Shown here: positions 1-64,000 of the stretch, in pieces
How the letters are laid out: the number at the start of each line of letters is the position of its first letter
Position numbering within the stretch: position 1 is the first letter of the stretch
Origin: a virus
Length of the DNA stretch: 64,000 bases
Virus record (IMG/VR): IMGVR_UViG_3300025881_000006
Coordinates: 124,001-188,000 of that record
Direction: 5' to 3' (one strand)
The notes under the pieces: model-generated
The model's input: only the letters and a program-made list of their open reading frames with translations
What the model was told of the DNA's origin: nothing
Databases searched by the model: none
Program-made: the position numbers and the translations under genes

Positions 1-2
1 AT

Positions 3-1208
3 AACGGTATCCTTTCATTAGAAGCCATTCTCGATCACATGCCCAGTCTGGAAGATGTGGGTGATGTTGAAAATACTATTATCGCTAACGTCCTACAGTA
101 TCAGGAGCGTACATTAGGCTTAGAGAGTATTGACATTATTTCGTTAGAATCTATTCGTAGTAGATTAAAAGAAGTTTGGAAGATGCTAGTAAAGGATATT
201 GGTAATGTAATGAAGAAGGTAGCCATGTGGTCCACTAGTATGACTAGGACTCTACCTGCCATCCGTACTCATGCCAATACGATGCTTGACCAAGCTGGTG
301 GTTTAAGTGAAATAAAGGGAGAGGTTACCCTATCGGGACAGCTCTCTTATCTCAAATCCACACCTAGTGATAAATTAAACGTGACAGAAGGTGTAAGGGA
401 GTTCATGACTACCTTACGTGAATTCTTAGTGTTAGACAGTACTACTAATATTGCAAATGCTAAAACCACATCTTCTTTAATGAAGGATTCACCTAAGGTA
501 TATAGTGGTGAGAACCTCAACGTAAATCCTGACGCTATTAAACACGTAGAAAAGTTATTGACGGCCAGTGGTTTAGATAAAAAGATTGATTCACGTACAC
601 CACCACCGGGACCTTGGAAACGTGCTGCGGTTATTAAAGGAATAAGTAATAGTAATACAGTAACGTTTGTGTATGACGATAAACCACTACTAGGTGGGCG
701 CATTGCTGTCTATCGTTATCCTAACATGGATGCTGCGAATCCAGATGCGTTATTGGAACATAAAGCTGTTACGTTGACTGACTATGTTCAAGCTGCTACT
801 AGACGTATTAGAGGTTCGAAAGTAGGTATTACTGGTATTGGTCAGACTGGTCCTATGGCAGAGTCTAAGGTGACTGCACTCACACCTGATGAAATAGTCG
901 TTACTTGTAATGGTGTCTTAGAGATGTGTAACATGATAGAGACTTTTAATAGTCAGTATGGTGAAGTCTCTAAGATAAAAGAAGAGTTAGTCAAATCTGG
1001 TAATACTGCAATGGGTATCGTTAGTGATGACGACACTGATATGGTGCGCGGTAAGGTATCGGAGATGATGAGACACTTAGTAGTGTATCACAACGGGCGG
1101 GTTGATAAACCCTACATTCCCATGGTGAACCATTGTATTAATGTAATTAGAAGTACACTATCGTACTGCGATAAGTCGTTACGTTTAGGTTATGACATTT
1201 CACAGTAA
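3..1208 (+). CDS. Internal-head-like virion protein, 5' end outside the window
   Basis: The reading frame is open from base 3, before the first ATG at 39, so the gene is probably cut by the window edge. At least 401 residues are visible. After an acidic N-terminal part comes a SLESI motif and an amphipathic helix (KEVWKMLVKDIGNVMKK, then ...TRTLPAIRTHAN). The same layout occurs in the genes at 8197, 16155, 17443 and 18837, which identifies a paralogous family. By analogy with phiKZ inner-body proteins, which are cut after Glu in (S/A/G)-x-E, SLE|SI would be a maturation site. That role is inferred; the paralogy is read from the sequence. Confidence 0.7.
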   Translation, partial: NGILSLEAILDHMPSLEDVGDVENTIIANVLQYQERTLGLESIDIISLESIRSRLKEVWKMLVKDIGNVMKKVAMWSTSMTRTLPAIRTHANTMLDQAGGLSEIKGEVTLSGQLSYLKSTPSDKLNVTEGVREFMTTLREFLVLDSTTNIANAKTTSSLMKDSPKVYSGENLNVNPDAIKHVEKLLTASGLDKKIDSRTPPPGPWKRAAVIKGISNSNTVTFVYDDKPLLGGRIAVYRYPNMDAANPDALLEHKAVTLTDYVQAATRRIRGSKVGITGIGQTGPMAESKVTALTPDEIVVTCNGVLEMCNMIETFNSQYGEVSKIKEELVKSGNTAMGIVSDDDTDMVRGKVSEMMRHLVVYHNGRVDKPYIPMVNHCINVIRSTLSYCDKSLRLGYDISQ

Positions 1209-1283
1209 ATCAATTGTGCCATGTTGGGTAGATTTACCCTTTTATATGAGCATGTTAATATAATCAATGAAGGATATTCTCAG

Positions 1284-2006
1284 ATGACAGCTAAAAAGAA
1301 CACAGGTCGCAAGAAGTCGGCAGCGACTATTGCTAAAGAAGAACAGGCAAAACAAACTGCTGAAGCAGCGAAGTTAGCCGAGCAGGAATCAGCTAATAAA
1401 GATGAGTCTACTAAAGACTCTGAAGTTGAAACTGCACCTAAGTCCGAAACTCCACCGACTGGTGATGAAGGCGATGCTCCAGCCGCAGGCGATAACGAAC
1501 TTATACCTGCACCTGCTGAAGGCGAAGAAGGCGAAGAAGACATGCCTGAAATCGAAGAAGAAGGTGAGTTTTCTGTTGAAGGCCTTAGCCTACCTGCCAA
1601 GTTAACTATTCAAACGTTAGAAGAATATGTAGCTAAGATGGGTAAAGGTGTTATGGTTTCAGAATCTAATGGTATTAATAACCAGATGGGTCTGTATCGT
1701 GCTGTTACTAATCTTCTTACATTAGAAGGTGAAGAGTTCACTGAAGTAATGACTCGCGTATTATCAATCATCCACGCCCATCGTGATGGTGCTTTCAATG
1801 ATAAGCGTTTGTTCCGTTTCTTTAACAACCTTAAGTTGGCTAAAGACAGAGCTAAGTCATTCGAGCGTCTATTAAGCTTGTTCACCACTGTTTGCGATCC
1901 TACTACCCGTAGTATGACGTTAGAGCAGGTTAATGTTGAAGAAGCGGTCTCTGGCGTTAAAGACGGTCAGAAGCAACAACAGCTGCTAGCTTACTTTACT
2001 AAGTAA
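1284..2006 (+). CDS. Acidic, Ala/Glu/Pro-rich phage protein
   Basis: 240 residues from the ATG at 1284, chosen because GAAGGATATTCTCAG precedes it; an earlier in-frame ATG at 1221 lacks a ribosome site. The N-terminus is lysine-rich (MTAKKNTGRKKS), followed by about 90 residues of low-complexity Ala/Glu/Pro/Asp sequence that is probably disordered, then a folded-looking C-terminal half of about 140 residues with helical stretches (LFRFFNNLKLAKDRAKSFERL). I do not recognise the family. It sits directly downstream of an internal-head-like gene and ends at a hairpin, so it may be a virion core or scaffold component, but that is only context. Confidence 0.6.
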   Translation: MTAKKNTGRKKSAATIAKEEQAKQTAEAAKLAEQESANKDESTKDSEVETAPKSETPPTGDEGDAPAAGDNELIPAPAEGEEGEEDMPEIEEEGEFSVEGLSLPAKLTIQTLEEYVAKMGKGVMVSESNGINNQMGLYRAVTNLLTLEGEEFTEVMTRVLSIIHAHRDGAFNDKRLFRFFNNLKLAKDRAKSFERLLSLFTTVCDPTTRSMTLEQVNVEEAVSGVKDGQKQQQLLAYFTK

Positions 2007-2023
2007 CTGGTACCCTAGTAACT

Positions 2024-2056
2024 GGGAAGGTGTAAAAGCCTTCCCACTATGACCGT
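2024..2056 (+). terminator. Hairpin with variant TATG-ACCGT tail
   Basis: GGGAAGG (2024-2030) pairs with CCTTCCC (2039-2045). The tail reads TATGACCGT, one base longer than the TATGCCGT found after most hairpins in this window. There is no U-tract. It lies between the genes ending at 2006 and starting at 2068. Confidence 0.6.
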
Positions 2057-2067
2057 GGGAGCCTACA

Positions 2068-2553
2068 ATGCAGACAATTGACGGTGTAGAGATTACACCT
2101 GACCAATTACTACAACTGGCTTGTCAACGTGTTAAAGATGGTGAAAACAACACCAATGCCCATCTGTTAGCGGATGAAGGTATTACGTTTCATGACCTTA
2201 ACATAGTGACAATGACTAACGACGTTGGTGTATCTGTTGCCAGCGTGATGATAGCTAATGGTAACATTCCTTTCACTGATAATGAGTCTACCTATCTACT
2301 CTTTGAATCAGGTGGTTATCCAGAAGCCTTATTAGCGACAGACAAAGGTTATCGATTTACAGATGTCCGTGTACTGTCACTAGCAGATGAAGATGGTGAG
2401 ACTATTGCGCACCATGCAGCTAAGCGTGGATACGTTTTTACACAACCTGAAATACTATCAGTGGTGGATAGAAACGGTATCAGCGTGGCTGACTATGTGT
2501 ATAAGTCTATCCCTGCTAACCCTATGCAAACGGTGTCGTACACTAGACACTAA
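2068..2553 (+). CDS. Ankyrin-like repeat protein
   Basis: 161 residues. It carries degenerate repeats of about 33 residues with the pattern L-x-x-x-D-x-x-G-x-T/S-x-A-x-x-x-A-x-x-G; the clearest is LADEDGETIAHHAAKRGYVF near residues 109-128, followed by a second copy starting LSVVDRNGISVADYV. This resembles ankyrin repeats, which usually bind proteins. The same unit occurs in the genes at 3713 and 60472, so the phage has at least three members. No signal peptide or membrane segment is visible. The target is unknown. Confidence 0.6.
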   Translation: MQTIDGVEITPDQLLQLACQRVKDGENNTNAHLLADEGITFHDLNIVTMTNDVGVSVASVMIANGNIPFTDNESTYLLFESGGYPEALLATDKGYRFTDVRVLSLADEDGETIAHHAAKRGYVFTQPEILSVVDRNGISVADYVYKSIPANPMQTVSYTRH

Positions 2554-2566
2554 CAACTTGGAGTAA

Positions 2567-2800
2567 ATGATGGAAGCGTTCTTATTACCGATTCTGTATG
2601 CTGTTGCTAAGAAAGCAATTGCTGCACTACTAATGATTACCTTTTGGTTTATCGCTTTGCGTGTTTCAGATAAGTTATTGGATATTAAGTTCAAAACTGA
2701 ATGGGATGAAATCAAAGACGATAAGGCTAAAGTTAGCTATTGGAATACGCGAATGATTGCATTCGCTATAATGTTCCTAGGTTGCTTTGCCTTCGTGTAG
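2567..2800 (+). CDS. Small two-helix membrane protein
   Basis: 77 residues, with TTGGAGTAA just before two adjacent ATG codons (2567 and 2570). One hydrophobic segment spans roughly residues 5-30, the middle is charged (KFKTEWDEIKDDKAK), and a second hydrophobic segment ends the protein (MIAFAIMFLGCFAFV). It lies between the ankyrin-like gene and the lipoprotein transglycosylase. A holin-like or envelope role is possible, but topology alone does not show it. Confidence 0.5.
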   Translation: MMEAFLLPILYAVAKKAIAALLMITFWFIALRVSDKLLDIKFKTEWDEIKDDKAKVSYWNTRMIAFAIMFLGCFAFV

Positions 2801-2807
2801 TACAATC

Positions 2808-2840
2808 AGAGAAGCTTAACGGCTTCTCTGCTTATGCCGT
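2808..2840 (+). terminator. Hairpin followed by TATGCCGT
   Basis: AGAGAAGC (2808-2815) pairs with GCTTCTCT (2822-2829) around a short loop, then TATGCCGT at 2833-2840. It is a member of the window-wide hairpin-octamer family and lies between the genes ending at 2800 and starting at 2881. Confidence 0.75.
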
Positions 2841-2880
2841 AATCCTATGATTTCAATTTAATGTCATGTGAGGTGATAGC

Positions 2881-3609
2881 GTGAAGTATATTAGTGTAGT
2901 AATATTTTGTTTGATGATATTGGGTTGTAGTGAACCTAAGGAACCTGCAACTCCTATAAAGGAAGAAGTAAAACCTGTAGAGGTTAAACCTGATGCAACT
3001 GAAGGGCCAGAAGCTCTACAGTTATCAGCAGTAGTTGAGGTGGAAGAACCCTCCTCTTTAATAAAGGAAGATATTGTTAGAGATACTTACCAAATTACCG
3101 ATGCAAGTAAGCTTACAGGTTTACAGGCTATAAAGTACGACCTCTACTTTAGACAGTCTATGAAATGGCATATGCCTTATTTAGATTGGCATTGGTTAAA
3201 AGCTCAATGTTGGCAGGAAAGTCGATTTAATCCTAAAGCGGTATCGCCTGTAGGGGCTGGAGGTGTGTGTCAGTTCATGCCGGGTACGTGGACAGATGTA
3301 CCAGAGGCTATCAGGGAAGGCAGGGAGGTCTGGGATGCACGTACTAACATAGAAGCAGCGGCTTGGTATGATAATCGCATGTATAACTTCTGGAAGAGTC
3401 CTAGACCTATGCAGGATAGGATTAACTTGATGTTAGCTAGTTATAATGCTGGTGCGGGTAACTTACACAAATCACAAATTAAATGTGGTGACCCTAGTCT
3501 GTATGACGATATTATTGTATGTCTGCCAGATATCACTGGACATCATGCAGCTGAGCCAATTGATTATGTAAAGAAAATAGCTGGATATAAAGGTCAGTTA
3601 CAATTTTAG
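2881..3609 (+). CDS. Lipoprotein lytic transglycosylase (SLT domain)
   Basis: 242 residues from a GTG start preceded by AGGTGAT. The N-terminus is a lipoprotein signal with Cys at about residue 16 (LMILGC), followed by a Pro/Glu-rich linker to about residue 70. The C-terminal part is an SLT-type lysozyme-like domain: WQESRFNP with the catalytic Glu near 113, then GVCQFMPGTW, then LMLASYNAGAGN. Such enzymes cut the glycan strands of peptidoglycan. The lipid anchor implies action from an envelope membrane in the infected cell rather than a soluble endolysin. It is not next to the spanin genes at 58-59 kb. It could serve lysis, lysis timing or superinfection exclusion. Confidence 0.88.
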   Translation: MKYISVVIFCLMILGCSEPKEPATPIKEEVKPVEVKPDATEGPEALQLSAVVEVEEPSSLIKEDIVRDTYQITDASKLTGLQAIKYDLYFRQSMKWHMPYLDWHWLKAQCWQESRFNPKAVSPVGAGGVCQFMPGTWTDVPEAIREGREVWDARTNIEAAAWYDNRMYNFWKSPRPMQDRINLMLASYNAGAGNLHKSQIKCGDPSLYDDIIVCLPDITGHHAAEPIDYVKKIAGYKGQLQF

Positions 3610-3611
3610 AT

Positions 3612-3644
3612 AGGTAGGACTACGGTCCTACCTGCTTATGCCGT
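3612..3644 (+). terminator. Hairpin followed by TATGCCGT
   Basis: AGGTAGGAC (3612-3620), loop TACG, GTCCTACCT (3625-3633), then TATGCCGT at 3637-3644. The stem is nine perfect pairs directly behind the transglycosylase gene. There is no U-tract. Confidence 0.78.
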
Positions 3645-3682
3645 ATCCTAGAGATTTATACATCTATATTACCTTAGTGAAT
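3637..3682 (+). promoter_or_regulatory. Candidate phage promoter block (TATATTAC type)
   Basis: This 46-base block starts at the TATGCCGT octamer and includes TATATTAC at 3665-3672 and ACCTTAGTGAAT. It matches the block at 56539-56584 at 40 of 46 positions. It lies directly upstream of the gene at 3713. TATATTAC is, as I recall, the early promoter consensus reported for phiKZ. The repeat is seen directly; promoter function is inferred. Confidence 0.5.
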
Positions 3683-3712
3683 ATACACGCAAACCATTCG
3701 CTAAGGATTAAC

Positions 3713-3952
3713 ATGAACTACGAAAGAGTACTACATCAAGTTATATTATCTGATAACGTATCAGAGATTGACCTATCAGAGTTATCCTTAAAGAACGATA
3801 ACGGTTACACGGTAGCACATACCGCTGTTTCATTAGGTCTTGCAATAGAACCCAGCAATCCTGCCTTAGAACTTACAGGTGGGAAAGACAACGTCAGTGT
3901 GAGAGAGTTGCTTCATCGCTTTCAACCACAAACCATTCTAACCCATAAATAA
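3713..3952 (+). CDS. Short ankyrin-like repeat protein
   Basis: 79 residues from the ATG at 3713, chosen for the AAGGATTA in front of it; a longer in-frame start at 3638 would run through the hairpin-octamer element. It contains one clear repeat (LSLKNDNGYTVAHTAVSLGL) of the type seen in the proteins at 2068 and 60472. It is the first gene behind a candidate promoter block, which suggests its own expression control. Function unknown; a small protein-binding module is the simplest reading. Confidence 0.5.
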   Translation: MNYERVLHQVILSDNVSEIDLSELSLKNDNGYTVAHTAVSLGLAIEPSNPALELTGGKDNVSVRELLHRFQPQTILTHK

Positions 3953-3986
3953 ATACAATCAATCCAATACTAAAGGAATCTTTATT

Positions 3987-4331
3987 ATGAGCTTAATCAT
4001 TAACTTTACAATCTTACTATCTTTAATCGCAACATTAGTTGTTATGTATGTACCACAGTATAAACAAGTACCGGCATTAGCAGCAGGTACTAACTTAACT
4101 AATAACCCTAGAAAACATGCTTGGGCTATCTTAGTAGGTGGTTACCTTATTACCTTTATTGCAGTGAATGCATTAGGGGCATATAGTCTACCTATCTTAG
4201 TACATGTAATACTTACTCCTGTTCTAGCAGTGGTGCCTGAGTCTACGTATAGCAAGCTTGCTAGTAAGAAGAAGCTAACTATCATCTCTTATGTAGCACT
4301 AGCTATCGGTGTTGTAATGACACTTGCCTAA
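3987..4331 (+). CDS. Multi-pass membrane protein
   Basis: 114 residues with about four hydrophobic segments: 2-22, 46-64, 68-83 and 97-113, separated by short polar loops. AAAGGAATC precedes the start. No enzyme motif is visible and I do not recognise the family. It is the last plus-strand gene before the convergent junction with the DNA polymerase gene. Confidence 0.55.
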   Translation: MSLIINFTILLSLIATLVVMYVPQYKQVPALAAGTNLTNNPRKHAWAILVGGYLITFIAVNALGAYSLPILVHVILTPVLAVVPESTYSKLASKKKLTIISYVALAIGVVMTLA

Positions 4332-4361
4332 TACGCCTCCAAAGTGTATTGCCGTGACGGC

Positions 4362-4392
4362 GGCATAAGTTACCTACAGTTTGCACTGTAGG
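4362..4392 (-). terminator. Minus-strand hairpin with TTATGCC tail
   Basis: CCTACAGT (4373-4380) and ACTGTAGG (4385-4392) form a hairpin. Read on the minus strand it is followed by TTATGCCG (complement of 4361-4368). This suits 3' ends of transcripts leaving the minus-strand gene at 4456-6342. Confidence 0.6.
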
Positions 4393-4406
4393 CACCTAGA
4401 AACATA

Positions 4407-4446
4407 ACACCTCATACAGTTGTTTAGGCTGTATGGGGTGTTTATG
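4407..4446 (+). terminator. Plus-strand hairpin with TTATG tail
   Basis: ACACC-T-CATACAG (4407-4419) pairs with CTGTATG-G-GGTGT (4429-4441). The tail reads TTATGTATTC and then a T-rich run. With the neighbouring minus-strand hairpin it closes the convergent pair of genes ending at 4331 and 4456. Confidence 0.6.
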
Positions 4447-4455
4447 TATTCTTTT

Positions 4456-6342
4456 TTATTTGTGTTGTTCGTTAAATGCTTCTAACAGAGTAGGCATGTC
4501 AGGCATGTCTAGAACAGTGGTTGCAATGTGTACTGCATTAGTTCTAGGTGCTGTCATGTTCAGTGCTGTTGTGCGATAAAGCTTTTCAGGTTTACCTTTA
4601 ATACGTGATACTTCCCTCCATGTAGTTTCTTTACTACAGTTAAGTGCTATCTCACCGTGCGGGTATGCCCCTGCCACATCTAAGTCAGCTACGTTGATAT
4701 TAAGACTACTTTCAACATCAGGTAGTTCTTCTAGTATCTTTAAGCCACGTTGTGCAGTTAAATGACTAGGTAGTGTAACAATCCAATCCGTCATGTCTAC
4801 AACGTACTTATCTAAATCATCTTCCATAGAATCCGAAGTGCTGGCCATGGCCTTACCTTCTTGCTCTAGTACGACAAAGTGTAGGTCATCGCAAAGACGT
4901 CTAGGTGTAGATGTAAAACGACTTAGGTCTGAGTGTCCTAATAACATCCGCATGGTCTTGATGTCATTATTCTTCTCTTCTAACAGTTCAACACCAATAC
5001 AGTCAAAGATGTTATATACCACATATTCAACACGATGGTCAGTCTGCATGACTTGGTGCCACTTCAAACCTTGATATTGACTAGCAGCATCAAACTTCAA
5101 CTTACCTAAATTCAATTCACGACCTAATATAGCATCCAATGAATAACTAGGCTGTTGCGCTTCAGTTACTCGTAGTCTCTTATACAAACACATTGCATCT
5201 ATAAAGTAGAAACTAGCTGGTGCAAATACAGTGTGCCATAAATCAGCAGGGTGTTGTGATGTCACTTTACCCGTTGCAGTGGTTTTCTGTAGTTGTCCTT
5301 GTTTAAAGTTAAAGCTTCTATAAGCAGGTGGTATACTTGGATCGCAAAAGATGTCTTCAGGATTAATGTGGTGTCTTGTACAAGACTCTAACATTTTATT
5401 AACATCAAACGTAATGTTCCAAATAACAACAAAGTCAGGTTGCCATTCATGCGCTTTAGCAAGTATAGCTCTAGTTGCATCACCGTCGTGTTTAACCGTT
5501 ACTATTTCCAGTTTAATATTACGGTCTTTCTTATACTTAGCCAACTGCTCATCAAAGCACTGTTCTATCTTTGATTTCATATCCGGCATAATAGAAGCAT
5601 ACTGCTCAGTGATAACAACAAAGACTTTATCTTTCATGGTAAGCGAACCTGTAATGATTGGCGTCGCGTGCATTTCTTGAGTCTTCTTAATACTACGTAT
5701 CTTTTCCTGACAGTCATCGATATCACTAGCCAACGAACGCTTCTCACTAGTACGAGTCACTTTACCACTTTCTAATATGGACTGACACTCACTAATGCGT
5801 TTACGAAGTCTGATGATGTTATCTTCTAACTTATACCAACGGTCTTGGTCCTGTTTACTTAGATTCTCAAATACCGTGTTTGTTTCGTAATCCAGTACTG
5901 CCACATCAGATGGATAGGATGCATCGTTGAACTTTTCGAATGATTTAATATATCGATTCTTAATCAACACACTGGACGAAACGTCTGTACCGTATAGGAA
6001 AGGTGACCTTGCCAAGAAAGACAGTCTAGGGTTACTTACAGGCTTCCCTAAGGCGCGTGCTACTACAACACCCATCTTAACTTGAGTGGATGAGAACTTT
6101 TGCAACTTAGAGAGGTCTTCCCATTCTTTTTTATCAGCATGGTTACGATGTTTCTCACGGGTTACAAAGAAGTCCTTCTTATAGTTCTGGATTATCCTTA
6201 AATTAGATTCCCTACTCCCATCTTTTGAATGGATGTGTTCTTTTACTACAACGATATCATTCTCTCGTTGTTTATCAGTGAAGTAACATGCATGTATACA
6301 TTCTACTCCAGCGATATCCTCTTTAGGTATTTTCGTTGACAT
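4456..6342 (-). CDS. Family B DNA polymerase, N-terminal exonuclease part with motif A
   Basis: 628 residues. The three 3'-5' exonuclease motifs are present: DYE (Asp151, Glu153), NITFD (Asn309, Asp313) and Y-x-x-x-D (Tyr443, Asp447). Near residues 550-562 follows DLDVAGAYP, a fit to polymerase motif A (D-x-x-S-L-Y-P). The protein ends about 65 residues later, without motif B (K-x-x-x-N-x-x-Y-G) or motif C (D-T-D). A complete family B enzyme is usually 800-1000 residues. The palm and thumb remainder is not adjacent: upstream is the metallopeptidase gene on the other strand. So this is either one half of a split polymerase or a repurposed exonuclease. An inserted coiled coil lies at about 160-220. 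Confidence 0.78.
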   Translation of the reverse strand: MSTKIPKEDIAGVECIHACYFTDKQRENDIVVVKEHIHSKDGSRESNLRIIQNYKKDFFVTREKHRNHADKKEWEDLSKLQKFSSTQVKMGVVVARALGKPVSNPRLSFLARSPFLYGTDVSSSVLIKNRYIKSFEKFNDASYPSDVAVLDYETNTVFENLSKQDQDRWYKLEDNIIRLRKRISECQSILESGKVTRTSEKRSLASDIDDCQEKIRSIKKTQEMHATPIITGSLTMKDKVFVVITEQYASIMPDMKSKIEQCFDEQLAKYKKDRNIKLEIVTVKHDGDATRAILAKAHEWQPDFVVIWNITFDVNKMLESCTRHHINPEDIFCDPSIPPAYRSFNFKQGQLQKTTATGKVTSQHPADLWHTVFAPASFYFIDAMCLYKRLRVTEAQQPSYSLDAILGRELNLGKLKFDAASQYQGLKWHQVMQTDHRVEYVVYNIFDCIGVELLEEKNNDIKTMRMLLGHSDLSRFTSTPRRLCDDLHFVVLEQEGKAMASTSDSMEDDLDKYVVDMTDWIVTLPSHLTAQRGLKILEELPDVESSLNINVADLDVAGAYPHGEIALNCSKETTWREVSRIKGKPEKLYRTTALNMTAPRTNAVHIATTVLDMPDMPTLLEAFNEQHK

Positions 6343-6424
6343 TACACAGCTCTCCGTTGGTACTATTTATACTATCTCTATGACACGTATTTTATTAATA
6401 GACCTACTATGTAAAGGCAGCCTC
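6343..6424. promoter_or_regulatory. Divergent intergenic region
   Basis: 82 bases separate the polymerase gene (minus) from the metallopeptidase gene (plus). The stretch is AT-rich (TATTTATACTATCTCTATG) and must hold start signals for both genes unless they are read through. No copy of the hairpin-octamer is present. Confidence 0.35.
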
Positions 6425-7738
6425 ATGAACAGACTATCTCAATATATACCCTCAACTGAGGCTATAGACCATCAGTACGATGGCATTTTCAAGCAAGCAT
6501 TGATTAACCGCATCAATACTATCCGTAAAGGCACCGTTAAGATCGATAAAGCCATAATCGACGCAGACCTAGGTAAGTTAATCGGAGTGCATACTGGTAT
6601 CAACGTTGAAATCAAGGTTGTCAAAGGCATTGCCGCTCAGATTCAAACTATGGCAATTTCTCCTAATCATCCAATTATTAACGAGATGCGTACTGTAGGG
6701 TGGGATAAATCCAGTATCAAGGCATACCTACGCGCTAGAGATATCACCGGTGGTGAAGTTGATTTAGCTAAGGGTAAGGTATCTGGGTCGTTTACTAAAG
6801 TTGACCATCTCATGTACGTCGGCACTACCTTTTTTACTAGGAAGAATATTAACGGTGGATTTGAATATAGCACTGAAGAAATAGCAGCTGTTATCATGCA
6901 CGAAATGGGTCATGCATTTACGTACTTTGAATTAACTGGACGTACTGTAAGAACTAACTACATTATATTAGGCGCAGTACAAAGATTACTTAGTGAGGAC
7001 GATCGGGCGAAGCGTATTCAACTTATCATGGATGTTGAAGGTAATACCGGATTTGTAGTGGGCGATAAAGACCGTTTGGTTGATATAAATAAAGATACTG
7101 CATATGCCACTGCACTATTAAAAGCATCTATGGATAAATGTCGTAGTGAATTAGGCGTAAACCTGTATGATAATACGGGGTCAGAGTCACTTGCCGATCA
7201 GTATGCAGCACGTCAGGGTTTAGCTGTACCGCTAGCCACTGCATTGTCTAAGATGTTACGTGAGTATGGACATAGGGACTTAGCGTATAGTCAAAATGCT
7301 AATTTATTATTTAACATACTTCAGTTTAGTAGTATGGTTATCACTTTAGCAGCACCCGTAGGTGGTGCATTTCTACTTGTAAAGGCATTGGTAGCGGCGT
7401 TTAATATATCGGCGTTTCTAAATACTGGTAAGTTAGCCGATGAATATGACCGTCCAAAGGAAAGGTTAGAACGTCTACGTAGTCAACTGGTGGAGCAGTT
7501 GAAAGATAAATCTATCCCTGCTGATATCAGAGCTAGCATTAGTGATGATGTTGATAAGATGGATGACGCTATGTCTTACATCAATAACAATGTCCATTGG
7601 TTGGACTTTGTATCTGAATACGTTATCCCGTACAAACGTAAAGAAGTCAAACAGGTAGAGTTCCAAAAAGGTTTGGAGAAGATGCTCAACAATGAACTGT
7701 TTGTCAGTGCCGCTAAATTAGAAACATTAAAAGTATAA
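6425..7738 (+). CDS. HExxH zinc metallopeptidase, M48-like
   Basis: 437 residues from the ATG at 6425, preceded by AAAGG; the in-frame ATG at 6380 has no ribosome site. The zinc motif HEMGH lies at residues 159-163, and a downstream ESLADQYAARQG segment about 95 residues later could supply the third ligand, as in M48-type gluzincins. A hydrophobic stretch follows (LAAPVGGAFLLVKALVAAF). The C-terminal part is charged and helical. It starts a tight plus-strand run with the genes at 7749 and 8197, the latter an internal-head-like protein, so a virion or head-maturation role is possible. Substrate unknown. Confidence 0.7.
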   Translation: MNRLSQYIPSTEAIDHQYDGIFKQALINRINTIRKGTVKIDKAIIDADLGKLIGVHTGINVEIKVVKGIAAQIQTMAISPNHPIINEMRTVGWDKSSIKAYLRARDITGGEVDLAKGKVSGSFTKVDHLMYVGTTFFTRKNINGGFEYSTEEIAAVIMHEMGHAFTYFELTGRTVRTNYIILGAVQRLLSEDDRAKRIQLIMDVEGNTGFVVGDKDRLVDINKDTAYATALLKASMDKCRSELGVNLYDNTGSESLADQYAARQGLAVPLATALSKMLREYGHRDLAYSQNANLLFNILQFSSMVITLAAPVGGAFLLVKALVAAFNISAFLNTGKLADEYDRPKERLERLRSQLVEQLKDKSIPADIRASISDDVDKMDDAMSYINNNVHWLDFVSEYVIPYKRKEVKQVEFQKGLEKMLNNELFVSAAKLETLKV

Positions 7739-7748
7739 AGGAATCCCC

Positions 7749-8195
7749 ATGAAGAAGTTTACACACCTATCCATGCTAGTTAGCGACCTTAAGGTTATGT
7801 TGGATACTAAGAACGTCCAACCCCAAGACCGTCAAGAAGTGATTGCCTTGGCATTCGCTAAAGTATTAGCATATAACTGCGACCTACCTTCTAGTGAAGT
7901 TAACAACCATCGCCGTTACTTCCTTGAGCAGTTTGAACAAGACTGCAATCAAGTCATCGCTGATTTCAATGAGAAGTTCATTGTTGATGTGACGCTTATT
8001 CGTGAGACAACTTATCGTCTTTGGGCATTACGTTATAACTTAGTGTATCAGCCTGATTCTGTTGACTTGCAAACGTTAGTGAAGTTACCTATCTTTGGTA
8101 AGTTAACACCTAAGATGGAAAGTGAGCAGTACGTTACTGTAGCCACTGCCGTATCTAACCTACTTAAACAGAGCTTCACATCCAAGGTAGAGTAA
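7749..8195 (+). CDS. Hypothetical phage protein
   Basis: 148 residues, mainly helical by eye, without membrane segments or recognisable motifs. The start follows AAAGGAATCCCC by normal spacing, ten bases after the metallopeptidase gene. The stop is one base before the next start, so the three genes 6425-9561 look cotranscribed. Conserved context with an internal-head-like gene suggests a virion-linked role. No function is proposed. Confidence 0.5.
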   Translation: MKKFTHLSMLVSDLKVMLDTKNVQPQDRQEVIALAFAKVLAYNCDLPSSEVNNHRRYFLEQFEQDCNQVIADFNEKFIVDVTLIRETTYRLWALRYNLVYQPDSVDLQTLVKLPIFGKLTPKMESEQYVTVATAVSNLLKQSFTSKVE

Positions 8196-8196
8196 T

Positions 8197-9561
8197 ATGG
8201 AACATCCACTACTACAAATCACATTAGAAGAGCACGAGGTCAGTGCTCTAGAATTAGCGTTTGAATCATTTGACGTTGAATCTAAACTAGTAATCGATTT
8301 AGGCGCACAGGTTCAAGACTGTGGTGCCTCTAGAGAACTTGCTTTAGCGTTAGAAGATATCAACCCCGGTGCTATTGATAAACGTTATCCTGTTATCTCA
8401 TTTACACAGGTACCTTCACAGACCAATTATGAAGTGGCGATTGAAGGTGTGATGGCTACCAGTGCTAAGATACTTAAGCAGATAGGTGAAGCTATACTTA
8501 AGTTTATCAAAAACGTATTTAAAGCCGTAGCGGATTTATTCAAGGATTTATTCAAGACCTCAGTAGATGTTGAAAAGGTGGAAGAATCGAATCAAGAGTC
8601 TGCTAAAGACTTTACAGACTTAGTACAGGGCGCTGACATTACAGGTAGTCCTATTGTCGAAAAGGTCTTTAAAGGCGAGAAGGATGTACAGCAGGTTCGT
8701 GTGCGTGCCGAAAGGGTGAATGGTCGTATTAAATTCTACAACCCCGCTTCTGGCGATATCAAGTTTAATGAATCCGGTGACCGCAAGGTAGATAAAACGA
8801 CTGATGAGTTATTACAAGAAGGTGTAGACCACATTGTTGATACTTTAAACGGTTTGATTATCTATCTACACAACAACCCGTTAGATCATAACGGTCTGGA
8901 AGAAACTGGTAAAGGGATGGGTGAGTTGGGTGAAGAGGTGAATCGTATCTTCTTTCATCTAACGTTATTGCAGGAGAAGGTTGCTGAAGATCGTAATAAT
9001 AACACATTAACCATGTCTATTACAAAGATTAAAGAGCTTAACAAACCTTTTAGTGTAGACTTCTTAATGCCTCTTTTTCAACCTGCTGACTTTACACCTA
9101 CATCAGGTACCATACGTGAAGACATGACTCGTCTATTACAAGTGTATCGCGACTTAGCTGCTCAGAAGTTTAAATCTAGTGGAGACTTATCTAAGGATAA
9201 AGAACTGCAAGGTTTGATGCGCGGGAGAGTTAATATCTTCGGTAGACTGATGCAAGGTATGGAAGCACAGGTTAAAGTGATGTCTAAGTTAGATAACGAT
9301 ATTAAGAAACTGAAGTTTCCTCCTGCACTTAATCCTAAAGTTGACTTTGCACCATCATTGGTAAGTGAATATCATGCAAGTGCTAGGGAGCTTTATAATC
9401 ACCTTAATGAGATGTCTTCCATTCTATTATCAGCTGCTAATATTATCGGAATGATACTTACATCGCATAAAGCTATTGTTATGGCACGTGCTAAGTACGA
9501 ATCAACTCGTGTAGATGCATACGCTGCAATGTCTGACTATCAGTTTTCAAAGGACGTATAA
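8197..9561 (+). CDS. Internal-head-like virion protein
   Basis: 454 residues, starting one base after the previous stop. It has an acidic N-terminal region (about residues 1-85) ending in VAIEGVMATSAK, followed by an amphipathic helix (ILKQIGEAILKFIKNVFK, AVADLFKDLF). This is the layout of the paralogues at 3, 16155, 17443 and 18837. The rest is helical, with a long charged C-terminal half. By analogy with phiKZ inner-body proteins, an N-terminal propeptide may be removed during head maturation. Sequence identity to the other members is low, so membership is less sure than for the three consecutive copies. Confidence 0.6.
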   Translation: MEHPLLQITLEEHEVSALELAFESFDVESKLVIDLGAQVQDCGASRELALALEDINPGAIDKRYPVISFTQVPSQTNYEVAIEGVMATSAKILKQIGEAILKFIKNVFKAVADLFKDLFKTSVDVEKVEESNQESAKDFTDLVQGADITGSPIVEKVFKGEKDVQQVRVRAERVNGRIKFYNPASGDIKFNESGDRKVDKTTDELLQEGVDHIVDTLNGLIIYLHNNPLDHNGLEETGKGMGELGEEVNRIFFHLTLLQEKVAEDRNNNTLTMSITKIKELNKPFSVDFLMPLFQPADFTPTSGTIREDMTRLLQVYRDLAAQKFKSSGDLSKDKELQGLMRGRVNIFGRLMQGMEAQVKVMSKLDNDIKKLKFPPALNPKVDFAPSLVSEYHASARELYNHLNEMSSILLSAANIIGMILTSHKAIVMARAKYESTRVDAYAAMSDYQFSKDV

Positions 9562-9604
9562 ACGCATAATAAGAGACGGGCAAACGCCCGTCTCTCTATG
9601 CCGT
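9562..9604. terminator. Bidirectional hairpin flanked by octamers on both strands
   Basis: AGAGACGGGC (9572-9581) pairs perfectly with GCCCGTCTCT (9586-9595). On the plus strand it is followed by TATGCCGT (9597-9604). On the left it is preceded by ACGCATAA (9562-9569), which is TTATGCGT on the minus strand. It separates the convergent genes ending at 9561 and 9604 and serves both. Confidence 0.8.
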
Positions 9605-12492
9605 TATTGGTGTTTAATGAAGTTAACAGTAATGTCATCTATAACTGACACTGTCCCATCACTTAACAATTCTAAGCGTGTTGCCACTGAACTAACTGAA
9701 GACTTATCTACTACTGTGTAAGTTGATAATAAGTTATCCTCACCCAGTCCATCCAAGTCAACAGAGATAACCTCACCTCCTGCATCGTCTTTGAGTGCGT
9801 TCTCAATGTTTTGTACTGAGACCGTATCTAACGTTAACTGCTGTGCAATAACACTGCGAGTAGAACGTGTGATAGCTGTACGTAGTGCAATGTCCTCAAA
9901 CCCAGACGTAGTTAAGTAGTACGTAACTACAAACGACTGTGCTGAAGGTATTTCAACCACCTCACCGTTACTAATAGTTACTGCAATAGTACCAACAGTT
10001 TGTTTAGGTGAGAAATCAATGCGAGTACGCTCTAATAGTAAGCTAGATATATTAGCAATATCTTCATCTAGATAATCTACAACAGATAAAGGTATCGTAT
10101 TTCTGTAACTTACTACCTCAGGGTCAGTGGCGTAGAAGAACCTTGCATCAAAACAAACCAGTGTTAACTGTCTGTTTAAAGTACGTGGGTCTCTTACCAT
10201 CGGATTACCATCGTTATCCAGTATCACTTCACCGTAGAGATGTTTATACTGCACTTCATTTTCTTCGTTTAATACAGCATCTCCTTTTCGGTGTAGGTAC
10301 TCAAAGATAACATCGCCATTACCGTCCACTGTAAAGCTCTGTGCGCCGTCTTCATCTAATTTAGGTACATCCTTATCATAAACCCAAACTACGTCCTCCT
10401 CGTACGTCTGGTAGCGAGATGAAGAGATTACAGAACGTGACTCACTGCGTAGCAATGACATTTCGTAACCTAAGCGTAATGTGATAGACTCATCCATAAT
10501 ACCAACAGTATTACCAACAACTAAACCGTTATTGATAACATCATCAATCTCTGAAGTAGGAAGGTTAAGGTTATCATCATCAATTACAAAGAATAACAAT
10601 CTAAATGAAGTATCTAAATCAGTATAGTACACTTGAATATCATCAGGATACTGTCTAAAGTTAGTGACACCTAAACGATGTTTAGCATCAACATCGTAGT
10701 TTGTCTCAATGATAAATTCAAACATGGCTTTATCATCAACGTATCCAGCAAAGGTAGCGTTAAGTAATGTGTACCTATCATCACCTTCAGGAAGGAAGCC
10801 TAACTGTAGTCCTAATTGATTGATATCAAACACGTCATCAAATCCACTGGTCTCTACTGTCACCAATAAACGATATCCCTGTTCTACACGTTCAAAGCTA
10901 GTACCAAAGGTAGAGGCCTGTGCTGCAATTTGAGTATTATCTCTATTAAAACGTCTAGAGATAACCGAAGGTGCATCTAAGTAGTACGGTCTTAAATCAA
11001 AGATATTATCAGAGGCATCTAAGACATAGTGAAAAGGTGTGTATAAGTACGTACGTTCATTAAGCGTTTGTATCAATCGCTGTGAACTTAAAGCACCCAG
11101 TGCTACCTGTTCCACTTCTGGTAATAGTTTCAATAGACCGTTTTCAAACGTATAAATAGATTCAGGGCTAAGTGTTACCCGTAGTCCATTGTCGTAAGCA
11201 TATTGTCTGGAAGCTACTTCATTCATATCCACTTCAGTTAGTGCCGTAAGGGTACCAATAGGGGAAGATATACTATCTACCGATGGCAGAGGTAATAAAC
11301 GAATAGCCTGATACACTCGGTCAGTGATATTATCAATACGCTTAACAATGCCGTAACCTTTATCACTTAATAACGTTTCTAATTGAATATCGGTTATCGG
11401 TGTTTCTTTGCGATTAGCATTAAAGATAACACGTTGCTTCAATTCACTTAGACCAATACCATCTCGTCCACCACGCGTTGTGTCGTTAGAGAATATACCC
11501 ATACTACTGATAGAAGCTAGGGGTGCGGTAAAGGTATCTGTCCCGTTACTAGTGATATTATTAAAGGAGATAGCGTACTGCTCCATAGGGAAGTTAGAAA
11601 GTATCACTTCCTGATTACCCTTAGTAGAATAGATATCAACTCTAATTTGAGTACCCAACTTACCACCACTAACATACACCTGTGGAATGTTTACCTTCAA
11701 CCGTTGACCAACTACTTGTAAAAGAGCAGTTGCTTCGGTGGGGTCAAACACTTGGTCAGAGTGAGTGGTTTTTATTTGTCTCCATCCAGCAGCAGGAGAA
11801 CCTGTAAATACACGTGCATGATAGAATGATTGTTTAAACGTGAATGTTTGAGTTAACCCAGTCGATGCATTGATGGGGAAATACTGGTCTTGTAACACGA
11901 ACTGATAAATAGGTGTATCTATTTTGATGTAGTCTAATCCATCTAAGGTAACTATTTCAAAATCCACCACGTTGGTTGCTAGGGTTTCTAATTCGTTTAC
12001 TACAGAGGCATCGTACACTATCTGTAATGAATCGTTAGGCAGTACGCGCATTTCGATAGGATAATGTATACCGAATGTATTACCGCCCACGGTAATAGAA
12101 GTGTTTCTAGGGATGACTATCTTACGTACACCCCCGTTAACATCATTAACAGCCAAAGCCTTTACTTCATCTACACTGAATATGAAACTACCTGTTGCAC
12201 GTCCCGGTAATGCAAAGCGACCGATGTAGTCTTCATCCGCCATATGACGATAGAGTTCTTCTTGAGAGGTTGCAATTGAAGGATAGAGTTCTCTGGCTAT
12301 CGATTGACTATATTGCATTGAGGTAGCAGCAGTAGTTGCACTGGCTTCCATTAAAAAGATAAAGGGATTAGTTGCATCCACTACATCTATCTTACCTTCC
12401 AAGGCTGTTTCTAATGTATCTAAAATGGCAGACTGAATAGCACTTGGGTCAAACCGCACTATGTCAATTTTATCTCTTAGGTTATTACTCAT
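9604..12492 (-). CDS. Large baseplate-wedge-like virion protein
   Basis: 962 residues from the ATG at 12492, preceded by GGGGGATAAA on the minus strand. The N-terminal 100 residues (helical, ...NPFIFLMEASATTAAT..., then ...ELYPSIATSQEELYRHM) followed by beta-rich repeats resemble T4 gp6 / baseplate J type wedge proteins, in which an N-terminal helical part precedes long beta domains. It starts one base after the stop of the gene at 12494-13519 and shares its transcript. The assignment to the baseplate is inferred from fold-like features; the exact homologue is not known to me. Confidence 0.55.
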   Translation of the reverse strand: MSNNLRDKIDIVRFDPSAIQSAILDTLETALEGKIDVVDATNPFIFLMEASATTAATSMQYSQSIARELYPSIATSQEELYRHMADEDYIGRFALPGRATGSFIFSVDEVKALAVNDVNGGVRKIVIPRNTSITVGGNTFGIHYPIEMRVLPNDSLQIVYDASVVNELETLATNVVDFEIVTLDGLDYIKIDTPIYQFVLQDQYFPINASTGLTQTFTFKQSFYHARVFTGSPAAGWRQIKTTHSDQVFDPTEATALLQVVGQRLKVNIPQVYVSGGKLGTQIRVDIYSTKGNQEVILSNFPMEQYAISFNNITSNGTDTFTAPLASISSMGIFSNDTTRGGRDGIGLSELKQRVIFNANRKETPITDIQLETLLSDKGYGIVKRIDNITDRVYQAIRLLPLPSVDSISSPIGTLTALTEVDMNEVASRQYAYDNGLRVTLSPESIYTFENGLLKLLPEVEQVALGALSSQRLIQTLNERTYLYTPFHYVLDASDNIFDLRPYYLDAPSVISRRFNRDNTQIAAQASTFGTSFERVEQGYRLLVTVETSGFDDVFDINQLGLQLGFLPEGDDRYTLLNATFAGYVDDKAMFEFIIETNYDVDAKHRLGVTNFRQYPDDIQVYYTDLDTSFRLLFFVIDDDNLNLPTSEIDDVINNGLVVGNTVGIMDESITLRLGYEMSLLRSESRSVISSSRYQTYEEDVVWVYDKDVPKLDEDGAQSFTVDGNGDVIFEYLHRKGDAVLNEENEVQYKHLYGEVILDNDGNPMVRDPRTLNRQLTLVCFDARFFYATDPEVVSYRNTIPLSVVDYLDEDIANISSLLLERTRIDFSPKQTVGTIAVTISNGEVVEIPSAQSFVVTYYLTTSGFEDIALRTAITRSTRSVIAQQLTLDTVSVQNIENALKDDAGGEVISVDLDGLGEDNLLSTYTVVDKSSVSSVATRLELLSDGTVSVIDDITVNFIKHQ

Positions 12493-12493
12493 T

Positions 12494-13519
12494 TTATCCC
12501 CCTGCCCGTAGAGCATTATTTTCGTTTACGAGTAGTTTGTAGCGTTCGTTCTCTACCCACCACTGTAATTCATTATCTTGAGCTATCCAAGGATACCCTT
12601 CGTAGTTAAACAGTCGTTGTTCAGACTTCCCTAACTTTACAAATCTATCTGCTCGGTAACGTTCATCCATTAATGGGTTAAACAGTATCACCGTAGCATT
12701 AAACTCAACAATGGTAATTGGGTCATTATACTCAGCACCTATACAACGAAACGGAATACTTATCTGCTCATTGTCTTGGGCTAATGGTGAATCTGAACTG
12801 TAGTTAAATGCAGCACCTAAGGGTGAGGCAGTTGGAAAGGCAGCACCACATGCTCCTATCTTCTGTACGAAGGTACGAGTAGGGTCTAAGACTAAACGAT
12901 ATATTCTAGTCATGTAGTCTATTTCATTTTCCACTATCATTTCAGGATAAGGAACTAATTCCCCCATCGCTACCGCAGCGGCATAATGTGTCCACGCATG
13001 GAACAGTGCGTTAATTGGGTCACCTGCTATATTACGAAAGTTTGCAGTTAAATCAAAGGTACCAAAGTTACGAGGAACATCATCCACCATTGACCAACTT
13101 TCTTTTACTATACCTTCTGGTGCCGTGTAAGTATCCAAATCAATATCCGGCCATCCACTAATAGATAGTAGGTTATTTGTCAACATAGGTATGAAAGGCA
13201 TACGGTCATCTACCATTGGGCAGGTGACATTACGCTCTAGAGCCCCTACGTGATCTAATAGAACACGGATTAATCTAGGTAGTGTATTTGGCGATTGTGT
13301 GAGTAGTGGACTAAGGATACGGCTCGTTGCAACGTTATCGTATGACAAATTTAACCGTGGTCGTGTAAAAAACGTTAACCCGTGGTTGTCGGTATTTTGG
13401 GTGGTGGGGTTTCCAACACCTCTATGATTTATTCCCCGCTGGATATTTGCAGTGGAGGTACTTAGATTCCCCAGACCGCTATCACGTGCTATGTTATTGA
13501 TAATATCACGATTTGACAT
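12494..13519 (-). CDS. Virion structural protein, probably tail or baseplate
   Basis: 341 residues, first gene of a two-gene minus-strand operon with the wedge-like protein. The N-terminal 60 residues are polar and Asn/Thr-rich; the rest looks mixed alpha/beta, with aromatic-rich stretches near the end (YEGYPWIAQDNELQWWVENERY). There are no catalytic motifs, membrane segments or signal peptide. The one-base gap to the next gene implies translational coupling and a shared complex. Confidence 0.5.
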   Translation of the reverse strand: MSNRDIINNIARDSGLGNLSTSTANIQRGINHRGVGNPTTQNTDNHGLTFFTRPRLNLSYDNVATSRILSPLLTQSPNTLPRLIRVLLDHVGALERNVTCPMVDDRMPFIPMLTNNLLSISGWPDIDLDTYTAPEGIVKESWSMVDDVPRNFGTFDLTANFRNIAGDPINALFHAWTHYAAAVAMGELVPYPEMIVENEIDYMTRIYRLVLDPTRTFVQKIGACGAAFPTASPLGAAFNYSSDSPLAQDNEQISIPFRCIGAEYNDPITIVEFNATVILFNPLMDERYRADRFVKLGKSEQRLFNYEGYPWIAQDNELQWWVENERYKLLVNENNALRAGG

Positions 13520-13551
13520 TGAGATTAATACTCCTAAAGAGGGCGTTTATA
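13520..13551. promoter_or_regulatory. Very short divergent intergenic region
   Basis: Only 32 bases lie between the divergent starts at 13519 (minus) and 13552 (plus). The plus-strand ribosome site AGAGGG is inside it. Promoters for the two units must overlap here or lie inside the neighbouring genes. Confidence 0.35.
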
Positions 13552-14634
13552 ATGATTAAGGATACCGTCGAGACCACCCTATCGGTGGCCGGTAAAGTGG
13601 CAAGTAGTGTAGCTAGTGCCGTCGGAAGAACCCAAAGTGGATCTCTAATAGAGTTTACCAAAAGTACTCGGGTAGAGCCTATTGTAATGTTAGAAGGTTC
13701 CTTACGTGAACAACCTTTCATTACAGATGTGTTACAAACCCTCACTTCTCTTTTTAGTGCTTATTATCTACAAGCTGTAGCTTTGACTACAACTGTAAAT
13801 GGCGTAGATGTTTTGCGTACACTGGACAGATTATCCACCGAACGTGATGTGGGTAAGAATTTCTTAAAGGGCATTGGTTCAGAAGCATATGCTCATGGTC
13901 TACCTAACTACGATACTAAAACCGTAGGGACTGTTAGTGTTGAAAGTTTAGTATCAAATGAAGACAGTAAACAAACTGGATTTGGTGGTCTAACTGACGT
14001 TCCTAATCTTGCAATAGGTAAACTATTGGAAGTTACGATTGGCGTAGGTAAAGATTCTGTTACCATTCCCATGGCCGTACGTTTAAACGTTAAAACTGTT
14101 AATGCTGATTCATTGGTTCATATTTTAACGCTTGGGGTTAAAGATAACAGCGCTAAAGCCCGTTTCCATAGATGGCGTTCTGGTGAACTAGACTTCATCC
14201 GCGATTTGATTTTGTGTCAAGATTTGATTGATGCAAAACGTAAAGGGATGATAGAAGATAAGACTGGAATAATCGAGCGTCAGGCTCGTCGTGATGAGAA
14301 GAATAAGTTCTCAGCATTGTTCTCTGGTGAAAGTTCTATCAACGCTGCCTCTGGCTTAGTGGTTATCAGTGCCGCTACTGCCAAGAAGATTGAAGGTGAA
14401 CTAAGTACTAAACTATCTAAGTTTAGAAAACGTGAAGAACTCTTTAGAGAAGCATTCATCATGTTAATGGTAGTCATCGACCCTGAATGGGAACGTGTTA
14501 CTATTTACCATCGTTCGATTGAAGATGAGACTGAATTGTCTCTTAAAGATTTAAAGAACGTTAACAAACGCTCAGGACCAGATGTATTGGAATTGTTAAA
14601 AGCATTCCAAGCCGGTACTGCCCCCCAGCTTTAA
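13552..14634 (+). CDS. Virion-associated protein, function unknown
   Basis: 360 residues from the ATG at 13552 (AGAGGG upstream); an alternative in-frame ATG at 13513 would overlap the divergent gene. The N-terminus is small-residue-rich (SVAGKVASSVASAVGR). The C-terminal half is charged and helical, ending with a stretch containing FREAFIMLMVVIDPEWERV. It leads a plus-strand run (13552-16120) of three closely spaced genes inside the structural region, so a tail or head component is likely. I do not recognise the family. Confidence 0.5.
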   Translation: MIKDTVETTLSVAGKVASSVASAVGRTQSGSLIEFTKSTRVEPIVMLEGSLREQPFITDVLQTLTSLFSAYYLQAVALTTTVNGVDVLRTLDRLSTERDVGKNFLKGIGSEAYAHGLPNYDTKTVGTVSVESLVSNEDSKQTGFGGLTDVPNLAIGKLLEVTIGVGKDSVTIPMAVRLNVKTVNADSLVHILTLGVKDNSAKARFHRWRSGELDFIRDLILCQDLIDAKRKGMIEDKTGIIERQARRDEKNKFSALFSGESSINAASGLVVISAATAKKIEGELSTKLSKFRKREELFREAFIMLMVVIDPEWERVTIYHRSIEDETELSLKDLKNVNKRSGPDVLELLKAFQAGTAPQL

Positions 14635-14649
14635 GGAGCACCTTACGTT

Positions 14650-15543
14650 ATGAAACTTGAACAATTAATTGACTCCCTTTTGCCTACCTTCAAGAAGTCT
14701 CAACTGACTGAAGATATACGCCTGATACGTGAGGAGTTAAAAACCTCTACGTTACCTGCGTTTAAAACGGCACGGGAAATCACACGTACTGCTCCTTTTA
14801 CGTCTGAGTTCTCTAAACAATTTGATGCACAGACTAAACGTGATGTCGATAGTTATAAAGATTACTTCATTGCTACCATCGACACAGCATTAATGCGTGG
14901 AATGAATCACTTAGATACCGTTTTAACCATGGTCGATAAGCACTTCGAAGCTGAAGATATCATGCGTGATGCATTAACCTTTACTAAGGCACACTTGATT
15001 CAGTTTACTGAGTTGATGCAGTTCCTTTCTAGCTACTCTCGTCGTCTTTTATTAGTAACTACTAATTTAGAAACGAATGTACTAGGTGAAGACTTTAATG
15101 CAAGTGCATCGAAAGACCTTCAATGGTTACGTACGTATCAAGATGCGTTCTTACGTGGTATCAATTTAGTTGCCATGAAAGATGCGGATATGCAAAAGAG
15201 CTTTGCTAAAGTTCCTGACATGTTGTTAACTGTTGATTCAATTGATGCAGCTAAACAAACGGTAGGTGCTTCTAGTGTTGACCCTCTTAAGTTTGGTTTA
15301 ATACCTTATCGTTACAACCCAATCTACCACGTACGTCTTGCAGTCACTCGTTGGCAGGTATCGCGTCAGAAGTTAGCAGCTGAAGAGTTTGAATCTTTAG
15401 AGCTACGTTTACTACATCTTCGTGATAAGCGTGCTGGGAAAGAGAACCCTAAGTTAGAGAAGCAAATTCAATATACTCAAGAGCGCATTGAGAAGCTTCG
15501 CTATAAGTTGCATAAAGCTGAAGAGGATGCCGATGATGAATAG
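14650..15543 (+). CDS. Helical virion-region protein with C-terminal coiled coil
   Basis: 297 residues, almost entirely helical by composition. The last 60 residues form a strongly charged heptad-like segment (LELRLLHLRDKRAGKENPKL onward). It overlaps the next start by about ten bases, and AGGAGC precedes its own start by normal spacing. The position between structural genes suggests a virion or assembly role. No recognised domain. Confidence 0.5.
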   Translation: MKLEQLIDSLLPTFKKSQLTEDIRLIREELKTSTLPAFKTAREITRTAPFTSEFSKQFDAQTKRDVDSYKDYFIATIDTALMRGMNHLDTVLTMVDKHFEAEDIMRDALTFTKAHLIQFTELMQFLSSYSRRLLLVTTNLETNVLGEDFNASASKDLQWLRTYQDAFLRGINLVAMKDADMQKSFAKVPDMLLTVDSIDAAKQTVGASSVDPLKFGLIPYRYNPIYHVRLAVTRWQVSRQKLAAEEFESLELRLLHLRDKRAGKENPKLEKQIQYTQERIEKLRYKLHKAEEDADDE

Positions 15544-16120
15544 ACAGCGCTACAGTCCTAAGATTGGCGTTGAATATCCAAGTGGCATAGTCTGTCCCGA
15601 TAAATTACGTGAACAGCGTAACTATGGTGGAGGCCCTAACTGTAATTATGGTTGGGCTGACGCCAAGGCGGAACTGGAAGCTATCTACGAAGATGTATTG
15701 CAACGTACCACCAATCAAATCCCCATGGATACTGTAAACGATATTGTTAAGATAGCGATTTACTTATTCGGCGGCAAGCAGTTTTATCCTATCATGGATT
15801 ACCAGCACGATAATGGTAACTTCCAAGGTGATAAAAGACGTTTTGCTATTGACACTTTGAAGTTTATTCAAACAGGTCAACGTGATATGTCGATTACCAC
15901 ATGGATGCGCTACCTAAGTGTTCAAGAAGAGACGTATACTTCTGAACTACGTGGGGCTATTAAAGAGCCATCAATGATTGACGCTGTGAAAGAATACCGT
16001 GTCGGTGTGAAGAATCCATATACGCAATGGCTTTCTCACGAAGGTGGTTTGATGGACATGTTACATTCCATGTTTATCTTATTTAGTCAAACTGGTAGAA
16101 CTAACGAGGTGGCGTATTAA
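15533..16120 (+). CDS. Hypothetical virion-region protein
   Basis: 195 residues. The start is taken at the ATG at 15533 (a second ATG follows at 15536), with GAAGAGGAT upstream inside the previous gene, giving an overlap of about 11 bases and probable translational coupling. The protein is Tyr/Gly/Asn-rich near the N-terminus (NYGGGPNCNYGW) and helical further on. No known motif. The stop codon lies inside a perfect palindrome that forms the following hairpin. Confidence 0.5.
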   Translation: MMNRQRYSPKIGVEYPSGIVCPDKLREQRNYGGGPNCNYGWADAKAELEAIYEDVLQRTTNQIPMDTVNDIVKIAIYLFGGKQFYPIMDYQHDNGNFQGDKRRFAIDTLKFIQTGQRDMSITTWMRYLSVQEETYTSELRGAIKEPSMIDAVKEYRVGVKNPYTQWLSHEGGLMDMLHSMFILFSQTGRTNEVAY

Positions 16121-16140
16121 TACGCCACTTTATTATCCGT
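16109..16140 (+). terminator. Palindromic hairpin overlapping a stop codon
   Basis: GTGGCGTATT (16109-16118) and AATACGCCAC (16119-16128) form a perfect palindrome that contains the TAA stop of the upstream gene. It is followed by TTATTATCCGT, which resembles a degraded copy of the TATGCCGT tail. Confidence 0.5.
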
Positions 16141-16154
16141 AAGGAGTAAGAATC

Positions 16155-17315
16155 GTGTCTAAACGATTACAGAACCTATTACATACACCTGTCAACCTAC
16201 CGGATGGTAGTGGGATAGATGTAGAGTTAGGCTTTAGTACGTTAAGTGTGGAATCTTTTGAAGTCGAACAGGCTAACGATAATCATGATGCACTACTAGC
16301 TATCGCTACGGGCCTTGAGAACATCGCCAACGTACTATCCGAAGATAGTGATACTACTTTAGTTAATATTGCTACCGAGTCATTACTCGACCCTACAGGG
16401 CTAAGTACACAACCTTCAGTTGAAGGGATAAAGGAAACGCTTAGTAAAATATGGGAAGGGATTAAGAACGCTATTAAAACAGTGATGCGTACACTGAAGA
16501 AATGGTGGATGACCTTTACCAATCAATTACCTAAGGTAAGGAAGAAAGCACTTAACCTATTAGCTAGAACTAATGCCCTAACTGGTGATAGTACTAATAA
16601 AACAGTTACAGTAAAGTCTTCTTTGGCTAATCGTATCGCGATGGAAGAACGGGTTGATATCGACTTAAGCGTTAAGACTATCTCCGGTATGGCACGTGTA
16701 TTCACTAAAGATGGATATGCTGGCATTGAAGCATTTGAAGAAGCAGTCTCTGCAATCATCCCTGTCATGTCTAAGATTACTACTTCTATTAACGATTTCT
16801 TCCTCGGTAAACTTAAGAAGTCCTACGAAGAGATTAAAGGGATATTTGTACCTATCCTAATTCCAGTACCCGGTCATAAAGAGTTTACTTTAGATAAGGA
16901 CACCTTCACTTTAAAAATAGTGAATATGGAAGGTATGAAGGATATCGAGGATGCAGTTGCTATCCCTACTTTATCAGTAGCGGACATCAAAGCACACCTT
17001 GAAAGTACTATCGCAACCTTAGACGTTTTAATAGATTCCCACAAAGGTTTACTATCACGAATACATGATACTGAATCTCGTATGGAGAAATCTGGAAACG
17101 CTTTTGTAAAAGGACTAGGTGATTTAAAGGGTAGAGTTACCTCTGCTACCGACAAGGTATCAAAGCCGGTTGATGCGTTTATATTAAACCGTATCAGTAA
17201 AGCCACGGCTACTGGCCCTGTAGGGACGATGAGAATATTAAGTTATACCGCTAGTACGATTGATGCTAATTTGAATATTATTAAACTATCTATCGAGCAG
17301 TATAAAAAGAAATAA
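16155..17315 (+). CDS. Internal-head-like virion protein, first of three tandem paralogues
   Basis: 386 residues from a GTG start with AAGGAGTAAG upstream. It opens MSKRLQNLL, nearly the same as the next gene (MSKRLQQFF). After an acidic N-terminal region comes PSVEGIKETLSKIWEGIKNA and KKWWMTFTNQLPKVRKKA, matched in the next gene by SVEAIADQIKKVWEAIKAA and KKWWANFSNQLPKVKTRA. Both end with a similar block (TGPVGTMRILSYTASTIDAN here). This shows gene duplication. PSVE|G and SVE|A fit the phiKZ-type processing signature (S/A/G)-x-E. The role as an internal head protein is inferred from that family. Confidence 0.72.
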   Translation: MSKRLQNLLHTPVNLPDGSGIDVELGFSTLSVESFEVEQANDNHDALLAIATGLENIANVLSEDSDTTLVNIATESLLDPTGLSTQPSVEGIKETLSKIWEGIKNAIKTVMRTLKKWWMTFTNQLPKVRKKALNLLARTNALTGDSTNKTVTVKSSLANRIAMEERVDIDLSVKTISGMARVFTKDGYAGIEAFEEAVSAIIPVMSKITTSINDFFLGKLKKSYEEIKGIFVPILIPVPGHKEFTLDKDTFTLKIVNMEGMKDIEDAVAIPTLSVADIKAHLESTIATLDVLIDSHKGLLSRIHDTESRMEKSGNAFVKGLGDLKGRVTSATDKVSKPVDAFILNRISKATATGPVGTMRILSYTASTIDANLNIIKLSIEQYKKK

Positions 17316-17442
17316 CTCATTAAACTGATACCGTCTGGTTCTTGATAGTATGAGTATACTCGGGTTCGGCATTCACCGTGTTCAGTAAGTAATGTCATAT
17401 AAGCTTATATTTTTAATTGCAATTAAATGGAGTAAGACAACC

Positions 17443-18726
17443 ATGTCTAAACGATTACAACAATTCTTTCCTGAAGCCACAAAGCAGGAAAAGACCCCGG
17501 CACCAGTAGCCGTATCTGTAGAGCAGGACCACGCATTAGCAGTGGAAGCTGGTTTTACATCTTTAGAACTTGACCATGTTAGTGTTGAACAAACACTAGA
17601 AGACCAAGATTCATTAGTATCAATCGCTGCTGGCCTTGAAGGTTTGCAAAACGTAGCACAAGCTTCTTTAGTAGACGGTGGTCTTAAGCGTCAATCTGCT
17701 ACTCTTTTAGCATTAGGCGTTGAGTCTTACACTGCACAACTAGGTTTGCCTTCTGGTACAGTACCTTCAGTTGAAGCATTCGGTTCTGACGGCGAAGCGA
17801 TTACAGCTACTCAAGTATCTGTTGAAGCTATTGCTGACCAGATTAAGAAAGTATGGGAAGCGATTAAAGCTGCTATCATGAAAGCTATCGCTGCTGTTAA
17901 GAAGTGGTGGGCTAACTTCTCTAACCAACTTCCTAAAGTTAAAACTCGTGCTGAAGCGATCGTCAAAGCGGCTGAAGGTATTAATGGCGATGCCAAAAAT
18001 GCTAAAGTTACTATCGGTGAAGGCGTTGCTAACCGCTTAGCATTCTCTGGTAAACTTGCTCCGTTGGACAAGACTACTAAAGCCTTGTTACCAATTGCTG
18101 CTGACTTCGGTTCTGAGTACTTGAAGACTTCTAAAGAAATCGTTGGCGTATACGCTACAGTTGGTTCTTTAGACTTCACTGCTAAAGTTGATGTTGAAGC
18201 TCAAGAAAAACTTATTGCTGATGCAATCGAAGCCACTAACAAATCGTTAGAAGGTAAATTGAAACTTAAGATGACTGATGGCGTTTCTCAACAGTTGCCT
18301 GGTGGCCAAGCTATCTCTTTAAGTGATAGTGCTTCTAAAGTATCTGTTGTCGACCATGCTGACAAGAAAGATGTTGCTAAAGGTGATTTAGAGCAAGATA
18401 CCATGCCTGCTACTGAAATCATCGCTATTGCTAATGAAGCTATCTCAGTATGTGACGCATTGATGGCATCACAGCAGTCTGTTATCGATGGTATCGGTAA
18501 ATCTTCTGAAGAAGTTCAGAAAGTTGCTAAAGATATCGTTGACGGTATTGCTAAAGCTGACGATAAAGCTGACAAAGGCGCAGTGTCTTTCGGTAACGAC
18601 ATCGTTAAGAAAATTGGTGCACTTGCTACCAATGGTCCTGCTGGTTCATTGAAAGTATTTGGCTACACAGCTTCTACTCTTAATGCTGTATTGTCAGTAT
18701 GTGACGAGTCTGTTAAACAATACTAA
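17443..18726 (+). CDS. Internal-head-like virion protein, second tandem paralogue
   Basis: 427 residues from the ATG at 17443 (GGAG upstream); a start at 17392 would add 17 residues without a ribosome site. The N-terminal 140 residues are acidic and contain several x-V/L-E motifs; then SVEAI introduces an amphipathic helix and the KKWWANFSNQLPKV block. The C-terminal NGPAGSLKVFGYTASTLNAV matches the same region of the gene at 16155. Codon choice is dominated by GCT, GTT, GGT and AAA, like the capsid candidate at 35919, which suggests high expression. Probably abundant inside the head and matured by proteolysis. Confidence 0.75.
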   Translation: MSKRLQQFFPEATKQEKTPAPVAVSVEQDHALAVEAGFTSLELDHVSVEQTLEDQDSLVSIAAGLEGLQNVAQASLVDGGLKRQSATLLALGVESYTAQLGLPSGTVPSVEAFGSDGEAITATQVSVEAIADQIKKVWEAIKAAIMKAIAAVKKWWANFSNQLPKVKTRAEAIVKAAEGINGDAKNAKVTIGEGVANRLAFSGKLAPLDKTTKALLPIAADFGSEYLKTSKEIVGVYATVGSLDFTAKVDVEAQEKLIADAIEATNKSLEGKLKLKMTDGVSQQLPGGQAISLSDSASKVSVVDHADKKDVAKGDLEQDTMPATEIIAIANEAISVCDALMASQQSVIDGIGKSSEEVQKVAKDIVDGIAKADDKADKGAVSFGNDIVKKIGALATNGPAGSLKVFGYTASTLNAVLSVCDESVKQY

Positions 18727-18777
18727 TCGTTAAGGGGGGTGGCGATTGTCATCCCCTGTTTAACATATTAGTTCCCT

Positions 18778-18809
18778 AGTAAGGTAAGTGCGTATACACA
18801 CCCCTTACT
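18778..18809 (+). terminator. Hairpin between tandem paralogues
   Basis: AGTAAGG (18778-18784) pairs with CCTTACT (18803-18809), with an inner GTG/CAC. The tail ATTTATCC resembles the degenerate octamer behind the hairpin at 16109. A GC-rich stretch with GGGG/CCCC at 18734-18757 may form another stem just upstream. Confidence 0.5.
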
Positions 18810-18836
18810 ATTTATCCAAATTCCGGAGTATTAAAA

Positions 18837-20177
18837 ATGAGACAAGGTTTATTAGACCATGTACGTCCTACGGTAGCTGAACCAGTTGCCCCAGTAGTGT
18901 TGAGTGAAGACGAGCAAACAACTGCGCTTATGGCTTCAGTTGAAGACTTTAACACTTTTCAACAGTTAGATGAAGAAAATCAACGTGCCCACGATATAGC
19001 AATCGGTTTAGAAAACCTTGCTTTAGTATCTGTTGGTATCGAAGAAGCATCTAACGTCCATTTAGGTTTGATTGACGTAAGTACTGAACTTGCATTAGCC
19101 GGTACTGGCATCGATACTGAAGAAGCATTGCCTGGTTTGGAAGAAATGGCTGGTACGCAAGTATCTGTTGAATCTATCCGTGACATGGTAGCTGCTATCT
19201 GGAAATCAATCCAAGAAGGGTTGGTTAAGATGTGGAAAGCGATTTCAGGTTTCTGGAAACGTATCACACAAGCTATCCCACGTATCAAAGATTCAGCAGA
19301 ATCTGTTAAAGCTAAAGCTGCTGAAATGTCTGGTGCCACTCAAGAAGAAGCTAAGTTTAAAATCGGTAGTGAAGCTCAAACGCTTTCTGTTGATTATAAA
19401 ACTCCTTCATCTGGTTCAGATATCACTGAAAGCCTAAACGTGCTTGGCGCGCTTATGGACAGCTTCTTTGGTAAGCAAGCTAAATCGTTAATTGCTGCTG
19501 GTAAAGACATCGCTGATAAAATCGGTTCGTTTGATGTTTCTACAGTAGACGCTGCGGATAGTTCACTTGCTGCTGTTAGTGCTGCCACTAAAGGTATTGA
19601 CTTTAACGAAGTATCTAAGTTGGCTAAAACTAAAGTTGCTACTAATGACAAACGCTTCCCTAAAGATGCCGCTGTTAAATCTCTTTCGTTGGTAGGTAAT
19701 AAGTCTTTATTCTTTACTGAAGAAATGGCTGAAGACTCAACTGATACAACTTTACGTCTTGCTGAGAAGCATCGTGCCTTGCGTGTTGAAATTCGTGAAA
19801 CTGATTTCAATCCTAAAGAAGTGAAGAAAGGTGATGTAGAAATCTCTACTATCTCTCCAGAAGATGTTGTAACTATCTGTGATGTGGTAATTAAAGTATG
19901 TGATTCTATTCTTGACTACGATGCAAAAGGCCTTGAGTCTACTGCTGATGTTATCAAGAAAGCAACCAGTGACCTACAGAAGAAGCATGATGCCGCAGCT
20001 AAAGCTGAAGATTTCTCTACCGAGATTCGTCAGTATGTGCTAAGTGCAGCTAACTTCAACGTAGCGTACACTCGTTGGTCTACTAAGACAAGTGCTACTT
20101 TAACTAGCCTGTCTGTAGCATCTTGTCGTGCAGCAATTACTGTCGCACGTAAAAGTTTGTCTAACTATAAAAAGTAG
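18837..20177 (+). CDS. Internal-head-like virion protein, third tandem paralogue
   Basis: 446 residues. An acidic N-terminal region of about 115 residues leads to VSVESIRDMVAAIWKSIQEG and FWKRITQAIPRIKDSAESVK, aligned in position with the WW-NQLPK block of the two upstream genes. The C-terminus again has a helical domain ending in lysines. VSVE|S is the candidate maturation site. Three such genes in a row, plus looser relatives at 3 and 8197, show repeated duplication. Codon use is the same highly expressed type as the gene at 17443. Confidence 0.72.
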   Translation: MRQGLLDHVRPTVAEPVAPVVLSEDEQTTALMASVEDFNTFQQLDEENQRAHDIAIGLENLALVSVGIEEASNVHLGLIDVSTELALAGTGIDTEEALPGLEEMAGTQVSVESIRDMVAAIWKSIQEGLVKMWKAISGFWKRITQAIPRIKDSAESVKAKAAEMSGATQEEAKFKIGSEAQTLSVDYKTPSSGSDITESLNVLGALMDSFFGKQAKSLIAAGKDIADKIGSFDVSTVDAADSSLAAVSAATKGIDFNEVSKLAKTKVATNDKRFPKDAAVKSLSLVGNKSLFFTEEMAEDSTDTTLRLAEKHRALRVEIRETDFNPKEVKKGDVEISTISPEDVVTICDVVIKVCDSILDYDAKGLESTADVIKKATSDLQKKHDAAAKAEDFSTEIRQYVLSAANFNVAYTRWSTKTSATLTSLSVASCRAAITVARKSLSNYKK

Positions 20178-20205
20178 ACATTTCGCTTTAGCTAAGTGAT
20201 TTAGT

Positions 20206-20240
20206 AAAGGTCTGGGGTAATACCTAGACCTTTATGCCGT
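20206..20240 (+). terminator. Hairpin followed by TATGCCGT
   Basis: AAAGGTCT (20206-20213) pairs with AGACCTTT (20226-20233), immediately followed by TATGCCGT at 20233-20240. It ends the tandem internal-head gene unit. Confidence 0.75.
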
Positions 20241-20328
20241 TAATCTATGTAGGTTGTCTGTAGCTTAGTCTGAGGGTGTGGTATTTGTTTGTGTGTTTTC
20301 CTGGGTATCACTAAACCATTGCGGACGT

Positions 20329-20358
20329 AAGGGGGGTTAATAGCCCTCCTTATTTTTT
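20329..20358 (+). terminator. Canonical intrinsic terminator
   Basis: AAGGGGGGTT (20329-20338) pairs with AGCCCTCCTT (20342-20351), followed by a run of six T (20353-20358). Unlike most hairpins here it has a normal U-tract and no TATGCCGT. Confidence 0.7.
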
Positions 20359-20389
20359 ACTGTACATCCGCATTAGTATGAGCAAAAGG

Positions 20390-20414
20390 TTCTCAACCAC
20401 CTTAGCTCTTTTTT
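20390..20414 (+). terminator. Possible weak terminator with T6 tract
   Basis: GAGC (20390-20393) pairs with GCTC (20405-20408), with an inner GGTT/AACC, followed by six T (20409-20414). It may end a short RNA made from this non-coding region. Confidence 0.35.
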
Positions 20415-20492
20415 GGGTGACGCGGGCGGGTTTTGTAGGTTCCATAGCCTGCCTTTTGACCGCCTCTTTAATTCGCGTCTACCTCGCTAGCG

Positions 20493-20540
20493 GGGGAGTG
20501 TAAGTCTCTTATCGGACTTACACTCCCCTGTCTATGCCGT
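20493..20540 (+). terminator. Long perfect hairpin followed by TATGCCGT
   Basis: A 14-base stem runs from 20493 to 20506 (GGGGAGTGTAAGTC) and 20515 to 20528, with TATGCCGT at 20533-20540. It is the strongest stem of the hairpin-octamer family in the window. No gene ends immediately upstream, so it may close a non-coding transcript. Confidence 0.75.
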
Positions 20541-20586
20541 TAATCTCCAATTTTATGTAAACAACTTTAATAATAGGAACGTAATC

Positions 20587-22137
20587 ATGCCCCGCATCGC
20601 AATAGATTTAGGAGATACCTACGAAAGCGTAGTACGGCCGTGTGCCCGTCAGGCATTATCTGATGTCATGCGGGTGACTGGTATCGACAGTGGTACTCGT
20701 GTTGTATTTCCCGGTAACGTTGACCGTAGGGTTAACACAGGTAGTACATTAGATGATAAAGGTAGTGAAGTAGCATTCCATGAAGACGAAACGTTATTTG
20801 TAGAATTACAAGTGCGCTACTTAGATGAAGGGATGTTAACCTCCTCTACTTTTCGTAATGACACTTTACGTATATTCACTGACCATGACCTAGGTGTTTA
20901 TATGTCACCTATAAAGGGACAGGCTGAGATAGTTATCTCTGTTCGTTATAAGTCACAGTCTCGCTCTGAAGCAGAACGTTGGATATCTGAAGTCAAACGT
21001 CGTACCGCTCAGGGGTTTAAAGAATTAACACATGACGTAGAGTACCACTACCTTGTCCCTAGAGAGATGATAGTGATACTAGACGGTATTCATCAGTGTC
21101 GTGAAGCAGTAGAAGGATACGGTGAAACCTTAGGTGTTTATCTTAAGGATAAGTTTGCTAGTGCCATGACGTGGTTAAGTAATATCAGTGGTGCACAAAA
21201 GGCCATGGCTATCCGTGAGAAGCAGACGGGGATATTAGGACACTTTAACTTTGAGGGTGTTGCTGAGAAGGAAAAAGAGGAAGGTGATACGTGGGTTATT
21301 GCATTTGATTACACTATCAGAATGGATAGACCTTATGGCGTGACCATGGAATATCCGTTAGTTGTACATAACCAACTGTTACCTGCCCACCTTTACGATA
21401 CTACATTAGATTTCAATGAACCATTGACGTTGTATCTATCTGATGTATCAAGAGCAGCTATGGACACGATTGCTAACCTACCTAATACTCATGCTGGTAG
21501 TCAAATAAGTGGATGGAGTATTCCTGCGTTTGATGATTGGTTACCTGACAAAGTAGTAACAGGCACTACAACCATTGCAAGGGTAATGTTAGCAGTTGAT
21601 GCAGATAACCCTGCTCAGTTATTAAACTTAAGTGATTTAGGGGACTATCAGCTAATAGACATATTAGAAGATTACCTTAGACTCTACCCGGTAGAAGCTA
21701 CGACTAATCGCATGACACCTATCTTATTTACGCTATATCAAGACGGTGAGATAATGTCTGACACGGTATTGACAATGGATACAGATGGTAATATTACCAC
21801 TACCGTACCTTTATCACTTCGTCGTCGTTATCATTTGCGAATGAGTATGTATAATGACCTAACCTTATTATCTGACCGTGCTCTGGATAGATTACGTTCT
21901 ACTGGTGATGTGGCGCTTACTATCCTATACGCTCTAGAACCGTCTCTAAGGGACGATAAGGAACTTAAGGTGCTATCGGGTAACTATTTACCTAAAGTAC
22001 CGTTCTGGAAGGCTGTGCGTCGTATTAGAAGTACTAACAGTATATACAAGAATACGATTGAAGTGTCTAGGCAGACTGTAGCGACATGTACCGTAGTGTC
22101 ACAACGAGGAGAATACCATGCCAGTAATGGGCAGTAA
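20587..22137 (+). CDS. Large virion structural protein, probably tail
   Basis: 516 residues. It appears beta-rich with mixed domains, and no catalytic motif is visible. A segment near the middle (AMAIREKQTGILGHFNFEGV) is followed by a domain of repeating beta-hairpin character. It is the first of four overlapping or closely spaced genes (20587-25441) that must form one translational unit: its last 20 bases overlap the next gene. The family is not recognised, but length, composition and context support a tail-sheath, tube-adaptor or baseplate component. Confidence 0.5.
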   Translation: MPRIAIDLGDTYESVVRPCARQALSDVMRVTGIDSGTRVVFPGNVDRRVNTGSTLDDKGSEVAFHEDETLFVELQVRYLDEGMLTSSTFRNDTLRIFTDHDLGVYMSPIKGQAEIVISVRYKSQSRSEAERWISEVKRRTAQGFKELTHDVEYHYLVPREMIVILDGIHQCREAVEGYGETLGVYLKDKFASAMTWLSNISGAQKAMAIREKQTGILGHFNFEGVAEKEKEEGDTWVIAFDYTIRMDRPYGVTMEYPLVVHNQLLPAHLYDTTLDFNEPLTLYLSDVSRAAMDTIANLPNTHAGSQISGWSIPAFDDWLPDKVVTGTTTIARVMLAVDADNPAQLLNLSDLGDYQLIDILEDYLRLYPVEATTNRMTPILFTLYQDGEIMSDTVLTMDTDGNITTTVPLSLRRRYHLRMSMYNDLTLLSDRALDRLRSTGDVALTILYALEPSLRDDKELKVLSGNYLPKVPFWKAVRRIRSTNSIYKNTIEVSRQTVATCTVVSQRGEYHASNGQ

Positions 22138-23482
22138 TACCACAACTAAACCAAATAAGACGGTTGTAAAGAAAGCAGCGGATATGAAAGCGCTGATTAC
22201 TTCAACGTCTACTCCCGATGCGGCCAAGCGTTCACACCTATCTGAGGTAGTGGATACTGAGGTCATTAATGCAAATGCCCTACTAACCATGGTAGAAGGT
22301 AGTAAGTGGACGGTTAACTACTATTCACAAGTACTAACTAGTGAGAGTGCGGGTAATAACCAATCGTTCGACCAAGACCCTGTACATCAACAGTATCGTT
22401 TTATAGTGGGGATGGAGTTTAAAGTATCTACCCCATTAGACCAGTCTGAAAATGGCGAGACGGGAGAGTTCCAAGTAACAGGCACCGCACTTACTTATCC
22501 CGGCTGGATACCTAACGAAGGTGATATGTTTATTGCCGATGTAGGTGATGGACGCTCTGGTGTATTTGGCGTTACTAATACAAATCGTAAGTCGATGTTT
22601 AAAGATGCTGTATTTGAAATTGAATACACTATGGTATCGTACTTAACGGTAGAGCGTGAATCTGACCTTTCTAACAAGGTAGTAAAGACTGAATACTTCA
22701 ATAAGGAGTTTTTAGTTGCCGGTGAGAATCCGTTCTTAGATACGGAACAGCATAAGTGGGAAAAGGATTTAAAGACTGAGTACCAACGTTTAGTACTTGT
22801 TTACCACAAGTCATTCTACTCTAGGGAGAATAAAACTATTACCTCTCCTTGTGATTGTGTCTTTTATGATTACTTCTTATCTAACATGTTTTCTAAAGTA
22901 ATATCTCGTAACGACCTTGCCGGTCTACCTGAGCCTACCTTGAAAGCATTAGGTGGAGATATCAATAAAGATGTATTTACACTTTGGGATATGTTGATTC
23001 GTCGTGATAAAAGCCTGATGTTTATTCTTGCTACTCGTTTTAGAAAGGTTAAAACTACTGAGTTTGCAATGCAACCGTACTTTAGTTCCATTGCGATGAG
23101 TGATATTAACTTTGCCATTTGGCCAATGAGTGAGCTTACACATGCGGAAAAAGTATGCCACAAGTCTAGAGATAGTTTGTTGGATGACATTGCTAACAGT
23201 ACTGATAATCCACTGGTTATCTATTCTAGTCCGGACAATATCGACATTTACGATCCTGACCATGACCCGTTTTATGTTTTCAGTAAAGCGTTTTATGAAG
23301 AAGATAACACGAAGATGAGTGCGTTAGAAAGTCTAACCTACGATTATCTACAACACGAAGCTTTGAGTTTAGATACGTTGTTACGTTTAGCCAAGGCCAG
23401 TGATGAATGGACGCCTCTCCAACGATTTTATTTTATACCAGTAATGCTCATCTTAATAAAGGTGTCTATTAAAGGAGTGTAA
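22118..23482 (+). CDS. Virion structural protein
   Basis: 454 residues from an ATG preceded by GAGGAGAATACC, overlapping the previous gene by 20 bases. The N-terminal 40 residues are Lys/Thr-rich and probably flexible; the following 150 look like a beta domain (YPGWIPNEGDMFIADVGDGR), and the rest is mixed. There are no enzymatic motifs. The overlap indicates coupled translation with the proteins before and after, consistent with stoichiometric assembly. Confidence 0.5.
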   Translation: MPVMGSNTTTKPNKTVVKKAADMKALITSTSTPDAAKRSHLSEVVDTEVINANALLTMVEGSKWTVNYYSQVLTSESAGNNQSFDQDPVHQQYRFIVGMEFKVSTPLDQSENGETGEFQVTGTALTYPGWIPNEGDMFIADVGDGRSGVFGVTNTNRKSMFKDAVFEIEYTMVSYLTVERESDLSNKVVKTEYFNKEFLVAGENPFLDTEQHKWEKDLKTEYQRLVLVYHKSFYSRENKTITSPCDCVFYDYFLSNMFSKVISRNDLAGLPEPTLKALGGDINKDVFTLWDMLIRRDKSLMFILATRFRKVKTTEFAMQPYFSSIAMSDINFAIWPMSELTHAEKVCHKSRDSLLDDIANSTDNPLVIYSSPDNIDIYDPDHDPFYVFSKAFYEEDNTKMSALESLTYDYLQHEALSLDTLLRLAKASDEWTPLQRFYFIPVMLILIKVSIKGV

Positions 23483-23486
23483 ACTC

Positions 23487-24050
23487 ATGGCAAAGGTAAA
23501 GCAGCCCCACACGTGGGCATTTAAGTTATTTCACTATCCATTTCAGTGTATGATTCCTAACATGTTTATTTTCAGTGAACGTGAACAGCAGACCGTTGGG
23601 GTGTTTTCTACTGGTACTGTGGATGGTGATGAGGAGTGGGCTAACCGTTTGTCTCCTTACATGACAACGATTGCTAAGTTGGCTGAGATATACGACGAGG
23701 ATGGGATGTTTGAGTTTATTCAACCTACCGACTCACTCAAGGCATACAACATTATCCATGGACACTTAAGTGATTGTGTGGAAAGAGCAAAGACCCGTAT
23801 CAACGGTACTGCTCCTCCTATCGATGATTTGAAACTATTGGATAGGTTAGCTGCTGAGATTTATCGCAGTGCTAAAGTGGAAATGGCTGTTAACTACGAA
23901 ACACCAGACTTGATTAAGAAGTTAGAAATGATGAGTCCGTTTGCTGCACCTTCTAAAGAGAAGTTAAACAAAGTAGCAGACAAGCATGACCCCATCACTA
24001 ATCTCATTATAGGTCAGGATGTTGAGGATATGAACAAATGGCGACAATAG
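23487..24050 (+). CDS. Virion-region protein
   Basis: 187 residues, four bases behind the previous stop and overlapping the next gene by 13 bases. Aromatic residues cluster near the N-terminus (HTWAFKLFHYPFQ); the rest is helical and charged. The size and tight overlap suggest a chaperone or small adaptor of the flanking structural proteins. Family not recognised. Confidence 0.5.
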   Translation: MAKVKQPHTWAFKLFHYPFQCMIPNMFIFSEREQQTVGVFSTGTVDGDEEWANRLSPYMTTIAKLAEIYDEDGMFEFIQPTDSLKAYNIIHGHLSDCVERAKTRINGTAPPIDDLKLLDRLAAEIYRSAKVEMAVNYETPDLIKKLEMMSPFAAPSKEKLNKVADKHDPITNLIIGQDVEDMNKWRQ

Positions 24051-25441
24051 ACAATACGTCTATCTATCAAGATATCATTGAGATAGCTTCACAACCAGCT
24101 CTAGATACTCACTATCGTTACGAAGTTGAGTTTTGGATTGGGGATGAAAAGATAAAAGCTATTAAGGTGATATCGCTAGATAGAGTGCGTAACTACTCAC
24201 AAGACCACAGTGACGTAATTATGTTACGAGTAGCGGTTGGGTTAGGTACGTACACACATCGCCTATATCCGTTTAAGCAATCTCTTAGCGTTAAACTGTA
24301 TCAAAAGGAAGTCCTACCAGCAGGTGGTGGTAAAGACTTAGATAGTGTACCTATCGTTAGTGAAGACTACGAGGCAATATTAGTAGATGCTGTGTCGCCT
24401 AGTCTAGTTAACGGTACTCAGGCAGCGGATGATGAGGAAACTGGAGACAGGTCTGACATTGTCACATTAGATGTACAATTGATTGAAAAGGTAGCCAACG
24501 TCCAACGGGGTGTTGAAGTAGGAGGTGTATTTAGAAATACAACAGTGCAGAAGGTAATTAAGTTACTGTTCTCTGCTGAAGTAGATGTAGATAAACCACC
24601 TATCCTACCTTTCATCAGTCAAGAGTATATTGATGACCAAATCCGAGAGGCTGTAGTTGGATGTGATATTGTGGACTGTGACAATACAACCGTCTATGAC
24701 CACATCGTTATCCCTCACGGTACACGCTTAGTTGACGTACCACTATATTTACAACGTGTGTATGGTGTGTATAATAGCGGTATAGGTTACTACTATCAGC
24801 ATGGCATTTGGTTTGTATATCCGCTCTTTAATCCCATGAGATTTAATGACGAGACTAATCATCTTATCATTGCTAATGTGGCTGCTAATAGAATGCCCGG
24901 TATAGAGAAATCGTATCGTATAGAGGAACCTATCTTCTACGGCAAGACATTTATCATCGCCACAGGAGATGTAGTGCATCAGGATACGACCGAAACCTTA
25001 CAGTTAAATCAAGGTAACGGTTATGTCATGGGACGCACCTCTGGGATGTTAGACCGCTTTAGCGATGCCACTGCAAACGTAGTCACTGTCAAGGGTGATG
25101 ATACTACACTAGAAGGTTTAGTCGAAAGTCGTAGTGGCCACAACTTTATACGCACAGCTAAAGAACATATATCCGATAACACTTATTTACAAAACAGTAG
25201 ACTTGCCAAACAGGTAGGTGCGCTGGTTCAACTTAGGTGGGATAATTCTAAAGCTAAAGTACTTTACCCCGGTATGCCTTTACGGTTACTTTACATAAAG
25301 GGTGGAGAAGTCGTATCTCTAAATGGTTGTGTGTTTCAGGTAGAAGAACAATCCTCTGTGGTTGAATCTTCACCTAGCGAACATCGACATGCCCGCAATG
25401 CAGCAATTACTATCTTTGTACAAAGGGATAAGTTGGATTAA
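24038..25441 (+). CDS. Baseplate-hub-like virion protein
   Basis: 467 residues. The domain order resembles phage hub proteins of the T4 gp27/gpD type: an N-terminal beta barrel region (residues about 25-85), a second region near 170-260 with PHGTRLVDVPLYLQRVYGVY and YYYQHGIWFVYPLF, and a C-terminal beta domain with VGALVQLRWDNSKAKVLYPG. It is the last of the four overlapping structural genes. The hub assignment comes from this layout, not from a recognised signature, and another baseplate role would fit too. Confidence 0.45.
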   Translation: MATIDNTSIYQDIIEIASQPALDTHYRYEVEFWIGDEKIKAIKVISLDRVRNYSQDHSDVIMLRVAVGLGTYTHRLYPFKQSLSVKLYQKEVLPAGGGKDLDSVPIVSEDYEAILVDAVSPSLVNGTQAADDEETGDRSDIVTLDVQLIEKVANVQRGVEVGGVFRNTTVQKVIKLLFSAEVDVDKPPILPFISQEYIDDQIREAVVGCDIVDCDNTTVYDHIVIPHGTRLVDVPLYLQRVYGVYNSGIGYYYQHGIWFVYPLFNPMRFNDETNHLIIANVAANRMPGIEKSYRIEEPIFYGKTFIIATGDVVHQDTTETLQLNQGNGYVMGRTSGMLDRFSDATANVVTVKGDDTTLEGLVESRSGHNFIRTAKEHISDNTYLQNSRLAKQVGALVQLRWDNSKAKVLYPGMPLRLLYIKGGEVVSLNGCVFQVEEQSSVVESSPSEHRHARNAAITIFVQRDKLD

Positions 25442-25516
25442 TACTCCAGCTTATCTCAAACCTACATTACCCGAATGAATACAATAAACCTTACTACTAT
25501 AATAAAGGATACTACC

Positions 25517-26026
25517 ATGCTTACTTCAAATACTTTAATCACTACCGCGCTTATGGCTAGAGTTAGCCAATACTCTTCATCTGTAAAACGTTTACATGCG
25601 CTACTGCAAGACGTTAACAGTAACGAAGAGATAGACATGTATTATAATAACTTTATTATCACGTCACAAGTCCCTCCTGCACTCTTAGAGACATGCATGG
25701 ATTGGGTAGCTAGTGTAAATGAATTATCGCCAGATAGATTACGAATGTTAGCTGTTATTAATCTGATTATCAATACCATGTCCAAGTTAAACTTACTAGA
25801 CGAACATTTCGTTGAGGAAGGTGCGGCATTCTCTAGAGACATTAGTAAATTAGATTTTACTAAGTTTGAGTATGTGTTTGAAAGTATTACTGAAGATAAC
25901 TGGGACGACAAGAACATTACCCCACAGGAGTTAACTGTGGTTTACGAATATGCTCCGCTATTGGCAGAGTGTTACAGCATTCTAATTGAAAGGGTGCGCA
26001 AAGATGATGCCAGACAACTCAATTAG
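25517..26026 (+). CDS. Hypothetical helical protein
   Basis: 169 residues from the ATG at 25517 (AAAGGATACTACC upstream); a longer frame from 25475 lacks a ribosome site. Composition is helical and acidic, without motifs. It sits between the structural block and the secreted nuclease gene, which starts ten bases later. Confidence 0.45.
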   Translation: MLTSNTLITTALMARVSQYSSSVKRLHALLQDVNSNEEIDMYYNNFIITSQVPPALLETCMDWVASVNELSPDRLRMLAVINLIINTMSKLNLLDEHFVEEGAAFSRDISKLDFTKFEYVFESITEDNWDDKNITPQELTVVYEYAPLLAECYSILIERVRKDDARQLN

Positions 26027-26035
26027 GGGTACGTT

Positions 26036-26860
26036 ATGAATCGTGTAAGTAAAGATCGTTTGTATAAGAAAGTGATGTTCAACCTGTACGCATTTAGAGT
26101 GTTTCGCATTGCGTTTATAGGCGTAGTGTTATACGGTATACATATGGGATTAAATGCTCAGGAGATACCCCGCTCATTCTCCACGTCCGTTAAGTGGATG
26201 ATAGAGGATGTATACAAAGATAACCATAAGTCGTTCTACTGCGGCTGTGCCTTTGATGATAAACAACTCACAGGCACTAGTTGTGGGTATATACCAAAAG
26301 ACGCATACACGTCTAGCGGTAGTGTTAATACCAGAGCCTTTAGTATTGAAGGGGAGCACGTAGTCCCTGTTTCTCGATTAGCTACTAACTTAATGTGTTG
26401 GGGAGATGAACGAAAGGACATAGAGGCTTGTTATACAGGTTCTGGTTCTTTACTCTCTGGCAGAGCATGTTGCGCTAGGGTAAATGATGATTACCTTTAT
26501 GCTCAGAATGATTTAGTTAATCTAGTACCTGCAATAGGACAAGTCAATAACCAACGCAGTGATAAACTCTTTGGGGAAGTGACAGGTGAACCTAGGGACT
26601 TTGGTATGTGTGATGTAGAAATTACAGACACCATCATAGAACCTGATGAACCTATCCGTGGTGACATAGCCAGAATTCATTTCTATATGGTTGAAACTTA
26701 CGGACCTGCCCTAGGTATAGGCATAGAAGATTTTCCAATGGACGTTCTACGGTACTGGGATTTAAAAGACCCTGTTAGTGCTGAAGAAATAGAGCGTAAT
26801 AAACGAATCTGCACCCTGCAAGGTAAAGGTAATCGCTACGTTGGAACGTGCGATAACTAG
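26036..26860 (+). CDS. Secreted endonuclease I (EndA/Vvn family)
   Basis: 274 residues. The N-terminal 40 residues hold a basic segment and a hydrophobic core ending LNAQE, a likely signal peptide or membrane anchor. The nuclease core shows EGEHVVPVSRL (Glu107, His108; the family has W-E-H-V-V-P), NDLVNLVPAIGQVNNQRS (residues 158-175; family motif H/N-N-L-x-P-x-x-G-x-x-N-x-x-R), and a cysteine-rich middle (C-x-C, ACYTG, ACCARV) as in periplasmic Vibrio enzymes with disulphides. These enzymes degrade DNA non-specifically in the periplasm or outside the cell. In a phage it could destroy incoming competitor DNA or extracellular DNA; that role is inferred. Confidence 0.9.
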   Translation: MNRVSKDRLYKKVMFNLYAFRVFRIAFIGVVLYGIHMGLNAQEIPRSFSTSVKWMIEDVYKDNHKSFYCGCAFDDKQLTGTSCGYIPKDAYTSSGSVNTRAFSIEGEHVVPVSRLATNLMCWGDERKDIEACYTGSGSLLSGRACCARVNDDYLYAQNDLVNLVPAIGQVNNQRSDKLFGEVTGEPRDFGMCDVEITDTIIEPDEPIRGDIARIHFYMVETYGPALGIGIEDFPMDVLRYWDLKDPVSAEEIERNKRICTLQGKGNRYVGTCDN

Positions 26861-26868
26861 TAAGGACT

Positions 26869-26910
26869 AGGGCGGGCTTTGTGCCTGCCCTGCTTTATAT
26901 TCTTTTTTTT
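26869..26910 (+). terminator. Intrinsic terminator behind the nuclease gene
   Basis: AGGGCGGGC (26869-26877) pairs with GCCTGCCCT (26883-26891), then a T-rich tail reaching eight T at 26903-26910. It has no TATGCCGT. Confidence 0.75.
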
Positions 26911-26930
26911 AGTGATATTGGATAGTTGTG

Positions 26931-27059
26931 ATGAATAAGGTTGGGAGTAATTCTACTGGGGATGCAGTAGAAGAGATGGAAGAGTTTTGTACTAAAGGTG
27001 TACGTAGGTTGGTTATTGTGTCGGTGACTATCGCTTTATTAATTTTATGTGGATTGTAA
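26931..27059 (+). CDS. 42-residue single-pass membrane peptide
   Basis: A short frame from ATG 26931 encodes 42 residues: an acidic N-terminal half (GDAVEEMEEF), a basic patch (KGVRR) and a hydrophobic C-terminal segment (LVIVSVTIALLILCGL). It lies between a terminator and another small gene starting two bases after its stop. No family known. The membrane segment and tandem arrangement favour a real gene. Confidence 0.45.
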   Translation: MNKVGSNSTGDAVEEMEEFCTKGVRRLVIVSVTIALLILCGL

Positions 27060-27060
27060 T

Positions 27061-27216
27061 ATGAGTTTAGATTTTGATGATTTTGAATTGCCCGATATGG
27101 ACGAAGAAGCATTAGAGCGGACACATGCTGCTAGAATAAAAGAGCAGGATGAAGAAGCAAAGGCTTTGACTGAAGGTGACACTGATGAGTGTGAAGGTGG
27201 GGCTTGTAAGATATAA
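27061..27216 (+). CDS. 51-residue acidic peptide
   Basis: ATG at 27061, two bases after the previous stop. The product is very acidic (SLDFDDFELPDMDEEALER) and ends in a cysteine pair motif (DECEGGACKI). Very acidic small phage proteins are often host-enzyme inhibitors or DNA mimics, but nothing specific supports that here. It ends four bases before a strong hairpin, which supports it as the last gene of a unit. Confidence 0.45.
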   Translation: MSLDFDDFELPDMDEEALERTHAARIKEQDEEAKALTEGDTDECEGGACKI

Positions 27217-27219
27217 TTA

Positions 27220-27256
27220 GAGGAGACCGCAATGGTCTCCTCGTTATGCGTTTTTT
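27220..27256 (+). terminator. Hairpin followed by TTATGCGT and T-tract
   Basis: GAGGAGACC (27220-27228) pairs with GGTCTCCTC (27234-27242), followed by TTATGCGTTTTTT. It lies at the convergent junction with the minus-strand gene ending at 27255 and combines the octamer variant TATGCGT with a U-tract. Confidence 0.75.
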
Positions 27257-27842
27257 ATTTGTAATAATACTCTATTAACTTTACTCTGTTGACACGGCAA
27301 ACCATTAGTGCTCCAGCGGCTAATATTCCTACTAGCAATACACTAACAGAGAAGTACAGAAATAAACCACCAACGATAGCACCTGCTGCAATGTAGGTAG
27401 AGTTTAATTTAGTATCCAGAAGTGCATATTCATCATCCCCATTTACTACTTTAGATTCAACGGTGGAACCTATAGAGCGCATTAGTACATTGGTAGTGAT
27501 TATCATCCAAATGCTTAAGATGATAATAGGCTCACTGTAATAACCCAAAGCTGCTATCGTTGCTAGTGATATAGCCACAAAGTCTGTTATAATAGTCGTC
27601 TTCATACACTTCAGTGCGTGCTTAGGCGGATAACTAGACAAAGGCCCTATCGCTAATATCAATAAGGTGTAAAGTGAATAGACGTATTCTTTATAAATGG
27701 CACCATCAGCTCCCCATAACCCTATTATAGTTTTGGTAGTGAGTACGACCGTAAGTGCACCGGCTACCATAACGCAGCACTTTGCCATCTGTTGTTGTTT
27801 CCGTTGTGGAGAAAGTGATGTAATATCAGCTATAGTGAACAT
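27255..27842 (-). CDS. Multi-pass membrane protein
   Basis: 195 residues with about six hydrophobic segments separated by short loops. The cytoplasmic N-terminus is basic and glutamine-rich (SPQRKQQQMAK); a polar loop lies near 125-140 (VVNGDDEYALLDTK). It is a lone minus-strand gene between plus-strand units. No transporter signature is apparent. Confidence 0.5.
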   Translation of the reverse strand: MFTIADITSLSPQRKQQQMAKCCVMVAGALTVVLTTKTIIGLWGADGAIYKEYVYSLYTLLILAIGPLSSYPPKHALKCMKTTIITDFVAISLATIAALGYYSEPIIILSIWMIITTNVLMRSIGSTVESKVVNGDDEYALLDTKLNSTYIAAGAIVGGLFLYFSVSVLLVGILAAGALMVCRVNRVKLIEYYYK

Positions 27843-27950
27843 GGTATTTCCCGTTGTGTTTAATTAATCTATAGTTTACATTTAGTTATTTATTACGCAC
27901 AGTACCCTTCTATGCTACGATAAAGTATATATTAAATTAGGAAGTAGTGT
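27843..27950 (+). promoter_or_regulatory. Divergent AT-rich region with TATATATTAA
   Basis: 108 bases between divergent genes. TATATATTAAA at 27926-27936 resembles the TATATTAC-type block at 3665 and stands about 15 bases before the start of the plus-strand gene. The match is short, so this is only a candidate promoter. Confidence 0.3.
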
Positions 27951-28535
27951 ATGTTATTCACTGTAAATAAAAATACCAATAGACTCCAGTTGTCACAGTT
28001 ATTAGAAAACGTTCAAATGTTACAAGCTGAGTTTAATAAATCAATGAACGGTGCGAGTTATCAAGAGTACTTCTTATTTATTATTGGGCTAGGTAAACAG
28101 CTTAGTAGAGGTAGTAAGGTTATAGAAAGTAAAGAAATGACTACCCTGTGGCATAAAGGTGTTGTAGTAGCAGATAATGATACCTGTACCATTCATGTAT
28201 CGCTAGTGCCTGAAGGTAAAGATGCTGTACTTGATATAAAGAAGCGTAACAAAGACATATTAAAGAACGAAACCTCCATCACCTACTACGGTCAATATCT
28301 TAAAGGTAGAAAGTGGGCATGGGTACCTTTTATCCATAATGAATACCGATGGCGTTTCCAAGTCAGCTTTAAAGACCACGTGGTGGGAAGGAAGATGTAT
28401 ATTCATCATCTACTAACTCATCTGAAGATAGGTCTTAAGGTATCGATGAACGATAAAGGTAATCCAAAGATAAGTGAACACGAAGCAATACGTATCAACC
28501 CTATTGTTAATGAAATAACAAGGATAACACAATGA
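27951..28535 (+). CDS. Hypothetical protein upstream of thymidylate synthase
   Basis: 194 residues. It overlaps the thymidylate synthase start by four bases (ATGA), so the two are translationally coupled. The middle contains aromatic and basic residues (LKGRKWAWVPFIHNEYRWRF), which could form a nucleic-acid-binding surface. No known domain recognised. Coupling suggests a role in nucleotide or DNA metabolism, but this is inference. Confidence 0.45.
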   Translation: MLFTVNKNTNRLQLSQLLENVQMLQAEFNKSMNGASYQEYFLFIIGLGKQLSRGSKVIESKEMTTLWHKGVVVADNDTCTIHVSLVPEGKDAVLDIKKRNKDILKNETSITYYGQYLKGRKWAWVPFIHNEYRWRFQVSFKDHVVGRKMYIHHLLTHLKIGLKVSMNDKGNPKISEHEAIRINPIVNEITRITQ

Positions 28536-29422
28536 GCATTCCATTTAACATGTCACCCAAAAGCGGTGAGCACCAATACCTTGCATTCTTAGAGTATGTC
28601 TATAATGAAGGTAAAGACATCGTCAATGACCGCACCGGTGAGATATGTCGTACGGCCACTGGTGGTACATTACATTACGACTGTAGACGTAACGGTTTCC
28701 CTATGGTTACTACCCGTAAAGCTTACTATCGTAAAGCCATCAATGAGATGTGTGGTTACTTTCAAGGATTTAATAATGCTGCACAGTTCAGACAGTTAGG
28801 TACTGACACGTGGGATGCTAATGGAAATGGAACACCTGCATGGTTAGCTAACCGTCATCGTAAAGGTACAGACGACTTAGGTCACGTCTATGGATACGTT
28901 GCTCGCAACTGGCCTACTTTTGATGGACAGGTAATGGACTTAGTCAAAGACGTATTAGCTAAGGTCATGAAACATGAAGATGACCGTGGTTTAACGATTA
29001 CCTTTTGGAATCCAGGCGTATTCTCGCGTGCTGCATTAAGACCTTGTTTACGTCAACACACGTTTACTATCATCGACGGTATGCTACACCTAACCTCAGA
29101 GCAGCGGTCTACGGACATGGCACTTGGCATGGTATTCAACATGATGCAGTGTGCATGGTTATTAATGACAGTGGCTCATCTTGCTGGATTAAAGCCGGGT
29201 ATCGCTACTCACAATATCATCAATGCCCATATTTACGAAAAGCACTTTGAAGGCGTGAGTGAACAATTAACTAGGTCTCCATTTGCACAACCTAAGTTAA
29301 TCATTGACCCCTCAGTAAATGATGTCAATCAACTTACCACCCCGTTTGCATTAGACGCGTCTTCATTTAAAGTAGATGGTTATCAATCGCACGAGGCTAT
29401 TAAGTTCCCCATGGCCGTATAA
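28532..29422 (+). CDS. thyA: Thymidylate synthase family enzyme
   Basis: 296 residues. Conserved landmarks: phosphate-loop DRTGEICR (33-40), TDDLGHVYG (113-121), nucleophile Cys172 in LRPCLRQ, QRSTDMALG (191-199), Asn203 in VFN, and HIYEKH (233-238). Asn203 corresponds to E. coli Asn177, which selects dUMP over dCMP, so the enzyme should act on dUMP with methylene-tetrahydrofolate. Departures: the usual LPPCH is LRPCL, and the GD before T/AHxY is IN. It may be a normal thymidylate synthase, or a dUMP hydroxymethylase making 5-hydroxymethyl-dUMP. The phage also carries a dUTPase and thymidylate kinase, completing dTTP supply. Confidence 0.85.
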   Translation: MSIPFNMSPKSGEHQYLAFLEYVYNEGKDIVNDRTGEICRTATGGTLHYDCRRNGFPMVTTRKAYYRKAINEMCGYFQGFNNAAQFRQLGTDTWDANGNGTPAWLANRHRKGTDDLGHVYGYVARNWPTFDGQVMDLVKDVLAKVMKHEDDRGLTITFWNPGVFSRAALRPCLRQHTFTIIDGMLHLTSEQRSTDMALGMVFNMMQCAWLLMTVAHLAGLKPGIATHNIINAHIYEKHFEGVSEQLTRSPFAQPKLIIDPSVNDVNQLTTPFALDASSFKVDGYQSHEAIKFPMAV

Positions 29423-29431
29423 GGATTCACT

Positions 29432-29824
29432 ATGATAACAAAACGCCCACAACAAGTATTAGAACTACCTCAGTTGTCTTTATTGATGTCCATAGCTGAA
29501 GCTGAGGTAATCGCTGAAGCGGTTCTAAACTTTATCAAGCGCAGTTATCCTGATGAGTTATTAGAGAGATTATCTGCTCTAGGTCTTAAAACGACTAATG
29601 TTCACGATATAAAAGAAGGATGGCCTGACTTGTATCTGCCTTTTCTGTATTTCTGCTATTGGTATAAGTTAAATAACTTTGTCATTACCAACGGTAAGGA
29701 TGCAGGACCTTCTGGATTTCCTACCGACCTTAATACTTTAGGGACCGTTATTCATAACGAGTCTTTGAAATTAAAGAACGTAGAGCATATCACTATCAGT
29801 AACTCTTCAATAAAGAAAGGATAA
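29432..29824 (+). CDS. Hypothetical protein
   Basis: 130 residues, nine bases behind thymidylate synthase and probably cotranscribed. Helical N-terminal half; an aromatic-rich middle (WPDLYLPFLYFCYWYKL) that is not long enough to be a clear membrane segment. Function unknown. Confidence 0.45.
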   Translation: MITKRPQQVLELPQLSLLMSIAEAEVIAEAVLNFIKRSYPDELLERLSALGLKTTNVHDIKEGWPDLYLPFLYFCYWYKLNNFVITNGKDAGPSGFPTDLNTLGTVIHNESLKLKNVEHITISNSSIKKG

Positions 29825-29828
29825 AGAC

Positions 29829-30050
29829 ATGGAACATCAATATTGGTGGAGTTGGTATGTTATTGTAAGTTTTGTATTTACGATGTGGGTTTCATTACAG
29901 GTTCCTACAAAGATGAGTAGAGGTGGTAGTATAACTGGCTCGTTTATGGTAGGCTTGTTTGGCTTCATGTTGTGGCCACTACTACTAATAGCCCTTATCA
30001 TTATGAAACGTAAACACAAGGCAGTCACTACTCACGTTGAGTATAAGTGA
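29829..30050 (+). CDS. Small membrane protein with basic tail
   Basis: 73 residues with two hydrophobic segments (about 6-25 and 38-57) and a lysine-rich C-terminus (MKRKHKAVTTHVEYK). AAAGAAAGGATAAAGAC precedes the start. Topology suggests an inner-membrane protein with a cytoplasmic tail. Confidence 0.5.
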   Translation: MEHQYWWSWYVIVSFVFTMWVSLQVPTKMSRGGSITGSFMVGLFGFMLWPLLLIALIIMKRKHKAVTTHVEYK

Positions 30051-30078
30051 CGCATAACTGATAATGATGGAGGGTGTG

Positions 30079-30648
30079 ATGTCAGCAGTAATATGGCACG
30101 AGCAATTTGGCCCTTCTTATTCGCCTATGCAGATGATAGAAAAGGGTGTCTTTATGGATTGTCACTATAACGTGGCGATTGAAGGTATGTCTAAAGATTG
30201 GTATAAGCACCCAAAAGTATACCCGCGTAGTAAAGAACCTGATGAGACTAAAAACTTTTATGGGGTTAAATCTAGACAATCTCTATCTGTATGGAAAGAG
30301 AACGGATGGACTACCAAACATTCCCCGTTGGGTTGGTGGCAGTGGTATTGTCTTTACTTTCAAGGTAGGCGACTTGAAAAAGAAGATGAGTGGCAGATTA
30401 AAAGGTGGCGTAGTTTTGTAGCACGTCATCAAGGTCAGATTAACAGCAACTGTACATTAGGTGATAAATCATGCAGGCCTAAACAACGTCAAGGTTTATT
30501 ACAGTGGGGTTGGGATAGTAGTAGTAAAATCAGTGAGTTACAGATAAAGAATAATGCTCGTAAATTAGCAGCACTTAGTGGCGTCTCGCTTGAGTCCCAT
30601 TATATCTGTCAACCATCGGATGCGTGGATGTATTTGTGTGAGGATTAA
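30079..30648 (+). CDS. Conserved GWWQWYC-family protein of unknown function
   Basis: 189 residues from the ATG at 30079, selected for GGAGGG eight bases before it. Motifs FGPSYSPMQMIEKGVF, GWWQWYCLYFQGRR, EWQIKRW, CRPKQRQGLLQWGWDSS are highly patterned. From memory this matches a family found in phages, bacteria and some eukaryotes without an assigned function. The tryptophan and arginine richness and the CRPKQRQ block could suit nucleic-acid or nucleotide binding; that is speculative. The stop codon lies inside a perfect palindrome that forms the next terminator. Confidence 0.65.
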   Translation: MSAVIWHEQFGPSYSPMQMIEKGVFMDCHYNVAIEGMSKDWYKHPKVYPRSKEPDETKNFYGVKSRQSLSVWKENGWTTKHSPLGWWQWYCLYFQGRRLEKEDEWQIKRWRSFVARHQGQINSNCTLGDKSCRPKQRQGLLQWGWDSSSKISELQIKNNARKLAALSGVSLESHYICQPSDAWMYLCED

Positions 30649-30669
30649 TCCTCACACTGTCTATGCCGT
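30636..30669 (+). terminator. Palindromic hairpin overlapping stop, with TATGCCGT
   Basis: GTGTGAGGATT (30636-30646) and its complement to 30657 form a perfect 11-pair palindrome that includes the TAA stop of the previous gene. TATGCCGT follows at 30662-30669. Confidence 0.78.
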
Positions 30670-30750
30670 ATACCTGATAATATGCACCCAATAATGACAT
30701 AGACCCAGCAGGGACTTTGTAGTTTCTTAAGTCTACTGAGGAGGATAGTA

Positions 30751-31554
30751 ATGAGAATAGGAGCAGTAAGGGTAAAGCCAGAAGAGGTCGGCGAATGGAT
30801 CACACTATTCACCAATGCTAGGGCTACGCTAAACGATACACTTACCCAGTGTACGACCCTAAAAACATCATTAACCAATTTAATATTATTCAAAGATGGC
30901 CCCACTTCCGGTGATATCGAAGGGAAGATGACTGTCAAAGTTGATGAGTTTATTAAGTTATACATTCAAGACAAACGCTTTGTTTCTGAGCGCGGAAATT
31001 GTAAAGACACCATAGGTCAAGGTAGTTACTATAATACGTACATGAAGATTTTTGATGTACTCATGGATGCGTTGCGCGCTGAAGAGGTACCTAATAAGTT
31101 GTTGCACTCGCTTGACGTTACGGTTAAAAGTAAACAACTTGAATCTATAGACGATCACTTCTCTACGGCGTATATGGCTGAAAATAACATTACTCCAGAT
31201 GATGTTAAATATACCCTATACGGCAACGAACATTATTGTAATTACTACATTGCACAGTCTAAGGTTCCTACTAACGGTAAGATACGTTGGAGTGTGGGAC
31301 TTTACTACTTCATGGGTAAAGAGCAAAGACGTGTGGGCGATATCAATATCATGATAGCTAAGATACGTTTAGAACTAAAAAGCCTAGACTCTCTACTTGC
31401 TAGATTATATAAATTAAACGACGATAAACAACCTAAACGTTTTTATCATCTTAGAAATAGATATTTATTGTTAAGCGTCTTAGAGAAGCGTAGTGCAGCT
31501 GTTAAAGAAATAACGGAAACGTTACATACAGGCATTATAATAAATTTAGAGTAA
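30751..31554 (+). CDS. Hypothetical protein
   Basis: 267 residues, helical and charged, no motif recognised. GAGGAGGATAGTA precedes the start. The C-terminal part (IRLELKSLDSLLARLYKLND) looks coiled-coil-like. It is bracketed by hairpin-octamer elements on both sides, so it is probably a single-gene unit. Confidence 0.5.
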   Translation: MRIGAVRVKPEEVGEWITLFTNARATLNDTLTQCTTLKTSLTNLILFKDGPTSGDIEGKMTVKVDEFIKLYIQDKRFVSERGNCKDTIGQGSYYNTYMKIFDVLMDALRAEEVPNKLLHSLDVTVKSKQLESIDDHFSTAYMAENNITPDDVKYTLYGNEHYCNYYIAQSKVPTNGKIRWSVGLYYFMGKEQRRVGDINIMIAKIRLELKSLDSLLARLYKLNDDKQPKRFYHLRNRYLLLSVLEKRSAAVKEITETLHTGIIINLE

Positions 31555-31560
31555 CAAACA

Positions 31561-31595
31561 GGAGGAGAGGTGATACTCTCCTCCGCTATGCCCGT
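31561..31595 (+). terminator. Hairpin followed by TATGCCCGT
   Basis: GGAGGAGAG (31561-31569) pairs perfectly with CTCTCCTCC (31576-31584). The tail TATGCCCGT has one extra C relative to the common octamer. Confidence 0.72.
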
Positions 31596-31606
31596 AGGGA
31601 AACCAC

Positions 31607-32782
31607 ATGTTAGAAAAAGAACGTTTATTGCAAAAGAAATACTATCAGTATTTAATCAATCCAACCGTGGCTAAAGACCTTATCTCGCCAATGGGGATGG
31701 ATGCAATCACCGAAGCAAGTTTAACACACCAATATCAAACGGACGAACGTCGGGTATTGTTAGATGTAGAACAGAAGCGCGCTAAACAGATACAAGCAAT
31801 ATTTGAAGCGGATGGCTTACAGCGCTATAGGGTCTCAGTAACCTACCATAGTGAACTACTTGCAAGAGTACTACAGGACCTATCTCAGCCTCAATATATA
31901 CTAAACACTGTCTTAAACTTACCTGATACGTTTAGTGATATTATTGATTGCCTATATGACCCTAGGTTGAACTTTGTAAGGTTGGAAAGGTTAATCAGTG
32001 AGGATACACAACTAGTAAGGGATGTATTAGGGGTTGTTAATAGTAAGGAGTTCTGGGATTCTATAGAGAGGCCATCTAAGTCCATTCGTGACCTAAAGGG
32101 TGCATTTGGTATATTAGGAGTGAAGGGACTGCAATATCTTATCCCGTTGTATATAATGAAATCTCGTATTCCATTAGAGCGTGGTTTGGGACGTAGGGGT
32201 ACTGAAGATAGATTGTGGGAAGGGTTGGTAAGTACAGTAAATGCACATATCGCACTGTTAAAGGTGAGTGAGCCTGAAGATAATGTGTGTATGGAAGGAA
32301 TAATGTTAGGACTATTGGAAGGTATAGCCCCTATTGTTATTTATAAATTGTACTTTAAACACGCCTCATCTGTACGTTCTTCAGTGTTGGCAGGGTTTGA
32401 GAGGAGTGCTGAACCTAAATTGTATGAACTAATGGTGAAGTTAAAACTGAATCTAGATGTTCTGCCCGGTATCATGAATGACCATGGACGTAAGGTTTTT
32501 AATAACCTAGGTACGTGTTTAAAATGGACCCATACGCCAAGGATAAGAAGGGCATTTGAGGAAGAGAATGAATACCTTCCTACAACCGTGTGCTCTAAAC
32601 ACACCGTCATTCACCGCCGTGCGACTCAATTCAATCATTACAATACCTTAAAGGATATTGAACTGATGACCGAAGAGGAGTCGTTATCGTACTTACAAGA
32701 AATAGGTATTGAAAGTAAAGATACAGATTACCTTAAAACACATAACATCGACGAATTCTCATTGCACCAGTATGTAGGGTAG
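31607..32782 (+). CDS. HDOD-like domain protein (first of a pair)
   Basis: 391 residues. The N-terminal 100 are helical; then LPDTFSDIIDCLYDPRLNFV and LERLISEDTQLVRDVLGVVN match the start of HDOD domains (L-P-x-x-x-x-x-I...D-P-x-x-x-x-x-L-x-x-I-I-x-x-D-P-x-L), followed by AFGILGVKGLQYLIPLYIMK, equivalent to the A-I-x-x-L-G-x-x-x-L helix. The match is weaker than in the gene that follows 30 bases later. HDOD proteins are non-enzymatic HD-fold regulators of bacterial signalling, motility and stress. Two in tandem imply a shared host-directed or regulatory role, which is inferred. Confidence 0.6.
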   Translation: MLEKERLLQKKYYQYLINPTVAKDLISPMGMDAITEASLTHQYQTDERRVLLDVEQKRAKQIQAIFEADGLQRYRVSVTYHSELLARVLQDLSQPQYILNTVLNLPDTFSDIIDCLYDPRLNFVRLERLISEDTQLVRDVLGVVNSKEFWDSIERPSKSIRDLKGAFGILGVKGLQYLIPLYIMKSRIPLERGLGRRGTEDRLWEGLVSTVNAHIALLKVSEPEDNVCMEGIMLGLLEGIAPIVIYKLYFKHASSVRSSVLAGFERSAEPKLYELMVKLKLNLDVLPGIMNDHGRKVFNNLGTCLKWTHTPRIRRAFEEENEYLPTTVCSKHTVIHRRATQFNHYNTLKDIELMTEEESLSYLQEIGIESKDTDYLKTHNIDEFSLHQYVG

Positions 32783-32812
32783 TCGGGTCGCTTTTAAAAG
32801 AGGATTAGTACA

Positions 32813-33637
32813 ATGAAAGATAATGCTTTAACGCTCATTATATTGGAAAAGCTAGATAATAACACACTAGTACTTCCAACGCTGCCAGATATAGCCCTAC
32901 GGGTTAGAGAAGCAGCCGAAGACCCAGAAGTGGACATTGCAGGACTTGCTGACATTATAACCACTGACCCCGCTCTAGCCAGCCGTATTATCACTTTTAG
33001 TAATAGTGCTATGTTAAGAGGGACTAAAGCCGTCACGGACGTTAAGGAAGCGTGTATGCGTATGGGACTGTCTAAGGTAAAGACTATCTCTACTGCACTA
33101 GCGTTAGAACAACTTTTCGTTACTGACAGTGAAGTAATCAAAGTGCAGATGCATAAAGCGTGGATGGATAGCGTTACCATTACCTCAAATGCAGTTGCTG
33201 CGTTTTCAGTCTGTAGAAAGATTGCTAGATTAGATATCGACACACTCTTTCTCACGGCGTTAGTACATCGCATCGGTATGATTGCAGTTATCAATGAAGC
33301 AGGTAATAGTCCTGATAAATATGGCAGTGAAGCATATTTAAAGAATACAGCTAATCGTGTTTGTCCTATCCTTGGTGGACAGATATTGAAGAAGTGGGGA
33401 TTCGATCAGGATATCATTCATGCAGTAGAGAATTGGTCTACACTTAAGAACGATACACCTAGCGTAACGTATACGGACTACTTACGATTATCCGGTGCAC
33501 TTATTGGTATCTTTGGTCGTAATCAGGCTAAGGTGATTAAGTTGTGTCAAGGTAAGAAGATGTTTGAAGATATAGAAGTATTTGACGGTGATGACTTCCT
33601 AGAAGTACAGAACGCTGTATTAGCTTCCTTCCTATAA
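32813..33637 (+). CDS. HDOD domain signalling protein
   Basis: 274 residues. The classic HDOD pattern is clear: LPTLPDIALRVREAAEDPEV, LADIITTDPALASRIITFSN, ACMRMGLSKVKTISTALALE, then a helical region with LFLTALVHRIGMIAV and VCPILGGQILKKWGF. The catalytic H-D pairs of true HD phosphohydrolases are absent or altered (LVHRIG instead of L-L-H-D-I-G), as expected for HDOD. In bacteria these proteins sit in c-di-GMP, motility and stress circuits. In a phage this is unusual and probably serves host reprogramming. It lies directly behind the other HDOD-like gene. Confidence 0.85.
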   Translation: MKDNALTLIILEKLDNNTLVLPTLPDIALRVREAAEDPEVDIAGLADIITTDPALASRIITFSNSAMLRGTKAVTDVKEACMRMGLSKVKTISTALALEQLFVTDSEVIKVQMHKAWMDSVTITSNAVAAFSVCRKIARLDIDTLFLTALVHRIGMIAVINEAGNSPDKYGSEAYLKNTANRVCPILGGQILKKWGFDQDIIHAVENWSTLKNDTPSVTYTDYLRLSGALIGIFGRNQAKVIKLCQGKKMFEDIEVFDGDDFLEVQNAVLASFL

Positions 33638-33681
33638 ACGCATAATTAGAGAGTAGGGTTGCCCCTACTCTCCTATGCCGT
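33638..33681. terminator. Bidirectional hairpin flanked by octamers
   Basis: GAGAGTAGGG (33649-33658) pairs with CCCTACTCTC (33663-33672). TATGCCGT follows at 33674-33681, and ACGCATAA (33638-33645) precedes it, giving TTATGCGT on the minus strand. It separates the convergent HDOD and helicase genes. Confidence 0.8.
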
Positions 33682-33683
33682 CT

Positions 33684-35231
33684 TTATACCTTAGCAGTAT
33701 CCCACCAAGCTGTTTCATCTGCATTACCCGAACCACGAGTAGCAGCACCCACACGCTTACGTGACAGGTCATTACCGTTTACATCGTCAGGTATATCCCC
33801 GATAGGTTCAAATCTATATACACAGTACAAGTCATTCTCAGGAGTAATCTTACCAGACTTACGATGCTTACCTCGCATCATGGTTAGGTAACTTCTATCA
33901 TCCCCAGGTTTCTCAATGTGTATACTAACTTCAACATCTACCTCTTGGTCAATACCTTTAGCACTATCGTAATAGCCTTTGTTAGCTATCTCTTTAACAA
34001 AGTCTTCTGCGCCTTGACGGATTAGATACTTAGCGTCTGAAGATAATTGGTGAGCTGTTAGGCAGGTAATGTGCTTAGGGTTACAGTAACTACGTACACG
34101 CCTAAATAAATCACGTATACGGCCAGCATCGTTAGCCCCTTGACAACCTTCCTTACTCATCATGTTTAAGTAATCAATAGAAACTAAGTGTATTTCATAT
34201 CCGTCAGCTAAGAAACCATCTAGTAAAGATATCAATCTTCTAAATGTAAACTCAGTAGGGTCATAACGCAACAACCGATAGTGGTATCCGTTAATACCTA
34301 ATTGAGAAGAGATGTAATCGGCAGCCTCTTGAATATCCAACGAAGTGATGTCACACTCAACACCCGTTTCATTCTCTTTAAGGTTCTTATACAGAATCAA
34401 TATATTATCCTGTACTTTGTTCTCTAGAGAGATGTTGATAATTAAAGGCTTCTTAGTTGGGTCAATCATGTACGGTTTGTTATACAACGCTACATGCTTT
34501 GGTATCTGCATTAACATACCTGATTTGTAATTATGTTGCAATGCACCGATTAGAATCATATCCCCTCGACGCATTCCATTATAATCACCCATCATGCGAT
34601 TGAAACCCTGCCAACCGGTTTTCATGATACCTTCAATGGAGTTACTTTCCTGCCCTTCTTTTATTACCGCTTTCAATGCTTCTGTATCAGAGATATCTAA
34701 GTTAGTTACCTGACCGGCAGTATCGGTAATGGCACCAGAGACATAAGGTTCTAGTTTCTGTATGACATCAGCAGTGAAGTTTCTCCAGTCCACATTTTCT
34801 TCATCAAACAGAACATCCCGAGATGCATCTTTTATTACCTTCTTTATTTTGTTACGGTTTAAATACTGTAACAAGGTATTGCGATGCTCATTACATATTC
34901 TCAGAATTCTATCTTGTTCTACAATGGTATTCATTCCACTTTCTACAGCAGAGAATAGTACATTGTCTTCACCTATGTTCACCCTAAGACGTTGTAATAT
35001 CATCTCAGCATCGTATTTGGTTTCAGGTGGTTCTTCTGCCATCCAGATAGCGGTAGAGCGAAGTGCTATCAAGGCCTCTCTACTGTCACCAGATTGTATT
35101 GAGCTATCATTTAACTTGACACCATCGATGATTTCTCTGACCAGTTCATTAGAGTTAACCATGTTATTATCTAGCTCACTTTCTCGATAAAGCAGCATGA
35201 TAGATTTTATCAAGAGTAGTTTAGAATCCAT
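33684..35231 (-). CDS. Replicative DNA helicase, DnaB type
   Basis: 515 residues. The C-terminal RecA-like domain begins with GWQGFNRMMGDYNGMRRGDM, then a divergent Walker A (GALQHNYKSG, with Lys-Ser kept but Tyr in place of the usual Gly), Walker B region IHLVSIDYLNMM, and TAHQLSSDA (motif H3, sensor Gln). The C-terminal segment has MMRGKHRKSG, equivalent to the arginine-finger region. The N-terminal 190 residues are helical and unrelated to bacterial DnaB. It should unwind DNA 5'-3' at the phage fork. It starts divergently from the gene at 35280. Confidence 0.85.
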   Translation of the reverse strand: MDSKLLLIKSIMLLYRESELDNNMVNSNELVREIIDGVKLNDSSIQSGDSREALIALRSTAIWMAEEPPETKYDAEMILQRLRVNIGEDNVLFSAVESGMNTIVEQDRILRICNEHRNTLLQYLNRNKIKKVIKDASRDVLFDEENVDWRNFTADVIQKLEPYVSGAITDTAGQVTNLDISDTEALKAVIKEGQESNSIEGIMKTGWQGFNRMMGDYNGMRRGDMILIGALQHNYKSGMLMQIPKHVALYNKPYMIDPTKKPLIINISLENKVQDNILILYKNLKENETGVECDITSLDIQEAADYISSQLGINGYHYRLLRYDPTEFTFRRLISLLDGFLADGYEIHLVSIDYLNMMSKEGCQGANDAGRIRDLFRRVRSYCNPKHITCLTAHQLSSDAKYLIRQGAEDFVKEIANKGYYDSAKGIDQEVDVEVSIHIEKPGDDRSYLTMMRGKHRKSGKITPENDLYCVYRFEPIGDIPDDVNGNDLSRKRVGAATRGSGNADETAWWDTAKV

Positions 35232-35279
35232 GTGCGTTCCTATTCTATAGACGATTTACACAAAGTGATAAGGGTATTT

Positions 35280-35819
35280 ATGAATTTCATTATCTTACCA
35301 AAATGGCTATGTGAGACGTTAACACGATTAGGGAAACCTTTAGAGACTGCTCTCGACTTGGATGCCCTTCGTACTATACTATCTCCCGAAGACGTTTTGA
35401 TTTACAGCCTTAGCCAACATCTAATAACAATGACAGGTCATCGTCATCCTCTTATTAAAGGGTTAAGTAATACGTACCAGTACCAAACTATTAAGGGAAT
35501 GCCGGAAGGGCTTACACAAGAGCAGCATGTTCAAATGAAACTCACGTGTAATGACATGGATGAGCACGACAGTATTGCTTACTTATTAATACATGGAGCA
35601 GGTCCAGGTGAAGCGTTAGTGAAACCTGAATTTAAACCTTGTTTGGTAGGTAAGGATGTTCTGGGACTAGTTCCAGAGATTAAAGATACAGAGAATAATG
35701 TGGTTTTATATGAGGATGTATTCAACATACTTCAGCAACGCTCCGACTACAGCGCGATAACTAAAACCCCACTGTATGAAAGTTATGTCAATATGTTGTG
35801 CAATCAATCGGTTGCGTAG
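35280..35819 (+). CDS. Hypothetical protein
   Basis: 179 residues from ATG 35280, preceded by AAGGG; an in-frame ATG at 35232 abuts the divergent helicase gene and has no ribosome site. Mixed composition without recognisable domain. It lies between helicase and capsid genes. Confidence 0.45.
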   Translation: MNFIILPKWLCETLTRLGKPLETALDLDALRTILSPEDVLIYSLSQHLITMTGHRHPLIKGLSNTYQYQTIKGMPEGLTQEQHVQMKLTCNDMDEHDSIAYLLIHGAGPGEALVKPEFKPCLVGKDVLGLVPEIKDTENNVVLYEDVFNILQQRSDYSAITKTPLYESYVNMLCNQSVA

Positions 35820-35918
35820 CAGTATATCTTATGAAGTCACGGTAGCGGTAAACTAGTTACCGTCTACTAAACACCAAAGACTTCTTTTAATAACGTTATT
35901 AAGGAAAAGGTAAATTCA

Positions 35919-38078
35919 ATGTCTCGATTTAAAAGTAAACAAGTTGCTCCCGGTTTAGCCGGTGCACGTTCAAATATCAGTACTTTGCTTAAGAGCCAAG
36001 GTACCGAGTTAACTAACGAAGCTATAGCTGGCGGTATGATTTCATTGGAATCTTCTTCTCCTGAAATGTTATCCAACATTCAGCATAGTTTTGAATCAAT
36101 GGAAATCGCACTTAAAGGTGAAATGGCCGAAGCGTTCGGCGATGATTTCGTAATGAGCGATGTAGGTCTTGAAGCTGCTACTATCGTAGCTCTTGGTATG
36201 GGTAACCCTACTGCGTATGCTCGTCAAGCATTACAAACTATTGGTATGGAAGGCGCAATTGAGCCTATCAGTGTTGGTGTTGCAGGTTCTCTTGATTTCA
36301 GAATGACTCCGTCAACTGAAGCATTTGACGAATCTTCTTTAAACAACTACGCTCCAATGTCAATCGTTTACAACGCGTTGTCTGCACAACAAGACGAATT
36401 TGGTGAAGCTTTCTTCCCAACTTACGTAATGTCTGCTGACCAAACTGGTCTTACAGTTTCTGTTCAACGTACTATGGTATTTAACGAAGTACGTCGTGAC
36501 GGTAAAGGTAACGCTACTGACTTTAATAAAGTTAACTTGGTTGATGCTCTACAAGATGCTTCTATCCTTGAGAACGATACTACTAAAGTTATCCCAATTT
36601 ATTTAGCCGATGATTCTCGTGCCGAATTCTTCTTAGATACTGATCTATTAGCTGTTCGCGATATCGAAATTGATGGCGTTGCACAGAAGACATCTGCTCT
36701 TGCAATCAATACTACTATGGACGTGCTTGCACTTTCTGTTGGTACTGGTGGTGTTAACTCACAAATCCTTGATAGCACTGACGCTCTTGATGCGCGTATC
36801 GGTCTATCTAACTTGTACTTACGTTTACGTAATGCTGCTGCCGTTGCTGATCCAGCTGCTGCCGGTAGTGAAACTAACATCGTTAAAGTACCAGTTGAAG
36901 GTTTACCTCGTGCAAACTTCAATGCTTCTGCTGAAGGCGAACATCGTGAGATGACTTTGACTTTCCGCAACAACACTCTTGTTCTTGATGGAAGTGTTAA
37001 AGATGTTGAAGGTACTGATGCAAGCGTACTAGCACAACTTAAAGCTGATGGCACTAGTGCTCTTCTTAATGTTGGTGTTACTGGTACAGTTAACATTGAA
37101 ACTGCTTCTTTAGAAGTTAATGCCAATGCTGTTAAAGTTCACAAGCTTATTAATGCTGATGGTGAATCTGTTCCAGTTGGCTCTGGTGCCGGTGCTGCAA
37201 TCGTTGATGAAATTGTTGTCGATATCGTTGGTTACGACTTGTCTGCGTATAAGTCTAACGCTAACCGTCGTACACGTGGTCTATTAATAGACCGCACTGA
37301 AATCAATGAAAACTACACCATTCCATTAGGTGCTCCAATCTCTGCTCCTGCTCCTGTACATAACGCTACAGACGGTGCTTCAGATTTACGTGCATTGATT
37401 ACTACTTCACGTACTCGTACTGCTAACAATGCGGTAACTACTCTTCTTAACTACGCGTCTAGCCTTAGTGCAACAGTGCGTCGTCAGAACGAAAGTGGTT
37501 TCACTCCAGCAGTAGCCGGTATTGCTCGTTACTTGGTTAAGCCTTTCTTCTTAGAAATCGAAATCGATGTTGAAACTGAAATCGCCAATGCTCGTACACA
37601 CGAAGCAGCTGATGATGTTTCTGCTCTATTAGTAGATGCTATCCGTGACATTGCTTACCGCATGAACCGTGATTCAAACTACCAGGCCGCTCTTGATATG
37701 GAAACTGCCGGTACTCAGTCTAAGCCAAAACTAGTTATTGGTACAGACAGCGTATTAGCACGCCACATCTTGGTATCTGGTGATGACCGTACTGCTTCAA
37801 TTGGTATGGACTTCCAAGTAGTAACCAGCCCTGATAGTCGTATGACTGATAAAATCGTATTGACGTTCAGCCGTGGTGGTCAAGGTAAGCCTGACGCATT
37901 GTCATTTGGTACTCACGCTTACATGCCTGAGCTTACAAGTGCAGTGACTGTTTCTCGTGACAACGCCACGACTAAAGAAACTCAGGTCCAGCCTCGTGAC
38001 TTGCACATCCCACACTTGCCTATCATGGCAGTGATCAACGTTAAGAACTTGGATAAGGTTCTTAAAACTCGTAAGTAA
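35919..38078 (+). CDS. Probable major capsid protein
   Basis: 719 residues. An acidic N-terminal region of about 134 residues ends in PSTE|AFDESS; Ser-x-Glu fits the phiKZ maturation signature, so a propeptide would be removed there. The mature part begins with NYAPMSIVYNALSAQQDEFGEAFFP, a pattern typical of HK97-fold capsid N-arms, followed by large beta-rich inserts. Length is close to jumbo-phage capsid proteins of phiKZ type. Codon use is strongly biased to GCT, GGT, CGT and GTT, unlike most neighbours, implying very high expression. It stands alone between its own leader and terminators. Single-gene context and the adjacent RNA polymerase gene both recall phiKZ gene order. Confidence 0.75.
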   Translation: MSRFKSKQVAPGLAGARSNISTLLKSQGTELTNEAIAGGMISLESSSPEMLSNIQHSFESMEIALKGEMAEAFGDDFVMSDVGLEAATIVALGMGNPTAYARQALQTIGMEGAIEPISVGVAGSLDFRMTPSTEAFDESSLNNYAPMSIVYNALSAQQDEFGEAFFPTYVMSADQTGLTVSVQRTMVFNEVRRDGKGNATDFNKVNLVDALQDASILENDTTKVIPIYLADDSRAEFFLDTDLLAVRDIEIDGVAQKTSALAINTTMDVLALSVGTGGVNSQILDSTDALDARIGLSNLYLRLRNAAAVADPAAAGSETNIVKVPVEGLPRANFNASAEGEHREMTLTFRNNTLVLDGSVKDVEGTDASVLAQLKADGTSALLNVGVTGTVNIETASLEVNANAVKVHKLINADGESVPVGSGAGAAIVDEIVVDIVGYDLSAYKSNANRRTRGLLIDRTEINENYTIPLGAPISAPAPVHNATDGASDLRALITTSRTRTANNAVTTLLNYASSLSATVRRQNESGFTPAVAGIARYLVKPFFLEIEIDVETEIANARTHEAADDVSALLVDAIRDIAYRMNRDSNYQAALDMETAGTQSKPKLVIGTDSVLARHILVSGDDRTASIGMDFQVVTSPDSRMTDKIVLTFSRGGQGKPDALSFGTHAYMPELTSAVTVSRDNATTKETQVQPRDLHIPHLPIMAVINVKNLDKVLKTRK

Positions 38079-38106
38079 TTACTGGTTTAGTTGATTTAGG
38101 ATTAAC

Positions 38107-38134
38107 ACCCTACCCCTAACAATAGAGGTAGGGT
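38107..38134 (+). terminator. Hairpin behind capsid gene
   Basis: ACCCTACC (38107-38114) pairs with GGTAGGGT (38127-38134). It has neither octamer nor clear U-tract, and may act as a partial terminator or 3'-end stabiliser for the abundant capsid mRNA. Confidence 0.55.
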
Positions 38135-38269
38135 TTGCTCCTTAACAATTTAAGTGCATCGACAGTCTTAATACACTAAGCACAACACCCAAGCAATACA
38201 CTTAACTGTGTAATTAGAAGAATAACTACTTCTTGTTGTATGCTAATACATATAACGTATATAAAACAT

Positions 38270-38320
38270 AAGAAAGAGAACCCTATATGGAGATTCTCTT
38301 TCTTATGCCGTCTATGCCGT
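38270..38320 (+). terminator. Hairpin followed by two tandem TATGCCGT copies
   Basis: AAGAAAGAGA (38270-38279) pairs with TCTCTTTCTT (38295-38304). TATGCCGT follows at 38304-38311 and again at 38313-38320. This is the only tandem octamer in the window. Confidence 0.75.
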
Positions 38321-38335
38321 TAATGCACGTTATTT

Positions 38336-38349
38336 CAGACCTACATCAT
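38336..38349 (+). promoter_or_regulatory. Candidate promoter block CAGACCTACATCAT
   Basis: The 14-base sequence CAGACCTACATCAT recurs exactly at 60381-60394. In both places it stands 14-15 bases behind a TATGCCGT and shortly before a gene start (38395 and 60472). It is related to AGACCTATATCACC at 56562. Promoter function is inferred. Confidence 0.5.
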
Positions 38350-38394
38350 AATGGTAGACCGAGCAATCTAAAATAATAACAAGGGATGAGTGCT

Positions 38395-39567
38395 ATGCCA
38401 GAGCATCAAGTTAATAGTACCTTATATTACGAAGTATCAACCATTAATGTCGCAGACGACACGTCGCATAAGGAGAAAGACGAACATAACCAAATAGCAT
38501 GTCACAGCGTAGAACAAGAGATATTAAACTATACCGGTGAGGTGATTGTCCTTACTACTCGAAACGGTCTTAAAGTACCCACGTTACCTATACCCAATAC
38601 TGGTAGGGTAGGACATTCGTCTAAACGTGAATTCATTATACGGTATACGTATCGAATAAAGAACATGGAACAGCTGGAGAAAGTACGTAAGTATTTAATC
38701 TCAGGTGACCTTAACCTTAGACCCTTAGAACGAAAGAAATTATTGGAGGCAATAGATAAACCTAACCGTGCATTGTTTAATACTGATAACTCTAAGATAG
38801 ATTACGAGTACGTTATACCCTATCAAGATATCATCGATAGAGCCGGAGTGGTATACGTTAGTGAGGCAGATGTGTTACTGTCACTTGAAAGACTAGCAGA
38901 CCAGTGTTTTCACCCACATAGTCAAGATGCGTTACAGCGAAAGGTACTTAGCGAAGAGGAGCAAGGTAGAAACATTGACCGCTTCTTCTGTAGGGTTAGT
39001 ATCGTTGATAATCACAACAAACATTCTGACAAGTACATTAACATAGCAGGACACGTGTATAAGGTCCCTGTTATTTCAGCTAGTGATATGCGAGAGGGTG
39101 TTTATGTCACAACCTCAGGTGCACTTAAGAATGGAATAGTAGAAGGTAAGGGTGCGTGTACACACTACACGATGGAGGACTGTATGGTAGATGGACAGAC
39201 CCCTATCCTACTTTACAATACCATAGAAGCAGCTTTAACATTAGGTGGCTCTAGTGCAGTAGAGGAGCGTATTAAGTTACAAGAGAAGATACGTTTAGAG
39301 GAAGTGAAACGTATTACTGATGAGGCTAAGGCTAGACAGGATGAGGCTAAGCATTTACGTGAGGAGAAAAGATTAAGGCGTGAGGAGGATAGACTGGCAC
39401 GTGAGGAAAAGAAGTTGGAGCGTGAGGAGAAAGCAGCAGACCGTAAAGACCTGTATGACCAGAGGAAGTCAGAACAGTCTATGGTGATAGAAGTAGTTAA
39501 GTTTGGAACTACTGCTATAGCGGGTATCTTGACAGGAATAGCACTTTTCAAGAAGTTCTCAAGTTAA
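38395..39567 (+). CDS. Coiled-coil protein with C-terminal membrane anchor
   Basis: 390 residues from ATG 38395 (AAGGG at proper spacing; the ATG at 38386 directly touches the GGG). Residues 1-285 are mixed alpha/beta. From about 290 to 365 a long charged helix repeats R-x-E-E/D-E units (KHLREEKRLRREEDRLAREE), and the last 20 residues are hydrophobic (GTTAIAGILTGIALF) followed by KKFSS. This is a tail-anchored layout: a cytoplasmic domain on a rod fixed to a membrane. A candidate promoter block stands upstream. Function unknown; a link to membrane-associated infection structures is speculative. Confidence 0.6.
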   Translation: MPEHQVNSTLYYEVSTINVADDTSHKEKDEHNQIACHSVEQEILNYTGEVIVLTTRNGLKVPTLPIPNTGRVGHSSKREFIIRYTYRIKNMEQLEKVRKYLISGDLNLRPLERKKLLEAIDKPNRALFNTDNSKIDYEYVIPYQDIIDRAGVVYVSEADVLLSLERLADQCFHPHSQDALQRKVLSEEEQGRNIDRFFCRVSIVDNHNKHSDKYINIAGHVYKVPVISASDMREGVYVTTSGALKNGIVEGKGACTHYTMEDCMVDGQTPILLYNTIEAALTLGGSSAVEERIKLQEKIRLEEVKRITDEAKARQDEAKHLREEKRLRREEDRLAREEKKLEREEKAADRKDLYDQRKSEQSMVIEVVKFGTTAIAGILTGIALFKKFSS

Positions 39568-39645
39568 AAATAACAGTAAACTGTCTTATTATGACAAATG
39601 TATTACTAACGGTTAGTATTTATATTTTTATTCCAGATACAACAC

Positions 39646-39680
39646 CATAACTACCTTGCGGTTATGTATGTATTTTTATA
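39646..39680 (+). terminator. Hairpin with TATG and T-rich tail
   Basis: CATAAC (39646-39651) pairs with GTTATG (39661-39666), followed by TATGTATTTTTATA. The flanking 39568-39710 is AT-rich and holds no gene; ACTAAC/GTTAGT at 39604-39616 can form a second small stem. Confidence 0.45.
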
Positions 39681-39710
39681 TCTATAAAAACAAGAAACGA
39701 GGAAGGATAC

Positions 39711-41321
39711 GTGGATAAAATACTCTTTGATGCTATAAACAAGAGCGTACCCAAGATTAATCCCTTACTGGCAAACGGTATTGTTACAGAACAACTTAAG
39801 GAGGTAGAACATTATATTGATACGGTGTTTAAATGTGCTTCATTATCATTTCCCGAAGGTTTGAATTACGTAGGTTATAAGCGCTGTACTCCCAAGGAGG
39901 AATATGCTGAGATAACTCGTAAACGTTGGAATAATACAGTCTTTGAATTGGCGGTCACAGACGTGTATATGTTAAAGTATTACTTTAGCTACAATGGTAC
40001 CCAATTACCCCCTCGATATCTTTTCCTTCCCTTTGTACGTAAAGGTGGAACGATTTATATCAGAGGTAGTCTGTTTGTTATCAATCCGGTAATGACAGAT
40101 AGATTGTTCTCTGTTGACGGCGATAGTCTTTTTATGCCGCTTACTAGAGACAAGCTAACGTTTGATAGAATCAACCATAACTTCTATGCTAACGGTCAAC
40201 GTCGTTCTGTATCTGTTGTGTGGAGTCATATCTACCACAGTCCTAAGAATAGCCGAGCTCGTAACATTGTAATGGGGTCTAAGCGTATAGACGCACAGAC
40301 TACGTTAGGACATTACCTATTTTCTAAGTATGGCGTAACCGAAGCATTTAAGAGGTTTGCTAATACGGAAGTAATATTAGGTGATAGTGAAATTGATGCT
40401 GAGAAATATCCACCAGAAGAATGGATAATTTGTCAATCAACTGGCATTAAGCCCGCAACTGTTAAAGATAAAGCATATCAGAAAACCACAGTTAGATTAG
40501 CTATTCGTGAAAAGGATTATAACTTTGTTACTGAGTCACTAGTGGCAGCGTTGTTCTACCTTACTGACCACTTCTCTGAGAGAGTGTTAAGTGAATACCT
40601 AGACCAAACTAGATTGTGGCGTACACTGATGGGCCATATTATCTTTAAGAGTAATGCTAACGAAGGAAAGTTAGTAGAAGATGTAGATGCACACCTAATC
40701 TCCCTAGATGATTACCTAGATGGGATGGTAACTGAGCAACTTCGTGAAGAAGGGGTTTACTGTGAGTCTATATACGAGTTATTTATCCACATAATCGAAA
40801 CCATGACTGAACGTATAGTACATACAGACGTCAGTAGTCTCTACGATAAGAGGCTAACAGTTTTGAGATATATATTATCAGATGTGGTAAACGCTATCTT
40901 TAGATTAACGTTTAAGTTAAACAGCAATCAAAAGAAAGTCTTAACTGATAAGGACATCATTAAGATAATGGAAAAGATGTTACGCGTCGATGCTGTCATG
41001 AAAATCAACACTGGTCATGGCGAAGTAAGTTCGGTAAGTAACTCTGGTGATAACATGCTCTTTAAACTAACCAGTAAGACGGTGCCTCAAACTGATGCAA
41101 CGGGTAATGGTAAGCGAAAAGGTAGTAACACCGGTCCATCCCGGTTCCTTCATACGTCTCTGGCGGAAGTATGTAGTTATGGGAACCAACCTAAGTTCTG
41201 TCCCACAGGTCATTCACGCATAAACCCTTACTTACAAATAGGCGTGGATGGTACCATTACTCAGAACGAGGAATTTAAACCATTACTAGACCATGTGCAG
41301 GCGAGAATAGCACGAGTATAG
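39711..41321 (+). CDS. RNA polymerase beta-subunit N-terminal part (phiKZ gp123-like)
   Basis: 536 residues from a GTG start preceded by GAGGAAGGATAC. The C-terminal third reads like the lobe and fork region of a multisubunit beta chain: DVSSLYDKRLTVLRYILSDV resembles the D-x-D-H-L-x-N-R-R-V segment, and PSRFLHTSLAEVCSYGNQPK plus FCPTGHSRINPYL sits where RpoB has H-P-T-H-Y-G-R-I-C-P-I-E-T-P-E-G-P-N-x-G-L-I. phiKZ splits its non-virion RNA polymerase into several genes, one of which (gp123, near the capsid gene gp120) holds this region and is about the same size. The remaining subunits are not in the window. Assignment by motif reading only. Confidence 0.62.
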   Translation: MDKILFDAINKSVPKINPLLANGIVTEQLKEVEHYIDTVFKCASLSFPEGLNYVGYKRCTPKEEYAEITRKRWNNTVFELAVTDVYMLKYYFSYNGTQLPPRYLFLPFVRKGGTIYIRGSLFVINPVMTDRLFSVDGDSLFMPLTRDKLTFDRINHNFYANGQRRSVSVVWSHIYHSPKNSRARNIVMGSKRIDAQTTLGHYLFSKYGVTEAFKRFANTEVILGDSEIDAEKYPPEEWIICQSTGIKPATVKDKAYQKTTVRLAIREKDYNFVTESLVAALFYLTDHFSERVLSEYLDQTRLWRTLMGHIIFKSNANEGKLVEDVDAHLISLDDYLDGMVTEQLREEGVYCESIYELFIHIIETMTERIVHTDVSSLYDKRLTVLRYILSDVVNAIFRLTFKLNSNQKKVLTDKDIIKIMEKMLRVDAVMKINTGHGEVSSVSNSGDNMLFKLTSKTVPQTDATGNGKRKGSNTGPSRFLHTSLAEVCSYGNQPKFCPTGHSRINPYLQIGVDGTITQNEEFKPLLDHVQARIARV

Positions 41322-41354
41322 TAACGCAACGTACGCAAATATAGAGGTGCAAGT

Positions 41355-43418
41355 ATGTATAATCAATCGGCATTACCATTTGACCCGATAAATTTGGACC
41401 CCGCTCCAAGTAATCAAGGGACATTTAACATGACGTCACCTATGCCACACAACTTTAATCCGAACATGCGGGAACTATTTCCTAATATCGATGGACAGAT
41501 TAAAGCGATTGTGGACGATAAGGCTGACCTCAATCCATTACGAGGATTTCTGTATAATCAGTTATCCAGTAATGGCTTTAACAATCCAGCATACAGTCAA
41601 TTACTTTGCATGGTGGCTGACTGTGCAGAACTGTATTTCGCAACTAGAAAGTTCGGTACAGACCCAGGAACAGTTATATGGAATGCAGCAGAGAATCTTG
41701 TTGGAATAGCAGCTTCTGCTAACCTGTTTGAATTCCCTGAGTTGGCAAACTTTATAGAACCCTCCCTAGGGACAGGTGCTGAAAGAAACATGGCAATCTT
41801 TAATTCCTTAAAAGGCGAGATTGCACAGTTCCAACAAAGTCGTGGTGCTCCACCACAACATCAGCAGAACAGTCAGTATAGTACGTCATCGTATCAACCT
41901 ACTAGACAACCTCAAGGTCAACACTTTCAAGGTGGCGGTCAAGGATATGGTCAACCTCAACAACCTGTACGGCAAGTACAACGTGCCGGTGGTCCTAATC
42001 CTAATGGCGTATCTAGTAATAATGGAATGTTTAAAGCTAATAGTGGACATGCCCCTAATAACAATGTGGGTGTACGTACACGCGGTGGCGTTCATGAGTA
42101 CGATGATGACGAAGAAATATTTGAAGCGCCTACGAGAGTAGTTCGTGGTGCACCAGTAGAAGTAGAAGATACTCCAGCAGAAACACCTGCTCCATTACAA
42201 CAGAGAAATAAGTTAACTGGTCCTGTTATCATGGACGAAGTACCTGAAGGCTTCACAGTCAAACCAGGCACATTAACTAACCTTCTTTACAATAAACAAA
42301 TGCAACGTAAACTTTACATAGTAACCCCTACTAACAGGTATGTAGAAGTAATAGTTGCGCTAGGAGATGACATGGATTACAACGAACACGAATTAGACGC
42401 AGCACAAGTATCACAAACTCTTCCACCTCACAAAGCTAAAGTGGCTAAAGATGAAGAGGGTGATGTGAATACCGTATGGAACAACTATCAGTTTGACGGT
42501 GAAACACTTGCTATCAATCCTAACATGCAAGGTGGTTCTACTTCTATACAAGTACATTCAACCATTGATGCGCATAGCAAAGAAGAAGCAGAACTGATAC
42601 TGCGTCAATCTTTACAACGCCAAGGTGTAAAAGTGAACGATGGGACTATCCTTGAATATCACTATCGTCACCTTAAACCTATTTCATTTGCTAAGGGCTA
42701 TGATGGCGAACAAGTACTTCTTCGTTGTGAAACGTTAGAAGAGTTCCTATATGAATTACCTCGTGCAAATATGCCTGCTCGCATCATTGGCCTATTGAGT
42801 ACCAGAGCAATTGCGATTATTAATGAAGTGCTTAACCACTCTCTCTCTATTCCATGGACTATCAGTGAACTGTCTGATTACGATGAGTTGATTGTTTCTC
42901 TAGCAGAAGAGAAAGGTAAAGTGGCGCATGATTTATTCGTAGCTAAATCTGGTGAGCTAGTACCATTAATGTTCAATGCCTTACCTGCCCCTGAAGCGGC
43001 TGAGTATTTATCTAAGTGTTATCCACTAGACCTAGTTGAAGGACATGTGTTAGAAATTCGCGATGGTGTGAATGCTGACTCTTATGCTATTGAACGTGTG
43101 GATGGCGAAGAAGGTGATGACTTTAAACCCGTTGAAGAGTTTGACGATGTGTTTGAAGTGATGGTAACGTACGATACTGTATCCGTTACTTTATTACCTT
43201 GGACACTTGATGATATGGGTATGGCTGCAAGTCAAACCGAAGGTGTGATTACTGAATCAGCTAACCCTGTTGAATTCAATACACTTAAAGAATTATTCAA
43301 CCGTACTAAAGAATCTAATGTAAGACATTACTACATTGATACTGAAGATGGCAAACGTCTTTCTGTACATCGGGGTTGGTTAAACAAGAACTACTACAAA
43401 GTAGTAACTGTTAAATAG
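41355..43418 (+). CDS. Large protein with Gln/Asn/Gly/Pro-rich linker
   Basis: 687 residues. Residues about 1-150 are folded-looking; 160-250 are low complexity (GQHFQGGGQGYGQPQQPVRQ and similar, with many Q, N, G, P, R); an acidic segment follows (EYDDDEEIFEAP); the last 400 residues are mixed alpha/beta and end YKVVTVK. No catalytic motif recognised. It is 33 bases behind the RNA polymerase gene and probably cotranscribed. The linker resembles those of proteins that form condensates or multivalent complexes. Confidence 0.55.
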   Translation: MYNQSALPFDPINLDPAPSNQGTFNMTSPMPHNFNPNMRELFPNIDGQIKAIVDDKADLNPLRGFLYNQLSSNGFNNPAYSQLLCMVADCAELYFATRKFGTDPGTVIWNAAENLVGIAASANLFEFPELANFIEPSLGTGAERNMAIFNSLKGEIAQFQQSRGAPPQHQQNSQYSTSSYQPTRQPQGQHFQGGGQGYGQPQQPVRQVQRAGGPNPNGVSSNNGMFKANSGHAPNNNVGVRTRGGVHEYDDDEEIFEAPTRVVRGAPVEVEDTPAETPAPLQQRNKLTGPVIMDEVPEGFTVKPGTLTNLLYNKQMQRKLYIVTPTNRYVEVIVALGDDMDYNEHELDAAQVSQTLPPHKAKVAKDEEGDVNTVWNNYQFDGETLAINPNMQGGSTSIQVHSTIDAHSKEEAELILRQSLQRQGVKVNDGTILEYHYRHLKPISFAKGYDGEQVLLRCETLEEFLYELPRANMPARIIGLLSTRAIAIINEVLNHSLSIPWTISELSDYDELIVSLAEEKGKVAHDLFVAKSGELVPLMFNALPAPEAAEYLSKCYPLDLVEGHVLEIRDGVNADSYAIERVDGEEGDDFKPVEEFDDVFEVMVTYDTVSVTLLPWTLDDMGMAASQTEGVITESANPVEFNTLKELFNRTKESNVRHYYIDTEDGKRLSVHRGWLNKNYYKVVTVK

Positions 43419-43433
43419 TTTGAAGTAAGGGTA

Positions 43434-43490
43434 GCACGTAGCGTACGTGCATTTTTGGAGGAGGGGTTTTATTACCCTCCTCTTTTTTTT
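43434..43490 (+). terminator. Tandem intrinsic terminators
   Basis: The first stem GCACGTA/TACGTGC (43434-43450) is followed by ATTTTT; the second, GAGGAGGG (43458-43465) with CCCTCCTC (43475-43482), is followed by eight T. Both are canonical, without the octamer, and end the RNA polymerase unit. Confidence 0.8.
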
Positions 43491-43511
43491 GTCTTATTAA
43501 GGATTGGGAAT

Positions 43512-43733
43512 ATGATAGGTAGCAAGTCTAGTAGGGTAAGGGGGCAGGCAGCCACTATGATTGCATTAGCTGCATCTATGGAAGCGGATATGGCGATGAA
43601 CCATGCAGTACGTGCAAGTAGTTATCTAAGTGGCAACCAACAGCGCCATAGTACACCCTTAGATAAAAGTGGTAAAAAGAAACGTGCAGCTGCTAAGCGT
43701 GCAAGTAAGGCTCGTAAGAAACATAGGAAGTAA
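43512..43733 (+). CDS. Small very basic protein
   Basis: 73 residues from ATG 43512 (AAGGATTGGGAAT upstream); an upstream in-frame ATG lies inside the terminator. The N-terminal half is Ala/Met-rich and helical; the C-terminus is dense in Lys/Arg (KKKRAAAKRASKARKKHRK). It probably binds nucleic acid. Neighbours are a small gene starting three bases later and the terminator of the RNA polymerase unit. Confidence 0.5.
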   Translation: MIGSKSSRVRGQAATMIALAASMEADMAMNHAVRASSYLSGNQQRHSTPLDKSGKKKRAAAKRASKARKKHRK

Positions 43734-43736
43734 AAC

Positions 43737-43925
43737 ATGTTTAAACAGAATATACTACCTACTGTCATATCAGCCGCGTTATCACGATATCCAACTGAGG
43801 AAGAACTCAACGATTATACGACACCTCTTCCTTGGGAGACGTCCTATTACTTAATACCCTTCCCTGACTTCATGGAACCTTGGAAAACACACTATGGGAA
43901 CATTGATAGTGAGACTGTTGGTTAA
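43737..43925 (+). CDS. Small hypothetical protein
   Basis: 62 residues. Hydrophobic and aromatic residues are spread throughout (TPLPWETSYYLIPFPDFMEPW). Starts three bases after the basic protein's stop; the ribosome site (AGGAAG) lies in the end of that gene. Function unknown. Confidence 0.45.
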   Translation: MFKQNILPTVISAALSRYPTEEELNDYTTPLPWETSYYLIPFPDFMEPWKTHYGNIDSETVG

Positions 43926-43976
43926 AGTATAGCTGATAGTACACTAGAGCTCCTGTAAGCCACGCTATGACCATTT

Positions 43977-44020
43977 ACGGCATAAAGAAAGGGCATTACA
44001 CCCTTTCTTTTTTTATGCGT
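43977..44020. terminator. Bidirectional hairpin flanked by octamers
   Basis: AAAGAAAGGG (43984-43993) pairs with CCCTTTCTTT (44001-44010). The right side reads TTATGCGT (44013-44020); the left ACGGCATAA is TTATGCCGT on the minus strand. It separates the convergent genes ending at 43925 and 44026, and is nearly identical to the element at 61948-61990. Confidence 0.82.
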
Positions 44021-44025
44021 CTATA

Positions 44026-46737
44026 CTAAGACTCAGGGATATCTACAGCAAAGTCATCGTCAGGTAAATCATCACCCGGAACATCTTCTTCATCTGTTGG
44101 TGGAGCTATCTCCTCCTCTTCCCCTGGCGGCGTTTCTTCTTCATCGCTCGCTGGCGGTTCCTGACCATCCAATTTCGCTTGAAGTTCAGCCACTTGTGCT
44201 TCAAGTTCAGCCACCCTTCCCGCTTCTTCTTCTGCATCAGCAGCCTCCTTCTCTTCATCAGCAGCCAGTTCGGCGTCAGTCTTACGACCTTTCTTACGAA
44301 GATTACGTAATAACTCTGTCATGGAATCGAGTATTGCTTTGGTATGTTCAGTATGTACGGTATTGATATCGAAACCAAATACTTCATCCTTAACATTAAG
44401 CATACCTTCCAATTCAGGCATGATGTTATTCTTACGTAACCACTGACGTTGAAAGTAAGCCTTAAGTGCGGCTATCGTAGGTTCAATACCTTCTTCCAAC
44501 TCAGAGCCACCTAACATCCCATCAAACATATCAGGATTGATATAAGCTATCAGTGCTTCGTCTAGTAATTCATTAAATTGACCAAACGCTTCACCCTGAT
44601 TAGAAAGTTTAGCAGTATCTGGTGTAGGTAGAGATACAATGATACTTTCCACTAACTTACGCGTTAATGTGAATATATTATCTTTCTCACCATCGCCGTC
44701 TACATCTACTTCATCTTTACTAACCTTCTTACCTGTTTTTGTCTTCTTCACTTCTTCACGTATCTCATCCATTAGATAGCCGCTGTTTAAAGTGTACTTC
44801 TTAACAAACTCTGCAAGGAAGTAACAAAACGCTTCTTGATAAATAATAACACGCTTAGCAAGTAATAGGTTAGACCCTACCAAGTTAGTAGCAAACTCTA
44901 CATCCAACGTTGCATCTATAGTCTCGGGTGCAATACCCATGGCCATGAAGTGACGATTACGTAAACTTTCTTCTAATTCACTATCTACCTTTTGTACGTT
45001 TCGAGTACTATCTTCAATACTTGTCTTCGTTTCTGGATAAGCAGGGTTACCTTCCACGTTAACATCCACTGAAGAACGTTGTAAGAATCCAGTGATATCA
45101 GAAGGGTCCATAATGCCTAACGGATAAGCAGTTTGATGGTTACGCGTAAAGTCGTGTAATATCTTTTCTACTGTAGACGTTGGGTCTGGATCGTCTGGGT
45201 CAAGTGTTACGTTAACCTTAGTACGTCCTACTGAGTTCTTAATTGAAGCCATGGTGTTAGCGAATAACATCATTGCACGCAAAGAGGCAATAATCTTAGA
45301 GCCTTCTAATAGTGAGCGACCTGTTCCGTTTTCATTGTAACTAAATGCAATGTACGTTAACAGTTCAGAAGGTACGAATAACATCTGGGTATGCTTCTTA
45401 GATAAAGCACGAGCAAACATAATACGACCTACTTCTTCAGGACAACTTAAGGTAGCCCCTTCACCATACACACCGTGCTGTAAACGTTTGACTAAGTCAC
45501 CCTCTACCATTTCAGTATAGGCTCTAACCATATCCCCTTCAGTATCTTTAGAGTTATTAGTACTGTCACCATACATCGCTTCTTTAGTACGACTTAGTAA
45601 CTCACTAATCCCTGCTTTATCCCCAGCCATCTTGGTACGTAATACGTCAAAATACTTAGAGTCTTTAGCTTTACTGATTGGATTGCCATTCTTATCAAGT
45701 AGTAAGAAGTAACCCACATGTTGACTAACGTCAGAAGGTACGTGTACAGGAATGACCGATTCAGAAGGTAACTTCATTACTAACGGATTACCCACAGAGC
45801 CTTTCTCTAGTGTCTCATCTGTTTGTAACTGAACGACATTTTCAACACGATACTGGCGAGGTCGGTAAGCTGATTTTAAATCTTTCTCTTCTTTAGTTAG
45901 TCTCTCATCATTACCATATGCCTCTTTACCAATAGAAGAAATACCGGCAGCATCAAGTTTATGAGCGATAGCATCTTGTGTTAACTTATCAATTATCATT
46001 GGTAGTTTAACAAGGTTGATATTATCAGTAACTGTGGTGAATTTATTAATACCACTATACGACATACCGTTGGCAGGGCGATTACGTCTACCGAAACTCT
46101 CTAAGCTAAAGGCATCTTCACTATTGGCGGATTTGACCTTACCATCTTTATCATAGGGGTCACCTAGAATACCTACAGTTTTAATAGCACCAGTTGGGTT
46201 AAAGAAGCCAGCTACACTTTCTTTACTGACTTGGTTTTCCGAATTAATGACGGCATCCATGGTGTTTTCAGGGATAACCATAATAGGATAACTACCTGTT
46301 TTAAACAGGGCATCGTTTAACATTTCAGTTACACGCTTCTTAAGCGGGAATGTATTTTGAAAATGGTTACTCACTATTTTTATGACCGCAGCAACTGCTT
46401 CGCCCACATCACCGGTTTGGGTAGAAGTAAACTTAATCTCTGTGGAAATCATGTCTTTAGGAGAAAGAATAGACGATACCAACACCTGCATGGCAAGTTC
46501 TGTATCGGGCAGTATTTCAAATATTGCCTTACTATCCGTAATACTACCGGCGACTCTACTGGAGATATCTTCCAGTGTACTTTTATTAGGACCCTTAATG
46601 TTGCTAGGCGGTTTACCCGGTTGGGCATCTCTAGCAGGTACTAGTTTACTGAATATAGCAGCAACTTCAGGCGATAGGCTACGTGTACTCTCAAAGCGAG
46701 GTACGTTACCCTTGCGCAGTTCTTTGGTGCTCTTCAT
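44026..46737 (-). CDS. Probable portal protein
   Basis: 903 residues. The N-terminal 60 are flexible; then a region with LPDTELAMQVLVSSILSPKD, NDALFKTGSYPIMVIPENTM and, later, LFVPSELLTYIAFSYNENG plus long helices matches the general layout of portal proteins (clip, stem and wing). The C-terminus has a coiled coil (EEAGRVAELEAQVAELQAKL) and an acidic Pro/Glu/Asp tail of about 50 residues. Length suits portals of jumbo myoviruses such as phiKZ gp129. A divergent structural gene starts 45 bases away. Identification rests on context and layout. Confidence 0.65.
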   Translation of the reverse strand: MKSTKELRKGNVPRFESTRSLSPEVAAIFSKLVPARDAQPGKPPSNIKGPNKSTLEDISSRVAGSITDSKAIFEILPDTELAMQVLVSSILSPKDMISTEIKFTSTQTGDVGEAVAAVIKIVSNHFQNTFPLKKRVTEMLNDALFKTGSYPIMVIPENTMDAVINSENQVSKESVAGFFNPTGAIKTVGILGDPYDKDGKVKSANSEDAFSLESFGRRNRPANGMSYSGINKFTTVTDNINLVKLPMIIDKLTQDAIAHKLDAAGISSIGKEAYGNDERLTKEEKDLKSAYRPRQYRVENVVQLQTDETLEKGSVGNPLVMKLPSESVIPVHVPSDVSQHVGYFLLLDKNGNPISKAKDSKYFDVLRTKMAGDKAGISELLSRTKEAMYGDSTNNSKDTEGDMVRAYTEMVEGDLVKRLQHGVYGEGATLSCPEEVGRIMFARALSKKHTQMLFVPSELLTYIAFSYNENGTGRSLLEGSKIIASLRAMMLFANTMASIKNSVGRTKVNVTLDPDDPDPTSTVEKILHDFTRNHQTAYPLGIMDPSDITGFLQRSSVDVNVEGNPAYPETKTSIEDSTRNVQKVDSELEESLRNRHFMAMGIAPETIDATLDVEFATNLVGSNLLLAKRVIIYQEAFCYFLAEFVKKYTLNSGYLMDEIREEVKKTKTGKKVSKDEVDVDGDGEKDNIFTLTRKLVESIIVSLPTPDTAKLSNQGEAFGQFNELLDEALIAYINPDMFDGMLGGSELEEGIEPTIAALKAYFQRQWLRKNNIMPELEGMLNVKDEVFGFDINTVHTEHTKAILDSMTELLRNLRKKGRKTDAELAADEEKEAADAEEEAGRVAELEAQVAELQAKLDGQEPPASDEEETPPGEEEEIAPPTDEEDVPGDDLPDDDFAVDIPES

Positions 46738-46782
46738 TGTCTACTCCATTCATTTATTATTTTGTAAAGAGGATTAAATTCC

Positions 46783-48864
46783 ATGTCAGATTCAATATAC
46801 CTACTCTATCAAGAGGCTACAATCAATCTGGCGCGTTCGCTGGTCATTAAATCCACATCGGTTGCCAATGCAATTAATCGAGAATTAACACTATTAGGCG
46901 AAGACGTCGATGTAAGTCTGCCACATAGTTGGAAGTACTATCTTAATTTAAACGGACAGTATCATGAAACAGATACACCTATGGAGGTAGTATCCCTCGA
47001 TACGTTAGAAATCATACCATTTACCCGCGAATCTTTAGATATACACCGCAGTACTAGAAAGGCCTATGCCTTTAACAGCAGTCAGTACATTTCACTATTA
47101 GATAAATTCCCTGAACAGGAATTACTTATTAAAGGTATAGTCGACCCCGTTGATATAGATGAAGCTATCAATGCGAAAGACTTTACCATTATACATTACG
47201 AACCTAGTCTGGTTGAAAGTAATGAAATAGATTTAATAACGCGTTTACAGGATTGGTTGTATGGGTTCATGGCACGCTGGCATGTCAGTGCATATGAATT
47301 TACTGATGACCTTTATATGGCATCTGCTTGGGCTACGATGATAGTTAATGTTCCTAATACGATATTAAATATCCGTTTAGACAACTGTCGTACTCCACGC
47401 GTACATAGCTACCATATCTGGACGTACCTACGTTCTAATGCAGCACTAGCACAGTACCGCTCAACCCTTACCACTACTCAAGCTTTATTCTTGTATCGTA
47501 ACATCAGATATATCCTTAACAACTCAGGTAAGACTGAGACGTTTGAACTATTAATTAAACGTATGTTAACAGATAGAGGGTTTGCCATTTACGGCTACGA
47601 CCTAAGGCACGGGTTGGAACGTCAGCCTGATGAGACTCGTCCTGATATTGAGATGCTTAGATATCCCTTAGATACGGCATTGGTGGATGTAAGGGTAAAC
47701 CGTATCAGAGAAGTAGAAGAAGTCTTACGAGACACCGCTACTTTAGCTAAGGATAATGGACAGTATATTCCTGAGATTGCCCAGCAGATTATAGAAGATA
47801 CTCAGCGCTCTGGTAAGAACAACATTCAAACCAAAGTAGTAGAGAGCATTGTATCGTCTAATAAAGACTTATCCGATATTACCTTGGAAGAGTTGTTGGT
47901 TGAGCACTGGGCTTACTTAAGTTCTATTAACGTGTACGTGGCTAACCTTAATGTGTTAAACCCTGTAACGGGTGAAGTGTTACAGCTTAATCCAAACGAT
48001 GCTTTTATTTTGTACCTTTATGTATTCAATGCATCCTTTGGTGTGATACTCGAAGATATCCCTACCTTTACTACACAGCGTATAGTTCGCGATACTAACG
48101 TGTCATTTAAAGACATCACCTCAGGATTGGATTACGAGGTAGTAGGACCATTTAAGGAGTTATATGAATCTATACCGGGCGTTGGTACTATCATTAACCC
48201 CGATAGCTTTTACGAGCACGTTGAAATCATTCATCATGTAGTATCTACTCTAGTCAACTCTGCGAAACATGCCGAGACGATGGAAGGTAGAGCTCATATA
48301 CGTGAACTACTTCATCGTATTACTCAAACCCACGACTTCTCACTATCTCCTACTGTTAAGTATAGCGACTGGTTCTTATCAAACGATATTGACATAGCGA
48401 ATATATCAACAGTAGATGCAGCTGAGTTGTATGTATTGCTTTATAAAACTGCAACAGGTTTACTTGGTAGACTATCAATTTCACCAGAAGAGATTCAACG
48501 TGACTTGATTGCTATCATGGATGCACTAACGAGTTATGATGTTCAGTTTATCAAAACCCTAGTAGGTGAAAATGCATTTATATTAGATGCAAATAAAGCA
48601 CGTGTTGGGAAGACATGGGGCAAGTTAAAACAGGATGCGGGTGGACTTGATACGACACTACGAATCCAAAGACAGTTTACCTCTATCAATGCAGGTAGAG
48701 AGAACGGTCAAATTGGTACGTTAAAGCTGACGGATAACACCAAATCCTATGAAAAACTTACACTCGTTAATGCTAGTCCTATCGTAACGCAATCTGGCAT
48801 AAGACAAAATATAGGGTCAGTGCGAATCCCTAGCATTACTCTCGTTCAAAAGGAAACTATTTAA
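46783..48864 (+). CDS. Virion structural protein next to portal
   Basis: 693 residues, beginning with a helical region and continuing with alpha/beta segments; no enzyme motif. It overlaps the next start by one base (TAATG), so the two are translationally coupled. The opposite-strand portal neighbour and length suggest a head-tail or tail component. Family not recognised. Confidence 0.5.
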   Translation: MSDSIYLLYQEATINLARSLVIKSTSVANAINRELTLLGEDVDVSLPHSWKYYLNLNGQYHETDTPMEVVSLDTLEIIPFTRESLDIHRSTRKAYAFNSSQYISLLDKFPEQELLIKGIVDPVDIDEAINAKDFTIIHYEPSLVESNEIDLITRLQDWLYGFMARWHVSAYEFTDDLYMASAWATMIVNVPNTILNIRLDNCRTPRVHSYHIWTYLRSNAALAQYRSTLTTTQALFLYRNIRYILNNSGKTETFELLIKRMLTDRGFAIYGYDLRHGLERQPDETRPDIEMLRYPLDTALVDVRVNRIREVEEVLRDTATLAKDNGQYIPEIAQQIIEDTQRSGKNNIQTKVVESIVSSNKDLSDITLEELLVEHWAYLSSINVYVANLNVLNPVTGEVLQLNPNDAFILYLYVFNASFGVILEDIPTFTTQRIVRDTNVSFKDITSGLDYEVVGPFKELYESIPGVGTIINPDSFYEHVEIIHHVVSTLVNSAKHAETMEGRAHIRELLHRITQTHDFSLSPTVKYSDWFLSNDIDIANISTVDAAELYVLLYKTATGLLGRLSISPEEIQRDLIAIMDALTSYDVQFIKTLVGENAFILDANKARVGKTWGKLKQDAGGLDTTLRIQRQFTSINAGRENGQIGTLKLTDNTKSYEKLTLVNASPIVTQSGIRQNIGSVRIPSITLVQKETI

Positions 48865-49697
48865 TGACAAATATTACACGTACTATCTACTCTAGTGCAT
48901 TGCAGACTGCGCAAGTACTTGGAATAGATTACGCCATACCAGACAATACTACCTTAAACGAGAAGTTTGACGTATTGCCAATTGCTACTATTGAAGATGA
49001 ATATCCTCAGATGAAGTATTGGGCGATGGGTCGTGGTGGTCATCGTAATGCTTCAGGTCCTGATGGACAGTCGATTACACGTTTAAACTTTCATAGAGCT
49101 TCTGATGCTGCCTGTTTCCAACACATGCCGTTTATCTTACGTAAGGCCGATAACGATATCAGTGCCGCTGCACGTGCTAACTATGCTCTACGTGTTGAAG
49201 AAGTTCATGGTGGTGTGCCGTACATCGCATATTACCTTAAACGTCTAGACCATAGTAACCTAGAAATAGGTTTCAATCGTTTAACCGTAACGGAAGGTAA
49301 TCAAACATTACTTCCATATATCCCAAGTAGTAGTGACCTTAGTCCTGCACCGTTAACCGTATCGCCCATTGAAGTGAATGTTACTGATGGCGAATATCTT
49401 TCTGCTTCCACTTTAGTACAGTTGTTATTAACTGAAGATGAAATAGCTGAAGCTGTAGCCGCTGCTAAGATTATATACGGTGAAGAAGAATACGCTACCT
49501 TATCTGAAGTAGCATTGTGTTCTGGTGTGGATAGGGTACAGTCCGCTACTTCATCTGAAGGGTTAGCCTTTAACTATACAGAAGCAGTTGGTGTGCAGGT
49601 TAATACCCACATTATCACACACCATCAATTATGGTTGGCTAATCGTGAACTATTAATTGAGTTTGACCTAGGTGGTACAGAAAGTCTAACGCTCTAA
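48864..49697 (+). CDS. Virion structural protein
   Basis: 277 residues, starting within the stop codon of the preceding gene. Beta-rich composition; N-terminal YWAMGRGGHRNASGPDGQSI is glycine-rich and loop-like. No catalytic residues. The one-base overlap suggests stoichiometric production with the 693-residue protein. Confidence 0.5.
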   Translation: MTNITRTIYSSALQTAQVLGIDYAIPDNTTLNEKFDVLPIATIEDEYPQMKYWAMGRGGHRNASGPDGQSITRLNFHRASDAACFQHMPFILRKADNDISAAARANYALRVEEVHGGVPYIAYYLKRLDHSNLEIGFNRLTVTEGNQTLLPYIPSSSDLSPAPLTVSPIEVNVTDGEYLSASTLVQLLLTEDEIAEAVAAAKIIYGEEEYATLSEVALCSGVDRVQSATSSEGLAFNYTEAVGVQVNTHIITHHQLWLANRELLIEFDLGGTESLTL

Positions 49698-49707
49698 GGT
49701 TTATTGC

Positions 49708-49971
49708 ATGGCTATAAAAGTCAGAAAAGTCACCCTACAGTGGATTAATTGGCATTGCGACGTGGATGGTTGTAATGGTAAATTAAAAGCTGTGGATATG
49801 TCAGAGAAGACCCGTGTATTGATGTACGGGTCACGTGACTATCCTAACATCTGTGATACGTGTAATACTAGTTATAGCGCTAGATGTACATTTCCTCTAT
49901 ACGAAAGAGATGCCCCTGCTAATGTAGAGGAGTTTGCTAATTCGTTAAAGGTGAGAAGGGTTAATAACTAG
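49708..49971 (+). CDS. Small zinc-binding-like protein
   Basis: 87 residues with two cysteine groups, C-D-V-D-G-C near residue 17-22 and C-D-T-C near 51-54, plus a further Cys, consistent with a zinc ribbon. Located directly before the RuvC-like gene and perhaps part of the same nucleic-acid unit. Function unknown. Confidence 0.5.
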   Translation: MAIKVRKVTLQWINWHCDVDGCNGKLKAVDMSEKTRVLMYGSRDYPNICDTCNTSYSARCTFPLYERDAPANVEEFANSLKVRRVNN

Positions 49972-49983
49972 GAGGTATACTGC

Positions 49984-50610
49984 ATGAAAGGTTGTAATAT
50001 ATACCGCATAATAGGTATCGACCCTAGTTCCCAACATATGGGAATGGCAGTCATTGACGTAGACGTTGATACCTATAGGGCAGTAGTGGTACATTCTGAA
50101 ACCTTGCACGGTAGTAAGTTGATGTTACAATATCCTCACATTATCGAAACGCACGGTGAAAAGGAAGCAAGGATGTTTGCTCAGCGTATTGCGTTTGAAA
50201 AGACATTCGATAGGTGGGAACCTAATGGGGTGGCAATTGAGTCTCCTTTCTTAGGTAGATTCCCTGCCGCATTTGCCTCACTTACGTTATGTGTTGAGGC
50301 TGTACGTAATGCCTTGATAGCCCATAACTATCTATTACCCTTAAACCAAGTCGATCCACCTACTGTTAAGAACGCTGTGGGCGTCATAGGACGTTCTAAA
50401 GAAAAAGAAGATATTCGAAAAGCCTTAGCTGAGTTAGAACATCTAACCTTTAGTAATGCCGTTGACCTCAGCTTACTCGATGAGCATAGTTGCGATGCTA
50501 CTGCGGTGGCATATTGGTTATTTCTTAAAACGTTTAATATTGAGTGGAAAGTCATAAAGGAGGAGAAACGTGTTAAAGTACGTAAAAGGAAACGTTCACG
50601 ACGTTCCTGA
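49984..50610 (+). CDS. RuvC-like Holliday-junction resolvase
   Basis: 208 residues. RNase H-fold acidic residues are in order: Asp13 in IIGIDPSS, Glu86 in GVAIESPFLG, and the pair Asp166/Asp171 in LLDEHSCDATAVAYW. This is the RuvC pattern (D-E-D-D). Such enzymes cut four-way DNA junctions; in phages they clear branched DNA before packaging. The C-terminus is very basic (KEEKRVKVRKRKRSRRS). Its last 41 bases overlap the next gene in another frame, whose GTG start uses AAGGAGG inside this gene. Confidence 0.82.
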   Translation: MKGCNIYRIIGIDPSSQHMGMAVIDVDVDTYRAVVVHSETLHGSKLMLQYPHIIETHGEKEARMFAQRIAFEKTFDRWEPNGVAIESPFLGRFPAAFASLTLCVEAVRNALIAHNYLLPLNQVDPPTVKNAVGVIGRSKEKEDIRKALAELEHLTFSNAVDLSLLDEHSCDATAVAYWLFLKTFNIEWKVIKEEKRVKVRKRKRSRRS

Positions 50611-51049
50611 ATCTATTATTAGAGCGTTAGGTAGTATGGTTTCTAAAAACCCTGATAACGTACCTTTAATACTGACAGTGAATTGTCAATTAGATGCAGA
50701 TAAGCTGACAAAGCTTCGACACCTGACCAGCCCTTCTGCCGATACAGTGGTGGTAGAAACTAAGGGGACAGTAGATATGGAAGGTGCCATTATCATGTCT
50801 CGTAACAACCCTTCTGGTTTTCCATTAGAGTACTTAGTGAATCAAGTCACTAAAGACTTAGATGAGAAAAGTGGGATGATTGATAGTGACCATTCGATGA
50901 TGGCAGAGGTGGTGAGAAGTAATAATGCTAAAATACTTGACCACCTACATGCAATCCAAGCACTACACAGTGAGACACGTACAACCTTAGAATGCATTGC
51001 TAAGGACAGTGGCGTATCGGGTAAACCTAGATTAGGAGACGGGCAGTAG
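50570..51049 (+). CDS. Hypothetical protein overlapping the resolvase gene
   Basis: 159 residues from a GTG start with a strong AAGGAGG eight bases before it, inside the resolvase gene. The overlap is 41 bases, long for this genome. No motif known; the C-terminal half is helical. Probably cotranslated with the resolvase. Confidence 0.55.
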   Translation: MLKYVKGNVHDVPESIIRALGSMVSKNPDNVPLILTVNCQLDADKLTKLRHLTSPSADTVVVETKGTVDMEGAIIMSRNNPSGFPLEYLVNQVTKDLDEKSGMIDSDHSMMAEVVRSNNAKILDHLHAIQALHSETRTTLECIAKDSGVSGKPRLGDGQ

Positions 51050-51066
51050 CCTGTCTCTTATGCCGT
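51036..51066 (+). terminator. Hairpin followed by TATGCCGT
   Basis: GAGACGGGC (51036-51044) pairs with GCCTGTCTC (51049-51057), then TATGCCGT at 51059-51066. The stem overlaps the last codons of the gene ending at 51049. Confidence 0.78.
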
Positions 51067-51137
51067 CAAGTCGTGTATAATAATACTAAGTTTTGTTATC
51101 CCTTTGAGTATAATAACTAAATATCAAAGGAAACACA

Positions 51138-51866
51138 ATGTTAACCAAAGCCATGTTAGTAGATATGTTAGAAAAACAAGAAGCCGTTAATAACGTCATG
51201 ACCGGTAATGGCGATAAATGGCGTGACCTTAATCGTCCGTGGTACCGAGCCATTTGGCGTGAACTATCCGAATGTACTGACCATATTAGTTGGGAATGGT
51301 GGAAGTCTTCTAAGGTGGATTGGCCGCAGCTACACTTAGAGATAGTGGATGTATTCCACTTTATCTTATCCAGTGAGTTAAATAGCACTGAAGTAAGTGA
51401 AACATACCTGCCCATTCATGAAATCGCCGAACATCTTGAAGTAGCGTTTAATATGGAAGGTGATTGTGACGTAAGTTACGTAGACGAACAAGAGCGTATG
51501 GAAAAGACAATGGAACTACTAGAGGGGATGGTTGCAGGTGTCATCTTAAACCGTAGGGCACCTTATGTTTCATTTAGTGCGCTGATGAATATATCAGGTT
51601 TTTCTTGGACCGAACTCCATGCGTGGTATGTAGGTAAGAACCGTCTTAATCACTTTAGACAAGCCAATGGTGATAAGAAGGGTAGCTACACTCGTACTTG
51701 GAAAAGTGCAGGTGGTGCTGCATCTAGAGCCGATAATGAGGTATTGGAAGAGATTATCTCTTTAAGACTACCTATGCAAATTGCCAAAATTGATAATTTA
51801 AACGTCCAAGATTACATTGATGGTGAGTTGCAAAATGCATACGACTATCACTTAAGCTTACGTTAA
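51138..51866 (+). CDS. All-alpha dUTP diphosphatase (dimeric dUTPase type)
   Basis: 242 residues. The metal-binding signature E-x-x-E ... E-x-x-D is visible as ELSE (42-45) and EIVD (68-71), in the typical setting W-R-E-L-S-E-C...W-E-W-W-K...L-E-I-V-D-V-F-H-F. Further on, YVGKNRLNHFRQANGDKKGS fits the K-N-x-L-N-x-F-R-x-x-x-G-Y motif of this family. These Mg-dependent enzymes hydrolyse dUTP to dUMP, keeping uracil out of DNA and feeding thymidylate synthase. AAAGGAAACACA precedes the start. It belongs functionally with the thymidylate synthase at 28532 and kinases at 52356 and 52960. Confidence 0.85.
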   Translation: MLTKAMLVDMLEKQEAVNNVMTGNGDKWRDLNRPWYRAIWRELSECTDHISWEWWKSSKVDWPQLHLEIVDVFHFILSSELNSTEVSETYLPIHEIAEHLEVAFNMEGDCDVSYVDEQERMEKTMELLEGMVAGVILNRRAPYVSFSALMNISGFSWTELHAWYVGKNRLNHFRQANGDKKGSYTRTWKSAGGAASRADNEVLEEIISLRLPMQIAKIDNLNVQDYIDGELQNAYDYHLSLR

Positions 51867-51874
51867 CATACTGT

Positions 51875-51906
51875 TGGTTAGGAGAAATCCTAACCACTTA
51901 TGCCGT
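51875..51906 (+). terminator. Hairpin with GAAA loop followed by TATGCCGT
   Basis: TGGTTAGGA (51875-51883), loop GAAA, TCCTAACCA (51888-51896), then TATGCCGT at 51899-51906. The stem is perfect. Confidence 0.8.
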
Positions 51907-51962
51907 CTGCGTTTATTTAAACAGGAGGTTGGTAGGTTATGAACTATCGTTAGGAGGGACAT

Positions 51963-52346
51963 ATGAATCACGACGATTTAATCATCGCACAATACTTTTG
52001 TGGCAGGTGTAATAAAAACACACATGTATTAGCACAGGTTAACGATAAAGAGCTGTTACCTTCCCCTTTAAAAGCAAGCTTTGGCTGCTTAGAACATAAC
52101 GCTGCCTTAATGACGGTACAGCCAGCGGGAGCTAGTGTTACCACGTTAGATTTAGTATTAGCTAGAATTACACCACAGCTTTTAAAAAGCATGGCTGACA
52201 GTGACATGGTAGAGACTGATGTTGACACTATCCATAAAGAAGAACAGATTGAAAGACTTTACAACGATTACAAATCCAAAGGAATAGTAACCATACTACT
52301 TCCTGTCGATGCATTCAATCGGTTCTTACAACAAACTAACAAATAG
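51963..52346 (+). CDS. Hypothetical protein with possible zinc site
   Basis: 127 residues. The N-terminal half has FCGRCNKNTHV and GCLEH about 25 residues later, a possible zinc-binding set (C-x-x-C...C-x-x-H). The C-terminal half is helical and ends in NRFLQQTNK. It begins the kinase unit: the next gene starts ten bases later. Confidence 0.5.
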   Translation: MNHDDLIIAQYFCGRCNKNTHVLAQVNDKELLPSPLKASFGCLEHNAALMTVQPAGASVTTLDLVLARITPQLLKSMADSDMVETDVDTIHKEEQIERLYNDYKSKGIVTILLPVDAFNRFLQQTNK

Positions 52347-52355
52347 AGAGTAGGT

Positions 52356-52970
52356 ATGCGTGGTAAATTAATAGTATTGGAAGGCATCCATGGGTCAGGT
52401 AAAACAGCTGTGGCTAAAGAAATTCAATCGTGGCTACAAGACAAGATAGGGGTATCGTGCAGTATCCTATCTGAGATGACTGACTTTCTTGATAACGAAT
52501 TGGTGGCAAAGGTATTTCTATCTAAAAAGAAACCATCAAATAAAGCAATTACCGATCTGGCTAAGCATTATAAGAAAAGTATCTATAAGGCAATCAGAGA
52601 TGACCGTAGTAATGAACAGTGGATAATCGCTGACAGGTATGACTTATCATTACTAGTATACCTTAATAATGGAGTTGGTCTAGATAGTCCCCTAATGCGT
52701 CTCAACGAAGAGTTTAAATGGCCCCTTGCAGATTACTCTTATATTCTAGATTGTCCAGTACAGACCGCTATGGCTCGTTGTACGACCAAGTTTGTTACTG
52801 AACATCCTGAAACTTACTGGAATGGTATATTAAACAGGTATAGGTTGGTAACTGAAGGCTTTACGGAATACGAGTTAATCGATAATAGTGGAGAGTTATC
52901 TGATATTGTTACCATTATAACTAGTCAGATTGGTATGGGCATAGACGAGGAGATAGAACGTGACTACTAG
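52356..52970 (+). CDS. Thymidylate-kinase-like nucleoside monophosphate kinase
   Basis: 204 residues. The P-loop GIHGSGKTA lies near residues 10-18, and IIADRYDLSLLVYLN matches the D-R-Y/F motif of thymidylate kinases; YILDCPVQTAMAR corresponds to the core beta strand and LID helix. It lacks the R-E-P-G-G-T motif present in the following gene, so substrate use may differ (another dNMP or a modified pyrimidine). The last 11 bases overlap the next gene. Confidence 0.72.
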   Translation: MRGKLIVLEGIHGSGKTAVAKEIQSWLQDKIGVSCSILSEMTDFLDNELVAKVFLSKKKPSNKAITDLAKHYKKSIYKAIRDDRSNEQWIIADRYDLSLLVYLNNGVGLDSPLMRLNEEFKWPLADYSYILDCPVQTAMARCTTKFVTEHPETYWNGILNRYRLVTEGFTEYELIDNSGELSDIVTIITSQIGMGIDEEIERDY

Positions 52971-53586
52971 AGGTAAGTTTATAGTAATCGATGGATTGGA
53001 TGGTAGTGGAAAGACAACCGTTAATAGAAAGGTATCGCAGTGGTTAGAACAGTTACTATGTATAAATATAGTAAACGTTAGAGAGCCAGGCGGGACTATA
53101 GTTGGTGAGAAGATACGTGGTATATTCAAAGACGGTAGTATCGAACGTGAACCTACCACTGAACTATATCTACTAATGGGTGCACGACATGAGTTATGTG
53201 CAACTGTAATCGAAAAGGCGTTAGCTGCTGGTCACTGGGTAATTGCCGATAGATATTGGTACAGTACATACGCGTATCAGGGATTTGGTGGTGGGTTAAA
53301 ACTAGCATCTACTATACCCTTTATTTCCAAAGGTTTACCTAAGCCTGATTTATCTATATGGCTTGATGTATCCATAGAAGAATGTATTAAGCGACGAGAA
53401 GCTGATGAAACTCGTGTAGGGGTAGTAGTAGATGCCATTGAAGGTCGTGGCGATGACTACTTCACTAAAGCACGTAGTGGATATGAGAGTCTTGTTATGA
53501 AGGGTATCATGAAGCGGGTTGATGCCAATCAGGACCCTAAAGGTGTCATGGAAGATGTTTCATTTCTTATTAACGAATTAATTTAG
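52960..53586 (+). CDS. tmk: Thymidylate kinase
   Basis: 208 residues from a GTG start (GAGGAGATAGAAC upstream). Full set of family motifs: GLDGSGKTT P-loop, REPGGT, LLMGARHE, IADRYWYSTYAYQG, and a LID/core region DLSIWLDVSIEECIKRR. It should phosphorylate dTMP to dTDP with ATP. Its start overlaps the previous kinase gene, so the two are translationally coupled. With dUTPase and thymidylate synthase it makes the phage largely self-sufficient for dTTP. Confidence 0.92.
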   Translation: MTTRGKFIVIDGLDGSGKTTVNRKVSQWLEQLLCINIVNVREPGGTIVGEKIRGIFKDGSIEREPTTELYLLMGARHELCATVIEKALAAGHWVIADRYWYSTYAYQGFGGGLKLASTIPFISKGLPKPDLSIWLDVSIEECIKRREADETRVGVVVDAIEGRGDDYFTKARSGYESLVMKGIMKRVDANQDPKGVMEDVSFLINELI

Positions 53587-53596
53587 GGGTAAGTAG

Positions 53597-54178
53597 ATGT
53601 CGAGAATCAGTACACTGATAAATCATGCAGGTAGTTCTAAACTAGTAGAGGTTTACGAGGGCGGTAGTATGATTATCGCTGCGGTAAACGAACACCTTAC
53701 TGAATCTAAGCGTTTAACAAACGATGCGACTGGTGACGAAGTAAAGAGTAGACTTCAAGACTTATCGCTAGAAAAGCAAACCACACTCTACACAAAGCAG
53801 TTAGATGTGGAAATAGCACAAGAAGCCAGTTGGGCTCAAATACAACAGGCAATGAACGAAGCGGATGCTAGGGGCGAAACAACCCGTCCAAGAATTGCAT
53901 GGATGATGGCCATCGTAGTAACGATATTCATATTTGGATATACGGTTGGTATGGTGATGGTTATTCATGGTTCTTTAAAGGCAGATGCATTACCCAGTTG
54001 GGAACAGATACTTGTCATCCTAGCAGTACCAACAGCATTATTACGTAGCTACTTTGGCTTGCGTGAATTAGGGAAGCAGAATAGAGCACGAGTTGCTTTA
54101 GGTGCACTTCCTATTGGTAAGTCTTCCATGACTGAATCTATCTCTACTTGGTTAAACAATCGAAATACTAAGCAGTAG
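53597..54178 (+). CDS. Membrane protein with two C-terminal helices
   Basis: 193 residues. A helical cytoplasmic-looking N-terminal region of about 100 residues is followed by hydrophobic segments IAWMMAIVVTIFIFGYTVGM and ILVILAVPTALLRSYFGL, then a basic and polar tail. The short loop between the two segments and the tail resemble some large-phage holin-like proteins, but nothing decisive is seen. Ten bases separate it from the kinase and from the next gene. Confidence 0.5.
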   Translation: MSRISTLINHAGSSKLVEVYEGGSMIIAAVNEHLTESKRLTNDATGDEVKSRLQDLSLEKQTTLYTKQLDVEIAQEASWAQIQQAMNEADARGETTRPRIAWMMAIVVTIFIFGYTVGMVMVIHGSLKADALPSWEQILVILAVPTALLRSYFGLRELGKQNRARVALGALPIGKSSMTESISTWLNNRNTKQ

Positions 54179-54187
54179 GAGATTTGT

Positions 54188-54637
54188 ATGTCTACAGAAA
54201 TAGACGGTGTTAAATTAAATAATGTTGGTGGTAACGAAGGTTTTATTAGTAAATACTTTAAAGTGTGGATGGATAAGATTAATAAACTTCACAATAGTGA
54301 AAATACAATTACTTTAAAGACGTCCCCAGCGTGGGATTGTAGGTATAGTATTGTTGAAATCATTTCCATGGCTAAAAGGTGTATGATACATAGACACTAT
54401 CATGAACGTGGTAGTGGTGTAAGTACTGGGTATGCTACTGATAATACTGAAGGTAATAGAGTCATCTCTGTCAAAATCACAGATGATGAAAATGACCTAT
54501 GGTTACTGTTAGGTATTAGCGATGAGGGTTGGGTGTACGTAGCTGACAATCGTCCTGATAATGAAAACCCAGATTGGGAAGAAATAGATATCTTACCCGG
54601 TGTACTGGAAGTGAACGGTCAACTAGTAGAACATTAA
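54188..54637 (+). CDS. Hypothetical protein
   Basis: 149 residues. A His-rich segment (MIHRHYHERGS) sits in the middle and the C-terminal half looks like a beta domain (LWLLLGISDEGWVYVADNR). No family recognised. Last gene before a hairpin-octamer. Confidence 0.45.
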   Translation: MSTEIDGVKLNNVGGNEGFISKYFKVWMDKINKLHNSENTITLKTSPAWDCRYSIVEIISMAKRCMIHRHYHERGSGVSTGYATDNTEGNRVISVKITDDENDLWLLLGISDEGWVYVADNRPDNENPDWEEIDILPGVLEVNGQLVEH

Positions 54638-54642
54638 ATTTT

Positions 54643-54678
54643 GAGATAGGGGCCAGTTCCCTATCTCACTTATGCCGT
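54643..54678 (+). terminator. Hairpin followed by TATGCCGT
   Basis: GAGATAGGG (54643-54651) pairs perfectly with CCCTATCTC (54659-54667); TATGCCGT at 54671-54678. Closes the kinase unit. Confidence 0.8.
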
Positions 54679-54742
54679 ATGTCGAGCTTTACACGACTTG
54701 CACATTACATGTATAAAACTAATAACACTAAGGTTGAAGAAG

Positions 54743-55795
54743 ATGGTTACTATAAAGGATGTTTATACTTTCGCCAAATCCCAAAAGACAGAGATGACTC
54801 TATCGGTTCGTGGATATAAGCCGTTAAGTACACTATTAGCACTACGTACCACCATTGCCAGTCATTGCAAGATATGGAAACATGAAGAGTTACTACTTAA
54901 TACGTCTAAGATAGACGATGACATTTTGAACATGGATTTATTACGTGGCCTTATGAAAGCCGGTCTGGTTTATATGGAAGAGGATAAACTTCGTACCACC
55001 ATTGAAGAAGACCTAGAAACCTTATCTTCTTACGATACTGAAACTGTCATGTTAATTGCAGCTAACGAGTTATTAGGTATCGGGGTTAACCATCCTCCTG
55101 TAATAAAGAAAGCTGCTATCGTAGTAAAGGATAACCTTTGCCCTATCTTCAGTATAGAAGGCCTTATCAACGCACTATCGTTCTTTAACTACCATGACGA
55201 CAATACCTTTACCGATTACTTTAAAAGCGTTGCTTATACCAAAGAAGAAATGTTAGCGATGTTTGAACCTATCGTGAAGGATGTACGTACCCTACCTACT
55301 CCCAGTATCTGGTTAGAGTGTATTACGCCTAGCTTAGCTATCGATGCTATTATGGAATACCATAACCTCCAAGAGGACTATGGTCGTGCCGAAGAGTATC
55401 GCTCTTATGTACATGATTTATCGCACGGTAACCTAGAAGCAGAACCGAAACATTCAGTACACGCCGTATGCATGAAACAACATCGAACGCATATTGATTT
55501 AAAAGACTACCTAGTAGATTCAATTCAAAACTTACCACTACTAGTCGTTCATCCTGCACAGTGCATTAGAGATATTACTTCTAAACGTAAAGTGATATTC
55601 AATCGGGCAAGGTGGCACGGGGTGAGTAGTTTCTTATTACTATCTCAAATACATTACTACACCGTTATTCACAGTAAGAAAAACCCAGTGACTATTGATA
55701 ACACACTGATGGAAACGTGGGGTGACTTGTATGGAGATATTGTTTCAATTGAAAATGCATTACTTGATGCTATAGAACTTATTAAGGTGGAATAA
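54743..55795 (+). CDS. Hypothetical protein
   Basis: 350 residues from ATG 54743 with AAGG eleven bases upstream; a start at 54698 is possible but lacks a ribosome site and lies just behind the octamer. Mostly helical, no motif recognised. One-base overlap with the next gene (TAATG), so translation is coupled. Confidence 0.5.
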   Translation: MVTIKDVYTFAKSQKTEMTLSVRGYKPLSTLLALRTTIASHCKIWKHEELLLNTSKIDDDILNMDLLRGLMKAGLVYMEEDKLRTTIEEDLETLSSYDTETVMLIAANELLGIGVNHPPVIKKAAIVVKDNLCPIFSIEGLINALSFFNYHDDNTFTDYFKSVAYTKEEMLAMFEPIVKDVRTLPTPSIWLECITPSLAIDAIMEYHNLQEDYGRAEEYRSYVHDLSHGNLEAEPKHSVHAVCMKQHRTHIDLKDYLVDSIQNLPLLVVHPAQCIRDITSKRKVIFNRARWHGVSSFLLLSQIHYYTVIHSKKNPVTIDNTLMETWGDLYGDIVSIENALLDAIELIKVE

Positions 55796-56160
55796 TGGAC
55801 GGGATTAAACGTGATAAGATATTAGCGATAATCGAAAGTATTAGAACGTCTCACTGTGACATTGAGTATATGTATCTCATGGGGCAGTGTTATAACTTCA
55901 CCTTGATAATGAAGGCTATATTCCCTGAAACTCAAACGTGGTATTGTCAACTAGAAGGTCACGCGTATGCTAAAATAGATGGAGAGTATTTCGATATACG
56001 TGGGCATCATGAGACGGTACCTAGTACTATTTGTAAGTTAGATGAGATGGGCGGTGACCCTCCAGAGAACTGGGGACCAAGGGACACTAGAAGGTTATTA
56101 GATGTAACTATAGATTGTACCTGCAATAACAATGGAGCCATTGTAAGGTCGATGTCATGA
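55795..56160 (+). CDS. Possible papain-like cysteine hydrolase or related fold
   Basis: 121 residues. MGQCYNFTLIMKAIFPE places a Cys at the start of a helix, and EGHAYAKIDGEYFDIRGHH supplies a His and an Asp in the order typical of papain/transglutaminase-like folds (C...H...D). The protein is short for that fold. C-terminal DCTCNNNGA adds a C-x-C. Overlaps the next gene by four bases. Activity is hypothetical. Confidence 0.4.
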   Translation: MDGIKRDKILAIIESIRTSHCDIEYMYLMGQCYNFTLIMKAIFPETQTWYCQLEGHAYAKIDGEYFDIRGHHETVPSTICKLDEMGGDPPENWGPRDTRRLLDVTIDCTCNNNGAIVRSMS

Positions 56161-56510
56161 CTACCGTCCAGATTAACTTCATTTGGATATTATTACTTAG
56201 CACTATGGTGATGCATGGATTAAACATGTACATATCTAAACGTATGGGATTAATAGCCTCGGCACAATACACCTTCAAGGTACATGCACCTATGTACACT
56301 ATAGTGTGGTTAGTTGAGCCGTATAACATTTTCTTATTGTTAATGGCCACCCTGTCTATGTGTATGTCTATATTACAATTTATGGAAGTGACTAAAGTAC
56401 CTATCGTAGTCAAGATAGGCCTACCTACCTTAAAACGATTTAGTACTCAGTCAGGTTTCGTAGCAATTATGTTAGTTACATTGGCAATCATTACACGGTA
56501 TGTGGGATAA
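56157..56510 (+). CDS. Small multi-pass membrane protein
   Basis: 117 residues with about three to four hydrophobic segments (5-22, 42-55, 58-72, 98-114). Start overlaps the previous stop (ATGA). No function apparent. Confidence 0.5.
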   Translation: MTTVQINFIWILLLSTMVMHGLNMYISKRMGLIASAQYTFKVHAPMYTIVWLVEPYNIFLLLMATLSMCMSILQFMEVTKVPIVVKIGLPTLKRFSTQSGFVAIMLVTLAIITRYVG

Positions 56511-56512
56511 TA

Positions 56513-56546
56513 CAAGGGTGGGTAATTCCACCCTTGCCTATGCCGT
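56513..56546 (+). terminator. Hairpin followed by TATGCCGT
   Basis: CAAGGGTGG (56513-56521) pairs with CCACCCTTG (56528-56536); TATGCCGT at 56539-56546. Directly followed by a promoter-like block. Confidence 0.8.
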
Positions 56547-56584
56547 ATCCTAGACCTTTATAGACCTATATCACCTTGGTGAAT
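56539..56584 (+). promoter_or_regulatory. Candidate phage promoter block
   Basis: Second copy of the 46-base block at 3637-3682, with six differences. It contains AGACCTATATCACC (56562-56575) and the inverted repeat CACCTTGGTG. It stands 42 bases before the gene at 56626. Function inferred from recurrence and position. Confidence 0.5.
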
Positions 56585-56625
56585 GCGTACAATAAAGTAC
56601 TGTTCTATAACTAAGTAGGTATCAC

Positions 56626-57009
56626 ATGTTTAAATTACATATTGCAATGGGCACAAGTAAGTCCAATGAAGAAAGTATTACTATCTCTACAGCTGAAGAT
56701 ACGGTGGTAGAGACCGCATCTAGATTTCACATTAATAAACAAGCCCATAGGGTTTTAGATGGACTATCCTCCTCTAAGGATATTGCAAATATATCGGAGG
56801 AAGCTATAGCTAGACTTGTATCTACTATACTTGACATAGCAGAAGAACGTATCGGTGTAACATTTAAAGAGATTCGTCAAACACGCTGTGAGATTTGTGA
56901 CTACGCCTTTAAATTTGACGTAGTGGTCGACGGTGATGGTGTCATGATTAGCGTTGATGCTAAACGTGATACTAACATTTACTGCACTGTTAAGATAGTG
57001 CAGTCTTAA
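56626..57009 (+). CDS. Hypothetical protein behind a candidate promoter
   Basis: 127 residues. A C-E-I-C pair near residue 89-92 is isolated. Residues 95-127 look like a beta sheet (FKFDVVVDGDGVMISVDAK). No family recognised. Likely an independently transcribed gene, because the promoter-like block precedes it and a hairpin follows. Confidence 0.45.
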   Translation: MFKLHIAMGTSKSNEESITISTAEDTVVETASRFHINKQAHRVLDGLSSSKDIANISEEAIARLVSTILDIAEERIGVTFKEIRQTRCEICDYAFKFDVVVDGDGVMISVDAKRDTNIYCTVKIVQS

Positions 57010-57025
57010 TATAGTAAACGAAACG

Positions 57026-57046
57026 AGGGGTTACTATGTAACCCCT
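57026..57046 (+). terminator. Hairpin without octamer
   Basis: AGGGGTTAC (57026-57034), loop TAT, GTAACCCCT (57038-57046). The tail GTACCCGATATATAAA has no TATGCCGT. A TATATA stretch just behind could belong to a promoter for the gene at 57084. Confidence 0.6.
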
Positions 57047-57083
57047 GTACCCGATATATAAATCCATGCAATAAGGGTTCACA

Positions 57084-57464
57084 ATGAATACCAATAACTT
57101 AACCATAGCTAAAATGATAGCGGATGCTATTAGTATCAATCAACACGATTCACTGTATCTATTTACAATCCAAGATATGGCAAGTGTAGTCACTAAAGTC
57201 GAAGATAAATATACAATTGTTGAAGGGGTTGATATGGTTACAGATACAGATTTAATAAAGTTAATAGACGAAGAAATTAACAATACTTGTAATAGTAAAG
57301 CTAACGCCATACAAGTGTCAACCTTACAGTTACCTAGACCACTTATTGACTCTATGTCACGTATTAACGAATTGGATCGAATGGACAAAGAACTTGAAGA
57401 TAACTTTCAAAGATACATAGTCGGCGAAGGTCAATCTAAAACATTAACAAGTAACGAGGTGTGA
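57084..57464 (+). CDS. Hypothetical acidic protein
   Basis: 126 residues, acidic and helical, without motifs. Its stop is one base before the start of the secreted metalloprotease gene, and it contains that gene's ribosome site (ACGAGGTG). The two are probably coexpressed, which could mean a protective or regulatory partner for the protease; this is only position-based. Confidence 0.45.
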   Translation: MNTNNLTIAKMIADAISINQHDSLYLFTIQDMASVVTKVEDKYTIVEGVDMVTDTDLIKLIDEEINNTCNSKANAIQVSTLQLPRPLIDSMSRINELDRMDKELEDNFQRYIVGEGQSKTLTSNEV

Positions 57465-57465
57465 T

Positions 57466-58224
57466 ATGAAAACATTATTATTTAGTATTTTATTAACAGT
57501 AAGTACACTTACTCAGGCCAGCCTTATCAGTAGTACTGACGACTGGCGTGGTAAATGGGGTGAACAAACAGTAGGTGTTGGCGCTACCATCACTTATAGT
57601 CTTATGGAAACAGGTACTTCATGTGAACGTCTAAGAACTGACTGTACCTTTACCCACTTTGACGATTTCCTACCAACGGGTTGGAATGATATATTAACAG
57701 GTGCATTTAGTGCTTGGTCTGCTGTAGCTGATGTTACATTCGTTGAAGTAGCAGATGAAGGGGAGCAGTTTAACGATGGGTCTAATTCAGGTACTATTCG
57801 AATCGGTGGTCGTGAGTTTGACGGGATTAATGGCACTATCGCTACTGCTTACTATCCGGGTGAGGGTGGTGCTGCAATGGGTGGTGACTTACATCTTGAT
57901 ACTGCTGAACTATGGGACATGGATATATATGGAGACGGGTTTGACTTGTTCACTATCCTTACTCACGAAATTGGACACAACATCGGTTTAAAACATAGTG
58001 ACAATAGAGACTCGTTGCTGTTCGGTCTTTACCATAATAGAACGTATGGCATACAGGACCATGAGGCTGACCTTGCTGCTGCACTATATGGTAGTTCAAA
58101 GTTATCACAACGTGCTAATCAAACTACAGAGGTTTCTGAACCTACAACATTATTACTATTTGCCATCGCATTTCTAGCATTATTTAGAATACGCAATGCG
58201 CCATTTAGATTAATTAAATGTTAA
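57466..58224 (+). CDS. Secreted matrixin-like zinc metalloprotease with PEP-CTERM tail
   Basis: 252 residues. A signal peptide ends near TQA|SL (residue 18-19). The catalytic motif HEIGHNIGLKHS (residues 167-178) has the three zinc histidines and Glu of metzincins, plus the Ser of matrixins. The Met-turn position reads DSLLFGLY, with Leu in place of the usual Met. The C-terminus VSEPTTLLLFAIAFLALFRI, then RN and a basic tail, is a PEP-CTERM-type sorting signal, processed by exosortase in Gram-negative bacteria. The phage therefore seems to make a cell-surface-delivered protease that depends on a host sorting system. Substrates could be surface proteins or biofilm matrix. Confidence 0.85.
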   Translation: MKTLLFSILLTVSTLTQASLISSTDDWRGKWGEQTVGVGATITYSLMETGTSCERLRTDCTFTHFDDFLPTGWNDILTGAFSAWSAVADVTFVEVADEGEQFNDGSNSGTIRIGGREFDGINGTIATAYYPGEGGAAMGGDLHLDTAELWDMDIYGDGFDLFTILTHEIGHNIGLKHSDNRDSLLFGLYHNRTYGIQDHEADLAAALYGSSKLSQRANQTTEVSEPTTLLLFAIAFLALFRIRNAPFRLIKC

Positions 58225-58231
58225 TAATAAC

Positions 58232-58263
58232 AAGGAGGGTCTTTCATATGACCTTCTTTTTTT
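58232..58263 (+). terminator. Canonical intrinsic terminator
   Basis: AAGGAGGGTC (58232-58241) pairs, with G-U pairs, to GACCTTCTTT (58250-58259), followed by a run of T to 58263. No TATGCCGT. Ends the metalloprotease unit. Confidence 0.72.
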
Positions 58264-58281
58264 GTCATCAGGGGAACTATT

Positions 58282-58749
58282 ATGTTACTGGGTTATAAGC
58301 TAGCGGGAGGTATTTCAGTAGTTGCATTAATTGCAGTGGGATATTTAAGCTATCAGGTAGTATTAGGTGAAAAGACTATCGCACAACAAGAGACAACGAT
58401 TGCTAAGTTACAGGCCAGTGTAGATACATTGACTACCTCTAACGAACAAAATCAATCTACAATCGATGCCATACTAACTATCAATGAAGCCAGTGGGGAG
58501 AGAATCAGTGAGCTTACTCAAGAATATAATCAAGCGTATAGGGCTGCTAGTACCTACGAAAGGGAAATCAATGTACTACGTCAGACAGAAGCCATTAGGA
58601 TGCTACAGGAACCTTACGAGCGTGGTAACTACGCTACTACTCGTGTTAACGATGTCCTCTTGCGCATTGCTGGAAGGCCAGCAGGTTCAACAGGTGAAAG
58701 TAAGGATAATACCGACGATTCCAAAGGTAGCTATACCAGCTCCAATTGA
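58282..58749 (+). CDS. Inner-membrane spanin (Rz-like)
   Basis: 155 residues. The N-terminal hydrophobic segment (ISVVALIAVGYLSYQVVL) anchors a periplasmic coiled coil (residues about 28-110, e.g. EKTIAQQETTIAKLQASVDT). A second gene starting at 58571 in another frame encodes an outer-membrane lipoprotein. This nested arrangement is typical of Rz/Rz1 spanins, which fuse inner and outer membrane at the end of lysis. The function call relies on architecture. Confidence 0.78.
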   Translation: MLLGYKLAGGISVVALIAVGYLSYQVVLGEKTIAQQETTIAKLQASVDTLTTSNEQNQSTIDAILTINEASGERISELTQEYNQAYRAASTYEREINVLRQTEAIRMLQEPYERGNYATTRVNDVLLRIAGRPAGSTGESKDNTDDSKGSYTSSN

Positions 58750-59095
58750 ACGCCCTGAGATACTTAAACCTCAAGGGGTAACCGTTACTGCTGAGACTGC
58801 TGCATACTACGCTGAAGCTTGTGAGGCGTTTAGGTCGGTAGGGCAAGAAGATAGTTACGACTTAGATGAAGTGCAGTTACAGTATCCCGGACTGACTCGT
58901 TCTAATTCCTGTGAGTGGTCTATTTATGGTTTAACGGTACAAGGACAGTTAACGTTTGAAAGTCAGTTAAACGTACTGGCCAATTACGCGGATAACCTAC
59001 GGGCTAGGATAGTATATCTAGAATCTATCATAGCAGACATTCAAGCAGCTGCTACTAAACAACAAGAAGCGGTAGAAGACATCGGTAAGGATTAA
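58571..59095 (+). CDS. Outer-membrane spanin lipoprotein (Rz1-like), partly nested
   Basis: 174 residues from ATG 58571, chosen because AAAGGGAAATCA precedes it; a longer in-frame start at 58484 lacks one. The signal sequence NLTSVVTTLLLVLTMSSC ends in a lipobox-like MSSC (Cys31). A proline-rich stretch follows (IPTIPKVAIPAPIERPEILK), as in Rz1 proteins, then a helical C-terminal part. The first 179 bases overlap the Rz-like gene in a +1 frame. It is longer than lambda Rz1 (60 residues), with an added folded C-terminal domain. Confidence 0.75.
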   Translation: MYYVRQKPLGCYRNLTSVVTTLLLVLTMSSCALLEGQQVQQVKVRIIPTIPKVAIPAPIERPEILKPQGVTVTAETAAYYAEACEAFRSVGQEDSYDLDEVQLQYPGLTRSNSCEWSIYGLTVQGQLTFESQLNVLANYADNLRARIVYLESIIADIQAAATKQQEAVEDIGKD

Positions 59096-59097
59096 CC

Positions 59098-59415
59098 ATG
59101 GGGTTTAAAACGATAGTACTCAAACCAATGTTAATAGAGTATCACTGCGATAAGTGTAACACGTTAATGACACTGGATGAATATAGTACCAATGCCCACA
59201 TTAAACTATCACGTGGGTTAGGTGTACGGCATAAGTGTAATGACAGTGCTTGTAATACAGTTATGTACTTCAGTGCTATCATGCCTGCTACCGTTCAGGT
59301 TAAACCTAACCAAAGGTTTACTAAGGACATGTTGAAAATGTTTATTGCAACAGAACCTACTCCAGATGAACTGCTAACTGTGGAGTTGATAGATAAACCG
59401 TCCCCTAGAGAGTAA
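59098..59415 (+). CDS. Zinc-ribbon-like small protein
   Basis: 105 residues, two bases behind the spanin gene. YHCDKCNTL and RHKCNDSACNTV form a C-x-x-C...C-x-x-x-x-C set suited to one zinc. No further domain. Function unknown. Confidence 0.5.
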   Translation: MGFKTIVLKPMLIEYHCDKCNTLMTLDEYSTNAHIKLSRGLGVRHKCNDSACNTVMYFSAIMPATVQVKPNQRFTKDMLKMFIATEPTPDELLTVELIDKPSPRE

Positions 59416-59419
59416 TCGT

Positions 59420-59782
59420 ATGGAAGTATATACATACCAGATAGGTAAGGTGCCCGATATGGGCAATAGTAGCATTGTACAGTACGATGTGACTGTCATG
59501 TCAGGAGATAAGACATTCGCTCCTACGTGGCATTTATTATCAGCTTATAAAGCCGGTACTATAACAGCTGAACAGTACACTACTACTTTTATAAATATCA
59601 TGCGTGAACGATATCTAGATGCACCCCATGAGTTTGCTACTTTAGCAGAACATGAATGCATTGCTTTTGGCTGCTACTGTAAACCAAAAGACTTTTGTCA
59701 TCGCCATCTCTTGGTTGATATATTCTCCGATTATTGCCACAACAAAGGCATCGATTTTCATTATAGCGGGGAGTTAACCTAA
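59420..59782 (+). CDS. DUF488-like conserved phage protein
   Basis: 120 residues. The C-terminal motif FGCYCKPKDFCHRHLLVDI is typical of small phage and bacterial proteins of the DUF488/DUF4326 type (C-x-C-x-P-x-x-C-H). Function of the family is not established to my knowledge. Overlaps the next start by one base (TAATG). Confidence 0.6.
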   Translation: MEVYTYQIGKVPDMGNSSIVQYDVTVMSGDKTFAPTWHLLSAYKAGTITAEQYTTTFINIMRERYLDAPHEFATLAEHECIAFGCYCKPKDFCHRHLLVDIFSDYCHNKGIDFHYSGELT

Positions 59783-60081
59783 TGGGTAAGCCTGAAATAA
59801 AAGATAGTGTCGAGGGACACGAGTTCGTTGAGAAGAGAAGTACTGACCACGTCATTCATGAATTGGTATACATATTAATGAAGTTACGCCTAGCGCAGTT
59901 GACCGTAATGTTCTTTATGTGTTACCTACTGTATGATTTTCATATATTCTATAAAGCCAACTTCCACGACTTAGTAGAATGGCAAATGATATCAGTGGTG
60001 GCGTACATAGGCGGTTTTCTAACCGCAGTGAAATTCATGTTCGAACAATTCACTACACCTGTAAAACGTGAACACTTATAA
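59782..60081 (+). CDS. Small membrane protein
   Basis: 99 residues. An acidic and basic N-terminal half (EFVEKRSTDH) is followed by hydrophobic segments LTVMFFMCYLLYDFHIFY and MISVVAYIGGFLTAVKFMF, with a short basic tail. Translationally coupled to the DUF488-like gene. Confidence 0.5.
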   Translation: MGKPEIKDSVEGHEFVEKRSTDHVIHELVYILMKLRLAQLTVMFFMCYLLYDFHIFYKANFHDLVEWQMISVVAYIGGFLTAVKFMFEQFTTPVKREHL

Positions 60082-60113
60082 CTAAATTTACAATAACACA
60101 AAAAGGAAACACA

Positions 60114-60314
60114 ATGGACCAAGCTACAGGTTTAGAAGCAATGCAACAACAGTTTATGAATAGACTACATGTCAATCCTAAATTATTAGCCAATTCAGTT
60201 ACCTATGCAATGACAGGACACACGATACCACCCGTGCCTCGTCGTAACGCAGGTGACATCATGCAGCAGATCAATGCCGACCTTGCAGAACACGGTATCT
60301 CAGTTAAACAGTAA
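60114..60314 (+). CDS. Small hypothetical protein
   Basis: 66 residues, starting AAAGGAAACACA-ATG. Gln/Met-rich, helical at both ends (MQQQFMNRLH; IMQQINADLAEH). The last gene before a hairpin-octamer. Function unknown. Confidence 0.45.
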   Translation: MDQATGLEAMQQQFMNRLHVNPKLLANSVTYAMTGHTIPPVPRRNAGDIMQQINADLAEHGISVKQ

Positions 60315-60331
60315 CGTGGGGAAAGTAAAGG

Positions 60332-60366
60332 GAGAGTAGGGGTAGCGCCCTACTCTCTTATGCCGT
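60332..60366 (+). terminator. Hairpin followed by TATGCCGT
   Basis: GAGAGTAGGG (60332-60341) pairs with CCCTACTCTC (60348-60357); TATGCCGT at 60359-60366. The stem halves are the same 10-mers as in the element at 33649-33672. Confidence 0.8.
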
Positions 60367-60380
60367 AACGTATTAAAACA

Positions 60381-60394
60381 CAGACCTACATCAT
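60381..60394 (+). promoter_or_regulatory. Candidate promoter block CAGACCTACATCAT
   Basis: Exact copy of the 14-mer at 38336-38349, 14 bases behind TATGCCGT and before the gene at 60472. Related to the blocks at 3659 and 56562. Confidence 0.5.
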
Positions 60395-60471
60395 TTCTAT
60401 GTTAAAGAATAGACGCTTTAACCGCTGATAAAACAGTGTCTTATTAAACTACTTAAAATTAGGATATAGTA

Positions 60472-61062
60472 ATGAATAAACAATTTATTGTGAAGATAAA
60501 AGATTGTGGTAACTTTTGGTTTGATACCTGTGATACTATAGGTATATGGGCTGAACCTGAAGTTGAGGAGGGGAAAGGCAGCAGTCTTTGTATCTCTTTG
60601 GATGATGGTAAAGAATATAAATGCTATGCTGATGACTTTGGAATGATTATCATTGAAACATTCACTGGTCAAACTGTTGAGGTAATAAAAGCAAAGGCTT
60701 ACATTGACAAGCTTATTACTGCTGGTAAGTATGATGAGAACGACTCCAGAATGTCGATATTAGCCATGCAAGAACGTCAGCGTAACCGTCCAGTAGGAAC
60801 CGTGTCACCACCCCTTGGTTGGAGTACCATAAAGAATCGTAATCTACCTACCACCTATGATGAGGCGATGAATAGCATTCAACTATATATGGGGGTTGGT
60901 TTGAATCTTCCTGATGAAACTCTACACCTGACTAACGATAACGGTTGGACTATTGCACACGAGATGGCAAGTAGAGGATTTGTCTTTCCAAAAGACAGTA
61001 AACTACTTACACTGGCAGATAGCAACGGTGTCACGGTTGAATCGGTTATCATCACCCGGTAA
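60472..61062 (+). CDS. Ankyrin-like repeat protein with N-terminal beta domain
   Basis: 196 residues. The N-terminal 70 residues look beta-rich. The C-terminal part has the ankyrin-like unit LTNDNGWTIAHEMASRGFVF followed by LLTLADSNGVTVESV, close to repeats in the proteins at 2068 and 3713. A promoter-like block stands upstream, as for the gene at 3713. Both shared repeats and shared promoters suggest a coordinated small family, perhaps early host-interaction proteins. Confidence 0.6.
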   Translation: MNKQFIVKIKDCGNFWFDTCDTIGIWAEPEVEEGKGSSLCISLDDGKEYKCYADDFGMIIIETFTGQTVEVIKAKAYIDKLITAGKYDENDSRMSILAMQERQRNRPVGTVSPPLGWSTIKNRNLPTTYDEAMNSIQLYMGVGLNLPDETLHLTNDNGWTIAHEMASRGFVFPKDSKLLTLADSNGVTVESVIITR

Positions 61063-61070
61063 ACAATACT

Positions 61071-61094
61071 GGTAGGGTACTATCGTATCCTACC
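61071..61094 (+). terminator. Weak hairpin
   Basis: GGTAGG (61071-61076) pairs with CCTACC (61089-61094), with GTAC/GTA inside. The tail TTCTATC has no octamer. Located between the genes at 60472 and 61186. Confidence 0.4.
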
Positions 61095-61136
61095 TTCTAT
61101 CTTTAATACTATCCCTTACTAAAGAGAGATTAAGAA

Positions 61137-61193
61137 ATGAAAACAACTATAATAAAAGAGAATGTTTTTAACGTGGAGGTAGAGTATGTTTGA
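61137..61193 (+). CDS. Possible 18-residue leader peptide
   Basis: ATG at 61137 preceded by AAAGAGAGATTAAG; 18 codons (MKTTIIKENVFNVEVEYV) ending in TGA at 61191-61193, overlapping the start of the next gene by eight bases. It may couple translation to that gene. Very short, so doubtful. Confidence 0.25.
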   Translation: MKTTIIKENVFNVEVEYV

Positions 61194-61605
61194 TATACTA
61201 TTACTTCCTGCATCGTTTGTATTTATCCCTATAGTACTTGCTGCTGTATTTGGTACCATGGTAGGTGCTGAAGAATCAGTAGTACTTACCGTTCCTAAGT
61301 GGCGTAGAATGAAAGAGGCTGTATCGCAGGGGTATAGGTTACCCGCACGAGCAGTGATTGAACAGTTCTGTTATAACGCAGTTATATGGGCGGTGATAGT
61401 AGTAGCAGTTGTCAATACAGAGGCATTTAACCTGTTTACATTTACCTTTTCTATAATGAGTATTATCAGTAGTTGGTTTAAGTATAAACATCGTCATAAA
61501 TTCTCATTTCTACCTAACTGGACAGTCTACCACAGTATTCGCTATTGTACCTTAATAATGGGTATCTTAATTGGAATTGTTGTCACTACACAAGGCATGT
61601 CGTAA
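61186..61605 (+). CDS. Multi-pass membrane protein
   Basis: 139 residues. Hydrophobic segments lie at about 3-26, 61-80, 82-95 and 119-136, with a basic loop between the first two (KWRRMKEAVSQGYRLPAR) and another near 97-107 (FKYKHRHKF). GTGGAGGTAGAGT precedes the start. The stop overlaps the next start (TAATG). Function unknown. Confidence 0.5.
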   Translation: MFDILLLPASFVFIPIVLAAVFGTMVGAEESVVLTVPKWRRMKEAVSQGYRLPARAVIEQFCYNAVIWAVIVVAVVNTEAFNLFTFTFSIMSIISSWFKYKHRHKFSFLPNWTVYHSIRYCTLIMGILIGIVVTTQGMS

Positions 61606-61940
61606 TGAACGTTATTATACCTGAAACTCTTATTAAGAAACATTTAATTCCTGCTTTAAAAGAAATGGATGTATTTAATAGGCAAGGAAATACAAACCCA
61701 GTCGAACTATTAAAGCTAGAAGCTGGAGGTAGGTACACCGAGGTAGTTAAGAAAGTAAGCCTATGTTTAAACTCTGAACATTATAAATCTAAAGGTAGTA
61801 CATTAAACATCAGTAAAGAAGATGTCTACTATGCTCAGATAGAGGAAGGGTTAGAACCATACATCGGTACACTAACATCTATAACGGTATCACACCGTCG
61901 TACGGTATTCTTTGTTGACTGTTGGGTAAAGCTAACTTAG
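61605..61940 (+). CDS. Hypothetical protein
   Basis: 111 residues from ATG 61605 (one-base overlap with the previous stop); a longer in-frame version from 61545 would read through the upstream membrane gene's end. Mixed alpha/beta composition, no motif. Last plus-strand gene before the convergent junction. Confidence 0.45.
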   Translation: MNVIIPETLIKKHLIPALKEMDVFNRQGNTNPVELLKLEAGGRYTEVVKKVSLCLNSEHYKSKGSTLNISKEDVYYAQIEEGLEPYIGTLTSITVSHRRTVFFVDCWVKLT

Positions 61941-61947
61941 TAAAGGC

Positions 61948-61990
61948 GGCATAAAAGAAAGGGCTTCCACCCTTTCTTTTTTTTATGCGT
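61948..61990. terminator. Bidirectional hairpin flanked by octamers
   Basis: AAAAGAAAGGG (61953-61963) pairs with CCCTTTCTTTT (61970-61980). TATGCGT follows at 61984-61990; the left GGCATAA is TTATGCC on the minus strand. Almost identical to the element at 43977-44020, including the stem. It separates the convergent genes ending at 61940 and 61992. Confidence 0.82.
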
Positions 61991-61991
61991 T

Positions 61992-62840
61992 TTATGACTC
62001 TACGGGCTCTTTGTCTACTTTATCCAGATGTATATAGCGATACAGATTAGACTGACCACTACAATACTCCCCTCGATATATCCCTTCCAAATAATGCATG
62101 TTCATTAAATGCCCAGTAGCATCTCTAGTAAACATAGGTCCGGCATTATACTTCTCATAATGCTTAGCCCCTACCCTAAATACATAATCCTTCATATTAC
62201 CAAAATGTTCTACTACTACACCATCAGGAAATTCATCCTGAGCACCTGCAATAGTAAAGAACTCCACCTTAGATAAATCCAAGTTAGCTTTAAGTAATAC
62301 TTTAGCAACATTAGACAATATGATACCACCTTGAGAGTGGGCAATTATCTTAATGGTCTTACCATCCATAATAGGCATTGTAAGATACGCAGCCATCACT
62401 TTAGCAATAGATTGAATCTTATCAGAGCTTCTACCTATCATGGCCTCACAGAGGTCCCTGTAGACTCCTTCAGTGGGATTATAGATACCGGTGATAGGAC
62501 GATTCAATAATTTACTTAAACCCTTTAGATTGATGTTAAGGACACGCTCATCTGTCTTGATACCATTAATGAAGAACCATAGTTCGTCTTGCTCCCCCAT
62601 CACTACATCTGAACTACGAAAGATATCTCCTTCCTTTATATAAGTAGGATCTTTTGGTTTCATTAAAGACGTGAGTATACCGGTTACTCTAACAGGGTCA
62701 GGTGGTCTATTGAGACGACGCTCCTCCATACCAAATCTACCACTATCCTCAGGATTAACGGTGTAGATATATTTAATAAGTCTTACGTACTTGAATAGTA
62801 CAAATACTTCCTTGGATAGCCTAATGATAAATTTAAACAT
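61992..62840 (-). CDS. Alpha/beta-hydrolase (lipase/esterase-like)
   Basis: 282 residues. The nucleophile elbow IIAHSQGGIIL has G-x-S-x-G-like form (H-S-Q-G-G) near residue 170. Earlier, LWFFINGIKTDERVLNINLK resembles the first strand and oxyanion region of serine esterases, and GVYRDLCEAM precedes the lid-like helices. A later Asp (GAQDEFPDG) and His (ATGHLMNMHYLEG) can complete the triad. The N-terminal 27 residues are hydrophobic and basic, possibly membrane-associated. The natural substrate is not evident: a lipid, a polymer or a host signal are possible. Confidence 0.7.
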   Translation of the reverse strand: MFKFIIRLSKEVFVLFKYVRLIKYIYTVNPEDSGRFGMEERRLNRPPDPVRVTGILTSLMKPKDPTYIKEGDIFRSSDVVMGEQDELWFFINGIKTDERVLNINLKGLSKLLNRPITGIYNPTEGVYRDLCEAMIGRSSDKIQSIAKVMAAYLTMPIMDGKTIKIIAHSQGGIILSNVAKVLLKANLDLSKVEFFTIAGAQDEFPDGVVVEHFGNMKDYVFRVGAKHYEKYNAGPMFTRDATGHLMNMHYLEGIYRGEYCSGQSNLYRYIHLDKVDKEPVES

Positions 62841-62886
62841 AATACAGCCTTTAATTACAATTAATGTATTTTATTACATAAGATTA

Positions 62887-62922
62887 ACGGCATAAGAAAG
62901 AGGAAGGTTTCCCCTCCTCTTT
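62887..62922 (-). terminator. Minus-strand hairpin followed by TTATGCCGT
   Basis: On the minus strand, AAAGAGGA (complement of 62915-62922) pairs with TCCTCTTT (complement of 62897-62904), then TTATGCCGT (complement of 62887-62895). It lies behind the gene at 62932-63657, showing that the module faces the direction of transcription. Confidence 0.75.
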
Positions 62923-62931
62923 AGTAAGGTA

Positions 62932-63657
62932 CTATGCCGGTATATACCGTTCGTTGCTGGTACCAAATGCAAGTAACGTAGAGGTACGTTCTTCTACATC
63001 TGTTACTAACATTGTCCCTGGATTTTCAGGGTCATCGATTGTCGCTAAGAAAGCTACAATACCAGCTACGCCATCTTTGACTTCCTGTAGTTCTAAATCT
63101 ACATAGGTAGCATTGAATAAACGTTCTCTGATAACCGTCAGTGTTTCATCACCTTGTGTTCTAATCGCCACTTCTTCATTCAAAGTCAAACGACGTTGTA
63201 ACGCAGAGGTAGTAATGATTTTAACAACAGGCATGTTAACTGTAGTGTAGTCAAAAGTAAACGTTACTCTTTCCAACTCCGCAATCGTCATGTCAGGCAC
63301 TGATGCTTCTAATGCATTACCAGCTGAACGAATGGCTGACTTTTGAGCATACAGTAGTATCAATGAATCATGGTCTTGATTACTGACCGAGCGCTCTTTA
63401 GCACGTTGTAATCTCCAACCACCCACACCTTCCACTTCAACCATCAGTGCAGCAACTTGACTTTTAATTCTAGCAACTGCTTCAGTCTGTAAAGACTCAT
63501 CGACGGCTAGTTCCCACACACTACCGTTAAAACGTGGCTTGTGAGTATCGGTAGCATCCATAGGGGCGACTTTAGTATAAAGACCCCTTGCCATCCCCGG
63601 TTTAGAAACTATTGTACCGGTTAAGAAACCTAGTTGATTATAGGTATATAACTTCAT
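62932..63657 (-). CDS. Tail-fibre-assembly-like protein
   Basis: 241 residues. The N-terminus with TYNQLGFLTGTIVSKPG and, near residue 43, KPRFNGSVWELAVDE resembles the Tfa-type head domain (x-F-x-G-x-x-W). The rest is helical with a C-terminal beta portion. Tfa proteins help fold tail fibres. The upstream gene overlaps it by four bases (ATGA), so they are coupled; that gene may be a fibre or another virion protein. Confidence 0.45.
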   Translation of the reverse strand: MKLYTYNQLGFLTGTIVSKPGMARGLYTKVAPMDATDTHKPRFNGSVWELAVDESLQTEAVARIKSQVAALMVEVEGVGGWRLQRAKERSVSNQDHDSLILLYAQKSAIRSAGNALEASVPDMTIAELERVTFTFDYTTVNMPVVKIITTSALQRRLTLNEEVAIRTQGDETLTVIRERLFNATYVDLELQEVKDGVAGIVAFLATIDDPENPGTMLVTDVEERTSTLLAFGTSNERYIPA

Positions 63658-64000
63658 GGTTGTTCATCTCCTACAATGTACAGGAATTTATTAAACGTCA
63701 TGTCCAATTCAGTTTGATTACTACCTTCAAACCAAATTTCAGGAGCAATGAAGCTGTAAGGGACTGTTGCACCTACAGAGTATGTCTCATCAGTAGTGAG
63801 AATATGTAACTGTCCAGTTAACTCGCTAACGAAACCTTCACCACCTACGGCCTGAAATAGTACATCTGTACCGTAAACGTCTACAGGAGATTCACCAGGT
63901 CTAATTAACTGAGACCTTGTCGCATTATTAAATAGCATGTCTCCAGTATCTGAAACAATAATCCTACTATTACGATCATTGTTACTTACCAAGCCCGAAC
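63654..64000 (-). CDS. Virion protein, 5' part outside the window
   Basis: The frame is open to the end of the window with no ATG seen, so the N-terminus is missing; about 115 residues are visible. The visible part looks like beta repeats (SELTGQLHILTTDETYSVGA and similar), as in tail fibres or spikes. It overlaps the tail-fibre-assembly-like gene by four bases, which supports a fibre identity. Confidence 0.5.
   Translation of the reverse strand, partial: SGLVSNNDRNSRIIVSDTGDMLFNNATRSQLIRPGESPVDVYGTDVLFQAVGGEGFVSELTGQLHILTTDETYSVGATVPYSFIAPEIWFEGSNQTELDMTFNKFLYIVGDEQP

Follow-up and report, generated by a model that had tools for sequence, protein, structure and literature searches.

Among the routes that take proteins to the surface and into biofilms, exosortase sorting is little understood. 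Substrates of the PEP-CTERM/exosortase (EpsH) system combine an N-terminal signal, a single PEP-like motif, a helix, and a basic end; a model of exosortase action has been published, and matches to Pfam families exist for fewer than 10% of PEP-CTERM proteins (PMC1569441). Here we describe a protein that resembles this arrangement, with a signal-peptide-like start and a SEP variant of the motif, and does match a Pfam family, that of the matrixin-type metalloproteases. Unlike the substrates of the EpsH system, it is encoded by a phage, and the phage itself encodes no exosortase (four jumbo phage records were searched).

For the catalytic domain, the described counterparts are karilysin and the catalytic domains of human MMPs (MEROPS M10A), which have the fold and the zinc motif in common with the phage protease. 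Both the Met-turn and the structural zinc site are intact in these enzymes, which have no PEP-CTERM tail. The phage protein has no recognizable pro-domain. The matrixins of the GTDB family of Thalassotalea (L096 to L100) share more with it: they are about 240 to 250 residues long, are 37 to 43% identical to the phage protease end to end, and like it possess a hydrophobic N terminus, a matrixin domain, the motif HExxHxxGxxHS, and a PEP-type tail. The phage protease differs from these proteins in that Leu occupies the Met-turn position, two histidines of the structural-zinc region have been lost, SEP and a longer basic end are present, and the gene resides in a phage genome. Matrixin-like proteins of other virus contigs (L119, L120, L122, L124, and others) contain the matrixin motif and show 19 to 26% alignment identity to the phage protease, and a PEP-CTERM tail was found on none of the metzincins of virus contigs examined, these included. 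Conversely, secreted PEP-CTERM proteins in IMG/VR (L172, L185, L192, L198, L204, L213, and others) have a signal-peptide-like start and a canonical VPEPST tail and are not matrixins. A single phage copy of a PEP-CTERM-tailed matrixin is known.

The phage and its protease gene

The window analyzed here comprises 64,000 nucleotides, positions 124001 to 188000 of an IMG/VR record of 194,866 bases. The record matches Goslar proteins, namely, chimallin (1.2e-33), PhuZ (8.9e-26), two pieces of RNA polymerase beta (2e-117 and 5e-47), and DNA polymerase, and its major head protein is of the phiKZ type (MCP PHROG 3231). Based on chimallin, PhuZ, a multisubunit phage RNA polymerase, and the phiKZ-type head protein, the phage is classified by sequence as Chimalliviridae-like, that is, a nucleus-forming phage resembling phiKZ and Goslar. 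Nucleus-forming phages are known as lytic phages. At a record end in L009 (155-7242, minus strand), similar long and short (113 to 117 aa) genes follow one another in several successive pairs and are probably tail-fiber-related repeats.

The protease gene (57466-58224, plus strand) is delimited as an ORF that starts with ATG, with GAGGT 5 nt upstream, and its GC content is close to that of the phage (0.408 versus 0.402). The 252-residue product consists, in this order, of a signal-peptide-like start, a matrixin domain carrying HEIGHNIGLKHS, and the C-terminal end VSEPTTLLLFAIAFLALFRIRNAPFRLIKC. The initial annotation had described a signal peptide, a zinc motif, and a C-terminal tail in one protein; all three are present, the signal by inspection, and their combination is real and not due to chance. 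Residues 1 to 18 (MKTLLFSILLTVSTLTQA; 57466-57519, plus strand) look by inspection like a signal peptide with probable cleavage after TQA. The hydrophobicity peaks near residue 3, and this segment aligns with the hydrophobic N termini of the bacterial homologs.

The matrixin catalytic domain spans residues 74 to 208 (57685-58089, plus strand). In a search with the M10 model, Pfam Peptidase_M10 (PF00413) matched the protein with 86.6 bits (E = 2.1e-24; cutoff, 24), upholding the earlier claim of a phage-encoded matrixin-like protease. Sequence matches in the PDB are MMPs and karilysin. In Foldseek, the best match of the predicted structure is karilysin (2xs3_A; E = 1.4e-12, probability 1.00, TM scores 0.52/0.77), and MMPs were also matched; the AlphaFold2 model, built on distant virus homologs, is of moderate quality (mean pLDDT, 64.6, with core blocks near 90). 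Since the Met-turn methionine is replaced (see below), the protein is described as a divergent relative of the matrixins, a membership that is proposed only by homology and predicted fold.

Phylogenetic analysis of 19 proteins places the phage protease with L096 and L097 (support 89/83); its branch measures 1.24 changes per site. Despite this branch length, the ORF, the HExxHxxGxxH motif, the hydrophobic N terminus, and the tail have all been retained, which argues for a working gene. Synteny with three jumbo phage relatives in IMG/VR extends up to about 54.2 kb of the window; the protease gene lies downstream of that block, and the three relatives lack counterparts of most genes between about 54.2 and about 62 kb. 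No matrixin was found in the three jumbo relatives searched, which suggests acquired cargo; the gene was apparently taken up from a bacterium long ago and persists as an intact accessory gene.

The C-terminal tail and its bacterial homologs

The PEP-CTERM-type tail comprises residues 223 to 243 (VSEPTTLLLFAIAFLALFRIR; 58132-58194, plus strand), with SEP at 224 to 226 in place of PEP, a helix predicted by the model at 227 to 241, and R241 and R243. About nine residues follow the arginines, up to residue 252, and add R248 and K251 to the basic end. The initial annotation had proposed a PEP-CTERM tail, to be checked with the corresponding model. The outcome is mixed: PF07589 scores 21.3 bits in the genome scan, above its cutoff of 20.7, but 18.3 bits in the whole-protein scan, and TIGR02595 scores 12.4 bits, below its cutoff of 16. 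A second PEP-CTERM match among virus records, in G1178, reaches 22.3 bits, yet reading of three frames revealed no PEP motif, and we rejected it as spurious; thus, an HMM score alone is no proof of a tail. For the phage protein, full-length homology outweighs the borderline model scores and decides the matter: judged by full-length alignment, the tail is homologous to genuine bacterial PEP-CTERM tails, as the annotation had claimed. In addition, the mean alignment score between the phage tail and the tails of full-length bacterial homologs was not equaled by any of 5,000 class-preserving shuffles of the phage tail, in which hydrophobic positions were kept (0/5000).

When used as a single query against viral and genome contigs, the 252-residue protein gave no match. 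Scanning genome contigs for the motif gave unrelated metzincins; one of the genomes concerned, from Thalassotalea, was then taken as the center for a search of its GTDB family. Relatives with E values of 1e-6 or lower were found in 11 of 399 family genomes. Five of these encode end-to-end homologs with 40 to 43% local identity extending into or through the tail, while the other six are more distant; over the multiple alignment, the phage protease is 37 to 41% identical to the five closest homologs. In that alignment, the phage SEP stands opposite VPEP, VSEP, IPTPP, or IPVPP of the bacterial proteins. Three of the four homologs scanned pass TIGR02595 (22.6, 22.5, and 20.5 bits versus 16). The last of these scores belongs to L103, which bears the same SEP variant as the phage (VSEPATL); L096, the homolog with IPTPP, is absent from the matches to this model.

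A wider search of the class yielded more homologs, with tails of the VPAPG, VPLPG, VPVPG, VPIPA, or VPLPA type. An order-wide profile search, in which at most six candidates per genome were scored, found a homolog in at least 1 of 395 genomes, a figure that is unreliable as a frequency. INPHARED gave two weak matches, on contigs of one Acinetobacter record set; the one opened is probably not a phage gene, because its contig is annotated with the bacterial housekeeping genes dnaK, grpE, and purK. In three genomes of the G120 genus (L157, L158, and L159), the gene next to the PEP-CTERM matrixin encodes a secreted protein, about 510 residues long, whose C terminus is shared (DGKDD.L.KYGR).

Exosortase was sought in 12 genomes, namely, the 11 in which the family search had detected a homolog and the Thalassotalea genome G005. 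All 12 gave a match, 11 of them above the cutoff and one (G109) below the family cutoff. Because G005 has an exosortase and no homolog of the protease, the presence of exosortase may be no more than a common trait of the family.

Proposed route and alternative readings

The reading that we consider probable, though by no means secure, is that of a protease of bacterial derivation that is exported and probably passed to the host exosortase. The gene, its domain, its architecture, its homology (the tail included), and the identity of the phage are observed; from these we infer export, exosortase processing, catalytic activity, and substrate as follows. An ancestor of this nucleus-forming phage would have captured the gene for an exported, PEP-CTERM-tailed matrixin like those of the Thalassotalea family and kept it as an accessory gene. 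Synthesized in the infected cell, the protease would be taken through the inner membrane by its signal peptide, presumably by Sec export, and the C-terminal helix would retain it in this membrane with the basic end inside. The host exosortase may then receive the protein and cut at or near SEP. The cleaved protease would end up on the outer surface or in the exopolysaccharide layer, and host surface or matrix proteins could be cut there by the zinc enzyme. Our guess at the likeliest benefit is that the infected cell or its neighbors have their surface or matrix remodeled late in infection. The purposes suggested in the initial annotation, namely, receptor shaving, biofilm loosening, and defense against predators, are likewise conjectural, as is action at the cell surface itself.

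The main rival to exosortase processing is simple membrane anchoring, in which the helix acts as an anchor only, the protease remains bound to the inner membrane on its periplasmic side, and what is left in the tail is the remnant of a sorting signal. The phage tail indeed scores below the TIGR02595 cutoff that homologs pass, has the SEP variant and an extended C-terminal end, and belongs to a phage devoid of exosortase. However, SEP, helix, and basic end have been retained over the long branch, the SEP-bearing L103 passes TIGR02595, and the similarity of the tail to its bacterial counterparts lies well above that of the shuffles; we therefore regard plain anchoring as unlikely, if still a serious contender. 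Even if the protease is passed to the host exosortase, as we favor, a restriction of the host range to exosortase-positive bacteria, as put forward in the initial annotation, does not follow from the tail, since a host devoid of exosortase would probably still have the protein in its inner membrane and since the gene is accessory, being missing in three relatives.

The genes next to the protease suggest another possible purpose. An intrinsic-terminator-like hairpin with a T-run lies directly 3' of the protease gene (58232-58259, plus strand; z, -1.9). It is followed by a gene for an inner-membrane spanin-like (Rz) protein (58282-58749, plus strand; PHROG 89, E = 9.4e-6), a separate protein, and by an overlapping lipoprotein ORF (58571-59095, plus strand), whose longest version begins at 58484. 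The latter has no PHROG match; inspection of its translation (lipobox MSSC) points to a probable outer-membrane spanin (Rz1-like). The protease gene thus adjoins envelope genes, an adjacency that alone does not establish cotranscription. It is conceivable that the product is a lysis-stage envelope protease, periplasmic, that together with the adjoining spanins frees the progeny. This proposal concerns purpose only and is compatible with the other readings of the tail. The Rz-like gene begins 58 nt downstream of the protease gene, and the lipoprotein ORF follows, as would be expected for such a role, but the terminator-like hairpin separates the protease from the spanins, no endolysin was recognized near the protease, the related jumbo phages do not have the protease, and the bacterial homologs are situated outside phage lysis clusters, as judged from the neighbors inspected. 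We hold this purpose to be likewise unlikely. As regards lysins, no match to phiKZ gp144 was found in this genome, where only the tail-associated lysin gp181 has a relative. At 53597-54178 of the window, upstream of the accessory block, a possible lysis gene shows a weak PHROG holin match (E = 0.02) and a match to a family without function. At 59420-59782, a DUF488-N3-type protein is encoded that is conserved in the three jumbo relatives and weakly matches a PADLOC candidate, PDC-M45C.

The catalytic residues bear on whether the protease is active. The zinc motif HEIGHNIGLKHS (residues 167 to 178; 57964-57999, plus strand) includes an HExxHxxGxxH motif at residues 167 to 177 (HEIGHNIGLKH). H167, E168, H171, G174, and H177 are invariant across the alignments, and the catalytic H167, E168, H171, and H177 are thus all intact in the phage protease. 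The Met-turn position is occupied by Leu185 (SLLFG; 58018-58020, plus strand) rather than by the Met of bacterial homologs and MMPs. From the structural zinc site of MMPs (three His and one Asp), His143 alone is clearly left, and in this region the phage protein has GGR (Arg116) and IAT (Thr127) versus GGH and LAH in the bacterial homologs. Replacement of the Met-turn Met by Leu had a minor effect on activity in MMP-2, while the kinetics were compromised in Erwinia protease C (PMC1266349). Because the catalytic residues are intact, whereas Leu185 and the zinc-ligand changes involve substitutions of which the first is tolerated in one enzyme and harmful in another, proteolytic activity is predicted as likely but not certain. 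A relic that is catalytically poor or inactive, with a fading protease function or a role in binding only, would account for Leu185, GGR, and IAT. Given that the catalytic Glu and all three His ligands of the zinc are retained, the near harmlessness of the Leu exchange in MMP-2, and an ORF that is intact on a long branch, we consider such a relic quite improbable, the compromised protease C notwithstanding. Finally, an ordinary phage membrane protein with a chance PEP-CTERM likeness, a reading for which the similar HMM score of G1178 might be adduced, is barely credible and was rejected in view of the whole-length homology to tail-bearing bacterial proteins and the shuffles.

If processing by the host exosortase is true, the phage-supplied substrate would be a natural probe of the exosortase route, and the phage would have a new way to alter the exterior of its host while replicating within a protein-walled nucleus; superinfection, release, and the integrity of the matrix are then predicted to be affected.

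PEP-CTERM proteins on other virus contigs

A scan of IMG/VR for the VPEPST-tail pattern revealed about 14 distinct loci that encode secreted proteins with canonical tails, and 8 of the 9 IMG/VR proteins scanned pass the Pfam PEP-CTERM cutoff. VPEPST-type secreted proteins are encoded at L172:13662-14300, L178:11709-12398, L185:2509-3168 and 4179-4832, L192:5250-5909, L198:3074-3880, L201:8580-9428, L204:4600-5004, and L213:3807-4571. The L213 protein combines a C39-like cysteine-peptidase domain with its PEP-CTERM tail; no catalytic family scored above its cutoff in the other IMG/VR PEP-CTERM proteins scanned. L172 has the phage-type neighbors RecE and RecT, and the other loci are viral mainly by IMG/VR classification.

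Phage-borne exosortase substrates may therefore be recurrent, with the gene in the window as the clearest protease case and not a lone oddity. It is possible, though we advance it with some doubt, that phages of exosortase-bearing bacteria repeatedly carry secreted PEP-CTERM proteins, some of them peptidases, which are placed on the surface or in the matrix via the host exosortase, an undescribed class of phage-host interaction. We found no description of phage-encoded PEP-CTERM proteins in the openly licensed literature, and an earlier report elsewhere is possible; two papers on Microcystis refer to genes of the host only. With about 14 further candidates on virus contigs, the question can be examined across many phages.

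Two minor observations concern these contigs. The protein encoded at L180:4323-5018 is a relative of the L213 protein (31% identity) that seems to be without the cysteine. On the minus strand of L210, near 363-388, a 60-residue lipoprotein-like ORF has a VPEPSTLLLL tail and resembles the layout of a one-piece spanin.
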